Assembly (NCBI GenBank): GCA_000469685.2
Contig: LS997564.1
Span: 21,796,960-21,860,959, forward strand
Length of the DNA stretch: 64,000 nt
Direction of reading: 5' to 3'
DNA from: Haemonchus contortus
Taxonomy: Eukaryota > Nematoda > Chromadorea > Rhabditida > Trichostrongylidae
The notes beneath the pieces are model-generated. The model was not told where the DNA came from, did no database searches, and saw only the letters and a list, made by a program, of their open reading frames with translations. Below, piece by piece: positions 1-64,000 of this stretch. Every line of letters starts with the position of its first letter. Position 1 is the stretch's first letter. Both the position numbers and the translations under genes were made by a program.

Positions 1-957
1 CATTATAACATTGTATGATTCAAAAGAACGGTTGTTTATATTACAAAGACCCGAGGCCGTACCAATCCGGAGTACGTCTTTGCTTTGATTCGATTATGCG
101 ACCAATGTCAACGTAAGCGGAATCAGCAAGCCAACGCGAACTTTTGACCCCTCTCACAAGCGGCGCCATTTTATAAGGTTTACGTTGATTTGACGGGACC
201 ACTCCATACCTCAGAGAAAGGTCACAAATACATCCTAGCCATGATTGACCACTTCTCCAAGTATGTTATTGCCACCCCCTGCCGGATTGCGCCGCGATCA
301 CCGTAGCCCACGCGAATATGTCGGAGTGCACCCTGGTCTATGGCGCAAGTGGTGTCCGTCAATGCTTCTTATTTCAAAGGAGAAGTTCTTTTGGAGGTCG
401 GACGTGCGCATCAGCCGTTATTTCACAACACCTTACCGTCATGAAGGTAACGGAGCATGTGAACGCGTGTTCGCCATTTCCCGTCCGATGTTTCGCACTT
501 ATATCTCTGAGAATCAGCTCGACTGGCACAGGTACGTTGGAGATTGCGCTTTCACGTACAACACCTCGGTTCACAGTAGCACCAATAATACTCCACAGCA
601 GGGACCCAGAATTCAACATTGACCTGCTTATCGAACGCGACTTGGAGCGATTCGAATATTTAATAGCTACTTTCCACGCTGTTTGGCGCTCCGCCAAGAA
701 CTTCAACAATCGTCAGCGATCACAGTATAAGCAGCAACACACCGTTCTTTTCTTCGACCCTTATTTATCCGAATCGGCGATCGCGTTTTCCTGCACGACC
801 TCGCCCCGAAGGTAGGACTATCATCCAAGCACTGCAACCTTTGGCTAAAGCAGTTCCGCGTTGAGGGAGTCAACCATCCCCATCTCCTTGTCAGTATTTC
901 GGCACCGCAATCGCCTCCCCGGCGAGTGCACATGAACCAGGTCAAACGCTACTTTTA
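1..957 (+). pseudogene. Ty3/gypsy-type integrase remnant (pol C-terminus)
   Basis: Three frames have to be read in turn to follow an LTR-retrotransposon integrase. At about 97-110 a C-x2-C pair (CDQCQR) fits the end of the zinc-binding HHCC module. At 178-285 the segment VYVDLTGPLHTSEKG...MIDHFSKYV is the start of the catalytic core, with the first acidic residue in VDLTGP. At about 440-600 TPYRHEGNGACERVF and YNTSVHSSTNNTP cover the catalytic Glu region. At 770-957 GDRVFLHDLAPK and RRVHMNQVKRYF form the C-terminal GPY/F-like tail. The second catalytic Asp is not evident where expected (near 355-365). The upstream reverse transcriptase would lie outside the window. The frameshifts show that it is dead. 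I am sure of the integrase identity; assignment to Ty3/gypsy rather than another LTR lineage rests on the sequence style only. Confidence 0.85.
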
Positions 958-959
958 AC

Positions 960-2400
960 TCTCTGGCCCTGTATTTACTTTGCAGTAGGCTCCAGTCGAA
1001 GAGCAGGTGGCTCTGTCGGCCACCGGTGTCACGGAGTTAACAATGCCGGCTACTCTGATGAGGTAAGTGCGGAACAACTCAATGCCAAATCTCCAATGCC
1101 GATTCACCGTTATAACACTCGTTTCAGACCGCGTCGCACTTCTTTATAACCGGTTGGTCTAATAGAAAGACCTTTTTACAGTCATCTGTTGACATGTCGC
1201 TCTTCATTTCGAGCTTTTGTCTTAGTTCGTACCCTCTGATACCAATTCCTTATGTTTATCGCTCACCTATCCATTCACCTATTGTGAATATCTTAATGGA
1301 TTCCGATTGCATAAGTTCTCTGCGTCAATCCCGTCCGTTCGGGCTCGTTTCGTTAGCGTCACTCGTATTCGCGGCCGTGTTTACTACATAGACCGACTGT
1401 TACGAAAAACTCGAACCGATTCTCAACTCATTCTCAAGCCATGGACAGCGCACCACCAGATCCGCTCGCATGGTGAGTCCGCATTGATTCCTCTCGTACC
1501 CGGTTCCAGTCCGAGTATAGATTTGACTTATGTTGAGTGCCCAGCAACGGCCTCGGTCGCGGACGGATTTGTGCAGTCTCTCGAGCTAGAGCAAGAGGCT
1601 ACCACCTCTTCTACCTTCAAGTTTCAGATCTGCCAGTCTCTGACACCAATGATGCGATGGATTCTTCTTCCACCGCTCCGCAAGAGCTAGGCCTATGGGA
1701 GGAACTCTTTTTGGTCCCACTCCGGAACCGGCAGCCTCGATGGAAGCGGGCGCCGTCTAGTCGCAGTCGGTGGATCTATATCTCCTTTCACCAGCTGTGC
1801 CCGCATCGCTCAGTTTCGCTAATATGGCTACACGTCACCTTTGGAAAGAACGGGTGGCTGGAAGGTGCAGGTCATCAGGGATACCGCTCTCTCCTTCATC
1901 CAGGGCACATTCCGATGGCTGTGGGGAGATAGTGCACATCAGCGCACACGTCGTTCCTGCCGTTGGAAGATCTTGTCATCGTCCTCGACGTAGTCGTCCT
2001 CCGGTAGATAATAGAGTCACTAATGAACTTCCGTTAGCAATTTACAGGCACTCCGTTAGCAAGTTACAGGCACATTTCCGACGTGGCAACATGAATATCA
2101 AGTTTGTGCACTTATTGTTCCCCAATTTCGTGGTTCGTAGGCAACCTTATCCGACCCCATTCATAGAACTGCAGCATTTAGAGGATTCTATCGACTCTTG
2201 ATTCATGACTGAAGGCACGATCGTAGCAGTGCGACAGGGAGGATACCAAGACAGGAACGTAGGCTACATCCCACAGAGCACAGACGACCTTCCACAGTCC
2301 ACCATAAATCCCACCACACCCGGTGCTCTACCAAGTAGGGTCCACAGGATCAATTCGCCATCAATCACCTAACGGGATTGCGCGGTTTCATTAAAGCCAG
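960..2400. other. 1.4 kb between integrase and helicase remnants, nothing assigned
   Basis: Several 60-140 codon open frames occur here but none matches a family I recognise, and they overlap one another in different frames. A short direct duplication built on GTTAGCAA-TTACAGGCAC lies at about 2033-2072. Base composition resembles the flanking decayed coding sequence, so this may be a worn third reading frame of the same retroelement or the N-terminal part of the helicase gene that follows. Confidence 0.3.
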
Positions 2401-3199
2401 AATATCGGTCAAGGACTTCGTATGGGTGTACGACGTCAAACCCATACGGCAGGCCCTCTGGGATTCTGAGGCCACCCTCGACGCGTCGCGATACCCTCGC
2501 ACTACAGCGCTCGACATGAACTCCGCGTAGAATCATATGCATTCGTGACGTCGGTGACGCTTGACGCTCCCGGAGCCGGTATACGGCATTTATTACCGTG
2601 CAAACTCACGCGGGTGGGAACAGTCGCCCCCGTTGAGGCTGTGTTCGAAGGAACATGTAACCGTTACGCTAACTCACTCAATCTGTGATTTCGACCTCAA
2701 GGGCGTGAGGGAAGAAGAAATTGTGATGGCCACCACACGGTCTGTCTCCTGCGCTACGCGTTTTCGGAACTACCGGAAAGGCCTGAACAGCCTTGTGCAA
2801 TCTGGTCCACCTGTTCTCTCTCATGTACCCAGATGAAGGGTAAGTCCCGCTCCGGGCCTAGCGGCTGCAGGAAAATGACCACGCATGGTCAGCAGATCGC
2901 GCAGGTCCCTTCGAGAACTATAGCAACAACCGCGACGAGGCAAGGTTACGCATGTCGAAATTATCCAACGCGGTGTGTTCTACCCTGGCGGCGACCAACT
3001 CTGCGGAAGACGATCGCCTCTTCCACCGAGTAACAGCCTCGACGATTCATCCACATCACTACCCCGCATGACCTCAGAGGCTGGTTAGGTTCTACAGCGC
3101 CCCATAGCCTTGCACGTTCTTGGGTCCAGTAGCGACTCGTGTCGAGATCCTCCAACGCGCTTTAAACATCACCATAGATTGGTTGGTCGTTGGTTTGCA

Positions 3200-3253
3200 G
3201 TCGCACCTCAGCATTAACAACGCAATGTGGTCGCACCTCAGCATTAACAACGT
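3200..3253. repeat. Short tandem duplication, about 30-bp unit
   Basis: The segment beginning GTCGCACCTCAGCATTAACA occurs twice in succession (about 3200 and 3230) inside the helicase remnant. Confidence 0.8.
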
Positions 3254-3489
3254 AATCCACAGGTATGGTCGCCACTCCGGCGTACTAATCTTTGTGGACT
3301 TGGACGTGCGCCTTTGCAGACAAAGTAACCGCATTAGCTAGTTATAAGGATAGCGCATACGAAGACTTTCGCCAATTTGAGCCCCACTCCGCTCGCCAGT
3401 ACGCTCCTAAGGATTATGCGGAAGCCGTCGACCCCATTATCGTCTCTTCAGATATGCGGAGCAACCATGGTTCTGACTTGCTCATCCTG

Positions 3490-3595
3490 AGTTTGTTATT
3501 TGACACAGCAGCGTCGGACAACCTCTACCCGACAGGCGTTGAAGTTTGTTATTTGACACAGCAGCGTCGGACAACCTCTACCCGACAGGCGTTGA
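3490..3595. repeat. 53-bp tandem duplication in helicase remnant
   Basis: Two identical adjacent 53-bp units (3490-3542 and 3543-3595) begin AGTTTGTTATTTGACACAGC. 53 is not a multiple of three, so the duplication alone breaks the reading frame. Identical units imply a recent event compared with the general decay. Confidence 0.9.
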
Positions 3596-4762
3596 CCTGA
3601 ACGTGATTTAAAGTCGCTCGGTTCAATACGGGACTCAACTCGATCCAGCTGAACGCGAATTCTACCAAAGATTCAAGGAGAAGCGTGAGCTCCTAGAGCA
3701 GTACTTAGTAGATCCCACTAGGTTCGTGCAAATGTCCGAAGAGGACCAGCATGAGTACGAGATTGTAGCTTTCAATCTCGCATCAATAGAAAATTGGTCA
3801 AACTCATGTTCCGAGTTCGACGCCTGGCCATGATCTGTCTTACTACCGCGTCTCTCCCGAACACGAAGGATCCGGCGAACAGTCTCTTCCGCAGGTACTC
3901 CAGCTCGTTTGGCACTATAATAAGAGACGAAGCGTTTCAGATACCCGAGCTCGCCTTAGCAGCTATTACTAGCCGCATTCCGGAAGCGAAGCAACGATAC
4001 GTAGATGACATACACCAACTTGAATCCCACGCAAGGTGTCATCGAGTTTTGAATCCGTCTCGCTTTGGCGCTCGTAGCGCCATGAGCGTCCTAGTCGAAG
4101 CAGCAGCAGTTCTGATGTCTCTCCCTGTTACGATCCTCAGAGCGCTGAACGCACTCCCCAATCTTGTGGTCTACTGTGGCACCCTCCTTAAATGTCGCGA
4201 CAGTTCTTGCTGTCAGGTATGCGTTCTCCCACACCGCGGGTGTCTTTTATGTTTCCCGATATCGAGAGAGCCTCTAAAGAAGCAGCCAGTAAGTCACACT
4301 TTAACACGGACGAAGCACACACATGCGCTCAATTAATCGAGCTTCTGCTAGGGAACTGCATGAAACCAGAAAAGTTTTGCGTAACCTCGTTCTACAAGGA
4401 GCAGTCATGCCACCTTCAGACGCGTCTCGAATAGCTCGGCGTTGAGCTGATCAGTGTGGATTCCTTTCAAAAACGACGAAAAAAGTGGTAGTCATACTCC
4501 TAACTACAAGAACCGATAATTCAGCTAACTTCCTGAACGACTACAAAAGGATGAATGTGGCAACCACGCGATATCGCCACGGCCAATTCATCCTTGGCCA
4601 CTCAGATTCTTTGACGACCGTACCGTTCCGGCGGCGGATCCTCGACTGAGCAGCGTCGATCGATGCCATAGTTCCATCCTCGACTCTCGAGTGGTATTTT
4701 CGCGGGTAATATCCCGTCACAGAGTTCTGTCCTTCAGCTTTTTAAGTCTGAGACGGACTTGG

Positions 4763-4770
4763 TATAAATA
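4763..4770 (+). promoter_or_regulatory. TATAAATA box, possible relic LTR promoter
   Basis: A clean TATAAATA lies downstream of the two pol/helicase remnants in a stretch (about 4620-4990) without coding potential. It could be the U3 promoter of a worn 3' LTR, but I found no matching second LTR in the window. Confidence 0.3.
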
Positions 4771-4999
4771 GGGGAGGTCTAAGTTTGGACCCATTTTACA
4801 TAATCAATTAACTGTATAAGCGCTATAAACCCTCCGTATGACTTTCAGAGTCCTCGAGTCGATGCGACGAGGGGAACTCTGGCGGAAGCCACACCGAATG
4901 GAGTTGACTCCTCTGTACCTCCTCAACTCATGCCCAGCGTCTTTCCCATCTCAAGGGCGAGGTCCTCCATACCAAGAGCTGACTTGTATTCTAGTGCCG

Positions 5000-6950
5000 T
5001 AATAGAGTTGTTTGTATTTATTTATTTATTTAACGGACATGTTGTAAACATGTGAAATGAGGAAAATAACATGACCATGGAAAAGGAAATAAAACAAACA
5101 ATAAGATCTCATAAACTCAACTAAGTGAAATCAACTTATTAATGGATTTCTTGAAATGTATGACCGTTTCATGCCCATTGCTCGTAGGTGCGTTTACTGT
5201 TTTATGAGTAACTTCGAGATTTCAACGGGTCATCTTGCCTTCTCTCTATGTATTGATGCCTCAAAGATAAAATTTCTCGATCTGACGACTCTCCTAACAC
5301 GAAATCAGCTGCTCCACTGGGCGCACTCGCTTACTTTACTAACTACATATACTTATGAATTACAAGTTCGTCGGCGAACTCGTCGAGATGCAGTCATTTT
5401 TTTCAGCTGCCTTCTGATGGTGTGGCTTCGCGTCGCGAGACTTGGCAGAAGCGCGACGGGAGCACAAATCTCGATTTGGCCTCACTGGCATGAAGGTAAC
5501 TACAATAGAGTGGCACGTATTAGGTCGTTCGAAGAGTGGTTTCGATTGTCCCGAGTGATTTTCTTGAACGCTTTTCTAAAAAGCTTTCTAAGAGTTTCTA
5601 ACTTTTTTTGCGGGAGCTTAACCATTTTCACTTCCACTTGTAATTTTAAGAACAGTTCAAACAAGTGTCAAGTGGAGCATTTTCGGCTCAACTCGCTTTT
5701 TACTTCTGCCTTGCCTAAAAGCTGTTGGTGTGTTCTTTGATACAGGTAAAACAATAGGTGACAATGTCTTATTACAGAGCATGTCAACGCTGGTTCACAA
5801 CTTTTCGTTAAAGCAATTTATTACTTCAAGGTGGGCTGGTTGCCAGGCATGGACTATGGTCCTTTGATGGCGTTAACTTAAGCCCACCTTCATGTAACCT
5901 GTGTAGGTCTTTACTGATAGGGCCATTGGGAATAAATAAGAATAGCGGAAAACATGGACTAATGAAAAGCTGGAAGTTCAGGTGCGGCACGAGTTGAGGG
6001 AGATACACTTGATGCTGCGAGATAGTCTACGATTTGAACTTCGAACCCAGTGAAGACTCCCATTTAAGAACCAGATAGGGGCTACTGATAGAAATTAGAA
6101 TGTTCACGATAATTTTACAAGCATTATGGTAAACCTGCTCAACATGGTCCATGCTAAACTCATCAAAAGAAGGTCACGACACCAATTTCGTGGGATTACG
6201 AAGGTGAGATCTAGTTTCCAGAAGTGCTCACCTCCTACCGCGGCCATTAACCATGATCAGGCACAGCCTCTTCACCTCTTCACTATAAGGCTACCTTCCC
6301 TTCCGATAATTCAAAGGTGGAGTGGTCACACAAAAATACTTTGAGCAGAGCGAGGGCCGGAGATTTAACAGAAGATCAATACAGCACACAATTGCAGGTG
6401 AAACGGTGTCTGCGAATACGCACAACAGCCATTCCTAACGTAATCCATAGGAATAATGGCTCAAACAAGCACACGACGAATCATGCTATTACGATAATAA
6501 TAAAGTTAGCAGCAATAATTATAGCGCAGCACAAAGAGTGAAAACAAGACACCAACAGTAAAAGTTTTTAGGCCTGTATTGCTTGATATGGTTTATCACA
6601 GACTTCTTGCGCAGGCGACGATCACCATTCGAAAACAGTTGAAAGCATATCGTTTCTGAAAATCCACAACATTACGGGACGAAACACAGCACGGCATGCA
6701 CAGCATCATGCAACTGTGGGTGAACCGGCTACTAACGATACAATTATTTTTATTTCCATTTCTACAATTATGCAGGCAAGTCAGATCGAAATTGAAATGA
6801 AAAGAATAAAGCTGAAATCATGTAAAGGCTGTCATAATCACAACTTGACTAGAGCAAAGCAATAGAAGAGAATCAAATTGTCAAACAAAACAGATTGAGT
6901 GCAAAAGCGTTGTAAATGAATTAATAGAAAAATTATAGCACAAACAATTG
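5000..6950. other. Intergenic AT-rich stretch
   Basis: It starts with a TTTA-rich run (about 5015-5035). A 194-codon open frame at 5156-5740 has no recognisable domain and a composition typical of chance ORFs. I see no gene, RNA or structured repeat here. The 3' UTR of unc-69 probably occupies the right end. Confidence 0.5.
6749..6754 (-). terminator. AATAAA poly(A) signal, candidate for unc-69
   Basis: AATAAA on the minus strand lies about 230 bp past the unc-69 stop. It is the nearest canonical signal that I see in the right orientation. Confidence 0.45.
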
Positions 6951-6982
6951 AGAATAACACTGAAATGAATGGGGTGAAAATC

Positions 6983-9900
6983 CTACTGTTTTCCTCCAGT
7001 ATTTGAAGATTGAAACACTGATGAAGACGCCATTAGGTTTTGGATGTATTGTCCCAGAACTTGATTTTCGGAACGCAATTTGAGACTTTCTTCCTTTACC
7101 GAATCCACGCGTTGACTCAAATCTGAAACGAATTTCAACCAATTGAAGGGACCTAATTGGTGAGTTAGCAGAATTCCTTCGCCCCGTGAAAGTGTGATAC
7201 AGTAACCCTGTAACCTCCGTAGTAAGCGACCTCCCTCCCCATGCACTCCACCCAAAGTACATTTTTTGCGTCTTATATGTGACGGGTGCTTGGAGGCGTT
7301 TAAGAGTCTTCGCGTTACTGTGTAACACATTCACGGAACTATGAAATCCGTCTTGTAAGTGCTGAATGCATCCTTCAAATCAAGGTCCTAATTCAAATGA
7401 AGATCCTTCAACAGTTTTGCCCAAAAAATGCTCAGAGAAGCAAAGAGGAACACAAAATGTTGCTACTATCGACACTCTACTCTTACCCATGATTGACCTG
7501 ATTGGACCTTTGGCAACTGTTTTAGCTTTAAATCGCCCGCTGCCAGAGAATTCTCTGATTCTGTTGAAGACAGAAACTCTGTGACATCTTATGCTGTGAC
7601 GCGGGTTTCGTCAAGTTTCTGCTATACATTTTAAAAATAGTTTAATTATAGACCTGAGCGAGCTTATAAATACGAATGGAGCGCTGGGAAGAATTTTCGG
7701 ATGCTGAAAAGAATGCCCGCATATCACTATAACCAGATGAATCGCTTACACTGAGCTCCACTCCTTCCTTTCATAAAGTAGAAATGCACATTCGACTCTC
7801 CATTCCATTAGAGAAAATTATTGGCATCTTTCATAGTCCACGATTTTGCGAGCGACCAGTCGCGCGACTGATCGCGCTACCGGTCGCTCGATCGGTCGAG
7901 GAGGCCGCGCTAGTTATGGGTGCCGCCGTGGACGGTTCCGAGCAGATCGCGCGATCAGTCGCGCGACCAGTCGTGGACTATAAAAGCAGCCATTCATTCC
8001 TTCTCCCACTTACATATGTGGACACTACAAGTTCGAACAGGGAAAATATTACAGTCGCTCACACTAACGAAATCTCCAGCTCTCGCTCTTGACCTTAAAG
8101 ACACAGTTCACGCTAGAATGGTTTCTGAGATTTCTCACCAAGATGAACCTGTGAGAGCGGTGCTGAGTCGGAAAACAGTAAAGATAGGGCGTAATAAGAG
8201 TTCCCAAAACCGGCTTAGTCGACGTATAAGCCGGTTTTGGGAACTCTTATTACGCCCTATCTTTACTGTTTTCGGATGCAGCGGATGAGATTTAAAGCGC
8301 TTAAGAAGCTGTACAGGTTGCACCATTCGCACGGGGACGCGAACCTTGCACGTAGGCGGCGTATTGCAACCAGCTACAGTAGCGCTCAAAAGTCTTCGGT
8401 GAAATGCTTTGACGCTTTTTCGTTCATAACCTTTTTCTTAGAAGACCGAATGACACGAAATTTGGATTATCTAACTAAAGCATATTTCACCCTACCCAAC
8501 CCTATTTCACTGCAAAGCTGCAATATCCACAGGTAGAGTAAGGTGTTTGTTGCGGTAGCACATTTTGCTAAAACTAAAGTTGTCAGCATCTGCACTTATT
8601 AGCACCTTATGTGCGTTTTTCTCTTCTATTGGGTTCGGCATTACCGCTCGTACACTTTAGACATGACAAAAAGGAAAGAAGTTCTGGAAGGACCATCATC
8701 TGTATTTTCAGTCAATTTTATTTTCATGCCCTCTGGAATACCTGGAACATGATAAGACTGCAGGTTAATAGTGGTAAATATTCACAATACACCCACGCTT
8801 CCAATATAGAAATTTCGCTAGATTAGATCCAGTAGGAAAGAAGTTACGACTGAAAAGTATGGCTGAAGAACCATTTCACCGAAGACTTTTGAGCGCTACT
8901 GTATATGCAACGGGAGGTCCGGTGTGGCTGCTCTCAGATTCCGCCGATGGGCCTTGCGAGCGCGCGTGTCGGTCGGCGATGGCGCCGGCCACTGTTGACA
9001 ACACTGTCCACGTGATCCATCGGTGTCCAGTGTTTTCAACATTTAGCTAGCGCCGCCGCCGAACGGCACGCGCGCGCGCTCGCAAGGTCCACCGGCGGAC
9101 TCTAAAAGCAGATTATCCTACCCTAAATCGCGTCGCGCTTGTCGCACTCTCCACGTATCGCATAAATGCGATGGAAGCGCGCATACTGTGAGTTAGGCAG
9201 GCCATCAATTTTTTTATTTCATTTGCTGGCCACTTCCTTCATTTCTGATGCGGTCTTGATCATCGATAGTAGAGAAAGAGTCATTTTGAACAAACAAGTC
9301 TAATGATCGTAAAAACAAAAAAGAATCAGAAAGAAACAATCAAAAGCAATCAAAAAAGGAAGGCCGTTGACAGGTGTCCGATCGATTGGCCGGAAGGTTG
9401 GCTGAGTACGGTAACTGCACTTTGAAGCCACGAGACAACTAAACAAGATTCGCCGCAAACCGCCAAGCGAAAATGGGGAATCGAGGTTAAGTACGGAGAG
9501 ACAGTCAGTCGGTCATTACACTGTTAAGAAGATAGGAAGAGCGAGTCAGATGTTATGCGCAAACAAATGGATGGTTCCATTACAAAACAAATTCATAGAA
9601 ACTTCCTCAACATTTCAGAAAAAAACAGGTACATTGTGAACTTTGTGCTAGATACTTTCTGAACGACTTGATAGTCTTGAGATGAGAGAAGCAATGCATC
9701 TTTCACTGATCCTATATTCAGAGATTGGACTAATGCGAAGTACTCACCATCGAGAGTATTTTGTAATTCGAGAACTTGAGAAATGAGACGCGCTTTCTCT
9801 TCAGGATCTTCGGGAGGTTCTTCTCGAGGAAGAGGTTGTGCCGGTCGGGGCGTTCCGTTTATTGGAACATTGTCATCTAAATGAGTTCAGTTTTAGTAAA

Positions 9901-12562
9901 GAATACAAGCATCTGGTAAATACACTTGAACTAATTCTTACAATTAGACCATACGACCCTACTATAGATGACGCACTAAATGTGTCTGTTGTTTTGTTTG
10001 TGTGTTTGACCGGAAATTCATAATCCTGTCCACTGGACTCAGAGCATTCAAAGTTGGTAAGAGTACAGGAGGCAGTGTTTGTGCGGAATAAATGTTTGAG
10101 CGGAAATTCATAACTCCGGCTTCCGTTGACCGAGGCAGTTCAAATTAAAGGCACCGTTTACGATAAATTTAGGGCACCCTTTTTTAACGGGGATTCATGG
10201 AACTACTCTAGAATAAAGCGATAACAACGAAAAAAGCGAAAAAAACGATGAACAAAGGGAAATAGAAAGGGTCAAAAAAGAGCTGGGAAGGGGGCTTGGA
10301 CGAGTTTCACTTTGGAAGAACGGCGGTTAAGGGAGTGTTCGGGCGAGTGCAGTTAGGCGACGCAATGTCTGCAATGGCAGACAACACACCCAAGCAGACA
10401 ACTTCGCCTAATGCGAAAGTGATGAACGGCAATTAGATTTCGTAGTCAGCCTAGCGAGGGGCGGAGGCCTCCCGTCCCCCAATGTTCCTGCCCTTATTGT
10501 GCCCTATCCAGACCGTTTTCCGACCTCATTCCTGCATAAATGGTATCAGAGGGGGCGTCGAATTCAAACCATGTGCAGATCTCCGAAACCATTTTTTTCG
10601 TGAACAGTGCCTTTAAGTAGGAGTACAGGGGTCGGGTTGGGAACACTTATGGTGGGTGGCAGGATCGGGCCTCGTCACAGGGGACTCCAGCCTCAGGGGA
10701 CTTAGAGCGTTGAAATTCAGTAGGAGTAGAGGAGGCAAGACGGGGACACTGATGGTAAACGGCAGGTCTAGACTCCGTCCACAGGAGGAGAGGCGTGAGC
10801 AAGATATTTAATTCGGACTACTTGAACCTTCGATGGGTCATTATTTTCAAGATGAACAGCAACAGATCAAGATTTCTAAGGCAGGCATAAGCACCAGCAC
10901 ATATTGAATACCACTTGCCTGTGTCAGTTCTTTGTCAAATTCGTGTTCCGAAAAGTATCATTTGCTCTAGAGAAGGAGCGGGCGATTTGCCAATTATTAC
11001 CATTCTATCAAAAGAAGGAAGAAAGCCCGGCGTCACCAGGCCAGCCCGACTAGCTAGACTTGAAGGCATAGACAAGATGGGGAATGGTTTATAATATTTC
11101 TTTCAGGATGAATCTGTGACTCCCAACTAGCACTCTGTCGGGCGAAAAACGGCACAAATAGGGCGTAATTAGGGCCCCAGAAATCGGCCTAGGCGAGGTA
11201 CACACCCGAAGCCATCAAAAAGGTGGTTGGTCGAGGATAAGACCAAAAGAAGCGCGTGTAAGAGCGGTGGGGGGGGGGTGAGTGCGTCGATTCGTACGAT
11301 TCTGGGTGCGCGCGGCAAATTGTGCGGCGAAATTCTGTGCGATTTGGACGACTGCAGCGATTATCATTGGGTCCCAAATTTGGAGTAAAATAGGTTAGTA
11401 GGATTGTCCGACACTACTAAAGTACTCTACTTCAAGTTTGTGCCCCAATGATAGGCGCAGGAGTTGTTTGAATCATCGCGAATTTCGCCGCGCGTACCCG
11501 GAATCGCACGAATAGAACGTCTCCCTATAAGAGGTGTTTGAACGAGCTACACAATGTGTGTCATTACGTACAGATCATTCAGAACGTTCAAAATCACTAG
11601 CATAAGTTACGAATAACAGACTAAGAGGGAAAATAACTAATCTTTTTCGTCCTCAAAGACTGCCCCGTGTGTATGCGCGGACGATTTTTAGCGGCATTGT
11701 AGGTACTGCAGCATACACAAGGGAACCCATGTGAAACAACTTGTCACGACCGATAGCTACAGTGAGGTCCTGTACAGTTCTGCTCGATGTAGTCATCTCT
11801 CTACTCATTACAACAATTAAGATCTCGTCCAAAAACCCTTCCATGTCATTTCCGTCATGGCAATCTCGTCCAACTTCTATTTTCCACACTTTTGAGGAGA
11901 CTTATTTCCCTCGAGATCGGCGAACTCTCTCGATTTCTTCACCGCCGATGAACTACTCCAAACCTATACTTCCGCTTTTCGACTAGAAAAGGGCACCTCA
12001 AAATTATCGTAAACAGTGTCTTAAAGGTTGCGATCATGGCAACATCACCTACAACAAATCCACTCAGCACGTCCTCAACCGAATAAGTGTCTCAGAACGA
12101 ATTAACTCGAAAAAAGGAAAAAATGAACTCTTGTGGGTTATACATAACATTGATCTCTTTAATCAAAAGCAACGGAGTGAGTCTAGTGATCATAGGTGTT
12201 TCCCCGCACCGCTATCCATCTACTTTTCCTTCAGAAAATCTACCATCGCTATTTTGAATCATTCATAGGGTTCGAAGGTTGGATTGAATGTCCCGGTATA
12301 GCCAAGCACCCATGCTGAATAGGAAACGATGAAGGGACCAGGGCGTAGCAGCCCCTTTTCATGATTGTTTGATGTTACATCGATTCTATGCTTCCAAAGC
12401 CCATTACTAAAGAAATGCCTGACAGCTCTAGGCAACTAAAAAAAAAGGAAATAATGAGCATTTCACCCGAATTGTACGAAACGTCCAATCGTATTTAACA
12501 AACTACTCACCATCATCAGCTAGAGGAATGTCTTCATTAGAGACGGTAGAAAAGTCAGTCAT
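6983..12562 (-). CDS. unc-69: UNC-69/SCOC short coiled-coil protein
   Basis: Three coding exons join in phase to a 106-residue protein: 12562-12511 (start [17 protein letters not shown]), 9876-9748 (acidic/proline linker, then [15 protein letters not shown]) and 7122-6983 ([19 protein letters not shown], then [16 protein letters not shown], stop TAG at 6983-6985). Donors are GTGAGT at both junctions; acceptors end in TTTAG and TTTCAG. The heptad-rich segment at about residues 50-95 is the conserved SCOC coiled coil, and the length matches the short SCOC/UNC-69 form. In C. elegans UNC-69 works with UNC-76 in axon outgrowth and presynaptic transport; vertebrate SCOC binds Golgi ARL proteins. 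The ATG was chosen because its frame has no nearer start and the length fits; an open extension upstream (through [17 protein letters not shown]) leaves a longer form possible. Both introns are about 2.6 kb and carry MITEs. Confidence 0.9.
7832..7982. mobile_element. GC-rich foldback MITE, CATAGTCCACGA termini
   Basis: Inverted ends CATAGTCCACGA (7832-7843) and TCGTGGACTAT (7971-7981) enclose repeated, self-complementary CGACCAGTCGCGCGAC-type motifs. The flank reads ATAAAAGCAGCC, which recurs beside a related end at about 31794-31830. A second full copy is at 30143-30233. Confidence 0.8.
8091..8290. mobile_element. TTAAAGGCAC-family MITE fragment with perfect 47-bp hairpin
   Basis: The left edge TTAAAGACACAGTTCACG (from about 8094) is the terminus of the MITE family seen elsewhere in this window. 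Inside, 8171-8217 and 8227-8273 are exact reverse complements (47 bp each) around the 9-base spacer GTCGACGTA. The arms carry GATAGGGCGTAATAAGAG, related to unpaired sequence at about 11155-11170. Confidence 0.85.
8375..8903. mobile_element. Tc1-type MITE with perfect 32-bp terminal inverted repeats
   Basis: 8375-8406 and 8872-8903 are exact reverse complements of 32 bp, beginning TACAGTAGCGCTCAAAAGTC. TA at both edges followed by CAGT is the Tc1/mariner signature. The 529-bp body has no transposase. A truncated relative of the right half, sharing TTGAGCGCTACTGTA, lies at about 52920-53216. Confidence 0.85.
8941..9098. repeat. GC-rich foldback repeat
   Basis: CCGCCGATGGGCCTTGCGAG at the left edge is mirrored, with mismatches, by CTCGCAAGGTCCACCGGCGG ending at 9098. 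An inner pair GTTGACAACACTG / CAGTGTTTTCAAC is also inverted. CG-rich runs contrast with the AT-rich surroundings. Confidence 0.7.
9121..9485 (+). mobile_element. Diverged copy of the GATTGCGATGGAAG MITE family
   Basis: It shares blocks in order with the better copies at 13907-14280 and 27414-27796: GTCGC, ATGCGATGGAAG, CAAGTCTAATGATCGTAAAA, CGATTGGCCGG and GTACGGTAACTGCA. The terminal inverted repeats are eroded. Confidence 0.6.
10145..10616. mobile_element. TTAAAGGCAC-family MITE, complete
   Basis: Left end TTAAAGGCACCGTTTACGAT; right end CGTGAACAGTGCCTTTAA, its inverse with mismatches. About 470 bp, non-coding, in intron 1 of unc-69. Confidence 0.8.
11655..12025 (-). mobile_element. TTAAAGGCAC-family MITE, truncated, reversed
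   Basis: In reverse orientation it carries the body of the copies at 37145 and 51594: tracts related to GTTTCACATGGGTTCCC and CTCGTCCAA, then GGGCACCTCAAAATTATCGT and the terminus ACAGTGTCTTAA. The other terminus is missing. It lies in intron 1 of unc-69. Confidence 0.7.
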
Positions 12563-12594
12563 CCAGTCGTAAAGGTCGTCTTGCTGCGCTTCAG
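12563..12594. promoter_or_regulatory. 32-bp divergent intergenic gap, unc-69 / small ORF
   Basis: The unc-69 start (minus, 12562) and the ATG of the 74-residue ORF (plus, 12595) are separated by only 32 bp. The plus side ends in TTGCTGCGCTTCAG directly before the ATG, which resembles a spliced-leader acceptor. If both starts are right, the genes share a promoter region or their 5' ends overlap. Confidence 0.4.
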
Positions 12595-12819
12595 ATGGTC
12601 GAAGAAGAAGCACAAGCTCCAACTTCGGACCAAAATCAATATGATTCTCAGCGTCGCAGCGAAATCGTGCCAATCGTGCCGCGCTGGCGAAGAGGCGTGG
12701 CTAAACGAACCTTCCCAGCAGTTGCCTGTTTTACGATTTTTCTGATCTACTTCCTTCTTTATTCGTTTTGCTCAGGACAATCTTCGAGTACCCCAAATAA
12801 ACCCGTTACTATTAAATAA
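12595..12819 (+). CDS. Small single-pass membrane protein, unidentified
   Basis: A 74-residue open frame starts at an ATG immediately after GCGCTTCAG, a plausible trans-splice acceptor. It reads [15 protein letters not shown], a basic patch ([10 protein letters not shown], about residues 29-38), one strongly hydrophobic helix (about residues 39-60, with [13 protein letters not shown]) and a short polar tail. The layout suggests a type II or tail-proximal membrane anchor with its N-terminus in the cytosol. I do not recognise the family. Its stop is about 46 bp before the acceptor of the OST4 gene on the same strand, with AATAAA at 12835-12840 between them, so the two could be a compact operon. 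The ORF partly overlaps the region antisense to upstream unc-69 sequence, so it could be a fortuitous frame. Confidence 0.5.
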
Positions 12820-12834
12820 TGATAAAATTTTATT

Positions 12835-12840
12835 AATAAA
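12835..12840 (+). terminator. AATAAA between the small ORF and OST4
   Basis: A canonical poly(A) signal 16 bp after the upstream stop and 25 bp before the TTTCAG acceptor preceding OST4. This is the order expected for two genes of a nematode operon, although the spacing is shorter than the usual roughly 100 bp. Confidence 0.6.
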
Positions 12841-12868
12841 GTTGAATATAAACAAGCAATTTCAGGAC

Positions 12869-12976
12869 ATGATCACCGACGTGCAACTCGGAATTTGTGC
12901 AAATATTCTTGGTATTGGAATATTTATGTTAGTAGTACTCTACCATTACATCACTGCTAATCAGCGATCTAACTGA
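12869..12976 (+). CDS. OST4: OST4, oligosaccharyltransferase small subunit
   Basis: A 35-residue protein: [14 protein letters not shown], a hydrophobic stretch ([13 protein letters not shown]) and a short polar tail (ITANQRSN), stop TGA. The start MITDVQL and the LYHY-type end of the single transmembrane helix are the hallmarks of OST4, a subunit of the endoplasmic-reticulum complex that transfers N-glycans to Asn-X-Ser/Thr. Length equals the family norm of about 36-40 residues. An acceptor AATTTCAG ends 3 bp upstream of the ATG, so the mRNA is probably trans-spliced right there. Genes this short are easily missed by ORF-based annotation. Confidence 0.88.
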
Positions 12977-12999
12977 TGATGCCCAAAGAACACTGAGTG

Positions 13000-13700
13000 A
13001 GTTCCTTGCTTTACTTTACTTTTTCTGGATTTATATTGTGAGTATTGGGAACAGTTCTTTGCATGCTGTTACTATACATTTTGAAATGCATGCCATGTGC
13101 GTTATTTGAATTGAGTACTGTAAATTGCTCTAAACATATCAGTTACCGTTTACGATACTAGTGAAATGTCATCATAAGCGTTCACAGATGGTAAGGGAAT
13201 AGGCCTAAGTGGAGAGTTATGTCTAAAGACATCGCTACATATCGGAGGCTCAAGGAAATATCTCAGAACCCACTGGATGTTTGCTATTGTTTGTTTATTC
13301 GGTCTGTTCATCTCCTTCATCTCTTCCGGCGCAGTCAGGACGTTAGAATACACTTGAATTTTCATAGTTCTTCAGAATGGGATGGGTTCGCAGCAAATTT
13401 TATCAGTGCTCAGCTGCAGAAGGGATTTCTTCAACAGAACATGGAAATGAGAGAAAAACAGAAGGTCGAGGAGTTTGTGGTACTGCTTTTTGCTAAGTGC
13501 CTTTAAATCACGTATTGCAACGAAGTAACAGCAGTGAAAAAGGAATTAACCCCAAGATTAAAAGTATAATGCAGCTTAAATCGGAACATCTCTCGAAAGC
13601 ACTGGAATAATTTGATCATTCCTTTATTAAACAGCACCACGACCTCGAGATTTTGTATGGCTCTATTTCTTGCTATCTTTTGACTATATAATCTCAGAAA
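13000..13700 (+). other. Region after OST4 with one exon-like segment
   Basis: At about 13383-13470, after the acceptor GTTCTTCAG, an open segment reads WDGFAANFISAQL and QKGFLQQNMEMREKQKVEEF. It is helical and charged and could be a real exon of an unidentified gene, but it has no ATG of its own, no convincing donor and no partner exon that I can join. Confidence 0.25.
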
Positions 13701-13727
13701 CTGGAGTAGGGTAGTGACAAGTGACGT

Positions 13728-13805
13728 CCTAACACACATGCATGGGTAGGGGATCGAATACTGGATCGATACTCGCCCAGACCAACCAAGCCATGCATCC
13801 ATCCA
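13728..13805 (+). mobile_element. tRNA-derived SINE fragment
   Basis: It contains GGGGATCGAATACTGGATCG and CCCAGACCAACCAAGCC, the B-box and following body shared with the fuller SINE copies at 29086, 47105 and 56217. Confidence 0.65.
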
Positions 13806-13906
13806 GAGTCTGCTGCCGCTTGTATTCCATAAGTGCTGCTATCCTAATCTGCTATCAAATCTGAACAGTCTAGCCCTAGGTTTGCGATGAGAGCGCGGTC
13901 AAGGGT

Positions 13907-14280
13907 CCGGGAACTTCTCCCCTAACACGGCGTCGCACACGCCGCACCCGCCGCCTATCGCAGGATTGCGATGGAAGATTGGAGCGCGCAATTTGGGAAG
14001 TGGGGAGTCCTTTAAACATTTTAATTGGCCGGCCGCTCTCTTCAGTTCCAATGCGATCCTGATCGTCGTTTATATAGGAGGAGTTATTTTAATTAATCAA
14101 GTCTAATAAACATGAGAACTAAAAAGAAACAGAAGAAAAAACGTTAAAATCCAATGAAAAAGCGAGCCAGTCAAGGAAAAATTTCGCGTCCTATCGATTG
14201 GCGGGGTACGGTAATTGCAGCGAAATTTGCCGCATGCCGCAAGGGAGAATGCCGCGATAGGGGAGAAGTTCCGTTACCCG
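13907..14280 (+). mobile_element. GATTGCGATGGAAG MITE, complete copy
   Basis: Ends GGAACTTCTCCCCTA and TAGGGGAGAAGTTCC are exact inverses (15 bp). The body matches 27414-27796 along its whole length, including GGAGTTATTTTAATTAATCA-like and GCCGCATGCCGCAAGGG blocks. A partial right-hand copy is at about 17340-17450. Confidence 0.8.
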
Positions 14281-14699
14281 CGCGGTCAAACATTTATTTC
14301 GCACATGCCCCGCCCCCTCCGCGCGGAGTTTGGCCCTGCCACGTACCACCATGTTCCCATCCCTCCTGTACTCCTACCCAGATTTAAGCACACACACACA
14401 CCACACACTCCATCCTTTCCTTGAGAGTGACCTAACAGTTGGAAATGTTTGAGTTAAGAAGACAGCTGTGCAAACGCGCTAATCACCTTCGTTCAGGACT
14501 CGTTGCTGCTTCCATATTGTGTTTTCTGGAGTTCGTCGAAGAAATGGATTGGCGATAGATCTTTCAGTGCCTATGGTTAATATTATTATGGGATAAATAT
14601 ATTTATTAAGTTATGATTCATTTCTTGTATACTTCGTTACTAGCTACGATGTATTGCTAAGTTACGTTTTTTGATGTGAACGAAATGCACTACTTACCG

Positions 14700-14990
14700 G
14701 ACCATTTTCACTTTTCGAAAAGCTCTTGCAGACAGGAGATTGCTTTACACTTTTAAACACTTGTGTCAACTGGAACTCGGGTACTTCCCGAATATTCGAT
14801 GCATAACAGCTCCAGGAACTCGAGTAAGTGCTCTTTCCCTTTCCGCTTTTTTCTATTTCAAGAAAGTACCGGCTTTGACATTTGCGGATGAAAACGTGAA
14901 TAATCTGGTGAAAGAAATGGGTATCAATCAATACGGAAAAATAGTTTGTGATTGCGAGAGGGAAACCAAAGTTATCGAACAAGTGAGTAG
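14700..14990 (+). CDS. Two putative exons of an unidentified gene
   Basis: One candidate exon follows TTGCAGACAG near 14730 and reads RLLYTFKHLCQLELGYFPN up to the donor GTAAGT near 14824. A second, after TATTTCAAG near 14862, reads VPALTFADENVNNLVKEMG then NQYGKIVCDCERETKVIEQ before the donor GTGAGT near 14981. Both carry good splice signals and amino-acid content like real protein. I do not recognise the family and see no start or stop exon. Confidence 0.35.
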
Positions 14991-15295
14991 GAACGAGCAC
15001 TAGCACCATTGTACCCTATATCTCTGCGAAAAGGGAGAAGAAGAACCTAGATCGACTTTCTCAGTGATCTACGGTCTACGATCGTTGTACATTGTTTTAT
15101 ACTGTCGTTGATTTGCTTTTTAACTTCTTGCCCTACGGCTCCTATACCGCTGATGGGAAGTCACTATTCTTCTCATGGGCCAACATGCATTTCCTACTCC
15201 TTTTGGAAAAGTAATATATAAAGTGATTAATTCCGATTGGATCAAATTACCAACTAAATTCGTACAAGGGTGGTTAAGGAGACAGGTCGTTGGCC

Positions 15296-15496
15296 TCACT
15301 GTGTCGGGCGAATGTATTCTATACAACGGCTTTCTTGGAAATGTATGAGCTGATGCTCAGCACCAAGATCACATAGTTCGCTAATGAATTTTGATAGCAG
15401 ATAAGCTTTAGCTTTCAGCTCCAGCTGCGTATCAGCCGGGAACTTCAGGAATACAATCACCCACTTTGGATACGCAGTTTCGGTTCGGGTCATCAA
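15296..15496 (-). other. Coding-like open frame, unidentified
   Basis: A 66-codon frame reads AYPKWVIVFLKFPADTQLEL and KAKAYLLSKFISELCDLG. The residue mix is more protein-like than neighbouring chance ORFs, but no splice sites or family resemblance support it. Confidence 0.2.
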
Positions 15497-15499
15497 TCA

Positions 15500-17990
15500 G
15501 TAGAGGCGGTACAGCCACACCAGGAGGCTACTCCACATATTCAACGTGAGTTTTCATTTCGATCCTCGTTTAACAATTCTTTGTCACATATTTCAAAACC
15601 CTTCGGTGAAAATGGTCCCCCTTGTGATCTCAATCGTAAGATGTTTTGAGTTTTTCTTTTTTTTCTTAATCTGACCTCTTTCCTGTAACATGTAACTATG
15701 CTGAGTATTTGTCTCTAATTCCTTTCTGCGAATCATACCAATCTGTTCGTTTTCTTTTGTTTTAGTACTAAACAGCTACGCATTCCTTTTCTTAAACGTA
15801 GTTTTGTGTGTGCATTTGTGCTAGGAAATGATGACCGCGAAAGGGGCTACAGGTGGCGGGAGTTTTTTTTTAGAAGCGTTATGCATCTAGCTTTAATAGC
15901 GATCCTTGTGTACTGTGGAGTGTGATGAGATCGCAAATGGTTAGTGACTTAAGAGGTAGCGAATAAGAAGCTGATGGGTAGGCTACAAAGACAAGAACGA
16001 CTTTACTTGTTGCCTTTTTCGCATGACTGTGACTGTGACTGCCTTTACACTTTCATGTGTGCTGAGGGGTGAAACAGGATCGTAGATGATTGGGGAGAAA
16101 GTAACATCAGCCGGTCGTCTGTAGCGAGGTCGTAGATAACGAATAAGAAAAGAATATAACAGGAGATAAAGGCTGATAGTGGGCTGCAGTGGGCTAGATA
16201 TAATTGATATTGGATATTTCGCGTCTTTCCTCTTCACAGTGGAAACTTTACCTTTTCGTACGACGTATGCGATTAGGCGAAATGTAGGTAGTTTGAAGAC
16301 AAAAAGTAAGATAGTGGGGGTAGTGGTAGGGATAAGAACTTATGAAAGAAGATACCCCATGAGGAATCAATCATTCCTCGATATTATGCTGTGAACAGTA
16401 CGCATCAAATGTTGGAGACTCATAAAGGAATGATGCTTTCTCTTTGATTCCATATTACCTGCAACAAAACTCATGGGGAACGTGGGAGAACCTCGACATA
16501 AATTACATTCATGAGTAGGGAGGGGTCATGAGTCACAACGACTTTATCAGTTACAGTAAGGAAAACTGGATTTGGTAAGCCATGACTTCAGCTGCTCATA
16601 TACAGAGGTGTTGCTGCATGGTCGGAGTCAAAAAAATAAATCTTCGGTTAAGAAGCAGTCTAATGAAACCAGTCGTACTGTCTTGTTTATAGTGACCTCC
16701 CCCTTCTCCAGGTTTTTTGTCAGTGTTGTGGTGTCGACCTAATCCCAGATATTTCCCCTTCAAAAGTTCTGCCTTTATTGTGTTGTTGTGGAATGTTCCT
16801 AGTAAACTGTGCGTTCCAATTTTGTCATGGAAGGTCGGCGTAAGCTGAGCACTCTTTATGTGACTAATTGATTTTCCTTTCAAAGAAGTGATCGTGTTGG
16901 TTGTTTTACTGCTGTTCGGATGTCGGCCTGGGCAAAGTTGACACGTTTTGCTCGTCGTTTCGTGCATTTTAAGCAGGTTCGTTGAGAAGAATTTTCCTTC
17001 TTACTTCAAAGTAACCTTCTGCTTTAGAATATTATTATTACAGCGTTATCCGCCTCAATTAGTAAATTTGCAGTTAATTTCCTTTATATTGCAAACAGTC
17101 TCGTAGTTTTCTATTCTACATCGCAGAATTCGCAATCAGTTTCGTATTTTTAACCGATTTCGTTAACTTTACGATCAAATTCGTAAATGTTGCATCCAGT
17201 TTCCTATATTCTGAATGCATTCGCTGCTGCATTGAGGCGGGAAACAAAGGCACTCTGCTGCTTTCTACAGCAGCTTATGAAGCCTATCTATCTATCTATA
17301 TGCAATTGTATTGTATGTATTCAAAGCAGACAGCGAAAATAGAGCCTATCGATTGGCTGAATACGATGCAGTTTTAAACTCCGAGACGACTAAAAATGTT
17401 GCCGCATGCGGCATACGAACGTAAGAATTCGGGAAGAAGTTCCACCACCCCATTCAACTCAGCAACCGTCTTTTTTTTTCATGCTCCAAATTTCCGCGAC
17501 GTAATCATTTCCTAACAACTGCGTTCAGAGAAAGAATCGCTAGTGAAACAAGACGTCGATTAGAGGCCTGCAGTTGACCTGCTCTCGCTCAATGTTTCAG
17601 TAGACCGTTGTGGGAGAAATATTGAGATGAAGAGCGACTACGGAAAAGGATTAATTTGATGCAGGAGACGGAGCAGTTGCTGGATAGGGCAGGGGCTTCA
17701 TAATTTTTCGAAACTAACGATTTGAGCGCCAAAGCAGATATGTGAGCTCAAGCATATCATAAATAAAATATCAAAATCAAATTCCGGAAAACTCCTACAT
17801 GAAGAAATTGCGCACTCGCACTTGAGTTTTTACCATTTTTTGCGCACCTTTCATATTACAAGGAATGGGTTCCTGAGGAGAATTTTCCTTCACGTACTGT
17901 TGTCGGCTTCGAGTGAAAAGTCTGCTGTATTGAGAGTAAAGGCGCCAGTATCAATACGCTGATCTTACTTTCTACAGACCTAACCGTTTC
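15500..17990. other. Gap before unc-50
   Basis: No gene supported. It contains a CTAT microsatellite (about 17284-17297), a partial GATTGCGATGGAAG-family MITE (about 17340-17450), and a run of TTTCGTA/TTTCCTA-type phrases at about 17040-17220. A short segment at 16240-16283 (LFVRRMRLGE) resembles the residues preceding the conserved UNC-50 block but cannot be spliced in phase. Confidence 0.4.
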
Positions 17991-18006
17991 ATGTCTGTCT
18001 GTTCAG

Positions 18007-20070
18007 ATGGATTTCGAATTTGCTCTTTGGCAGATGTTATATTTGCTGATTCAGCCGCAGAAAGTCTATCGGAATTTCATATACAGAAAACGTGAGTTAT
18101 GAATAGAAGATGTTGTTACGGATCTGCTTAATCGTGTTAGCTTTGATTAGGTTAGGTCCTTTAACAGACTTGCCCCTTGCTGAGATTTTTCCATCTCATT
18201 TCATATTCAGGTACAAAGGACCAGTTTGCTCGGGATGATCCCGCGTTCTTAGTTTTGCTATCGCTGTCTCTTATCTTCTCTTCGGTCTTCTATGCGGTTG
18301 CCCTAGGCTTGACGACATGGGGATTTGTGAAGTTTTTCTTATGGGTAATCTTCATAGACTGTATCGGTGTGGGATTGATTGTCGCTACAATTCTATGGTG
18401 AGTTTTATACGCAGTCTTCGCAAGTGTGATTTGTTCTTTATGTGTTAGTCTCTATTTTATTTTTGATTACTGCAACAAATTGACTTACTTCAAGGTGGTC
18501 CTCAAATCAGTTTCTTCGAAAAGTGCAGGACCAAGATGTGGAATGGGGTTATTGCTTCGATGTGCATCTCAACGCCTTCTTCCCCATGCTTATTCTTTTG
18601 CATGTTCTTCTTCCCATAATTTACCCAAGTGAGTCGTTGTTGGCTTTTTCAAAGGTTTCGGTTCTTCTTAATAGCGATTCTGCTTGAAAACTTTCTCACA
18701 CGTTGCCTAACAGCTTGTTCTGGTGCACCTTTTCAAACTGGTCGCTCGTTAGAGCAGTGTCGTTTATTCAAAACTCATTTTACCATTATATTACCATTAT
18801 TGGGTTTGTTATGCTATCGGAAAGGGGGGTGTAAGGAACAAGTTATGGCGTCCAATGTAAGTACAGCCACTGAGGTACTCGAGAAGCCTAACATGGTGTG
18901 GAAGACTAACATCGCCATGCCAAATATTGCTACGTTGGCAGGTCGGTTCTACGAGCCTGAAATCATATGCGAATAGATTTTCGTACCGTGCAAGAGATAG
19001 GTTGAAGGTCGTTGACCGTATCTCCGGAGCCATATTTTTGGGGTCCCTCCAAATACCAGCTGTGTCAGGGTAATTGTTTACGAATGTCATAAAGACAATA
19101 TGATGCTATCAAGATACTACGCTATCAGATCAGTAAGAAAGACAGTTGAGAAAGCCGTGGCAAAGGGTGCCCAATTTCTTGAAGTCAGCTAAAAACATGC
19201 AACGCGTGGTGGTAGCAGAAGAGTGTATGGGCGAGCGGAGCATCTGTACGATAACTTAGGTATCAGTCAAATCAGCTCATACACGAGTACTATCAAGTTG
19301 GTGTGAGGTTTTCTAGATCTTAAGGGAAAGCTACTGTAAACTGTAAGGGACAGGAAAGGTAATACGACTGGGAAGCGAAATTAAGCTTTTTACAAGGCAA
19401 AATTTTCCCCGGCGAAATCATCATGTTTTACCACCCGTATTCTTCCTAGGTGTCGAAGAAACATCAGGAAATATCTGTTTACGAACTTCTTAGATAACAG
19501 GCACTACATGATACGAAATATCACATTCTTTGCCTTTTATCTTTCCTGCAATGTTTGCAATCACTTACAAAATATAACTTCGGGGTTTGAAATGTTGAGG
19601 GGTTGCTGTTTTGCTCCCTGCTGCAAGAGCCTTTCTGGTGAATCTCACACCATAATGGAATGCTTTCTCTAAGTATTTTGTCAAACAAAAGGCTATGTTA
19701 TATGTGTTTGGGACGTACCGTTTTTCTATCCCGCTACCTTCAACCTGTGATTTTCAGCCTTAGTTGACTCCCCATTCTTCCTACCTACTGCACTTGGTAA
19801 CACAATTTGGTTCATTGCTGCAGTTTACTACGTATATATAACGTTTCTCGGATATACTGGTACGCTTTCTCTGTTCTCTGCTACTATTTTTCATGAGTTC
19901 GAGGTCTTTTATAAGGTTTTTCAGCTCTGCCAATTTTGCATCGCACTCAGTATTTCCTATATCCGATGACATTTTTGTTCATCTCATGGGTAGCCACGAT
20001 AACGGCGGGATGGAATATCTCTCGAAGTGCCATGGGTTTCTACCATTATCGAGTTCGAACAGACGATTAG
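18007..20070 (+). CDS. unc-50: UNC-50 Golgi membrane protein (nicotinic receptor trafficking)
   Basis: Five exons join in phase: 18007-18091, 18211-18397, 18495-18628, 19758-19859, 19925-20070 (stop TAG), giving 217 residues. Diagnostic blocks are MDFEFALWQMLYLL, RTKDQFARDDPAFLVLLSLS, DCIGVGLIVATILW, DVEWGYCFDVHLNAFFP and NTIWFIAAVYYVYITFLGYT, in the family order. About five hydrophobic helices are visible. UNC-50 is a conserved Golgi multipass protein, and in C. elegans it is required for assembly or trafficking of levamisole-type nicotinic receptors. Family members have some 50-70 further N-terminal residues. Here GTCTGTTCAG directly precedes the ATG, so either an upstream exon is missing from my model or the mRNA is spliced-leader trans-spliced at the ATG. 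A poly(A) signal is at 20395. Confidence 0.93.
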
Positions 20071-20394
20071 CTTGATTTTCTGGCATGTAGGTGATTGGTG
20101 AATGAACATATTTTGTGGTGCTCCTTTCGAGTAAGCATGACCCTTTTTCTTTGTGAGAAAGATCACATGCTCTATATTGCCGCTAGCTTCATTATTGATT
20201 TGGGGGAAACCTAGAATTGTGAAGCTAAGTCTATTGATTGATCGGTTTTTTGTACAGCTCGTGTAATCTATGTTAACGTTTATATATGGGAATTCGCTTG
20301 TATTTAGATGTTGCCTTTTCAGTCTTATTCATTTGTTTTCACACTAATTGCAAACCCATACAGCTAATTGTTATCCTTGTACTTAGAATCAGTC

Positions 20395-20400
20395 AATAAA
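20395..20400 (+). terminator. AATAAA poly(A) signal of unc-50
   Basis: Canonical signal 325 bp after the unc-50 stop on the same strand, in AT-rich sequence. Confidence 0.65.
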
Positions 20401-22290
20401 TTTGCTTATTTGTTTCTATGATGTTGAGTGCAATAGCTGGAGCGAGAAGTGGTTCTAGAAGTGTTCTGATAAGTAACGGAGGAAGGTTCTGGTAATCAAG
20501 GGAGAGGGAGGAATATTTGCATCATTGGTGACCATTTCTGCCTTGGAATTATGGAAATTTTCGGAAAATGGGAACTTGTGGGGGTGAGGGCTGTTGAGTA
20601 AAGTGAGGATACACGCTTACACGAGATAGTAGCCTTCCTCTGCTGGCTAGTCCCGGTTACAGAATCGGCGAGTGCCGTCTTAGCGCAGGTTGTATAGCCT
20701 GAACCAAATTTTTCCGTTCCAGGAAAATAACGTGTAAGTCAAAACGACAGAAATATTTGTTAGTACATCCTAGTCTTTTTTCTGGTGGGATTGAAGCTTA
20801 CAAAGAAAGATACTGGATACTGCACGCAACATGGAATGTAAAGCATGTGTTCTAGGCATAGTTTGAAGGTGGGTTCTCAAACGATTCAAAGAGCAAAGTG
20901 ATTTAGTAATGCAGTTGGTAAGATGTTGCGATGATATAATGATCATGTGACACTCTTGCTACACTCATTTCGCTTCTGAAAATACGTGATATTGACGTGA
21001 AGTTCGCCTAGGGTGGTGGAAGCGAAGTTGAAAATGATGATGGCGGCGACGATGATCGCATACTTCTCGTTGGAAAACTTTTTCGAGAATATAGTGAAAT
21101 AAATTCTCTGGAATCTGTATCACACCTTAATGAAGAACTTCTTCGAAGATTTTTAATCTACTCAAGGGTTGAGTGGGCCGTAGTGAATATGCTTCGCTTT
21201 TAGCGAGTGTCGAGATCTCTAGAGCATACTTCTTCTCATTTGAAGGATGGCATGAGTTTGCTGGGCTCGTGAGGAACTATCTTGCTCCAAAAGTTCTGTT
21301 ACAATATCGCATGTGATCATGGATGGTCCACGAATATTAAACAAAAAATTCCTTGAATAGAGTAGTCACTTACGAAAAAGCAATCCTGGCCCAAATAACG
21401 AAAGCGATCATTTTTTGAAAGGCACGTCGCCAGAAGGTCTTTTATCGGTATGGTTTACAATAATCCTCCTGATTCTAAGTGCTTGAAGTGAGAGCGTTAA
21501 AATTGTCTTTCCAGCCGTCAGCGCACATTATATGGAAACGCAAAGAGTGGCCATGTATCCCTCGCCAACGAGCCCACCAATCTATCCAGTTGCACATCAA
21601 CTGATGTTTGACTTGCCTATCCAGGATGACATATCAAGGGTAAAACGTTCCAGCAACTTATCTCTAAAATCGTTTGCAGATCCGAAATCCAGGTTTAAGA
21701 CTAGCATTAGAAAACTCGACTGGGACATGTATCTCATCTCGAATGACCACAGTGATCTTATACTATCCTTACCGTGTAAGAGAAATGCCCGAACTGCAGT
21801 TATTGAGTGAGCGCTGTCAGCTGTTGCAGAACACTTCTGGGCTGCATTGTTGCTGTTGTGTAGAAGAAGCCAAGGCTATAGTCAGGATCGCTTACAATCC
21901 AAGGACACTCATACGAGTCGCGTGTGTGCCTTGGCCAAACGTTTCTGGTTATCTACAAATCAGATGCCCTAAAAGGATTGCATTGCTCGATTTGGGCTCT
22001 TCCATTAGCGCTCCAGTGAAGGCAACATGTTTTTGCTTCCCGCGATTTATTCAAATTATTTTCTTCGAGATCAGAAGTATGCACCTTGCCATCCACTTCT
22101 TGACAATCGAAATCATCACGACGAAATATTTGGGGGCAAGATTTCCCCATCTGTATGTTGGTGACCCGGATCATTCAGCAATGTTATGGTTATGTTATAT
22201 TATTCTTTCATTACAATTTCTGCAGCGGTACATGATAAATTTGGATATATGCAAAAAAATTGCTGAGACTACTGTTATGGTAGCTCCATT
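20400..22290 (+). other. Intergenic region with long unassigned open frames
   Basis: From 21532 an open segment reads METQRVAMYPSPTSPPIYPV to a possible donor near 21640. From 21674 a 236-codon frame follows a TTTGCAG acceptor and runs into RTE-like sequence near 22300. The Cys-rich middle (HCCCCVEEAKAIV) and hydrophobic stretches match nothing I know. It may be a chance or repeat-derived frame. Confidence 0.25.
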
Positions 22291-22915
22291 GAGAGCCATC
22301 GCTCTCACGTCGTATGTGTACCTCCTGCCTGTCACGAAATGTGGTAAGATGCGCCTGGAAAGGTTGGTCAAGTTTGTGGGTTGAGGGCACCAACAAAGAG
22401 CAAGTAAGCTTAGGGGGGCTCTATTCATGGAGGTGGGACAGGCACCGGTGTTTCTAGCGCCGAAGACGGCATGGCGCACTATCGCGGCCGTTCTTGATGA
22501 ACATCGAGAGAGCAGTGAAGAACAGGAAGAACATTGGACTCACCTTGTCGATACTACAGTCCTTCCTGCTTTGACGTATGCTTTGGAGACTTGGACTAAA
22601 CGGAAGCAGAATGAGCATACAATCAGCGTCATTTGATGCGCTGTGAAAAGGACGATCTCAACATCTTTCTACACAGGCGAGCGCAGAAGACGCAGAATGA
22701 CCGTTGTCAAGGGCGGTTTCTGATTGGATTTCTCAGGACGTCACACGAGCAGCCGCCATTGCGATAGTCAGACTTCTTCAACGAATGCTCAGAATGAATG
22801 GAATGCCTCGTGTCCTTTAAGCAAGGACGATTCCCTAGATCACTTAGCCTCGCCACAGGGGAAAATGTAGGCGTCACTAACGCTCACTCAAGGAATTCGC
22901 GACAACGATAACCCG
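22290..22915 (+). mobile_element. RTE-type LINE fragment (3' end of ORF2)
   Basis: SYVYLLP near 22312, then PKTAWRTIAAVL and TTVLPALTYALETWTKRK (about 22465-22605), correspond to the region after the reverse transcriptase domain in nematode RTE elements. A worn C-terminal tail WISQDVT is at about 22720. Frameshifts and stops make it non-functional. A longer relative lies at 54880-55965. Confidence 0.75.
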
Positions 22916-23231
22916 CGCCAGACTTCACACGTTCCTTTGGTTACACAGCTTCCGAATGTGTTTTACTATATCCTTACTAACAGTTATAGGGCTCCGTCTT
23001 GGATAGAAGGAAGACGTCAATGCGTACTTTTAAGACAATGTGTTGCTGTGTAGCATTGACCGCACCGAATAAGGTGATAGCAAGTTGTGGAAGTTGAACA
23101 GAAAGGTGCGAGGCCAATGGCTGTAAATTAAAATAAAACAACAGGAAACTGCGTGCTGTTGACTTTATGTTATAAAAAAACAAGAAATGCTGGAGAAGTG
23201 CGTAAAAATCTACAACTATAAATGCTCACAA

Positions 23232-23375
23232 GGGAAGGATCCAAAGTCGAAACGGCTATTTGAAATGATACCTAACTGCTAGACGTATTCTTGATGCTGA
23301 TTTCAAATCTGTATTCAGAATCCTACAAACGATTTTCTAAACGAAGTTGTGAAGATCGTCTTCGTAGAGCGCCCA
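23232..23375 (+). repeat. Dispersed repeat A, copy 1
   Basis: Shares about 140 bp (blocks GGATCC, TTTGAAATGA, TGATTTCAAATCTG, CGAAGTTGTGAAG) with an inverted copy at 25440-25580 and a worn direct copy at 52250-52395. Confidence 0.7.
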
Positions 23376-23399
23376 ACTCCTTCACAATCACTTACTACA

Positions 23400-24590
23400 C
23401 CAGATGGAAAGCAGAACTGTGTAGGTGTCTCAAAATCACCTGGATGGGCTCAAAAAGCCGGCAGCGTGCCATGAGCATCAGAGAAACTTGTTAAAGCTAG
23501 GAGCACAGAATTAGAAGTATACGACGGACAGTAATCAAAGAATTGATCCGCGAGTATACGCGCTAAACTTGAGATCATGAGCTAATACGTATGAGGTGAT
23601 ACGTTTGTACATATTTTTGGAGGGCAAGAAGAAATGGACGTCCAACGACTGTATCAACCTCGCAGTACCAGCTGGAATGTTCATCACCTTCAACTGGTTT
23701 TGTGAAGGTAGTGCCGACTGGATTGCTTCATGATCCTTAAAGGAAGTCCAAGAGCCCATCAGCAGCAAAATTGATGTCGGGGAGTACGGAGCAGCCACGC
23801 ATGATCAAACCCACTCCAACATCAGTTGCTTGCTCATCATGTGCGTTCTACTCGCCCGAACCTCCAAATTCCGAGCATGGTAGACGCCCCTTGTTGGAAG
23901 CTCATCTGTGCGTCCCTATTCAAGCTGATTTGAAAATCGAAGGGCAATGCAGAACGTTTATCGCAGACCTGAATCACCACGAACAGCTTCCTGCTTAGGT
24001 GGCCATCGGCGAAAAGGCAAGGCATAATTGTGAAAGGGTGGGTGGCAGGCGGGTCCATCTTCTTCTAGCCTATTAAGGCTAACGATCGTAAGGTATGCAT
24101 TTCTCTCAACAATCCGCTCTGGTCAGCGTTGCACATTGCATTTAATGGCCATTTTTCCATTTCTATAAACTGACCGTGTTGAACAACGTATCATCCAAAA
24201 AATTCAGAAAAGTGTCCTAATGATTTTTTTCATATTTTTTTTCACTTCGCTCACAAAGTTTCCACCATCTGCGGAAATACGGTCTTCGCCTTGAGAACTC
24301 TTCCTAGAGCAAAAGGTAGTGATACGCCTTGAGACCAACCCGCATCTTCTTTTGAGCTCTTGGATTCATCGGTGTCCTGCTTTGAAATTCGCGACTAGCG
24401 ATCTTTCCCTCTTGATTTTCAACGTCATTTGGCGTATATCGCAGCCATGCAGTGTCAGTCCTCGGTCTAGCTTTGACTTAACTTCCTCTTTCAAGTCGTC
24501 CGCTAGCGTGCGTAGAGCACCCCAACGACACCCGCGAATCTCACCTATGCGATAAGGTCATAATTTCTCGCCAAAACAAAAAGACTTTCC
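23400..24590. other. Intergenic stretch, nothing recognised
   Basis: Overlapping short frames occur on both strands (e.g. 23535-23798 minus, 23771-23998 plus) without domain signatures, splice-site pairs or structured repeats. Confidence 0.4.
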
Positions 24591-24600
24591 GCTGCTATAA

Positions 24601-24934
24601 CTAATCTTCACCCTCAATTTGCCTCAACCTCAATAGATGGTACTCGCAGTGAATGAAGCGAAAATTGGAACTCATGAACGACAGCGAACGGCATCCCTTT
24701 GCGCTTAAACGATAGAATCTGATAGCGCTTTCCACCTGGATTTGTCGATTATCTTGCTCCAATAAATGTTCCAGGAAGAAGAACCTAAACCTGTTCTTTG
24801 GACGCCTCCACATGACTCAACATCAACGACCCTCTAGATGTGCTTGCTGCTTCCTCTTCATCATCGGGTTCTCCCAGTGGATCGGCCTCCTCGTCCTCAA
24901 TCACGCAGTATTCTTCGCACTCAATATCGAGGTC
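24601..24934 (-). CDS. Two exon-like segments, 3' end of an unidentified gene
   Basis: The first segment, 24934-24791, encodes an acidic stretch DLDIECEEYCVIEDEEADPL, then GEPDDEEEAASTSRGS. It ends CAG before GTTTAG. A 55-bp intron closes with AATCCAG, and the second exon 24735-24601 continues in phase as VESAIRFYRLSAKGCRSLSF to EYHLLRLRQIEGED and stop TAG. The sharp composition (acidic then basic/aromatic) and in-phase splice argue for real coding sequence. No family is recognised. The acceptor before the first segment (TTTTACAAAG) is poor, and no start exon was found, so a pseudogene is equally possible. Confidence 0.4.
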
Positions 24935-25439
24935 TTTGTAAAAGGCATTTCAAGTTGGAGGAGAAACTATCTATCAACTTCTACTCCTTCCTTTTAGGGG
25001 CGCGTTCGACATCACAGGATCCAAAGTTCTTCAAAAGGTGCGATACTATCGACTCTGGGAAGAACATACTCATTGTTCTACAGTGTTACATCCATCCATA
25101 TACACCATACTTTGCCACGTTATCCACGTGGCAACCCTCAACTTTGTTGAAAAATGACCACAACCCCCACCTTTTCCAAAAACTAATCGATATCATTGGA
25201 AGACGGTTTTGGCAGGAAATGACTCACCTCGAACATTCAAAAAGTCGCTGAAGGCGGTAAAACTAACATAAAAAGATTTCTACAACTTGGAGGAAAAAGC
25301 CCAGTAAGATGCAAAACGACGTCGCTCACCAAACCTGATCCTTGGTCTCATGCCTATGAAGCGTCACGCGCCTCCACTCCGAGCCGCCACTGCTGGGTTG
25401 CCGGCGACCATGCCTTTTAAGCTTTCCCCTATTGAGCGC

Positions 25440-25580
25440 TCTCCGGAGACTACCTTCACAACTTCGTTCGAAGAATCGTTTGCCAGGGTTTGAATGCAGA
25501 TTTGAGATTAGCATCAAAAAACAAGACTAGCAGTGTAGGTCTCATTTCAAATGGCCACTTCGACATGGGATCCTTCCCTT
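25440..25580 (-). repeat. Dispersed repeat A, copy 2 (inverted)
   Basis: Reverse-complement match to 23232-23375. The two copies form an inverted pair 2 kb apart. Confidence 0.7.
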
Positions 25581-25888
25581 GTCATATATTTACATACAAA
25601 GGTCAATACATCTACGGTGTTATCCAGACATTTCAACCGTCTGACAGGAACGAAGGAAGCTCGGCGCAAGCCGGGTAACCCAGGAGGCTGCTTATAAACG
25701 AGTAAACACTATAGAAGTCTTCTCACGCCGCTCGTTACCGTGAATAACACAGATAAGAATAACGAACTTTCTTCTTATGCATCTCTACCAGCGCCGCCTG
25801 AAACTGTTCACTCGTTCAGGCCAGAATTTTGAAGCTTTTTCGAACCTTTTCTGAAGTGCTCCCTGCAAGGAGAAACATGGGTTGTTTT

Positions 25889-28593
25889 TCACAATTCCCA
25901 TACTCGATCATGGAAATTGGGTGTATCAATGTTAGGTGCAACAATTAAGAGGAACATCGTTGAACCGCCGTTGAGTGCTAGCGTCACAGTGAAGAATAGA
26001 CGATCGAAAATGTTGGCCAATTGTGACCAACGAGCTACGAGCCGCTCATACTCCTGCTCAGCTCCAACTCGATCAATCTGAAAAACCGTCTTGAGGTTTA
26101 AATGATGTGTTAATCGTGCTCATAAGTGATAACAACGCACGAGGTCCTTGCTGACAAGATCGTCACCCTTCGAGCTCTCCAATCGCACTGAGCCATTATT
26201 GAGAGTGACCATGCTTTTTGACCTACGTCTAGACGGCATACCTCCGAACACTGGAGCCAGTACGGAGAAGCCGAGAACCTCCAACCATCGTGGAATTCTA
26301 AAAATAAATCTGTCGTCCGAATACTTTTGGATTTTACCTCGGAGTAATGTCCTCGTGCCGCTAGAAAGACCGAGCGAGAACAAGCGGATTATGAGGATAA
26401 GGACCGTGTTCCATAGAACAGAGGTCTTGTCCTCTCGAACCCATTTTTTTTAAAGTAGAGTGGAGTTTCTATAGGGATGAATTTAAATACGTCATAGCGG
26501 AGCAAACACGTCTCAATTTCAATCTTCGACGAATTTTTTTCTCTAAAGACTCGATCTTTGAACTGATAGCTAGATCACCTACGATCCTAACACGCACTGT
26601 AACCTGTGCTTCCTTCGAATAGAAGGCCTGCTGACGAAAATCGAATCTCCATTCCCAAAATCTCCTTTGCTGCCTATGGGTTTCGCGGGGGCAGAACGTC
26701 TCTAAAGGATTCAAGGTACCAAAGCTTTCTCGTAGGCCATAATCGTGCATTTATCGTCAAAGTCACAACCAGCATAATTCTATCTCCTGTGCTTTTCAAA
26801 CGGTGAATTCCAGCGTTTTCCTCACTGGACAGCTAAATGTTCTTTGATGCGACTGCATAACTGTCTCCCAGTATCTCAATTTTAATTTCAGTACAGCAAG
26901 CATCACATGTAAAGTACTAAAGCTGATGAACCACAGCCCTTTTGTGCACAGCCTCCTACTTTTCTATATGTGCAGATCACGCAGTTGTCCGTGATTTAAG
27001 TCCTGAAGACGGTTTCCAACCAACTGATGATCAATGATGTCTCTCGGTATGTTAGCCAAAAAGATGTCCTTTGCAACAAAGATCAGCTCTTTTGAGGCAA
27101 TGCTGAATAACTGCGCTCAATCGCGACAGAATCGCGACTGCCCATAAGGAAAAGATGAATATTGGGAAAACTATTAGCCATTACGAGTTCGTGTGAAGAA
27201 TAGCCAGTGTACGAAGGAATAGCTTGATCGCATCGCTTGGAAAGCACAGAAGAGAGAGTCATGTTGGTTGGGACTTGGACGTTGAATGCAGGATTGTGGC
27301 TTACATACGAGAAGTGTTTTGTGCCAGAAAAGCTTTAGTGGTTCTGAATGAGTGGCAAGAATGAGTGCATCAACATAACTGGTGACCCTTGGGTGAGTAT
27401 TGTTGAAGGAGGGCTCCGGAATCTTCTCCCCGGAATCGGCGTCGCGAACGCCGCACCCGCCGCGTATCGTGGGATTGCGATGGAAGATTGGAGCGCGCAA
27501 TTCGTGAGTTAGAGAGTCCTTTAATTATTTGAATCGGCTGACCGCTCTCTTCAATTCCAATGGGATCTTGATCGTCGCTGATATAGGAGGAGTCATTCTA
27601 ATGAATCAAGTCTAATAATTGTAAAAACGAAAAAGAAACAGAAAAATGATCAAATATAATACAAAATCAAGGCAATCAACGAAAAATATTGCGTCCTATC
27701 GATTCGCGGGGAAGCGGGGTGAGCATGGTAATTGCAGTGACATTTGCCGCATGCCGCAAGGGAAATGCCGCAATCCGGGAGAAGTTCCGTTACCCGTCGG
27801 AGGAGCGATACCTGTCTATACGATGAAAGGTGTTGAGATATATGCTTAACAGGAAATGATGAGGTACAGGCGATACTCTGCCACTAAGCAACTCTCTTAC
27901 TCATGTTAGCTTTCAAGACAAAGAGACGCTTGTGGGCCGATATATCATACCCTTATTTTGGGAAGCAATGCCAGAATGGGCAGTCAAAAAGTTCAGCTAA
28001 TACGGGTAATACGTGCTCATACATGCTGTATGTGCTTGTAAAAATTAGGGCTTCATGGTAATTTGTAATCCTTTCACTGCAGCACAGCCATCCTCTTTTT
28101 GATAAGAAAAATAGATATAAATTTAGCTACCTTTCAGAATAATCGGCTCCGTGACGTAGATTCAAAACGAACACCGAGAAGCTCACCGACAAGGCCGATA
28201 TGCCCATAATTGCCATTAAGTAGATAGCTGGAGTAATATAAAGACGTATTAAGCGAAGTATTTGCAATCGATTCAAGCGCGACTCTCACCGATAAGTGGG
28301 ATCACTTCTGAAGTTTCAGGCATACTTTCGGCTATATTGAAGCTGAACACAGAGTACGCAAGCAGTACTGTGAGACCGAGAGTGACCTTCTCGCCGCTTT
28401 CACAGGGCAAAAGGAACTGCATCATCGTCAGGATCTGAATAACAAAAGTCTGGAACTTCTAATAGTCTTTTTTACAACCAACGCTCTCAAAACACCTGAT
28501 GAAGAAGAAGAACACATAGGCTACTGGGAAATGGGGAAACAACGACAGCAACAACAAGACAGCAGCAGCAACAACATTAACAACAACAACATT

Positions 28594-28625
<32 letters not shown>

Positions 28626-31600
28626 GCACTTCCGAAATTTGGAGGGCTACGAGCCTGCTCATACAGGGTGCGCTTCGTTGCGCGTGTCCATCGGAACTAG
28701 GTCACGCCGCAGCCGTCGCATGCGGCGGGTCAGCCCGCGATACTTGACAGACGTCGCAGCTGTAAGCGGGGCATACGATTTGCGCTTTCTCCACGGTAGT
28801 CAGCCAAGGAGAAGATAACATAGACAAATGCAAATCGTTCGCTCCACTCACACTTGGTGGTACTGTAATGTCATCTCGAGACCTCAGTGCAGTGCGCCGC
28901 GCGCGAAGTGGGCGGGGTGACCTACTTTCGACGGACACGCGCAACGGACGTTCGCCGCTCATACACCTAGGAGCAGTAAGGTAAATGCTAGCATATATCG
29001 ACTGCTTCCTCTTTTTTGGGTAGATGCTTATAAATCACCATTTAAACCCAAAAAATTATCAGTTTGCTTAGCTTTGACTTGTGCAGAGGTGGTGTAGAGG
29101 CAAGTGGATTATTCACATGCAAGGTCACGTGTTCGAATCCTGGATCGATATCTGCCTATGCCAACCAAGCCTTCTATCCCCCAGGGGTCGGTCAATTGGT
29201 ACCAGATCGGTCTAGGAGGATAGAAGCACTGACTTGTACATCGGCTAGCCACCACCAGTCATTGTGTAGACCACATACGTACGCACTCATTAAGCCACCA
29301 CGATTCCCAATTTAGGTCCAATGTGGGAGCGCATCCCCCAGAGGGGAATGATTGACGCCAAAAGACTATACTTTATCCTTGTAGTTTCGAGTAACTTACC
29401 GAAAGCATTACACATGGTGCAACGATGTTGTACATGAAGAACAGAGTTCTTCGACGTAGATGGAGTTCAAAAACTACTGTCGCAAATCTGAAAATGTTCT
29501 TAAAAAGGCAACATATCAAAGTGAATTGTAGACTAGAATCAACTTGGTGTTGCCGCTGTGTTGTTGATAGCGAAACGTGCGATTTTCAACAATCTCCCAT
29601 TCGCCATTTTCAGTGAAGGAGTCTTTGGTGAATGGCGACTTTCCATCGTATCGTTCCAAAATCATCAGATCAAGCTGAGTTGTGTCATAAATCCCTGAGC
29701 AGTGGGATTTTCCTATCAGGAGAGAGTACTGTTAAAAAAAACATACAGGATCGGAAAATAAGCGAGCAAAACTGGTGATCGAATGGGAATTTCGCCACAT
29801 CCATGTGACAGCGACTGTAGATTTTCTGTGGCGGCGCCCATTGCACTGAAAAGCCTCGGCCGAATGACAAGTGATTCAGAACAAAAAAAAGTGATGCGAA
29901 ACCTACACTCTCCGTAGTAATTGGCATGAAGGTTCGTGTCAACGAAACCCCTCGAGAAATCACGGGCACTGAAAAAAGTTTTAGTCGTCTCATTTTTTTC
30001 GAGCTGTTGAGAATTGCTTTATTCCAATTATATGTTTATTCTATTGCTTATCATTTTCACTTCATTGGGCAGTGGGGATAAATGTTCGTATGTGCTAATC
30101 GGTAGGCTTTTCCTGTCGCGCTCACTGCACATAGGCTGCTTTCATAGTCCACGACCAGTCGCATGACCAGTCGCGCGACCGGTCGCGGACCCATCTCGCG
30201 AGCGACTGGTCGCTCGCAAAATCGTGGACTATGGAAGATGCCATAGACGTTGCTTTCAACTGATCCCTAATGCTCCATACACGTGTTATCAGTCCTTGCC
30301 ATCAATCATCTTCGATCCCATCACATCCCACACCACTGGGTGTAGTGCGTTAGGAACGAAATGGTCGCGTCGCGGTGAGAGGGGCGTCGCGCGCGAAGGA
30401 ATGTAGCAGGATGCAGCAGTATGTAAGAAATACAAGAACAAAAGTACTAATAGTAAAATTATGCATAAAGTAATGATCGCATATCGATCGAGCTGTATGA
30501 AGAACGCTAGAGCTTTAATAACTGCGAATGAGTGGTCCGCGACAGCCGAGTGGGGTAATCGATTACCCAAAATCGTTCCTAATGCCCTTCTCCCCACACC
30601 ACTTACCGTGGTGCTCCACCGTTTATATGAATGACCTCAACGACCTGATGGCTCTCGTCTTCTATGGCTCGTTATCAGTCTCTAACAGTTATTACCAATC
30701 CTTATCATTGAACACCTAACGTCTCTTCTCAATCCACACCCCCTACTGAAGTGCCAAGGCTCCACCGTCAACACGAAGGAGGTAATGGATCCTACGACTC
30801 TCGCCTCATAAGGCACTTGACCAATTCCTTGCAATTGTCATCACCTCCCATTACCTATCATCAGTGTTTCCATCCTGCCGCCTGTACTCCTTCCAAATTT
30901 GAGCGCTCTCGGCCGTAAACAGGAGTTATGAATTTGCGGTCGCGATTTCTATCGCACACGAACTGCCTCTTATAGTCGGAGTCGGGTCCTGCTAGCTGCT
31001 AAGTGTTCCCATTCTGCCCCCCGTGCTCCTACCAAATCCCAAATATGAACTCTCTAGGTCCACGGGATTAGGAATTATGAATTTCCGGTCAAAAATACAC
31101 ACACACCGACACATCAACAAACACACTTGGCGAATTACTTACAGTATAGGGTGTGGTACAGTAGATCGAAATTGTCGCGTCGCGGCGAGAGAAACAGAGC
31201 GCACGAAAGAATGTAGCAGAATGCAGCAGCAAGTAAAAATAAAAAAAAAACAGGAACAAAGGAACTAACAGTAGAATCTTGTCAAAAGTAATAATCGCAT
31301 GGCGGTTGACCTGTATGAAGAACGCTACAACTGTTGTAATGAGGCGAATGGTCCGCGACAGTCGCGTGCGACGGATTAAATACGCAAAACCGATCCTACT
31401 GCCAATCTCCCAATAGGATAGGATCATATCCGCTCCACCAAGATCACTATCTATAATGGACTATCACGAGCTGTAGAACTCTCAGTACTCCATCCCCCAT
31501 TACAGGGCTTCAAAGGGCTAAAAACTGAGGCTACCCGGCTCTCAAGTATGAGGGTCCATTTTGCAGAAAAGAAAAGACTTACTTGTTATACAATACAATA

Positions 31601-34600
31601 TCGGGGGTCCAAACGTGTTTCATAGGAAGAGTAAGTTTTGAAAGATTCCCAAATTTCTGTGGTTCCCATTGTATTCTCTCGTCGAGCCAGGACTGCTCCA
31701 CCCACACGTTTAGCGCCAGCACCTGATTTCTCTCGTCCTGCAAGAAAAAATCGCTAAAAAGCGTTGGAATTCGACCTCTGTGAATAGCTGTTTTCATAGT
31801 CCGCCGGGCCGGCTAGCGGATATAAAAGCAGCCAAACTTGGCAACTTCTTTTCTGTGTAAATATAACTTTTTCAGCTAACAACCGGCTTCACACAGTGTA
31901 CGACATAGTCCAATTTTTTATCATCCGAATAAATGTGATAATGCTAATTTCGGTTGTCAACTCCATAAAAGAAACCTACACCCAGAACGAGTTCAATAGT
32001 TCGTTGTTTATAGTTGGTTGTTGTTGTCTTTTGCTGCTTTTTTGTGTATACTCCTCCAACTGGATGAGGGTGTGAAAATATATTGTGAGAGAAAGGTTGG
32101 CGTCCCTTAAGAATAACTCCTGTTTTCACAAAATGCAGAACAGCTTCAAAACTAGTATATGGTCTTGAACGGAACTTCCGGGCATAATCGTTTCGACGTT
32201 GACAACACGATCCAAATACTCTGTTCTTAATCCTCCAGGAGCAACTTGAAGACAACTTCTAGGAGCGATGTATCTTTTCGCATCTGAAACAGCTGTAAAA
32301 ACAGTTTATGTGAAGGGCAAGTCGAAATCCTTGCAGGATCCGTTGTTCTCTCTTGTTGTCGTAACTTTCTTCGGTCCACGCCATTTTCTGCCGTTACCTC
32401 AGATTTATTACTTGATCACGTACCTCCATCTCTTTTTTGAATAACTTCTAAGAAGCAAGCGGCGTACAGACGCTGGCCAAAGAAGCGAGCTCAAGAAAAC
32501 ACAGCCGAACAGTAACGGTTGCAAGAGGCTTGCCAGGGCTGCCCCAGCGAAGACAAAGTTCACGTTGCTGCTTGAAGAACGCGATGGAGTAGAGGATAGA
32601 AGTTCGCCTTCAGTTTGGCGAAAGTCCGACATCAAGCTTCTCAAACATAGGGTTCGTGGGTTTGTGAAGGTCGCAAGGAACAGTGAGGTGCCGCATTCAA
32701 GATGGCAGCCGAGATCAAACGTAGGCGGGCAGAGTATTTTGACAAGCTCCCACATCCTATTATAGCATGAATAGAGGATGACTTGCGCTGAGCAGTAGGG
32801 TACGGGATGAAGGTTAAGAATGCAACTGTTTTTGGAAGATACTCGTTAAGGCTTGGAGGGGCATGGACCTTGATGCTCATTCGGTCCCTGAACACCGTAT
32901 CTGCTGAAGAAAGAATCTCAGATGTGTGAGGTAGCCCTACTATCAACCCTAGCACTACTTTCCAAGCATAGGGAAAGAGGATATGAAGTCTCAGAACAAC
33001 GGTGAGATTGGCTGCGTCCATAATGAGACTGAATGAGCGGCCATCAACTCGAGATTGGGAGAGCATGTCTTGTTCTCACAGGAGCAGTTCGGCTTAACGT
33101 GAGAGGGGTCTACATCAGGTGTTATCTCCGTGGCTTGTATTGAGAACATCGTGGACACTGTCGTTTGGCCTTCTTCGATATGGGAGAAATATTCGGTCAT
33201 TCACATGTTCATCCTTTGAGATCCAAACGTTCAGAGCACTTCCCTGTTCATGTATGATTGTAAGTCTTCACAACTGTACGTATTCCTCATGCCTTCACAA
33301 AAGCAGTGGAAGAGAAGCCTGCCTTCCTCTTGAAATACGGCAAGAACGAGCAGCGATGAAACTCAGGTTGTTCAAAACAATTTTTTGTGAGTTTTTCCAA
33401 TATTTTCTCGAAATCGTGATTTTGTTTTGGGTTTGATGGATCGTCCTATAAATTCGTTGGGGTTTGTCTGTTTGAGACCTATACCTCGAACGGATGGCCT
33501 CTCTCGCAGTGGCAAAACGTTTGAAGTGTAAAATGTTCACGAGTTCAGAAGTAACTCCCAATACCAGCAAAAAGTAGAAGGCCAGGCAAACTCAGCCGGA
33601 CGCGCGGAAAGGACGAAGCAATCAGATAATGCTCATGATGTCCATACAGTTTTATTCGTGCTTATGTCGCATTTGGGTCTATCGTTCCAAACAGAAATGT
33701 CAGGTAACAAAAAATGTCTAGTAGAGCATATGTTCCTCACGAGTTCGGTGTTGATATAAGAGTTCTGCGTCTGTTCTTCTTATGTCTTACTTCCACGAAA
33801 GATGAAGCTGCGAGTCCTCTCAGTATTTCCATTTAGCGCCTCAGATTGTCGCTTAGTAGGGGAACTATGAAGTTTGCTTCTAGTTCTGGACCACGAAGAA
33901 GTCCTATGCACTCTGAAGAAGCACATTTCTCTTGAAACGGTGAGGACTTCTGCTCTCAAACTACTCCATTTGACTTTCTGATCACGCGGCAACTACGCAA
34001 GAGCTCAAATACTTGCGCCAGCCTTTTCCTCTCCCCCCATCCAGCTCAAGAACCAGCTGGCATTAACTTGACACCTCTACATTCATGCTAAACAAAATTC
34101 TAGCCGATTTCATCACCTATAGACTGTAAAACAGAATGAATGATATATAAAAAAGTACCATAGCACGACGGAGTAGTTAATTGTGTTGATGTGATTCAAA
34201 TACGTAAGCAATTGCACTGCATGTGGTATGAAAATGCAAAACCATCAAAGATGAAGAAAGCCGAATATTCTCTGCAGTGGTAGGCTTAATTGAGGAAATT
34301 TGTTCTCTTTGGAGAGGTATGACTCAAATTAGTCTTGAAAGATCCATTTTCCATTAGCACAGATGCAGTTCCTGTTTTTCGGCACTTTCGCCGGGACCCA
34401 TATTGTTCGCTAATGACTTTCCAAAGCAATTCATTTCGCCTCTCGGAATTCTCTGATTAACATGGCATGGTAGAGGAGAATTGGTGAAAGGAAACTACCT
34501 CACATAGTTGCAACCGTTCTTTTCAATGGTTCAGATCATTAAAAGAAAGTCGTCCCTTCTACACCCCGTCTTCTAATGTATTTTATCCCACAAGATCCTG

Positions 34601-35092
34601 TCAGGGGGCATTGCGAACTTACGATATTGAAGATATGTGTTAGCGTAAGGCCGATGTACACTTTGACGATATCGCTGGCGTTGAAAACTGGTCGCACAGC
34701 CTTATCGTAGTCTTGTAGCAAATACCTGCAAGACGGCATAGCTGCGAATATCTGTGGCTTTCAAATGTAGACTTAGGCTTGAAAATCGTAGCCCCTAATG
34801 TAGACTAATTTTTTTACTCACCGGAACAGTTTCTGTTCGTCATTAATACCGAACTTCCCAAGATCGACATCGGCCACGCTTGAGCGACTGGGTATAACAG
34901 GCAATTCAGCTGAAGGAATATCAGTCGGTGAAAAGAGAATAGTGATTGACAAAGAGGTAACATGAAAGCCCCAAACCCACAGTTGTCAACCAGTTGCGCA
35001 CTTGCGAGAATGACTAGCTGAAGCAGCACATACATGACTGAAGCCGAGGCCACGCCCCACGGCTGTAGGAGTGAAAATGGGAAGGATGGCAT
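25889..35092 (-). CDS. Nicotinic acetylcholine receptor-like subunit (non-alpha)
   Basis: Twelve exons join in phase to about 470 residues: 35092-34981, 34909-34822, 34725-34623, 31737-31583, 29968-29907, 29845-29747, 29694-29577, 29487-29400, 28434-28290, 28227-28131, 26297-26141, 26077-25889 (stop TGA). The order is a signal peptide (VLLQLVILASA), a ligand-binding domain with WVEQSWLDERIQWEP and WTPDIVLYN, and a Cys-loop C-x13-C (CHMDVAKFPFDHQFC, residues about 186-200). TM1 contains RRRTLFFMYNIVAPC. TM2 contains GEKVTLGLTVLLAYSVFSF, where Glu next to Lys and Leu at 9' are cation-channel features. TM3, a short loop with IPRWLEVLGF, and TM4 (DRLFFTVTLALNGG, about 435-456) follow. Loop C lacks the adjacent Cys pair, so this is a non-alpha-type subunit, perhaps of the DEG-3 or orphan ACR groups. 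A second Met at 35035 could also start the protein. Confidence 0.93.
27414..27796 (+). mobile_element. GATTGCGATGGAAG MITE, complete copy in receptor intron
   Basis: Nearly full-length match to 13907-14280. The ends (CCGGAATCTTCTCCCC and CCGGGAGAAGTTCCG) are imperfect inverses. It lies in the intron between the TM3 exon and the loop exon of the receptor gene. Confidence 0.8.
28540..28627. repeat. (AAC)n microsatellite
   Basis: Imperfect AAC/CAG triplets for about 90 bp, in the receptor intron between the exons at 29400 and 28434. It is intronic and so not a coding poly-Asn/Gln tract. Confidence 0.9.
28655..28966. mobile_element. Foldback MITE with GCGCGTGTCC inverted ends
   Basis: CGTTGCGCGTGTCCATCG near 28676 is mirrored by CGACGGACACGCGCAACG near 28929. 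Outer GCTCATACA motifs flank both sides. An inner pair (GCGGGGCATACGATTTGCG / CAAATCGTTCG) is weaker. Confidence 0.7.
29086..29382 (+). mobile_element. tRNA-derived SINE, antisense in receptor intron
   Basis: It starts with an A-box-like GGTGGTGTAGAGGCAAGTGG and has a B-box GTTCGAATCC near 29131. A tRNA-unrelated body (CTGCCTATGCCAACCAAGCC; GGTACCAGATCGGTCTAGGA) and a tail ending near GACGCCAAAAGACT follow. Three other copies lie in the window (13728, 47105, 56217). Confidence 0.8.
30143..30233. mobile_element. GC-rich foldback MITE, CATAGTCCACGA termini, copy 2
   Basis: Perfect inverted ends CATAGTCCACGA / TCGTGGACTATG around CGACCAGTCGC repeats, as at 7832-7982 but shorter. It sits in the receptor intron between the exons at 31583 and 29968. 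Confidence 0.8.
30350..30600 (+). repeat. About 250-bp direct repeat, copy 1
   Basis: GTCGCGTCGCGG, GAATGTAGCAG, GTATGAAGAACGCTA and GGTCCGCGACAG occur in the same order and spacing at 31160-31420. The copies lie about 810 bp apart in one intron. Confidence 0.75.
31160..31420 (+). repeat. About 250-bp direct repeat, copy 2
   Basis: See 30350-30600. This copy carries an A-rich stretch not present in the first. Confidence 0.75.
32408..33200 (-). pseudogene. Frameshifted coding-like tract in receptor intron
   Basis: Three overlapping minus frames look protein-like in succession. 33200-32991 is Cys-containing (NCSCENKTCSPNLELMAA). 33066-32641 reads FRDRMSIKVHAPPSLNEYLP. 32755-32408 ends in a Ser-rich stretch and hydrophobic tail (SNVNFVFAGAALASLLQPLL) such as a GPI-anchor or membrane signal. 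No stop-free route covers all three. It may be a decayed retrocopy of a secreted or GPI-linked protein, or splice variants of an unknown nested gene. Family not recognised. Confidence 0.3.
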
Positions 35093-35099
35093 ATTGTGG

Positions 35100-37140
35100 G
35101 ACAGAGTCTTATATTCCTGGAAACTATTATATAAAAAAGAAACTAATCTATCACAAATGGATAGAGCGCTAGAGTAAATATTTAACGGATAAAAGAGCTG
35201 CGCATTGCAAAGCTTTACTACAGATTACAATTCTTGGAATATTCCTGAAATTTTCTTCACACCGACTGTAATTAATGTAGCGACACGTAGATATAGTTGG
35301 TTGGATTTGAGCAGGACGATGCACATTGAAATAAAATCACGGCAGAAGATTTTTTAAAAAATTTTCCCGAAACCTCAGTGAGCCACTTCCATAGTCTAAT
35401 GACATTCGACATTTTTCGTTTCGTATAAGTTGCTCAGGAAAAAAACTACGATGAATGGAAACTTCCATGGTTTTGCATTGATATGAAGGTTGGTGCCAAC
35501 AAACATAGTTAGTGTTTGCCGTTTTATGAAGGTACGGCGGAACAACAAAAATACTGAAGAGCCTAAAATTCATTCGCCATCGACTATTATGCACACTAGC
35601 ATTTTTTCAGAGTTCCGAAGCAGACGCCTGCGGTTGAAAGGAACCGGTCGAGTTTTACACTAAAATTTCATCATGAACACCGCTCTGGATTGAAGTCGTA
35701 GTCTCATGGAGCGAGCCGTGGAGCCTTCCCATCCGAAATCTGGGTATTCAAGGCGTACGTTAGTCGACGTCGACGAACTATTAAAAAGGAAGCGAATGAG
35801 CTTATGAGTCTCAAAAATGATTTGCCCTACTCCATCACAATTCGCTTTTGAAGGAGGCATCATGTCTTTCTATAAAATGCCCATTGTACCACTCGAAGCT
35901 ATCCCTTTTTGATTTACCTTGGCCTACCTCCCGCATCCTTTTCGCATTGGATGCTCTAGAACAGGAAAATAGGGGTTATGAATTTCGGACTCCGGCCCCA
36001 CACATAATAAAACAGAGGTTATGAATATATACACATACACATACACATACACACATACACATATGCCCACACAAACACCCGACACACTGGGCACCAACCC
36101 AGTCCTAGCGAAGTCCTGCTCAAGCCATGTGTGTACGAGTAACTTGGTTCATTCCTCACCTACTCCAGATTGGGCATAGTTGTACTGGAATTAGCGCGCT
36201 CCGCCCCTAATCCTGCCACCTAGGATCATTCCTTCTCTCACCTGCACCCCTGACAAAATAGATCTTCTAAGTCCAAAACGTCAATTTTCACGCAGGCCGA
36301 GCTCCCTGTGAGCGAAGTCCAGTCGTACCACTTTCTAAAAGTGTTCTCACTCGCCGCCTGTACCCCTACTAAGGTTGAATGCTATAACTCCGATATGTCA
36401 GATTTTCACGAACCCACTAACCAACAGGCACAGATAACGTGTGTGGGAGGTAGGATTGTGTGAATGCGTACGTCAGGCGCTTAACTCTTTCAAGCGAATC
36501 AGTTGAAGCATGATAGCCTACTCCCAGGATAGAAGCGATATAACGATCCGGATTCCAGAAAGCAAAATTAAGCCCACGTAATACAAACTCGTCTTGTGAC
36601 CTGCAGACGGGAGTCGAGGCCTTTCTGTGAATTCGTAGCTCGCCGACACCGCCTGGAACCCACCTGCTGCACACGCGCAGCGACCATGCTGGAGGAATTT
36701 TTTCGGTTTTTTGAGAATTAAGAAGATTGGGAGGACTCTATCACGTACCATTAACATGGAAACGCCCGTCATTTATAGAAGAAACTCTGGGTGACCTTAC
36801 AGTCATTCAGACGTATCCATTATTCCGGACAGAAACTTATAGGTGGCAACTACCAGAGACAATTTTTGATTCCTATTAGTTAGTCGTAGCAATAATCCTG
36901 ACATTGGTTAATGAGAAAATGCGGTAGTACGCCACTGAACATGGCCCACATAACTTATTAAAAATGTAATAGAATTTCTGAGTTCTGCCTTTCATCACAC
37001 TGCTACTTGCCATTCGTCAATTTCTCTAGCTTTCAGAAAGAGTAAACTCCCTAGACTGCCGTCAATCACTTGTCGCTGTCAACGTTTAACGACTGTTATT
37101 TTATGGATTAAAGGCTTTCCTGATGGTGGAGAGGAAAGGT
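35100..37140. other. Region upstream of the receptor gene
   Basis: The receptor promoter is presumably just above 35092, but no TATA or distinctive element stands out. A CACATA microsatellite lies at about 36029-36065. It follows a GGGGTTATGAATTTCGG-type phrase that recurs near 30920 and 31070, marking a small dispersed repeat. Short open frames at 35337-35594 and 35660-35863 (minus) show no domain. Confidence 0.4.
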
Positions 37141-37144
37141 ACTT

Positions 37145-37667
37145 CTTAAAGATGTGTGTCACATATCACGATAATTTTTAGGTACCCGTTTTTATTCGTA
37201 AAGCGGAAGTATAGATTGAGAACAGTTCATCGGTAGTGAAGGAAGCAAGAGAACTCGCCGATTTCGAGAAAAGTATGGCACCTCAACAGTAGGGAAAATA
37301 GAGCTTGGACGAGATTGTCATGACGGAAATTACATGGAACGGGTATTCAGACGAGATTTCAGTCATTGCATCGCGCAAAGAGCTGACTACATCAAGCCAA
37401 AACTGTACAGAACTGTCTTTCTCTGTAGCTATGGGTCATGACAAGCTCTTTGAATTTCCTACATGGGTTCCCTTGTGATCGGTGCAGTCTCTATAATGAC
37501 GGTAAAACTCGTCCGAGCATACACACGGGCCAATCTTTGAGCCTTTATAACTCCTTAACTAGGCCGTTTTCCGACATAATAGTGAAAGATATGGTATACG
37601 CGGGGACCTCAAATTAATCCCGTGGGGGAATCTTAGAAAGAATTTTTATCGTGAAGTGTGCCTTTAA
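37145..37667. mobile_element. TTAAAGGCAC-family MITE, complete
   Basis: It begins TTAAAGATGTGTGTCAC and ends TATCGTGAAGTGTGCCTTTAA. The body matches 51594-52099 almost throughout (e.g. AAGCGGAAGTATAG, CATGGGTTCCCTTGTGATCG, TAGGCCGTTTTCCGACAT). Confidence 0.8.
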
Positions 37668-38271
37668 ATGTTCGAGCGAGGTGGTAGGACTGGACTCCGC
37701 CACAGGAGGTGAGTCGCGAGCGAAAATATTCATTTGAAGTTCGCCCCTATCAAATTTGAACGGGCGTAGGATGGGAATGCTGATAGGTGGTGGCACCGCG
37801 ATACCATGAATGGTGCCGCGATACCGTGAATGCGCTTGGAGGAAGGCAACGACATTTTGCCCCTTGTGACCAACTCTTTACGCTATTGCGGCGACCGGCA
37901 TCTCGTCAAAATACTATATAAATCCAGATTTTGTTTGACAACCTCCTGAACACCTCTACGCGACATATAAAAATTTGGAGCAATTCTTTCAAAACCGACT
38001 TCATTGTTGCGATAAATCATTTTCTTGATAATCTTCGGATCCGCGGAATATTGACAGCACTTGGCCGGCCCACATTCGAAAGAGACGGATGATGCCCTCG
38101 TTTCTCGTATTGTGCAACTATTCTTGTTACTGTTCTGTCGTTGATATGAAATCTTCTCAAATCCTCAACACCACAAAACCCCTGGTCGGGTGCGCGATAG
38201 TTGCAGGATGTGGGAACAGTCGTATTTCTTCACGAAGGTTGATTCAGGAGTTATGATATATTCACAGCAGT

Positions 38272-38276
38272 ACATG
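38272..38276. repeat. Target-site duplication, left copy (ACATG)
   Basis: ACATG directly abuts the outer edge of the left LTR and is repeated exactly at 41992-41996 beyond the right LTR. Five bases is the usual duplication length for Ty3/gypsy and BEL/Pao integrases. Confidence 0.9.
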
Positions 38277-38664
38277 TATCAATGGTTGTGGTAGAAGTAC
38301 TCGCCAGTTTCTTGCGGTTGCGTGGGATGACCGAACACTCATAAACAGTAATACTTTATTCGGCACAGTAAGACGTTCACTCGGTAGATGGGAATAGCTC
38401 CGGCGGTTGATGCTTGAAGAAGAAGTCGAAGAAGACGTCGAAGGAAGACCCCGCTCTCGTCGCACCGACGCTTTTATAGCATTGCTCCTAGTACGTTTAC
38501 ATACATAGCTGCCGCAAAGAGTCCTATGTTTTGCCGGCGTTGACAAACGTTTACATACATAACTGCCTCGAAGAGCCTTAAGTCAAATATCTTTTTTCGT
38601 TCAAATCTATCAACTTTAACATTACACTAAATTATAACATTACATTCAGTCGGCGTTGACGACA
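38277..38664 (-). repeat. 3' LTR (388 bp)
   Basis: Direct copy of 41606-41991. On the minus strand it begins TGTCGTCAACGCCGACTGAA and ends CCATTGATA. AATAAA is at 38355-38360 and TATAAAAG at 38471-38478 (minus strand), giving U3-R-U5 order. Confidence 0.93.
38355..38360 (-). terminator. AATAAA in the 3' LTR
   Basis: Poly(A) signal about 110 bp downstream of the LTR TATA box. In this LTR it would end the element's transcript. Confidence 0.75.
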
Positions 38665-38699
38665 CTCCGGCCGCCAAATGGCCCTCATGATATCACTTT

Positions 38700-39860
38700 C
38701 CCTGCGATCTTTCTGCAGCTGCGACTTCCAGCCTCCACAGTTGCTTTTGTATTTTTTGAGTGCGTGCGACCGCGATGTATTTCGTATTGGGAACATTGCA
38801 CACAGCTCGATGGTGGAAGCCTCCATCGTTTCGACTCAGGTCTTGAAGGCTGAATCAATCAACCTAAAACAATAAAAACATTCACGCGTGCGGTATCGAC
38901 ACTCGTGGCCATCAGGGCCTTCCAAACAATGCTTACACCAACCCTTTTCCTAGATCATCCTTAAACGCTTATTCCTATTACGTATGCAAGGGCATGCATC
39001 AAAAAATGATCTCCTTCAGCTTCACAAGACGCGCACCTTCTCCACGCGGGGAAAGCGTTTGAGATCATCTAGCATCTTACGCCATCTTTTCTGCATAAGT
39101 GGTTTTGACGCATCGATCCTACGACCATTCAGACTCGGTTCACCATTCCTTGGTTAGTACTCCGTCTTCGCAATCCACTGCTTGGTACTTGTCATCGCTA
39201 GATTCTTCTGCAACTTCATTCAAAATTCTCTCCCATCAATGCCGGTCATCAACTAGACCGCCTGCCTCGCTATCTTCACCATTTTCATAGACCCTTGCCG
39301 GCGCGATTTCTTCTACTATGGGCTCTACATTTTTACTCATGTGCTCTTCAACACTTCTCCTTCTTTTCTTCTGATTCTTTTCCGAGCTTGACCATTTCCA
39401 ACTTTTGAGCTTCTATAACTTTTCCGAGGTTCTCTAATTCCAGGCGAGGGAAAGCAAGCTGATCATGAAAAGACTCGAGTTTCTTCTCATGAACTCTCCG
39501 AACCTGGGAGCTCGTTGTAGGAATCAATGACTTCACTTCTCGTTCTTGGTTTTCTAGCAGCTCCGTCACGTCACGTTGGCTGATGACCAAGTCCTTAATC
39601 TCATCTGTTCCAAAGGGATACTCGCGTTTACGCGTTCTTTCTCTTGAAATTCCGATTCATCATTAAACTCCATGATGCACCCGTAAGGTAGGCTCGTAAT
39701 CATATACCTTAATCCCATGCAAAGGATTCTTTCCTTCGTCACCTCCCCCCTTTGCAAACATTGTGTTGTTAAACACATTTGCTCTCCTGCAGAAGCTCAG
39801 AAGGATGCCTTTGTTCCTAAGGATGCGAAGCATCTTCTCATCTATCCCTCGGCGATCCTC
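38700..39860 (-). pseudogene. Coiled coil plus gag-like zinc-binding cluster (retroelement)
   Basis: Downstream of the helicase, minus-strand frames 39863-39663 and 39590-39348 (same frame, interrupted by stops) encode a Glu/Lys/Leu-rich coiled coil (RRVHEKKLESFHDQLAFPRL; GKVIEAQKLEMVKLGKES). About 38870-39040 then gives C-x2-C-type clusters: CASCEAEGDHF, and CKHCLEGPDGHECRYR followed by ECFYC (Cys codons at 38937-38935, 38928-38926 and 38871-38869). Paired Cys/His clusters of this spacing followed by CFYC resemble the C-terminal nucleic-acid-binding end of BEL/Pao-type Gag. Frames shift and stops occur. The coiled coil could be Gag or a separate product. Confidence 0.55.
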
Positions 39861-40039
39861 CACCGCATATTCATTCCGTCAATTTCCTCTCTATGAGAAT
39901 CTATGAAAAGCCACGTCTGATCAAGCAAGCACTGATCTCTCCACCTCAGTATGGCCACATGAGTTCGCTGCACTTCTTGATGCATCTGTACTGGAAAAGG
40001 CATGCGCATTTCCATTTCACCAAACAAGTCACGACTATT

Positions 40040-41003
40040 TTAAAACATCATAGCACACATGAACAAGTCCAGAAGGCAAGCATCATCAGCATCCACCAAA
40101 CCCTTCTTTATCTCTCTTTCCCACAAGTGATACTTACCGGGTTTTTGTCTCCCTACGCGACCACGCCGCTGCGTCCATGAGGCTTGGTTAATGCGTATTG
40201 TTTCCATTCTCACGTGGCCATCGAAGCACCTGTACGTCCTCTTAATGCCCAGGTATACCACAACGTCAATGTTAAGGTTGGCTCCCACCTCCACTATATC
40301 CGTTGCCACTATGATCTTCTGACTTACCTTGAGCTTATTGAGCCTAACCACAGCTACGTCATCCGTGCTTCTAACTAATTGTATCACTGGGCATGGAACC
40401 TTCCGTTGCAGTCGCTTCGCAATTCCCTCGGCTCCCAACTTGCCCTCTGCCGCAGGCACCAAGTACAATACGCTCAGCCCCTCTCCGGCTTCGGTAAGGC
40501 AAACAACCTCCGCTTTGTTGCGTGCTTCATTCTCATCAGCGGCTTTGATTTCGTGGCCAGTGATGGTGTAATTTAATTGGCTGTCACATTTCTCTCCGAA
40601 GTCTCTTTGTTTCCACTTTCGCAACGTAGCAGACATGTAAACTACGGGAGTTTATTCAGGGTGTTCTTCCGACTGGTACGTGTATTTTACAAACAACATA
40701 GTCTCAAACTGTTTCACGTGTGCTTCATCCACTATTACTATTCCATATCTATCCACGTACCGTGGTCCATTAATCAGGCTGTGTGCTAAATACCCGCGAG
40801 CTATTACAGTAAGCAAAGTATCAACTCTACAGTGCTCAGGCCGCGCTTTGGACGTAAGGCTCCTTGCGTACACCTTATTCTCATCCAACACTTCCATGAG
40901 CTGCTATTTCATTTGTTTGCACGGTTATGAGCACTTTCTTCTTCTCTTTCAAAGCTTCTCGCGCCATGTTCACAGCAACTTCACTGGTTTTTCCTGCTCC
41001 CGG
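40040..41003 (-). pseudogene. Flavivirus NS3-like DEAH helicase domain, endogenous, broken
   Basis: SF2 helicase motifs appear in family order on the minus strand. Walker A LPGAGKT is at about 41006-40986. DEAH in VIVDEAHV is at 40729-40718. SATL (motif III) is at 40633-40622, ATDIVEVGANL (motif V) at about 40306-40274, and QRRGRVGR (motif VI) at 40171-40148. The YxSATL, DIxExGAN and QRRGRVGR signatures are those of Flaviviridae-type NS3, which unwinds viral RNA during replication; potyvirus-type helicases are the nearest alternative but usually lack the protease found here upstream. Breaks: one frame change near 40900, a stop at 40654-40652 and a stop at 40042-40040. No longer functional as written. 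Confidence 0.92.
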
Positions 41004-41060
41004 GAGCGCCAGCACATACGTAACATGGCTGCCCACTGTGATCACGAGGATGTCATCATG

Positions 41061-41606
41061 CTAGGTTGCGTATAGTATCTCAACCTGCCTTTGTTGGCCA
41101 ATTAGTACGTCACACAGTACGCCGGCCAATTTGAAGTTTCCATTTCGCGCGACGTAAAAGGGGGAGCCTGATAATGTTTCTCGATAGTATTCCCTACCGG
41201 GCATACTCGCCAGAAAATACCCTTCCATGGTCTTATACAACCACGTGGTGAAAAGCTGGGTCTCTTCACGGTTCACAAGCATTACCGCGATCGTTTATCC
41301 ATCTCTGAGCCCAGAGATGTTGAGCAACCCACCCCAGGTCACAAGATCCCGTGTGACTGAGTACAGCGCAGGCTGGATCTTTCTGCCATTCGGCAGCCAT
41401 CGGCAACTCCTCCCAGTAACGTGAGCCTTACTGTGTATTATACCATCTTCGAGCACAACTCGTCCAGCGCAGGAGCGCCATCCCAGCAAATTCTGGTACA
41501 CAGCATACACTCCATTGTTCAACATCACTGTCTTTATACCTCCTTCTGTGACTACACCTGGTACGCTGCTCTGCGTATCTTGTATCCTTCCCAGCCGATG
41601 CACCAT
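41061..41606 (-). pseudogene. Flavivirus NS3-like serine protease domain, endogenous, broken
   Basis: The frame 41606-41295 carries a His in KAHVTG (41423-41421) and an Asp in TRDLVTWGG (41348-41346). In the same frame, 41282-41061 carries the nucleophile Ser in LSGSPF (41171-41169), followed by YVARNGNFKLAG. The spacings His-Asp 25, Asp-Ser about 59 and Ser to Walker A Lys about 60 fit the NS3 protease-helicase layout well. Flaviviral NS3 protease needs a separate membrane cofactor (NS2B in flaviviruses), and I see none here. A TAA (41297-41295) lies between Asp and Ser and a TAG (41063-41061) at the protease-helicase linker. The first ATG spans the LTR/PBS boundary, so translation may have begun right there. 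Confidence 0.85.
41588..41605 (-). promoter_or_regulatory. Primer binding site, tRNA-Gly-like
   Basis: On the minus strand TGGTGCATCGGCTGGGAA follows the 5' LTR with no gap. It starts TGG (complement of tRNA CCA), and its complement ends CCGATGCACCA, the acceptor 3' strand expected of a metazoan glycine tRNA. This fixes the LTR boundary and the orientation. Confidence 0.85.
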
Positions 41607-41991
41607 ATCAATGGTTGTGGTAGAAGTACTCGCCAGTTTGTTGCGGTTGCGTGGGATGTCCGAACACTCGTAGAGAGTAATACTTTATTCGACACAGTAG
41701 GAAGTTGACTCGATAAATGGGAACAGCTCCGGTGGTTGACGCTTGAAGAAGTTGAAGAAGACGTCAAAAGAAGACTCCGCTCTCGTCGCACCGACGCTTT
41801 TATAACATTGCTCCTAGCACATTTACATACATAGCTGCCGCGAAGAGACTTATATTTTGTCGGCGTTGACAAATGTTTACATACATAGCTGCCGCGAAGA
41901 GCTTCATGTGAAACATCTTTCTTCGTTCGCACCTATCAACATTTAATATTTCACTAAATTATAGCATTCCATTCAGTCGGTGTTGACGACA
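41606..41991 (-). repeat. 5' LTR (386 bp)
   Basis: Matches 38277-38664 over its full length with about 11% differences. On the minus strand U3 carries TATAAAAG at 41804-41797 and the R/U5 side AATAAA at 41699-41694. It ends CCATTGATA directly before the primer binding site. Confidence 0.93.
41797..41804 (-). promoter_or_regulatory. TATA box in the 5' LTR
   Basis: TATAAAAG on the minus strand, conserved in the other LTR. Transcription would begin about 25-30 bp further, near 41770, leaving a leader of about 165 bases before the protease frame. Confidence 0.75.
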
Positions 41992-41996
41992 ACATG
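41992..41996. repeat. Target-site duplication, right copy (ACATG)
   Basis: Exact match to 38272-38276. Confidence 0.9.
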
Positions 41997-42238
41997 TTTG
42001 TCCAGCTTCACCCAATTATATGTCATGCATCTTGAACAGGAATTCATAGGCTATCAAAAAACACGTAGAATTGGCAAACGATACATCGCAGCCACCCTCT
42101 ATAGTGAAGACAGTGCACTCTCAACATGACCGGCACAACAAGGCCGCTTTGGATATGTAAGTTTGGCCTAACCACCCTTGGAGCCCTCATTGCGCCCTGT
42201 CTAGACCGTCTTTAAAGGCACAGTTCACGACAGAAATA

Positions 42239-42835
42239 TTAGGTTGACGCATAATTATTACGGATTTTTTCGCGGCTATTTTTCTCCCGATAGAAATCGA
42301 ATATTGAGTTCGAGTTTCTTCTAGAAATGATCTACTTGATTTCCTCTACAAGAATATACTCAAAAACCATCCGCATGTTCGCGAAATTAGGCCTAACTAC
42401 TTCAAGAGAGATTAGGAGGTGGCACAGTCATTCCGCGATCTCAGTAACTTTTCGGCGATCGAACAATCAGCCAGAGCCAACCAAGAAATGGGATTTGCAC
42501 CTAAATCTGCCATACTCACCACCAGAAACTTTCATGGATTATCTCGGATTATCTCGTCAACCGTTCATCGAAAAAATAGCTCGAGAATAGAAGTTACGTC
42601 GATTCGGATGACTTGATGGCCGATGTCAAGGCGTGGATCGCCCGTAAGAATCGAAACTTCTTCGCTTTCGCGATCCGAATAACTGATCAATGGAAAGCAG
42701 TGCTCGACGTAAATGGTGAACAAGTTCCGGAGTAATTATTTGAATATGTCTTTGTTTAGAATTTCTATAGTTTCTTTCAGTAAAATTTGCTGGAAAGAAT
42801 CCGCAATAATTATGCATAAACCTAATATATAGAGG
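42239..42835 (+). mobile_element. Mariner-type transposon remnant
   Basis: Left end TTAGGTTGACGCATAATTAT (42239) and the inverse ATAATTATGCATAAACCTAA near 42807-42830 bound about 590 bp. Broken frames inside recall the C-terminal half of mariner transposase: LPYSPPETFMDYLGL, then DVKAWIARKNRNFFAF and DQWKAVLDVNGEQVPE (about 42620-42736). The catalytic DDD/E region is not readable, so the copy is dead. Confidence 0.7.
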
Positions 42836-42886
42836 CAGGTAAAATGTAGGGGTAATAGAAAATATCCTTACTACATATAAAGCGCT

Positions 42887-42887
<1 letters not shown>

Positions 42888-42917
<30 letters not shown>
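42888..42917. repeat. (CTGT)n microsatellite
   Basis: Seven or eight CTGT units just before the satellite region. Confidence 0.95.
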
Positions 42918-42918
<1 letters not shown>

Positions 42919-43019
42919 ACGGAAATTCGAGATAACCTGAAGTAACACCTGGAGAAGTCGGGTCAAGTTTGGAATAGGTTGAGCATAGGGTAAGTGCAAC
43001 AGAGCACATGTGAGCTTGG

Positions 43020-44885
43020 CGGAGCTCCGCCCCCAAGGGGCGGGGCATGCGCCAGGATTGGGCGGGGTCATGGACTAATTCTTCTAATTCGGTCTCATAA
43101 CAGTCCAGACGCCGGGAAAAAATGTGCAAAGGTGAGGAATGGGTCAACAACTAAAATAAGGGAAGCTTACCGGCGGTGGGCGGAGCGTTCTCGCAGTGGG
43201 CGGTACTTTCCACAGAGATTCATAACTCAAGACTCAACGAAGGCATCGAGGCCAGGAAAAAAAGCAAAAGGGGTGAGCAAGGCCCTATGCGTGCTAGGCA
43301 TGTGTAGGCGTAGCGAAGCCCCGCCCACGGTGGGCGGGGCGTGCGTTAAGATAGAAGCTACTTTTAAAAAATGAGTGTAACTTCGTTCGGAAACGTTCTA
43401 GAATGCGGGAAAAAAGTGGTAAGAGGTAATGGAACAAGTGTGGCTGAATTCCCGAAGTGGGCGGGGTTGGCGTCAAAGTGGGCGGAGCTTAGATCAAAAT
43501 TTCATAACTCTGTTCAGAAACGTTCTAGAATGCGGGAAAAAAGTGGTTAGAGGTAATGGAACAAATGTGGCCGAATTCTTGAAGTGGGCGGGGTTGGCGT
43601 CAAATGGGCGGAGCTTAGATCAAAATTTCATAACTCTGTTCAGAAACGTTCTAGAATGCGGGAAAAAAGGGGTGGGAGGTAATGGGACAAATGTGGCCGA
43701 ATCCTCGAAGTGGGCGGGGTTGGCGTCAAAGTGGGCGGAGCTTAGATCAAAATTCCATAACTCTGTTCAGAAACGTTCTAGAATGCGGGAAAAAGGGGTG
43801 AGAGGTAATGGGACAAATGTGGCCGAATTCCCGAAGTGGGCGGGGTTAGCGTCAAAGTGGGCGGAGCCTAGATCAAAATTTCATAACTCTGTTCAGAAAC
43901 GTTCTAAAATGCGGGAAAAAAAGTGGTAAGAGTTAATGGAACAAGTGTGGCTGAATTCCCGAAGTGGGCGGGGTTGGCGTCAAAGTGGGCGGAGCTCAGA
44001 TCAAAATTTCATAACTCTGTTCAGAAACGTTCTAGAATGCGGGAAAAAAGGGGTAAGAGGTAATGGAACAAATGTGGCCGAATTCTCGAAGTGGGCGGGG
44101 TTTGCGTCAAAGTGGGCGGAGCTTAGATCAAAATTTCATAACTCTGTTCAGAAACGTTCTAGAATGCGGGGAAAAAGGGGTGAGAGGTAATGGGACAAAT
44201 GTGGCCGAATTCTCGAAGTGGGCGGGGTTGGCGTCAAAGTGGGCGGAGCTTAGATCAAAATTTCATAACTCTGTTCAGAAACGTTCTAGAATGCGGGAAA
44301 AAAGTGGTAAGAGGTAATGGAACAAATGTGGCCGAATTCCCAAAGTAGGCGGGGTTGGCGTCAAAGTGGGCGGAGCTTAGATCAAAATTTCATAACTCTG
44401 TTCAGAAACGTTCTAGAATGCGGGAAAAAAGTGGTGAGAGGTAATGGGACAAATGTGGCCGAATTCTCGAAGTGGGCGGGGTTGGCGTCAAAGTGGGCGG
44501 AGCTTAGATCAAAATTTCATAACTCTGTTCAGAAACGTTCTAGAATGCGGGAAAAAGGGGTAAGAGGTAATGGGACAAATGTGGCCGAATTCTCAAAGTA
44601 GGCGGGGTTGGCACCAAAGTGGGCGGGGCTTAGCTCAAAAATTTATAACTTTGTTCAGAAACGTCCTAGAATACGGGAAAAAAGTGGGTAGAGGTAATGG
44701 AACAAATGTAGTCCCGAAGTGGGCGGAGCTGGCACAGGAAAGCGGGGCTAAGACCAAAAATTCATCTCTTCAAAAACTTTCTGGAATGCGGAAAAAATGG
44801 TTCAGAGCAGTCAAAAGAAGGGTGGTCAAGTTTACCGTGGGAAGGGTTTGCACTAGGGTGGACGGAGCTATGATCAACCACTAAT
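43020..44885 (+). repeat. 127-bp satellite array, about 11 monomers plus degenerate edges
   Basis: Monomers of 126-128 bp start near 43431, 43558, 43684, 43810, 43938, 44065, 44192, 44319, 44446, 44572 and 44698. Each contains TGTGGCCGAATTC, GTGGGCGGGGTTGGCG, GTGGGCGGAGCTTAGATC, TTCATAACTCTGTTCAG and AGAATGCGGGAAAA. The upstream 43020-43430 and the last units are diverged. Similar translated frames recur at 127-bp steps, but 127 is not a multiple of three, so these ORFs are by-products and not protein repeats. Confidence 0.95.
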
Positions 44886-45184
44886 AACTCTGCTCAAATA
44901 TATCGAGCGTGATGCTCTCAGCAGTTCAGCGTTCGAATCTAGAGAGAACTATCTTATTCTGATTATCCAACATTCCGCTGAATGACTCTATCGTGAATAA
45001 GTGGCCGTCGACATATACTGCGCGCGTTAGCGTGCATAGCCAAACTGGTCAAAATAATCGTGTTTAGACCGCCAGGAAGTCATGTGTACTTTCACTAGAT
45101 CATCTAATAAACGATCGCTGAAAAGTTACTAAGATAGCGGAATGACTGCGCCACTTTCCAATCTTTCTCGAAGTAGTAAAGCCT

Positions 45185-45337
45185 AATTTTGCGGATATGC
45201 GAAAGGTTTGTTGAATATATTCTTGTAGAGGAAATCAAGTAGATCATTTCTAGAAAAAACTCGAACTCAATGTTCAAATTCTATCGGGAAAAAAAAAGCC
45301 GCGAAAAAATCCGCAATAATTATGCATCAACCTAATA
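45185..45337 (-). mobile_element. Inverted mariner remnant, end fragment
   Basis: Reverse complement of about 42239-42400, including CTTGTAGAGGAAATCAAGTA and the terminus ATAATTATGCATCAACCTAA. Together with 42239-42835 it brackets the satellite array in inverted orientation. Confidence 0.8.
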
Positions 45338-45339
45338 GC

Positions 45340-47100
45340 TACTGATATCTCTCCCTAAGAATACCCAGTGGCCCTCAAGGGTAATAAGGAGGACCCTTTC
45401 GCACCCACAAACTCAACGGTGAGAGCATAGTGGGAGCCCCGCTACTGGCTCGCGCGGACTTGATCGATGTCACGTCAGGCGAGTGTCGAGGCGTATAGAT
45501 TGCAATATTCGTTCTAGGACCCACACACAATCTGATGCCTGGTGCTGATGCCGAGTGATGAGGCGATGTTTTTCTCCCATTCTTTTATTCTTTGTTGTTC
45601 TTTGCAGCCGCCATCCTTATTCTAATTTTCTACCTCAAAAGTCTGGAAAAGGTGGGCTATTCCTGTTGTTACTAGGTTCTTTTGTTTACTTATGTTGATA
45701 AGTGAATGAATTCTTGCTTGCCGTAGTCAGCTATTCGTACCAGGACCCACACCTACGCACTGACACACATTGAAAAATTCGCCCAGACGCCCCACTCTTC
45801 CCCACTCTTCTGCTCTCATTCTCGTCCAGCCCCCTTCTTAATGGTTTTTTGAAGTCTTGTTTCACTTTGGAAATACCGATTCACGCGGTTTCTTCGCTTT
45901 CGTCGGACTATCTTCTATCTGATTCTTCCATTTTTCGTCATAATTTGGATTACCCAAAATTATCGTGAGCTGTGCCTTTAAGTTTCATGCTAGGATTCAA
46001 TGCCTTCGGAGAGTAGAACGTGCGTATTTCTTCTGAACGTCTTTGAACAACTTTCTTCTCAGCTGTAATCCACATATCAAGGTGAAGGTAACAATAAAGA
46101 ATTCACGACTTCCAAACTGAGGTTTCTTTCTATACTAGCGTTTTGCAGGACCAACTAATCAGACAACACAACATCAAATGATTACGTGACAACCAACTCG
46201 GCCTTGTATTCGGGAGTACCAGTTTGGTAGTAGCTTAATAAACAGAGGTTCGAGTTGAAGGTGAAGCTCAGCATGAAGAGAAAGAAAAATAAAAACAAAG
46301 CAGAGGAACTTCGCGCTCACACAGAAAAAGAGAAACTATCAGCTTCTTCACTCCTAAGATGCAATCAATTTCCTGTAGATCTTCTGATCCTTGTAATTTC
46401 CTCATAACTGAACTCAACGACATTTCGAGGACCTAGATTTTGCCAGAAGACAAGCTCATTGATTTGGAGCTGGTTAAACATAGGAACGTTAGCTCGGAGA
46501 AGGTGAAAAAATTCAAACTTTTTCTTCTTCAAAAAAAAGAAGCCGATTTGACTGCTGTTCATGGCGCTCGAAGAAAGAAACGTTAGGGAGGAGGGTTCCC
46601 TTCCGATGACATCATTACAGAGTAGATTCAAAGAGGATATCATATAAGGAAAGGAACTTCGAGAAGTACAACAAGGCGTGATTGAAAAGAACAGACTCGG
46701 CGCGCAAGAGCGATGGGTGGCGCGGGTAACGAGTTGTAAGTGGAAACAAGTAAAAATTCCATTGCGCTTGGTCACAGCTTCGAAGTCGTCGTTTGGTGCA
46801 GCTGTGCTACTCAAATTGGCTTGGAAGCGCTAAGAGCGGAAGGGGGCGGCGCGACAACTCCAAAAAACCCATGTGAATCAAGTTGTGATTTGTGCTGCAC
46901 ATCGGGAACTTGAGCTACTATGGCCTGAATGTGCCGTAAAACGAAGAGACCCATATCAATGCAATCTGGAGTATTCCATCCATAATCTTATACATCAACG
47001 TTGAGATAAGTTCTCTTGTACATCTGGGTAGGGGGAGTTTTGTTTCTTCCACCCGGTTTACCGAGAACAAGGGTTCGGATTAGAATTCTCATCTTCACTA
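45340..47100. other. Intergenic stretch with one MITE end and one long minus frame
   Basis: ATTATCGTGAGCTGTGCCTTTAA at about 45960-45982 (first 20 bases diagnostic) is a lone TTAAAGGCAC-family right end. A 149-codon minus frame at 46814-46365 ends MFNQLQINELVFWQNLG and EFSYEEITRIRRSTGN; it may be coding, but no homologue or splice context is apparent. Confidence 0.3.
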
Positions 47101-47104
47101 GGTC

Positions 47105-47388
47105 AGGGGTGGTGTGGTGGTAAGTGGCCCCTTTCACACGCGCATGGTCACGGGTACGAATCCCGTATCAAAATCTGCCCAGACCAACGAAGTCTTCCTT
47201 CCCTCCGAGGTAGATTAATTGGTACCAGGCTCGTCTGGGAGGAAAGAAAAATCACTGACTTGTACATAGACTTGGCATCATACGCACTAATTACGCCACT
47301 ACGATTCTGAATGGAAGTCTGAATGTATGGGATTGATCCCTATGACGGGGTTGATTCATGCTCCAAGACTTCAGACTTTCAGACTTAT
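47105..47388 (+). mobile_element. tRNA-derived SINE
   Basis: A-box GGTGGTGTGGTGGTAAGTGG, B-box GGTACGAATCC near 47152, then GCCCAGACCAACGAAG and TTGGTACCAGGCTCGTCTGG, ending near ACTTCAGAC. This is the best-preserved copy in the window. Confidence 0.85.
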
Positions 47389-47389
47389 C

Positions 47390-48650
47390 TTCACTCAATC
47401 GCCTGAGGGGTGATCTTACTTAACTGGTTCCGTTATATTTAAAATATGAGATACGAAAACAAAGCATAAATCGTATGTAAAAATAAAATGGGCAACACCG
47501 TAAGTTAGGAAAATCGAAAATCGAAGAATCTATGTTGCTTATGGAGCATAGTTCTGATGACTACTGTTCGATTTTTTACATTTTGACGCACTATTTTGTA
47601 ATGTACCAATGTAGTAATAGAGCTCCCAAGTCACAAAATCGGTATTAGCTCAGCTGAATCGGGTCGAAAGCCTAGTAGTCAAGCAACCAAGCAGAAGCGA
47701 AGTCACGGCCCAGGAGAGGGTAGGTTCAAGGGCCTGAATTCGATCTTTCGACATGTCCGTTTCTGGCTACTGGTACTCAGCTTTACTTTTAGACCATATG
47801 GAAGAAATCCAGTGCACCACGCGATACACCGACATCTAAGATCTCACCCCTCAGTCACTAACATTCTCATAACCACATTGCAATGGAAATGGCCGATGAA
47901 AATGGAAAGTAGTGAAAGCAATAATTTCGGCTATCATTAAAAGTCCTTGGGGTTTTTCTTCTCATGCTCTCACTATATAATGGAAGGGGAGGCTCATTTT
48001 CCTTGAGGGCAAACACACATGGAAATACGGCAGTTGCAAGAAAGTTCTTGCGAGCTGCAGCAAATTTGAACTTGTAGCAGACTCTAGAGAGTGAACTAAG
48101 ACTTTTTTGTGGATGAAAATGGATAAACCAAGTAAGAAAGGGGGTTCTTGGAGAGGGCGAATCATAAGTTCAGTCCTAGGAATCAAATGATTGATTGTTT
48201 AACTGCATAGATTATTCCCTAAAATACTGGCTACAGGAGGCTTCGGTTCCCAGTGACTACGAAGATTTCTACTAATGAAAGCTTGGTAGAACGCCCGTTT
48301 CGATATTGGCTACGCTATTGGCGGGTACAAGGAAGAAGTAATTCATAGGGCGGGGCATGATAAAGAACAGAGCAAGAATGAACAGAATTAAATGTTTCAG
48401 CGGAATCAAGACAAATTCATAGAATTCATGATTTCTAATACATAGCACTCGAAGATCATCTCTAGTGTTGTTGTTGAGTAAGGCCGGTACAGTTGGAAGG
48501 GCAATTGGCGTTCAGAAGAACTTTTCATGGCGATGTTATCAGCGCCTCCAAGGGGTGCCACCGGGAACTGCTCGACTGTTGAGGAAATTCGGAAAGGTGC
48601 CGTCGAAGCAATAACTTCGGTTGTTCGCTCTGAGCTAGGCGAGATGAAGC
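47390..48650. other. Intergenic stretch, nothing recognised
   Basis: Short frames such as 48186-47962 (minus) have no domain. Phrases GAAAGCAATAATTTCGG and CCGTCGAAGCAATAACTTCGG (near 47916 and 48598) hint at an old repeat. Confidence 0.35.
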
Positions 48651-48659
48651 CTGGACGGC

Positions 48660-49230
48660 GGACGATTTATGGGTAAGCGTAACTTTGGATGGATAATGTC
48701 AGAGAGAAGGTATGCAAGGAGGAGAGTCCTACCGTATCCTCTTCTTGATAAGACGATTGATAATTGGCAGATCTATAGGGAGGCAAAGAAAGTCATGGCC
48801 TGCGCAAAAGCTGCTCATCATGGTAATATCGGCAAGAATATCAAAATGTGTGATGGGGGACGATATGATCATCGTCTTGCTAATGCCCTCCATTGCCAGA
48901 TCGAGAAGCTTTCTGTCATCAGCGGGGAAAATGTTCACCTTCTAAGAGACCGCACGGGAGCAGTGAAACGTTAGCAGGACAACTTTGAAAGTACTCTGCA
49001 ATTGGGTTTGCCCAAACGACTCCACTTTACACTCTTCCAGTACAGAAGATAGCAGCTAAGGAAACAAGAGTAGCTCTGAAAAAGATGATGTACGACAAGG
49101 GAACTGGTTCAGATGATTTGGCAGCTGATTTCTGGAAATTGCGGTGCTGCATTCCGGCAGCATAGCCAAGAAAGCTAAGTACCTATGGGATTTCCAAGAA
49201 ACGTAAAGTTCATTATGAAAAAAATTCCTA
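48660..49230 (+). mobile_element. RTE-type LINE fragment (before the RT domain)
   Basis: The frame at 48669-48974 reads DKTIDNWQIYREAKK, ACAKAAHHGNIG and GRYDHRLANALHCQIEKL, the connector between endonuclease and reverse transcriptase in RTE ORF2. After a frameshift, TPLYTLPVQKIAAKETRVAL and GTGSDDLAADFWKLR follow (to about 49150), the start of the RT domain. Truncated and frameshifted. Confidence 0.75.
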
Positions 49231-51590
49231 GGAATTCCCCCTAAGAATAAACCTGTGACCCCAAATATAGCACAAATGTGCTATATTCTGTGTGCTACCC
49301 ACAATATGTGCGCCGTAAATATTATATTAATCCAGAGAAAAATACAGATAATCTGCTCAATAATTTGAGTAAGGAAGGAATGGCATGCACTGGAAATTTT
49401 AACAATTACCTACATTGCGGTAAATGAATAAGATCCTAGGATTTGTATAAGTATACAAAAAATCGAAAATAACAGAAGAAGAAAAATTGACGATGATTGC
49501 AAGGTTTCCAAGCAGTAAATGATTTGGATTTGACTGCAAGAAGCAACAGAACCGTTCCATGATTCATGCTGTACTAAATGAAGGATGGCGCCCATTGCGT
49601 TACTTGGGTCCCCATGAAGCGAACCGTACCATGAACGTGTGGAAATGCTCGTCAAGGAATCTCTTTGGGAGACATTCTCTTATGATTACTCCATGACTAT
49701 AATAGTGTTTTACCGCGATTTCGGCTCTTTAATACGAGATTTCTTCATGGTTGATCTTGTGCTCCATTAGCCTGGATAAACCATGGAAACAGAAACATAG
49801 CTGGGAGACAACTTAATTTTCCGATAGTATATATAAGCCAGCATGGTGATTAGGAGAGTAAGTTAGAAGCTACATTCTATTATTTATAATATTCTAGAGT
49901 AAAGGGACTGCTATGAAAGCATTTGCGAAAAAGGCATGGCAGGCTTCGTGGATTCGCTCAGAAAGTGCAGTATTTTATTGAATCCACAAGCGACATAGTG
50001 GTAATTGAATGCCCTTTATGAAGAGAGTCTCTCACGAGCTAGCTACTTACTTACTTTTCTTAGCTCCTTTCTACAGATGGTTTCCATTCTGAGAAATAGA
50101 AAAATGCTAGGTTTTGCCACAATTAATTGAAGCTATTTCCTGATATATCGACGTAGCAAATGAATCCAACAAGATAAGGTCGTGTCGCTAGAATTTTGGA
50201 ACGAGCCATTTATGATCGATCGTGCCCTAGAACGGCCCACGCCTTCTCCATTCGGAATCTGGAGGACTTTCGGATGCGAATTTGGTTTACCCAATGGCTT
50301 ATGAACGAAATTGTTTTTGTCAAAAAAAAATCTGACACCAAGAAGAAGAAGAGCAGGAAGACCCGGTCAGTCGACGAAACGCTGAGCCGAAAATTCACTT
50401 TAGATTGTAGATGTGACGTGAGCGCCAAAAAATGGCTAGAATAAAGACCAACATTTCAATGTCACCATCCGTCATCGACCGCTCGTTGAAGCAGTTTCAC
50501 GTGATCTAATCGAGGGGCAAGACATGTGCAATTCTGCTTGAGACCGTCTTTGTCTGATGTTCGTGGCCTTTTTACACTATCATCTTGGCGCTCCGTGGAG
50601 CCCTTTCTGTCCAGCGCCGTTCAGAGAGCGTCCAGCATCCGGTTCGGAAGGAGCTACGAAGACTGGAAGACTTGATGAGTCTTTCGTCAGTCATTGTCGA
50701 ATCCCCAGCTCAGCTCTTTACTCGTTACTTGTCGCGATGCAATCTACCCATTTTGTGGAAACCCAGTCGAACTATGATGTCGCATAAGGAATCGTAAACA
50801 ATAGAGATTCCCCATTCTACCTATTATGTGAAACCCATGAGTTGTTCACATTAGCCATTATCTACATAATTCAAATAGAGTGGAGTGGAATGATAGCCAC
50901 AAGAGCAAGTTCACAGCAATTAAAGGCACCATTCACATCAATTTTGAGGGTGCCCTTTTCATGATGTATAACGGATAATTGGTTCAGAATAATGCAGTGC
51001 AAAGAATGTGAGGAAATCCGCAGAACTCTCGATATCTGGCTTCTTAAATCCAGTCAAATTGTGAGGTTGTACGAGGTTATGACGACAAAAGGGGTGTCTG
51101 GACGAGATTTCAGCCATATACAATTGCGTAAAGCGCTGGCTACAGTGTGCGTCCTGCCGAACTTGTTTTCCAACACTGCACACTTCGAGTGATCAGCTGA
51201 TCGAATTTTCGCTTCGTTTTGAATGATGTAGTCTTTGCAAACCCGTTGAAATACGGCCACTTTTGGGTGTTGTCTTCAGCGAGACCATTTTTGAGTTTCC
51301 ACCACGCGCTATTCGGACCGCTTTCACACCGGACAACCCCCCACAAGGCATAGGGCCCAGAGATTTGTGACAGCAGGGAATGACAGAATCCATTTCGTAC
51401 CGCAAATTGCGACATCAAACTAACAACATCCAATAAAGTGAAAGTTTATGATACGCTTTTGCGCATTACATCCATAGATTTGGAAAATCCCTTGAAATTG
51501 TGAAGATTCTCCAGACTGAGTAACCTGAACACTCCCCTCCAACAGAGCTCTAGCACAACTTTGCGACAGAATCACATCATTTTATAGGCG
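49230..51590. other. Intergenic stretch with scattered frames
   Basis: Frames at 50196-50444 (plus) and 51433-51140 (minus) are open but unassigned. A lone TTAAAGGCAC-like end (TTAAAGGCACCATTCAC) occurs near 50920, so part of 50.9-51.6 kb may be another worn MITE. Confidence 0.35.
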
Positions 51591-51593
51591 GTC

Positions 51594-52099
51594 TTAAAGG
51601 CACAGTTCACGATAACTTCGAGGTACCCGTTTTTTCCGAAGAGTGGAAGTTTAGATTGGGAATAGTTCATCGGTAGTAAAGAAAGCAAGAGAATTCGCTG
51701 ATTTCGAGAAAACTATGGCTCCTCAAAAGTAGGGAAAACAGAGGTTGGACGAGATTGCTATGTCGGAAATAACATGGAAGGGGTATTCGGACGAGATTTC
51801 AATTATTGCACAAAGTGCTGACAACATCAAGCCAGAACTGTACAGAACTGTCCTTCACTGTCGCTAAGGGTCATGACATGTCTTTTGAACTTCCTACATG
51901 GGTTCCCTTGTGATCGGTGCAGCCTACATTGCCGGTGAAACTCGTCCGAGGATACGCGCGGGCTACTCCTTGAGCCTTTATAACTCACTAACGAGGCCGT
52001 TTTCCGGCCCGATAGTGCCAGATATGGAATACGCGGGAGCCTTAAATTCATCGTGTGGGGAATCTCAGAAACTTTTTTTACCGTGAACTGTGTCTTTAA
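51594..52099. mobile_element. TTAAAGGCAC-family MITE, complete (reference copy)
   Basis: Ends TTAAAGGCACAGTTCACGAT and CGTGAACTGTGTCTTTAA are near-perfect inverses; 506 bp; no coding potential. It is the cleanest copy for defining the family. Confidence 0.9.
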
Positions 52100-52249
52100 T
52101 CGATGTGAAAGGGTTGAGTCTGAAAAAAAAGAGATACAATGTTTCCCAAACTTTTTGGTGTCTCTTCGAAAGTGGCTTACGTCATCTGTAATGGAAAGAC
52201 ATGATACACTTACATATAGAGGAGGCAGAGATATACCTCCGCTTTGTGA

Positions 52250-52395
52250 ACATCATACTCAGGAGATGAAAATCTGCAGTCGAAATGGCCCTTTATAATA
52301 AGATCTTTATTGCTAGATTTGTTTTTTGATACTGATCTCAAATCTATTTCCTATATTTCATTGAACGGAGTTGTTAGAGTGATCTTCAGCGAACA
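52250..52395 (+). repeat. Dispersed repeat A, copy 3
   Basis: TTTTTGATACTGATCTCAAA and CGGAGTTGTTAGAGTGATCT match the 23232 and 25440 copies with many substitutions. Confidence 0.55.
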
Positions 52396-52471
52396 CTCAT
52401 CAAAAACGAACATAAGATGCAATATGCCGCGAATTCAATGCCGGAGAGCAAAATTCGCCGAAATTCGCGAT

Positions 52472-52920
52472 TTAAAGGCATTATTCACGGCATTTCTAAG
52501 GTACTCTTCTTAGATCGAAAAGCGGAAGTATTGGTTGGGAGTAGGGCGTCGGAGGTGAAGGAAGCGAGACAAAGGCTCAAAAACCGAAACGTCGAAAAGA
52601 GTGAAGAATAAGGCTCCTCAAAAGTAGTGAAAATAGGGGTAGTACGAGGTTACCATGACAGGAATAACAGCGAAGGGGTATTTGGACGAGATTTCAGTTG
52701 TTGCGATTGAGCAAACAGTTGACTACATCAAACTAGAGCTAGCCAGAATTGTCATTCGCTGTTGCTGTAGGCCATGGCAAGTTGTTTGAACTTCTACATG
52801 GGTTTCCCTTGTGAACAGTACAATCTCTACAATGCCGTTGAAACTCGTCCACATCAGTACACACGATCGGGGACAATCTTTGAGCCTCTATAACGCCCTA
52901 TCCTATGCCTTTTTCCAGCA
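52472..52920. mobile_element. TTAAAGGCAC-family MITE, right end lost
   Basis: It starts TTAAAGGCATTATTCACGG and follows the family body to about 52915 (CTTTGAGCCTCTATAACGCC), then is replaced by Tc1-type MITE sequence. Confidence 0.7.
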
Positions 52921-53216
52921 CTCACAACGCCAACCACATTCATATTAGGTATTCGACTTCGGTCCTCAGATTTAAATCCTACGGAGAAAGGACTCCCAGA
53001 AGGACCACCAATCGTATTTCCAGTTGATTTTTTGTTCAAGCCTTTTTGGATATCTGGAACAAGATCAGATTGCAGGTTAATAGCGGTAAATACTCACACT
53101 ACGCCCATGCTACACATATTGAAATTTCGCTTGATTAGATCGAATAGGAAAGGAGTTACGACTGAAAATTACAATTGGAGTTAGCATTTCGCCGAATACT
53201 TTTGAGCGCTACTGTA
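52920..53216. mobile_element. Tc1-type MITE, left end lost
   Basis: Matches the right half of 8375-8903 (e.g. CAGGTTAATAGCGGTAAATA) and ends TTTTGAGCGCTACTGTA. Its missing left end abuts the truncated MITE at 52472. Confidence 0.7.
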
Positions 53217-53840
53217 TGTAGTACACGATTCGGCCGCAGATTTATCCTAGCGGAAAATCACACAAGCCACTTTCATTGTGGACTGCGCCTTCAACACATC
53301 CGAGCACGAATTCTTTTTTTTTTTTCTTTTAAAACGTGAAAAAGTGTGAATGGGGTAAGAAATGTGTATGAAAATCGCTTGCTATGAGTTGCGACCTTAC
53401 TGTCGGCTTACGAAGCTGACCCAGCTTCAACGTCAATGGTATGAGCGCAACTGATAGCAAGCGAAATCAACAATAAACAGCATCAACAATTCATTAATCA
53501 GTAGAAACCAATGCGATGTTATAGATAACGAAAGCAAAACCTTCAGAAATGTTTATGCAACTCGTTCATTCCTTACTGGAATTGTATGAAGGAGGAACAG
53601 AAGCGGAAACGTCAGCGTACACCAATGGAAGTTTACTTTGTGTACTGAGAGCTGGTGCCTTAGTGATATCAAGGGAAGGTTGTGAATCAACAAGCTACAA
53701 CACTTGAAAAAAATATAAACTTGCTTGTGAACAATAAATACCCTGCCTATTTCATTAGATGTTTAAAACAACAGATCATGAGAACGATAACAATCACCAC
53801 ATATTACACATAGTATTCTGTAGACCCCTAGTACAGATAC

Positions 53841-56800
53841 CTAGTTCAGTTCTGTTTCCGGAGTGCTCTCCCCATAGTTTTCCAAGAGTACTTTCTTTGG
53901 TGGCAACTCCGTGACAAATTCGTCTGGTGTCCTTTTGCCTGCACCATACGTGATTACAGCAATGTAGCCCTGCAAAGAAAACCACTAATATAAAAGATTG
54001 AAAAAAAACAATCATGAACTAACACTCAAAAAATAAAACAAAACAAGAAACCACGCATCCGATTTATAAGGAACTTAAAGAATTTTGTACCGCGCGCTGT
54101 AAATTTGAATGGACTTTTACATGCCTATCTCAGACTCTATCTATCAGTCTATGTTTATTCAAGGCACAGTTCACGAAAAACTGTTTCTGAGATCTCCCCA
54201 TAGGATGGATTCGAGGCCCCTCCTGATGCCACATGTGCCGACGTCAGGGCAAGAAACGTTTTGGATAGGGCCAAATAAGGGGCCAGACATTGCATCGTGT
54301 GAATGCCACACCCAGAGCGAACGAATTTGCAATATCTCAAAGGACCGCCGTGTTGGAACTTCAAACATTTTGGCATGATCCGTGGCGACAGTGGAAGGCA
54401 GTTCAGGCAGTTTTGACTTGATATAGCCAGCTTTTTGCGCACTTGTAACTGAAATCTTGTCCGATTACCCCTTCCGTGCTTCTTCTTCATGGTAATCTCG
54501 TACAACATATATTGCCACTACTTTTGGAAACCTTATTTTTCGCCAGGTAGGCGGATTCTGTCGCTTTCCTTGCCACCGATGCACTACTCTATCCCAACAC
54601 TTTCTCTTTTCAACTTAAAATGAGTACCTCAAAATTATCTTGAACTGGGTCTTGAATATACAGAGACTAACTCAGATATCACTTGACCAAGGGATGGTCT
54701 CCCCTCCTTTCTCTTACAAGCCCAAATGCACGTTCGACCCTCCATTCCCCTTCTCGTAAGGAACGATCAATTTTTAGCTACGAAACTTTTAAAGTGGGAC
54801 GCCTTCAATTGCGCAGGCACTATAACCACATACCCACGCTATTACAATACTCGCTGAAGTATCGCGAGAGTACAAATGTCGTTGTGTCCGGAATCTATCG
54901 ATTTGAAGAAAGCTCCTGATACCTTCAAGACAGAAGCGGTAATTTAAGCCTTGGGTGACCAAGGTGTTCCTACTCAATACATAAGAATGCTTCATGAGCT
55001 CTGCGGCAACATCACGTCCAGGATTTCGCCATTCCGGGTTCGTTAGGGCGATACCATTTCGCCCAAACCTTTCAGTGCCGCTCTCGAGAACATCATGCAG
55101 AATTCGGAATAGGAAGACTTGGGAGTGAAAGTCGACGGTCGCTAGTAACATCATCTTCGCTTTGCAGACGACATCGTGCTTATAACATCGAACATCGAGC
55201 AGATGGAACGAATGCTGTCTGAGTTTGCCAGTGCTTGTAGAAAGATCGACTTGAGTCTGAACGCAACGAAGACTATGTTCATGAGAAACGGATTAGTATC
55301 TGGTGCTCCCTTCACGCTAAACGGAAAGTATATCTCCCAATGCTCTAGCTATGTGTATCTAGGTAGGGAAAACAATATGATGAACCCCAAGATCCGGAGC
55401 TGAACAGAAGGAAATGCGTCGCGTGGTGAGCATTTAAGAATATCGAGGGAGTAGTGAAAAAGAAAAGGAACATCCGGCTCCGCGCTCACCTTTTCAATAC
55501 TGCTGTCCTTCCTGCCTTGAGTACGCCATGGAGATTTGGACACTGCGAAAGCAGGATGAGCATGCAATCAGCGTCATTCAACGCGCTGTGGACAGGACTG
55601 TGCTCGGATCCAGAGCTCCGAGCTCCGTCAACGAACGAAGATCAGGAATGCCGCTAATTATGCCAAGAAATAGAAGCTCAGGTGGGCCGAACACGTAATG
55701 CGAAATGGTGTTTACAGTTGGGCCAGGGTGGTTACTGACTGAATTCCTCGGGACACCAAACGAACTCTAGGACGGCCCCAACGGAATGGTCAGACTTCTT
55801 CACGAAAGCTCCGAACGAAAAGGATGTTGGACCTCGTGTCCCTGAAGCGAGGACGCTGCAGCATTCTGACTCGTGACAGGAACAAATGAAGTGGCGCCCG
55901 CTCAAGGAAGTCGATGATCAACGGGACGACAGGTGATGCACGTGATTTTTAAAGGGAGGGAAAGTCGAACTCAGTCACTTTTTACGACCTCCCATTGGTG
56001 TTTTGACCCTGTCTGTACTCTTTCCTAATTTTGACTCTCTGAGTCTAGAAGAACAGGAGATTCTAATTTCCAGTGATACACATGCGCACATTGATACACA
56101 TACACAAACATGTGCACGTATAAATATATACACATACACAATACACAATTACATACACGCACCCATGCAACACTCACACATATACGCACGTGCACACATA
56201 TACACGTACACATAAAGGGGATAAAGGATAAAGACTTTTGGCGTTAATGAATCCCATCTGAGGGATGCGCTCCCGCACTCGACTTCCATTCAGAATGGTA
56301 GTGGCGTAATGAGTGCGTATGTGGCCTACACAATGCCTTGCGGTGGCCAGCCGATGTATTACAAGTCAGTGCTTTTATCGTCCCAGACGAGTCTGCTACC
56401 AAATCACCGTCCCCGCAGGGATGGAAGGCTTGGTTGGTCTAGGCGGATATCGATCCGGGATTCGAACCCATGAACATGCGTGTCTGAGTGCGCCACTTGC
56501 CAGTACACCACATCTGCCAATTACCAATTACTTACATAGCATATACACACACATAGCACACATACAAGCATGTCTACTTGCACATACACCTGAACACTTG
56601 GCGCATTACATTTATTAAAAGTACCTGATTTTCCGCTGCAGTTCTTACAAGATCAGGAGTAGTTACCAGCCGCTCGTTCACCTAAAAATTTTTCGCATTA
56701 TCTAGTAGAGCACTCAGATATTTTCACTACGAAACCAACTTCGTAATGGCTCACCTCAGCCAAAACTCCTTTAACGCCTGCTCTCACTACAATTTCCTCA

Positions 56801-58902
56801 CCGTCTTTGCAGCGAATCGTGCAAAGTCGTGTATCTTTCTGCAAATGAAGACCTCCCTAAATAATGGTGCAGATATCTGAGTGATCTTGTTCATTCACTC
56901 AAAAATAGCAAATGACCTTTTTTCCTTTTCCAACGACGACATTATCCATGCGTGATGTGCCATTCTTCTTTACACTTCCAAAATCGACTTCAACAACTTC
57001 GGCTTTCGGCTGCTGAAAAAAATAGTATGAGGCATTGAAGAAGCAGAAACAGTTTGGAAATTTCAAGTCTCGGAAAAAGAAGTCTTCCACGAACGCCGAA
57101 AAACCTGAAAATGTGCATTGGAGAACACAAGAAAGGTTCAAGAGAGTCAGGGGAGAAAGCTTTTCAAATATACATGTTCTCAATGTATGTGGAAAAGGCA
57201 CAAGTACAAAGTAGCTCGAAAAAACCATCCGAAGGACAAATGACAACCACGGTCTAAATGCTTTCTTCATGTGATTTTGAATTGTTCTTTTCATATATAC
57301 CAGAAGGGCCTACATCCACAGGTCGTCATTAAAATAGAGCTCCAAGATGAAATTCGGAGTTAATTGGTAGCTAAGCTTACGCTGCATTAATTTACATTAG
57401 GAGAATGAAGACCCAAAAATCATATAACTTTCAAGGAGTGTCTTCAAGAGAAGTGTTTGCCTAGATGAGGTATCGAAAATGGAGGGTGTCCGCTAAACTT
57501 CCATTAAAATGATTTGCGGGTATACAAGACTATCAATGCAATATGGCTGTAGAGGAAAGATATTTCATTACTTAATAATCTACCCCATTTATTATGTTGG
57601 TACGAAAGTCTCGAAAAGCAAATTCACATGAGATGTCATTTTTTAGTAGAATCTCTCCGATTGAACGTCATCAAAGTATTCCAAAACAGTCTCTGAGTAC
57701 CACCAGTAGCATTCAAAAAGCTTATCCAAAGTTTTTTTAAAAGCATTTCGCAAATCTCGGGAGACTAGCTTCAAGCAATGGTCTTCGAATAAAAAGCGCC
57801 GAGACTCCATTGCTCATATCGCTACCTCCAACATCAACTCAGTATCCGGAGAGGACCCGATCAACCAAGCAATCATTTCGTGCTTCCGAGCGTAACCACC
57901 ATCAGCGAAATAAACAAAAAGCCGAAAGTTACAAACACGGAACCGACAAAGCTCTCGAGTACGATTCCAGTAACCTTGCTCGACCTTCACAAACACTGTT
58001 ACATGAAATGAGTTGTTCGATGGATTACACACCAAATGACCGATGATGTCCGTCACACGCGTTGTCCCAACAAGTGAGCCGCTTCTCACTCCCACTTTGA
58101 ATCTGCTTGGCTTCAAGTAGAGGAAGATATGCCCGTGCAGCCAAAGCCAGAACAACGAATGAGGATCGCTTTACTGTGTTGCTTTTGTGAATGCTATACA
58201 ATGAAATGCTAGCTCGGAGCCAGACAGTCACGGCTATCATCAACAACCGTCAGTTCCAGGGACTCGCCATTGCAATTAAATGAAGTGATAGTGCAAATTT
58301 CTGTCCATCTTCTGCATGATAACGTTCGGCCTCACGTCTCGAGCATAACTTAGTCACAGTCACACAATCCAGTAGGAGAACTTGGCCAGGATATTGTCCC
58401 CTTCCATCCGTATACTCCTGACCCTGACTTTCCCGACCACCCCCTTTTTAGGCACCTCAAGCTATTCTTTGATGGCGATTATATAGATTGATGAATGAGA
58501 GTTTGAACAAAATTGCGAAAGATCTGAAAACGTGAATTCGAGTGTCTCAAAGCTAACTGATAAAATTGGAACATGCATGAATATTCACCGAAAAATGACC
58601 ACTCCGATTTTGAGTGTAAAAACACGGTGCCGGTCACATTAAGCTGAGCTTGAACTGAAACGGAGCCGATTCCAACAACTTCCCTAAGGGTACCCTTGCT
58701 TACTCGAAACCAAAGTGAAAGTTTCGCTAAGAAAAATCTTTATTTTCACAAGGTGAAGAGTAAACGTCACCTGATTACTTACATTCTTTAGTACAACAAC
58801 GCTGACGCCACTGGGATGATGCAGGTAGATTATGTTGTCATAGTCGTTGCAAGCGTAACGTTTATAGGCACGATCTACACTTGATAAGTACGTAACGGTC
58901 AT
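53841..58902 (-). CDS. ABITRAM: ABITRAM (FAM206A/Simiate) homologue
   Basis: Five exons join without a split codon to 161 residues: 58902-58783, 57012-56917, 56838-56755, 56681-56625, 53969-53841 (stop TAG). Blocks in order are [20 protein letters not shown] with [51 protein letters not shown] then [21 protein letters not shown], and GYIAVITYG. This is the FAM206 layout, a hammerhead fold resembling a biotinyl/lipoyl domain ([14 protein letters not shown] is its core). Vertebrate ABITRAM binds actin and is nuclear in neurons. Length is slightly under the vertebrate form. TTTTCACATTTAG lies 9 bp before the ATG and may be a spliced-leader acceptor. The last intron (2.66 kb) holds RTE, SINE and MITE copies. 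Confidence 0.88.
54160..54657. mobile_element. TTAAAGGCAC-family MITE in ABITRAM intron
   Basis: Left end AAGGCACAGTTCACG; right end TTATCTTGAACTGGGTCTTG. The left 70 bp also match the start of the 8091 copy (CTGTTTCTGAGATCTC vs TGGTTTCTGAGATTTC). Confidence 0.75.
54880..55965 (+). mobile_element. RTE-type LINE fragment with FADD reverse-transcriptase motif
   Basis: [17 protein letters not shown] and [18 protein letters not shown] start the RT core. [17 protein letters not shown] and the active-site FADD (55161-55172, in RFADDIVLI) follow. [12 protein letters not shown] and [12 protein letters not shown] come next, then [12 protein letters not shown] and the C-terminal WAEHVMRNG with [17 protein letters not shown] up to about 55960. 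Stops and frameshifts scatter through it. It is antisense to the ABITRAM gene, within its last intron. Confidence 0.88.
56083..56213. repeat. (CA/TA)-rich microsatellite
   Basis: About 130 bp of ACACAT/ACGTAC-type dinucleotide runs beside the SINE at 56217. Confidence 0.9.
56217..56520 (-). mobile_element. tRNA-derived SINE, reverse orientation
   Basis: Read on the minus strand it begins TGGTGTACTGGCAAGTGG, has B-box GGTTCGAATCC and body TCCGCCTAGACCAACC, and ends AACGCCAAAAGTC. Same strand as ABITRAM, in its intron. Confidence 0.85.
57300..58780 (-). other. ABITRAM intron 1 with unassigned open frames
   Basis: Minus frames 58155-57814 and 58246-58025 overlap in different registers (e.g. 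[20 protein letters not shown]). They have some protein-like character but no splice support. They could be a decayed insert. Confidence 0.25.
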
Positions 58903-59284
58903 CGTGCAAGGCTAAATGTGAAAAGAATGCAATAGAGGAGTCTAGGGCGATTTCCGCCGTAAGTATTCTGTAAACTACATTTTTTTTAGCAGAAGGCTTG
59001 CAATTTAATAGATTTATATCAATCACAACGTAAATGAAGCTGAAGGCACTCCTACAGATCCTACTAGACTACGTCCATAGATTAGAATGAACTTAAGCTC
59101 TCACATTTTGCATAACTGTCCCTTTCCAATGCCATATGAGAGGGTATCAAGCACATTTTACAGTACACCTCACTGCTAGACTAGAAAAAACAATGAGCAG
59201 AAGATACACAAGGTAGGACTACACATTCGCTATCCAAATATTCTACTACGAATATGTTTTCTATCACAACAGATCACTTCTTAA

Positions 59285-59661
59285 TTACATCAGTGTACAG
59301 GCATTCGCGGCAGCTGATATGTCCTCGACTTTTGGCAAGCCAGTTTGATCGTCAACAGTCCAACCTAAAAAGAGGGGTGCTATTGTACCGATACGTAGTG
59401 TAATCGAACTACCTACAAACCAGCAGGGAGTTCTCCTGTCAATTCCTTAGGAGGGTAGCCGTAGGCTTGTAATTCAACAAGAAGCTTCCCAAGCGTTTCG
59501 AAGTTTGACATATCGGGAAGACCCTAGAAAAACATAATGGGAAAACATTGAAATTTGATTTGATAGCATCCATTGATACTCACTGATTCATTTCCATTCT
59601 GTGCGGTAGGAGGAGGTTGGTCAGCTTGGTTTTCAAATTCAAAGCAGATCTTTCCCAAAAT
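59285..59661 (-). CDS. pex-19: PEX19 peroxisomal import receptor, C-terminal exons
   Basis: Three consecutive exons join in phase: 59661-59584 (ILGKICFEFENQADQPPP), 59523-59421 (MSNFETLGKLLVELQAYGYP then PKELTGELPA) and 59364-59285 (GWTVDDQTGLPK to NACTLM, stop TAA). The segment LGKLLVELQxxGxPPKEL and the terminal CaaX box CTLM, a farnesylation site, identify PEX19. This cytosolic chaperone binds newly made peroxisomal membrane proteins and docks on PEX3. About 85 of the usual 280-300 residues are present. Upstream exons would lie above 59661, but I could not find them before the window end; 4.3 kb is enough for a large intron. Transcribed in the same direction as ABITRAM, about 380 bp upstream of it. 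Confidence 0.85.
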
Positions 59662-59669
59662 CTAGAATC

Positions 59670-62600
59670 AAGTATGGAGATTAGTGCATGGAGGGACTAT
59701 TCACTTATTCCATTTAAAATGATGTGTTACATGGCTATGACTCACGATGTACACGAGAAAAAAAAAGAACTGAACTGGGAACATCCTAAATACGAATTTA
59801 ATATAAACTTTCTCAAGCAAAGGCACAACATTCTTCACCAAATGTTCCAAGCAAAAAACGGCCAACGATTCCCCTTAAAGGTCTTGGTAAGATTAATCAG
59901 TACTTATAGAACATGTTTGAAGCGCTCTTCGTGTCTGTCACGGCACTCCTAATTATTTGAAGAGCCTCTGAAGAAGCCAGGGTGGTTTGAAATAAGTTAG
60001 GTCAACAACTTTGGTCAGAAACATTTGCAACGGCTCGCAACAGAGGAAGAGAAGAATACGCCCAGAGCGGGGGAAAACCGAGGGCATGGTGCCCGCTGAA
60101 TCGACCATCAAAACCAAATTGGGTCTCTCCTTGTTCTTTAAACCCCCAGGTTACATCTGAAAAGGCTCAGGATCTTTTTACCGTCAATTTATCCCTGAAA
60201 GCAATTCAAAAGTATACCTACAACTCAAAATTACACATATGGCAATGGCGCCCCCATATTTTTATGGACGATTGAAAGGCGGCAAGGAGAAAATCAAGAA
60301 CTGCACAAAGATTCGCAAAAATGGAAATCGTGGACGAAAATGGAAAGCAGTCTTCCGAATAACAACTAATTCCTGTTCTAGTTGGGCGTTATAAAACGAA
60401 TTATTAAAAACTGTTTGAGACTCATGTACTGTTCCTTTTTCTGGCCTTACTGAGGATAAACGAAATAGCTGTCGTTCAGAAAGTGCACGTTTCAGATGAA
60501 TAAAGGAATCCTAAATGGCTGTTCCTACCAAGATTGAAGACTGATCAGTTGAAAAGGGGAGTTACGGCTGCTTATAAAGTCTCAGGCAATACACAACACT
60601 CTGGATCAAACCCGTTGTTCAATAATCAAATGAAACCAGAATCACTTTCATTTTGGTTCATTTCAAAACTCTGTTCGACAACAGATTTACAGACAAAACG
60701 CCCTAGCATGATTCTCCGTTCAGCCGGCCTACACTCAAAGGGTTGATCATTTACTCTTCCCAAGCAGTATCCACAGCATAGAGGATGGGCAAACAAGGAT
60801 TGATGTAGGATTTCGAAATCCCATGAAACTTCTGATAGAGAAATATGTAGGTATATCGACAGAGTTCGGAATGCTATTTACAAATATGGAAACTAAAACT
60901 GCCAATTGAGCCTCCTAAAGAAGACGTGAGAGCTAAGGGTTTCCTTGCTCAGTGTTTGGAGAGATGGTGCTGGTTGAAATGCGCAGTTAGCCGTAACAGC
61001 ACCAAGGCGTAGTGCTCTTCCTCTTCAGGCAGACGATGCGGATTTGCTCGAAATCTGATAGTCAGTTAGGAACCAATAAATATAACGACCAAGCAGCTCA
61101 TGATCGACTGCATAAAGAATTGACTTCTCGAGAGCGTGATGCTCATTCAAAAGCTCTGGGCGTTTTTTCTTCGGGTCCGTCATAAAGGACTATCGGGACT
61201 TGCGCATTAGTAAATAATGCAGATTTACTATGTCAACGCGAGGCAATATATTTAAGGTTTTATCACAAGTATCCCAAATGTATTGTGCCCTCAATTAAAA
61301 AATCAGGCGCATTGAAAGACTCATAGAATTCGCGTGCAGAAGTGAGAACAACGATCATCAACGAAAGCCGAAATTAGTAATAAGCATTAAAAAGCGTTAT
61401 AAATGTTTTCAACATACATATGAAAAACTAGCAGGGATCCCACTGAAAAAAAAGCACGAACTGCGAAAAGTGGCTTAACGTTGAGGAACAATCCCAAATT
61501 AACCGCTTGAAGAAGTAGAGCATTACCAGCGCGCCAGCTTTATGCCCTTGTAGGCAACTGCGCATTTCAAATGGCACTATCTCTATAAGACTTCAGCGTG
61601 CAAACTTCGAACGCTCGCACTTCTTTGGGAGACTCATTTAGCAGTTTCCGTTTCTATATTTGTTAATAGCATTGCAAACTCTATTGATATACCTCAGTCC
61701 CCATTCAAAGCCCCATAGAAACTTGGAACTCTTCCCTGGCGAAATGATTATGAATGCCTCATTAGATAGAGCGTATTCCGATTTGCGGTCAAAACCCTAC
61801 AGCACTAACCTTTCACATATTACAAGTATCGTTATTTAGATAATTTAGAGACTTTAACGGATCCAAGCCAGCACTCCCAAATAAGGGTTTCGAATCTATG
61901 TTGTCTTAGTCACACTGCAACTTGACTACATTCGCGGCACAGAACATGAGCAGCATCGATTCCAAGATGTATTAATTCAATATTCTGGTTAGCTGCTCTT
62001 TCGCCTCGATGAAAATCTCACAAGAATGGCAAGTTATGGGCAAAAGTTCGGCATTGGGCTAGACTTCAACGTACTGGCGCTTTCCTAGCGCTCTTTATGT
62101 CTTGCACTATCCAAAAACAGCAGTTATCAAAGCACCAAGTCAAAAGAAGGTGAACCAAACAGCCTTATCCGGTCCAATCCCGATATTGGTTGCATTATTA
62201 CGGCTAATCACGTTGCATATATTAGTGCTAGCTATGGCCCGAGGACCAAAAAAAAAACGAGGGAAATTGGGGTCTAGGAAGTGCAGTAGCTTTCTGGATA
62301 TTCTTTGGTGATATTACAAGTTATGGACCCGCTTTGACAGGCGTCATGGTATTACCAACAGAGAAATGCGGGACGCATACAAAAAAAAAGCAACGCAAAG
62401 GGACTTTTCCTTTTTATAACCAGTATGGCTAAGCGCTTTAGCTCGTGTATCAAAGCGAAAATCGTCTTCATCCAGTTTTATTTGAGCTCCGCTCCTCTAG
62501 AATCTAACCTTCCGCTTTGGTAGAACTGACTCATGAAACACTTTAGCAAACACCACATACTGTGAGGAAGCTCGGTCTACCGAGAAGGATCACCCCTCCA

Positions 62601-64000
62601 TTTCATTTGTTTTCCCATATCACATCATCCCTCATTTATTCTTGCTCTCTGGTCTGGCATTAAACAAAATTAGACGCCCTACCCTCGGCACCACCCACTC
62701 TTATGCATGCCCGCGTCCATGAGCAGAGCTCCACTGAACTCACAGTGCTCGTTGACCTTGCTCTATGCCCCACCCATGCCAACCTGACACGACATCTTCA
62801 AGTGTTTCTTCAGGTGATACAAAATCTCGTTACACGAAAAGCAGGCAGGCTAAGAGACAGCCGTTCGGATGCGAGGAATTGATGTATATATCAACTTATT
62901 GATTTATATCTATATTAAAAATGCTCTCCCGGGAAAATTCAACTTTTGTCACAGTTAAGTTCGCACTTTGTGTCTGGTGAATTTTCTTATTTTTTATAGC
63001 CGAAAAATGCGCCGGTCACGCAGATGGTCATAGGGGAACTGGTTATAATCGATAGTAACAATGAGTGATAACGCTAATGCGATGGAATAATCTTCGAATC
63101 AGTTCCTCTCTTCTCATAAACAGCATTGCTACGTCGATGTGATGCATGGTGCATCTGGATCGACGATAATGGGTGACGGAAAAGGTAAATAGCTGATGAA
63201 GGCTCCCTCGTATTTGCGATGTAGCCTTGATACTTTGATACAATGCATTAAATTAAACGGAATGGTAAAACTGTTTGATAATGACAAAATGATTATAAGG
63301 ACTGATCGAAGTCAGCGGCATATAAGCAGAATAGAACTTTGCAACGTGGCTTATTTCTTGCTATTAGATTATGGCCCGCTACGCATCAAGGATTGAAGGG
63401 TCATGGATAAGGTTCCTGATGATAGTTTCCCATCAGTTACCATAGTTAACAAGTACCACTTAAAGCGATTAAACAGGTTGCTAAGTCATGGAAAAATCGC
63501 GCAGAATCAAAAATCCGATGGAGAGTAAAAATATATCCCTTCAACGACTGGTTTTGCTAAAATCAACAGCAACAGATAGACTTCGCGATCATAAGCGTTA
63601 GTTGAATCAATGTATATTCTACCACTCAACTACATATTGCTGTTTATGCTGAGCTTACTTCCTTTATGCACCAGTAGTGCCTGCGCGATTCCAGGCATGC
63701 CCCTTTTGCAATTTTTGTCATCAGAAATGTATCGATTGTTCCGAAAAGGGATGAAGAGTCAGTCGACCATCACGACTTTGCCACAGTAAACAAGGGACGA
63801 TAAAGTAAGCGTGCTGACTGGTGAAAAGATGAATGGGAACGCAGCTTGACCGCAGACGGAGACACCTACGCCGGGATAAGCCACAGGATAGAAACTATTT
63901 AGTAGCTATATGATCATTGCTATACGTTACAATTTCTAAGGAACGCAATCAACCCAAACTTTATAGGAGCTACTACTATAACAAAACAAAGCCATATACA
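59670..64000. other. Right end of window, no gene supported
   Basis: The 111-codon plus frame at 59617-59952 overlaps the pex-19 exon antisense and is not convincing. Near 61030 a phrase LPLQADDADLLEI suggests a tiny RTE scrap. The rest, including 61.3-64 kb, shows only short unrelated frames, TTTATATCTATATT-type AT-rich tracts near 62900, and no paired repeats that I could confirm. Confidence 0.4.

Follow-up and report, generated by a model that had tools for sequence, protein, structure and literature searches.

A flavivirus-like NS3 module between the LTRs of a Bel/Pao element in Haemonchus contortus and its probable capture during reverse transcription

Within a 64,000-nucleotide stretch of the Haemonchus contortus genome (the window), two long terminal repeats (LTRs) enclose a flavivirus-like NS3 protease-helicase that is broken yet nearly complete. 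We consider it probable that the interior of a Bel/Pao element was here replaced by NS3 cDNA in a single round of reverse transcription. The joins on either side of the viral module suggest that the copying enzyme of the element slipped onto viral RNA. Captures of this sort are known, but rare.

A Bel/Pao derivative with an NS3-like interior

The element is encoded on the minus strand (Table 1). The LTR pair, the ACATG duplications and the primer binding site described in the initial annotation were all recovered, and the two LTRs differ at 43 of 385 aligned sites (11%, K2P 0.123). As in Bel/Pao elements, the LTR pair is accompanied by a short target site duplication (TSD), here of 5 bp, and the copy shares both its LTR and its ORF3 with members of the family. 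Between the window LTRs, leader, gag, pol and env are missing, and no gag-PR-RT/A17-RH-IN array with a Pao peptidase domain was found in this copy. Because gag-pol domains are missing there but present in relatives sharing ORF3, the window copy is a non-autonomous Bel/Pao derivative, classed by its LTR and ORF3. Among those relatives, L032/L027 has Peptidase_A17 (1.7e-33), and the element C1 has A17 (4.4e-36), RVT_1, DUF1759 and integrase domains; L027 also bears a Phlebo_G2_C env piece. TSDs were identified in L022/L023 (AAGGA) and L025 (CGGTG).

The module next to the 3' LTR had been taken for gag. We reject this assignment: in C1 another ORF, with DUF1759, occupies the gag position, and the module lies 3' of the integrase. 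It is the ORF3 of a Bel/Pao element, and the same ORF3 lies downstream of the integrase in L048 and downstream of env in L027. By eye, ORF3 appears coiled-coil-like, with zinc-knuckle-like cysteines.

Table 1. Features of the element, listed in its reading direction, with the target site duplications
Feature	Position	Strand	Remarks
Target site duplication, 5' side	41992-41996		ACATG on the + strand
5' LTR	41606-41991	-	386 nt, TG...TA ends; related LTRs present at other places in the genome
Primer binding site	41588-41605	-	18 nt, directly inside the 5' LTR; 17/18 complementary to the tRNA-Gly(GCC) 3' end
NS3-like serine protease, first piece (His + Asp)	41298-41587	-	PDB NS3 proteases, best E 1.2e-7; His and Asp aligned
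NS3-like protease, second piece (Ser, GSP motif)	41064-41294	-	From spacing; separated from the first piece by a stop
NS3-like helicase, Walker A piece	40884-41060	-	Flavi_DEAD 0.0012; flavivirus NS3 chains 0.008
NS3-like helicase, DEAH piece	40655-40903	-	Other frame; DHX15 0.006, viral helicases 1.3 and 1.8
NS3-like helicase, SAT to QRRGRVGR piece	40043-40651	-	203 aa open; Pfam and PDB matches
Probable NS3 C-terminal domain	39845-40039	-	From position only; apparent frame change after it; no Pfam match
Right junction NS3/ORF3	39798-39808	-	11 bases; 10 agree with ORF3 of L024 and L027, 9 with L022 and L025
3' part of Bel/Pao ORF3	38665-39797	-	Broken; lacks about 65 residues at the N terminus; DNA 74-79% identical to five other loci
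3' LTR	38277-38664	-	388 nt; direct copy of the 5' LTR
Target site duplication, 3' side	38272-38276		ACATG, same 5 bases as on the 5' side; both outside the LTRs

The NS3 features follow one another in the order claimed at the outset, and they are more than chance. The distances from His to Asp (25 aa) and from Asp to Ser (61 aa) correspond to Flaviviridae-type His-Asp-Ser spacing, and SF2 helicase motifs come after the protease, as in Flaviviridae-type NS3. The Ser piece was assigned from spacing and motif, since by itself it matches neither an NS3 in the PDB nor any Pfam family. The Walker A match to Flavi_DEAD lies below the curated Pfam cut-off, and the DEAH piece taken alone is closer to cellular DHX15 than to any viral helicase. 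The SAT to QRRGRVGR piece matches Pfam Helicase_C above the cut-off (5.5e-6); in the PDB its best match is 6m40, 'NS3-like protein' (4.5e-8), followed by cellular HrpB (4.7e-6) and flavivirus NS3 (5.5e-6). Ranked by PDB matches only, 6m40 comes top for the helicase queries, and 6urv, an entry labelled NS3 protease, for the protease piece. 6m40 is the NS3-like protein of Alongshan virus (PMC7201283).

A working role for the captured protease-helicase, as initially considered, finds no support: the module is interrupted by four stops and, apparently, two changes of frame, matching neutral decay. Neutral decay since insertion predicts 3.8 stops (5-95%: 1-7), so that the state of the copy fits both such a history and the age of the LTRs.

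The junctions and the route of capture

At the left junction, the match to tRNA-Gly(GCC) covers 17 of 18 bases and ends there. Six leaders were compared in all. The four ordinary ones (L025, L024-, C1 and L059, the last of which sits inside the L022/L023 element) match at 9-10 of the first 10 bases and then at 2-4 of the following 8, and the probability of at least 7 of 8 matches by chance is 3.8e-4. The end of the 18-nt primer site is where copying of the tRNA is expected to stop, at A58. The same 17/18 match recurs in L022/L023, where an inverted integrase block comes within 12 bases of its end. ARAGORN identified tRNA-Gly(GCC) in both loci scanned (3 genes), and its 21-base 3' motif occurs in 112 copies in the genome. 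Conversely, this sub-lineage may have had the full 18-base primer site for a long time, which would speak against reading the site as a footprint.

The right junction falls within ORF3, is flanked on either side by near-identical bases and is placed to about 12 bases only. In a comparison of the two NS3 junctions the longest common word was 6 bases, not at both, and neither an A nor a T run of at least 6 bases was found. Junctions at strand-transfer points combined with a TSD outside the LTRs are what is expected when an LTR element captures viral sequence by reverse transcription, and both are seen here. Because the TSD lies outside the LTRs, the left junction at the end of the 18-nt tRNA copy and the right junction inside ORF3, the earlier proposal that the retroelement itself inserted the viral module stands, most simply as a product of its own reverse transcription that was integrated as one piece.

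How might such a product have been made? Bel/Pao RNA and viral plus-strand (or subgenomic) RNA would have met in a shared particle or cell. Synthesis of minus-strand DNA would have proceeded from the 3' LTR across ORF3 and jumped to the viral RNA over some 11 near-identical bases, whereupon about 1.8 kb of viral RNA would have been copied, to just before the NS3 start. Plus-strand strong-stop DNA, comprising the LTR and the 18-base copy of the tRNA-Gly primer, would then have been joined to the viral cDNA and not to the usual leader. Insertion by integrase would have created the 5-bp target duplication, and the copy would have decayed neutrally afterwards. We infer this order of events from a single product, because one NS3 chimera is known.

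Alternatively, other machinery, for example that of a LINE, might have placed NS3 cDNA into an already dead LTR element, from which leader, gag, pol and env were lost through deletions. The finding of a single NS3 locus, together with ordinary gag-pol-env parts at other loci of the LTR family, would agree with such a sequence of events, and the initial annotation had held that this very pattern would mean later insertion. The pattern is indeed present, but the conclusion does not follow from it, because a chimera formed in reverse transcription and inserted a single time leaves that pattern too; of the two, the junctions favour the chimera. Later insertion would also require deletions with ends at base 18 of the primer site and within ORF3, in addition to the insertion itself, and it would have to account for NS3 junctions that lack a target duplication or A/T run and for NS3 decay that fits LTR age. 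We therefore regard it as improbable.

A single locus and its relatives in other strongylids

A DNA search and three protein queries found no further NS3 loci in the genome, leaving one locus in total; a set of several loci with LTR-NS3 order and their own TSDs was not seen here, and the idea of an NS3-bearing LTR family in this worm is unsupported. Similar proteins occur in Trichostrongylus colubriformis (P0002, P0004 and P0006, the last over a short stretch only) and in Nippostrongylus brasiliensis (one cluster, P0003). Identity is 55-64% for P0002, P0004 and P0003 against the 203-aa piece of the window and for P0006 against 28 residues of the DEAH piece; P0002 is 62% identical to the SAT to QRRGRVGR piece, and the last 27-28 residues of the DEAH piece are 59-70% identical to the three Trichostrongylus proteins. 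Alignment A1 has four rows. It leaves out P0001, the worm's own gene model of the window locus, and P0005, a DEAH-type helicase (36% identity across 44% of the query); P0006 was found later using A1. The structure predicted for the helicase relatives was of low quality (mean pLDDT 40.6).

Conceivably, these proteins mark a lineage of NS3-bearing LTR elements in strongylids, with NS3 as a lasting passenger or working gene and the window copy as its dead Haemonchus remnant. We think this unlikely, given the single locus in this genome, the fit of the window copy to neutral decay, and a search for long ORF3 proteins that found no NS3-ORF3 fusion within the findable range of 694-2208 aa. Two proteins were returned by that search, an integrase-ORF3 of H. 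placei and an env-ORF3 of Ostertagia.

The same relatives are annotated as genes in other strongylids, and the donor might accordingly have been a host mRNA, transcribed from a nuclear gene that descends from an ancient virus and is similar to these strongylid NS3-like sequences, instead of viral RNA. DNA and protein searches of this genome found no such gene or other possible donor NS3, and the gene models elsewhere are short and may be viral remnants themselves; a host-gene donor is thus very improbable, even if a nuclear NS3 gene that has since been lost may have supplied the mRNA. That the donor was viral RNA is an inference: the searches turned up no exogenous virus carrying this NS3, and the helicase piece had no relative among the viral contigs scanned. 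A Flaviviridae virus is recorded for Nippostrongylus by Quek et al. (PMC11445058). Among the matches listed, the literature names no endogenous flavi-like sequence in strongylids, which is weak evidence.

Related captures and what they imply

The nearest precedent is eBxnv-1 from the nematode Bursaphelenchus xylophilus, a nodavirus RdRp in a Tas-related LTR element of the Bel/Pao type, for which its authors propose copy-choice in reverse transcription; they also mention experimental retroelement capture, with virus names not given (PMC5177903). Like the window element, eBxnv-1 has a gene of a non-retroviral plus-strand RNA virus between the LTRs of a degenerate nematode Bel/Pao element, in single copy. 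The virus family is another, however, and pol parts remain beside the viral gene, whereas the window element has lost leader, gag, pol and env, has both junctions placed and has a second virus-like gene in the same LTR family. Work on IAP and LCMV reportedly achieved retroelement capture of non-retroviral RNA experimentally in mammalian cells. There, too, the reverse transcriptase of an LTR element switches to exogenous RNA, but the window element is natural, lies in a germline assembly and is bounded by two LTRs and a target duplication. Tan et al. are said to have described, in 2016, LTR-mediated retroposition of host mRNAs, with a proposed double template switch that yields an LTR-bounded retrocopy; the same is proposed for the window element, with a viral template. 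The glycoprotein of Atlas virus is reported to have been captured from an RNA virus. Atlas virus in Ancylostoma is a Bel/Pao case (PMC11445058), and mosquito Bel/Pao elements have captured a Chuviridae glycoprotein (PMC7642597). The same superfamily thus takes up RNA virus genes (compare the L027 env piece), but in the glycoprotein cases env stands beside gag-pol, whereas in the window element the viral gene stands in place of the original genes and is broken. Viral SF1 helicase domains, long kept, occur in insect retrotransposons, mainly LINEs (PMC5563155); they share with the window element an RNA virus helicase in a retroelement, but the window element holds an SF2 NS3 in one broken copy.

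The second virus-like gene is a rhabdovirus-like nucleoprotein in L022, within the family element L022/L023. A UPF1-like SF1 helicase in L022 was considered as a second viral helicase and dropped: it has 150 scored matches in the genome (205 candidates), the piece has no PDB match and no above-cut-off Pfam match, and it seems to belong to another repeat. We tentatively raise the possibility, which we hold to be doubtful, that ORF3-type Bel/Pao elements of strongylids are recurrent traps for RNA-virus cDNA, in which reverse transcription often does not get back to the leader and strong-stop DNA with its 18-base tRNA copy joins whatever cDNA is available. If so, the NS3 relatives of Trichostrongylus and Nippostrongylus and the nucleoprotein of L022 would be independent products and, together, a dated record of earlier infections.

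The way in which viruses that lack a DNA stage reach the germline is usually a matter of guesswork. The joins in the window suggest one step, the fusion of an 18-base tRNA copy to viral cDNA, and this combination is a signature of virus capture by LTR elements that can be searched for in any genome. The finding also points to flavi-like and rhabdo-like viruses, present or past, in the strongylid parasites of livestock.

Layout and identity of the NS3-bearing element

Read along the minus strand, the window element comprises a target-site duplication (TSD), the 5' LTR, a primer site, NS3-like pieces, the 3' part of ORF3 (the third ORF of the Bel/Pao family), the 3' LTR and a TSD. Its LTRs have TG...TA termini; of 385 aligned sites, 43 differ between the two (K2P 0.123). 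Because the NS3-like pieces run from just upstream of the protease to near the helicase end, about 590 codons in all, the NS3 of the window is nearly complete, although split by stops and two apparent frame changes. With half the LTR distance taken as the extent of random decay, 3.8 stops would be expected in 589 codons (5-95%: 1-7); given the four observed, the NS3 was probably open on arrival and has been unconstrained since. Just beyond the LTR element lies a short, mariner-like-looking element with 50-nt terminal inverted repeats (80% matching; 42236-42828). The window also holds a tandem array of ~126-bp units (43378-44000).

Features of the window element and of the L022/L023 element
Feature	Position	Strand	Remarks
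5' LTR	window 41606-41991	minus	
NS3-like pieces	window 41587 to about 39809	minus	
ORF3, 3' part	window 39797-38665	minus	
3' LTR	window 38277-38664	minus	
L022/L023 element	C3:12193441-12205296		young element; LTRs 340/344 alike; TSD AAGGA
Rhabdovirus nucleoprotein-like ORF pieces (L022)	C3:12195945-12197036	minus	upstream of SF1-helicase-like/ORF3 fusion
Inverted, circularly permuted Bel/Pao block (L022/L023)	C3:12197879-12204923		integrase-env-LTR end-primer site-gag-protease-integrase

Against PDB, the first protease piece matched NS3 proteases (top 6urv, 1.2e-7) with His and Asp in the alignment; for the Ser-bearing piece alone no NS3 match was found. The catalytic residues are spaced by 25 (His-Asp) and 61 (Asp-Ser) residues, in agreement with the 24 and 60 of flavivirus NS3. 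Within the helicase, the Walker A piece matched Flavi_DEAD at 0.0012, under the curated cut-off, and flavivirus NS3 chains at 0.008, and for the DEAH piece alone cellular DHX15 (0.006) was a better match than the viral helicases (1.3 and 1.8). The 203-aa piece bearing SAT and QRRGRVGR had as its top match, among the best 60 of 110, 6m40 (4.5e-8), followed by cellular HrpB (4.7e-6) and flavivirus NS3 (5.5e-6); 6m40 is described as the NS3-like helicase of Alongshan virus (PMC7201283). With a profile that included three strongylid relatives, 6m40 was top again and all 17 rows were labelled NS3, helicase or flavivirus polyprotein, a cellular helicase being named in none of the 17.

The protein searches reached ~110-360 aa or 140-440 aa, a range outside which full-length viral NS3 proteins and polyproteins fall, and five proteins passed in the first: P0001, the predicted H. 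contortus gene model at the window locus, which fuses NS3 with the 3' LTR; P0002 and P0004 from T. colubriformis (62% over 201 residues of the 203-aa piece, and 55% over 133 residues); P0003 from N. brasiliensis (62.5% over 168 residues); and P0005, a distant unnamed DEAH-type helicase. Another T. colubriformis protein, P0006, aligns with 28 residues of the DEAH piece at 64%. A UniRef H. contortus protein matches the helicase piece with 100% identity across 166 residues, and on this match the genome is taken to be that of H. contortus. Among the best candidates scored, neither DNA nor three protein queries found a second NS3 locus in the genome (one row each, the window). As listed by Quek et al. 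(PMC11445058), a Flaviviridae virus occurs in N. brasiliensis, T. canis and T. muris, and H. contortus has two viruses, of other families.

The host family and the junctions

Across the seven contigs searched (283.4 Mb), the LTR query returned 20 rows, of which some belong to the same copy, and the ORF3 query 11. Seven of these 11 cover six loci (the window, L022, L024, L027, L030 and L025), another spans 256 bases, and the last three span 33 bases each. At L027, pieces of A17 peptidase (1.7e-33), integrase zinc finger (2.7e-6), DUF5641 (0.0076, under cut-off) and the env domain Phlebo_G2_C (25.0 bits, equal to its cut-off) are followed by the ORF3 module and then an LTR. A related element of ~8.5 kb on contig C1, whose LTRs agree at 98.7% across 314 bases, has gag with DUF1759 first, followed by aspartyl protease, RT, A17, integrase, the ORF3 module and an LTR. 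The module follows integrase in an H. placei protein and a Phlebo_G2_C-like piece (under cut-off) in an Ostertagia protein. It is from its place in these four that we recognise the 3' module of the window element as a Bel/Pao ORF3; by the same comparison, leader, gag, pol and env are gone from the window element. A minimal member, L025, consists of LTR-leader-ORF3-LTR with the TSD CGGTG.

How might the viral sequence have been joined to the element? We favour a reading whereby reverse transcriptase would have switched from ORF3 to viral RNA, with strong-stop DNA joined to viral cDNA. The primer site is complementary to the 3' end of tRNA-Gly(GCC), a tRNA identified by ARAGORN whose 3' 21-base motif has 112 copies in the genome. 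In the window the match extends over 17 of 18 bases and then ends; in retroviruses, the copy of the primer tRNA is expected to end at the modified A58, and the window match stops there. At L023, 17 of 18 bases likewise match. The ordinary leaders, in a comparison of six leaders altogether, match at 9-10 of the first 10 bases and at just 2-4 of the next 8 (L025, L024-, L059 and C1); by chance, a single element would match at 7 or more of these 8 with a probability of 3.8e-4. On the right, ORF3 is entered ~65 residues in, and the 11 bases of the window at this junction agree with L024 and L027 at 10 and with L022 and L025 at 9. The longest word common to the surroundings of both NS3 junctions is 6 bases, placed unlike a target duplication, and near these two junctions no A or T run of at least 6 was seen.

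A virus-like gene at L022/L023

Between the LTRs of the L022/L023 element follow, in this order, a primer site, a gag-pol-env block that is inverted and circularly permuted, a rhabdovirus nucleoprotein, and the beginning of an SF1-helicase-like ORF, which continues in-frame into ORF3. The nucleoprotein matches PF03216 at 9.4e-21 in one piece and at 1.8e-36 in a six-frame search (one stop), a match absent from all 14 control genomes. The inverted block looks as if it arose by self-integration, or by template switching onto the element's own DNA. The locus being complex, it is possible that the nucleoprotein arrived by nested insertion; it has the same sense as the element, like NS3 in the window. 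On its sequence, L022/L023 suggests a second capture, of a virus-like gene by the same LTR family.

A second, broken nucleoprotein match (5.7e-5, four stops) lies at G000:C4:18009003-18009236. The SF1 helicase of L022 is a common repeat, with 150 matches scored among 205 candidates. The repeat family of these matches, to which L050 and L051 belong, carries UPF1-like SF1 helicase ORFs, the longest of them open for 1294 aa in the frame listed; several loci share identical scores, and at L050 a gag-like ORF with a zinc knuckle, recognised by eye, lies upstream. A 193-aa ORF in the window (3755-4336, plus strand) resembles by eye part of these ORFs and is possibly another copy.

Precedent

As far as it is described in PMC5177903, the Bursaphelenchus nodavirus element represents the same kind of event. 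The window element differs from it in the virus family, in the replacement of the whole interior and in joins that are placed, with a tRNA footprint, and its LTR family differs in holding a second virus-like gene; beside that description, these features are new.
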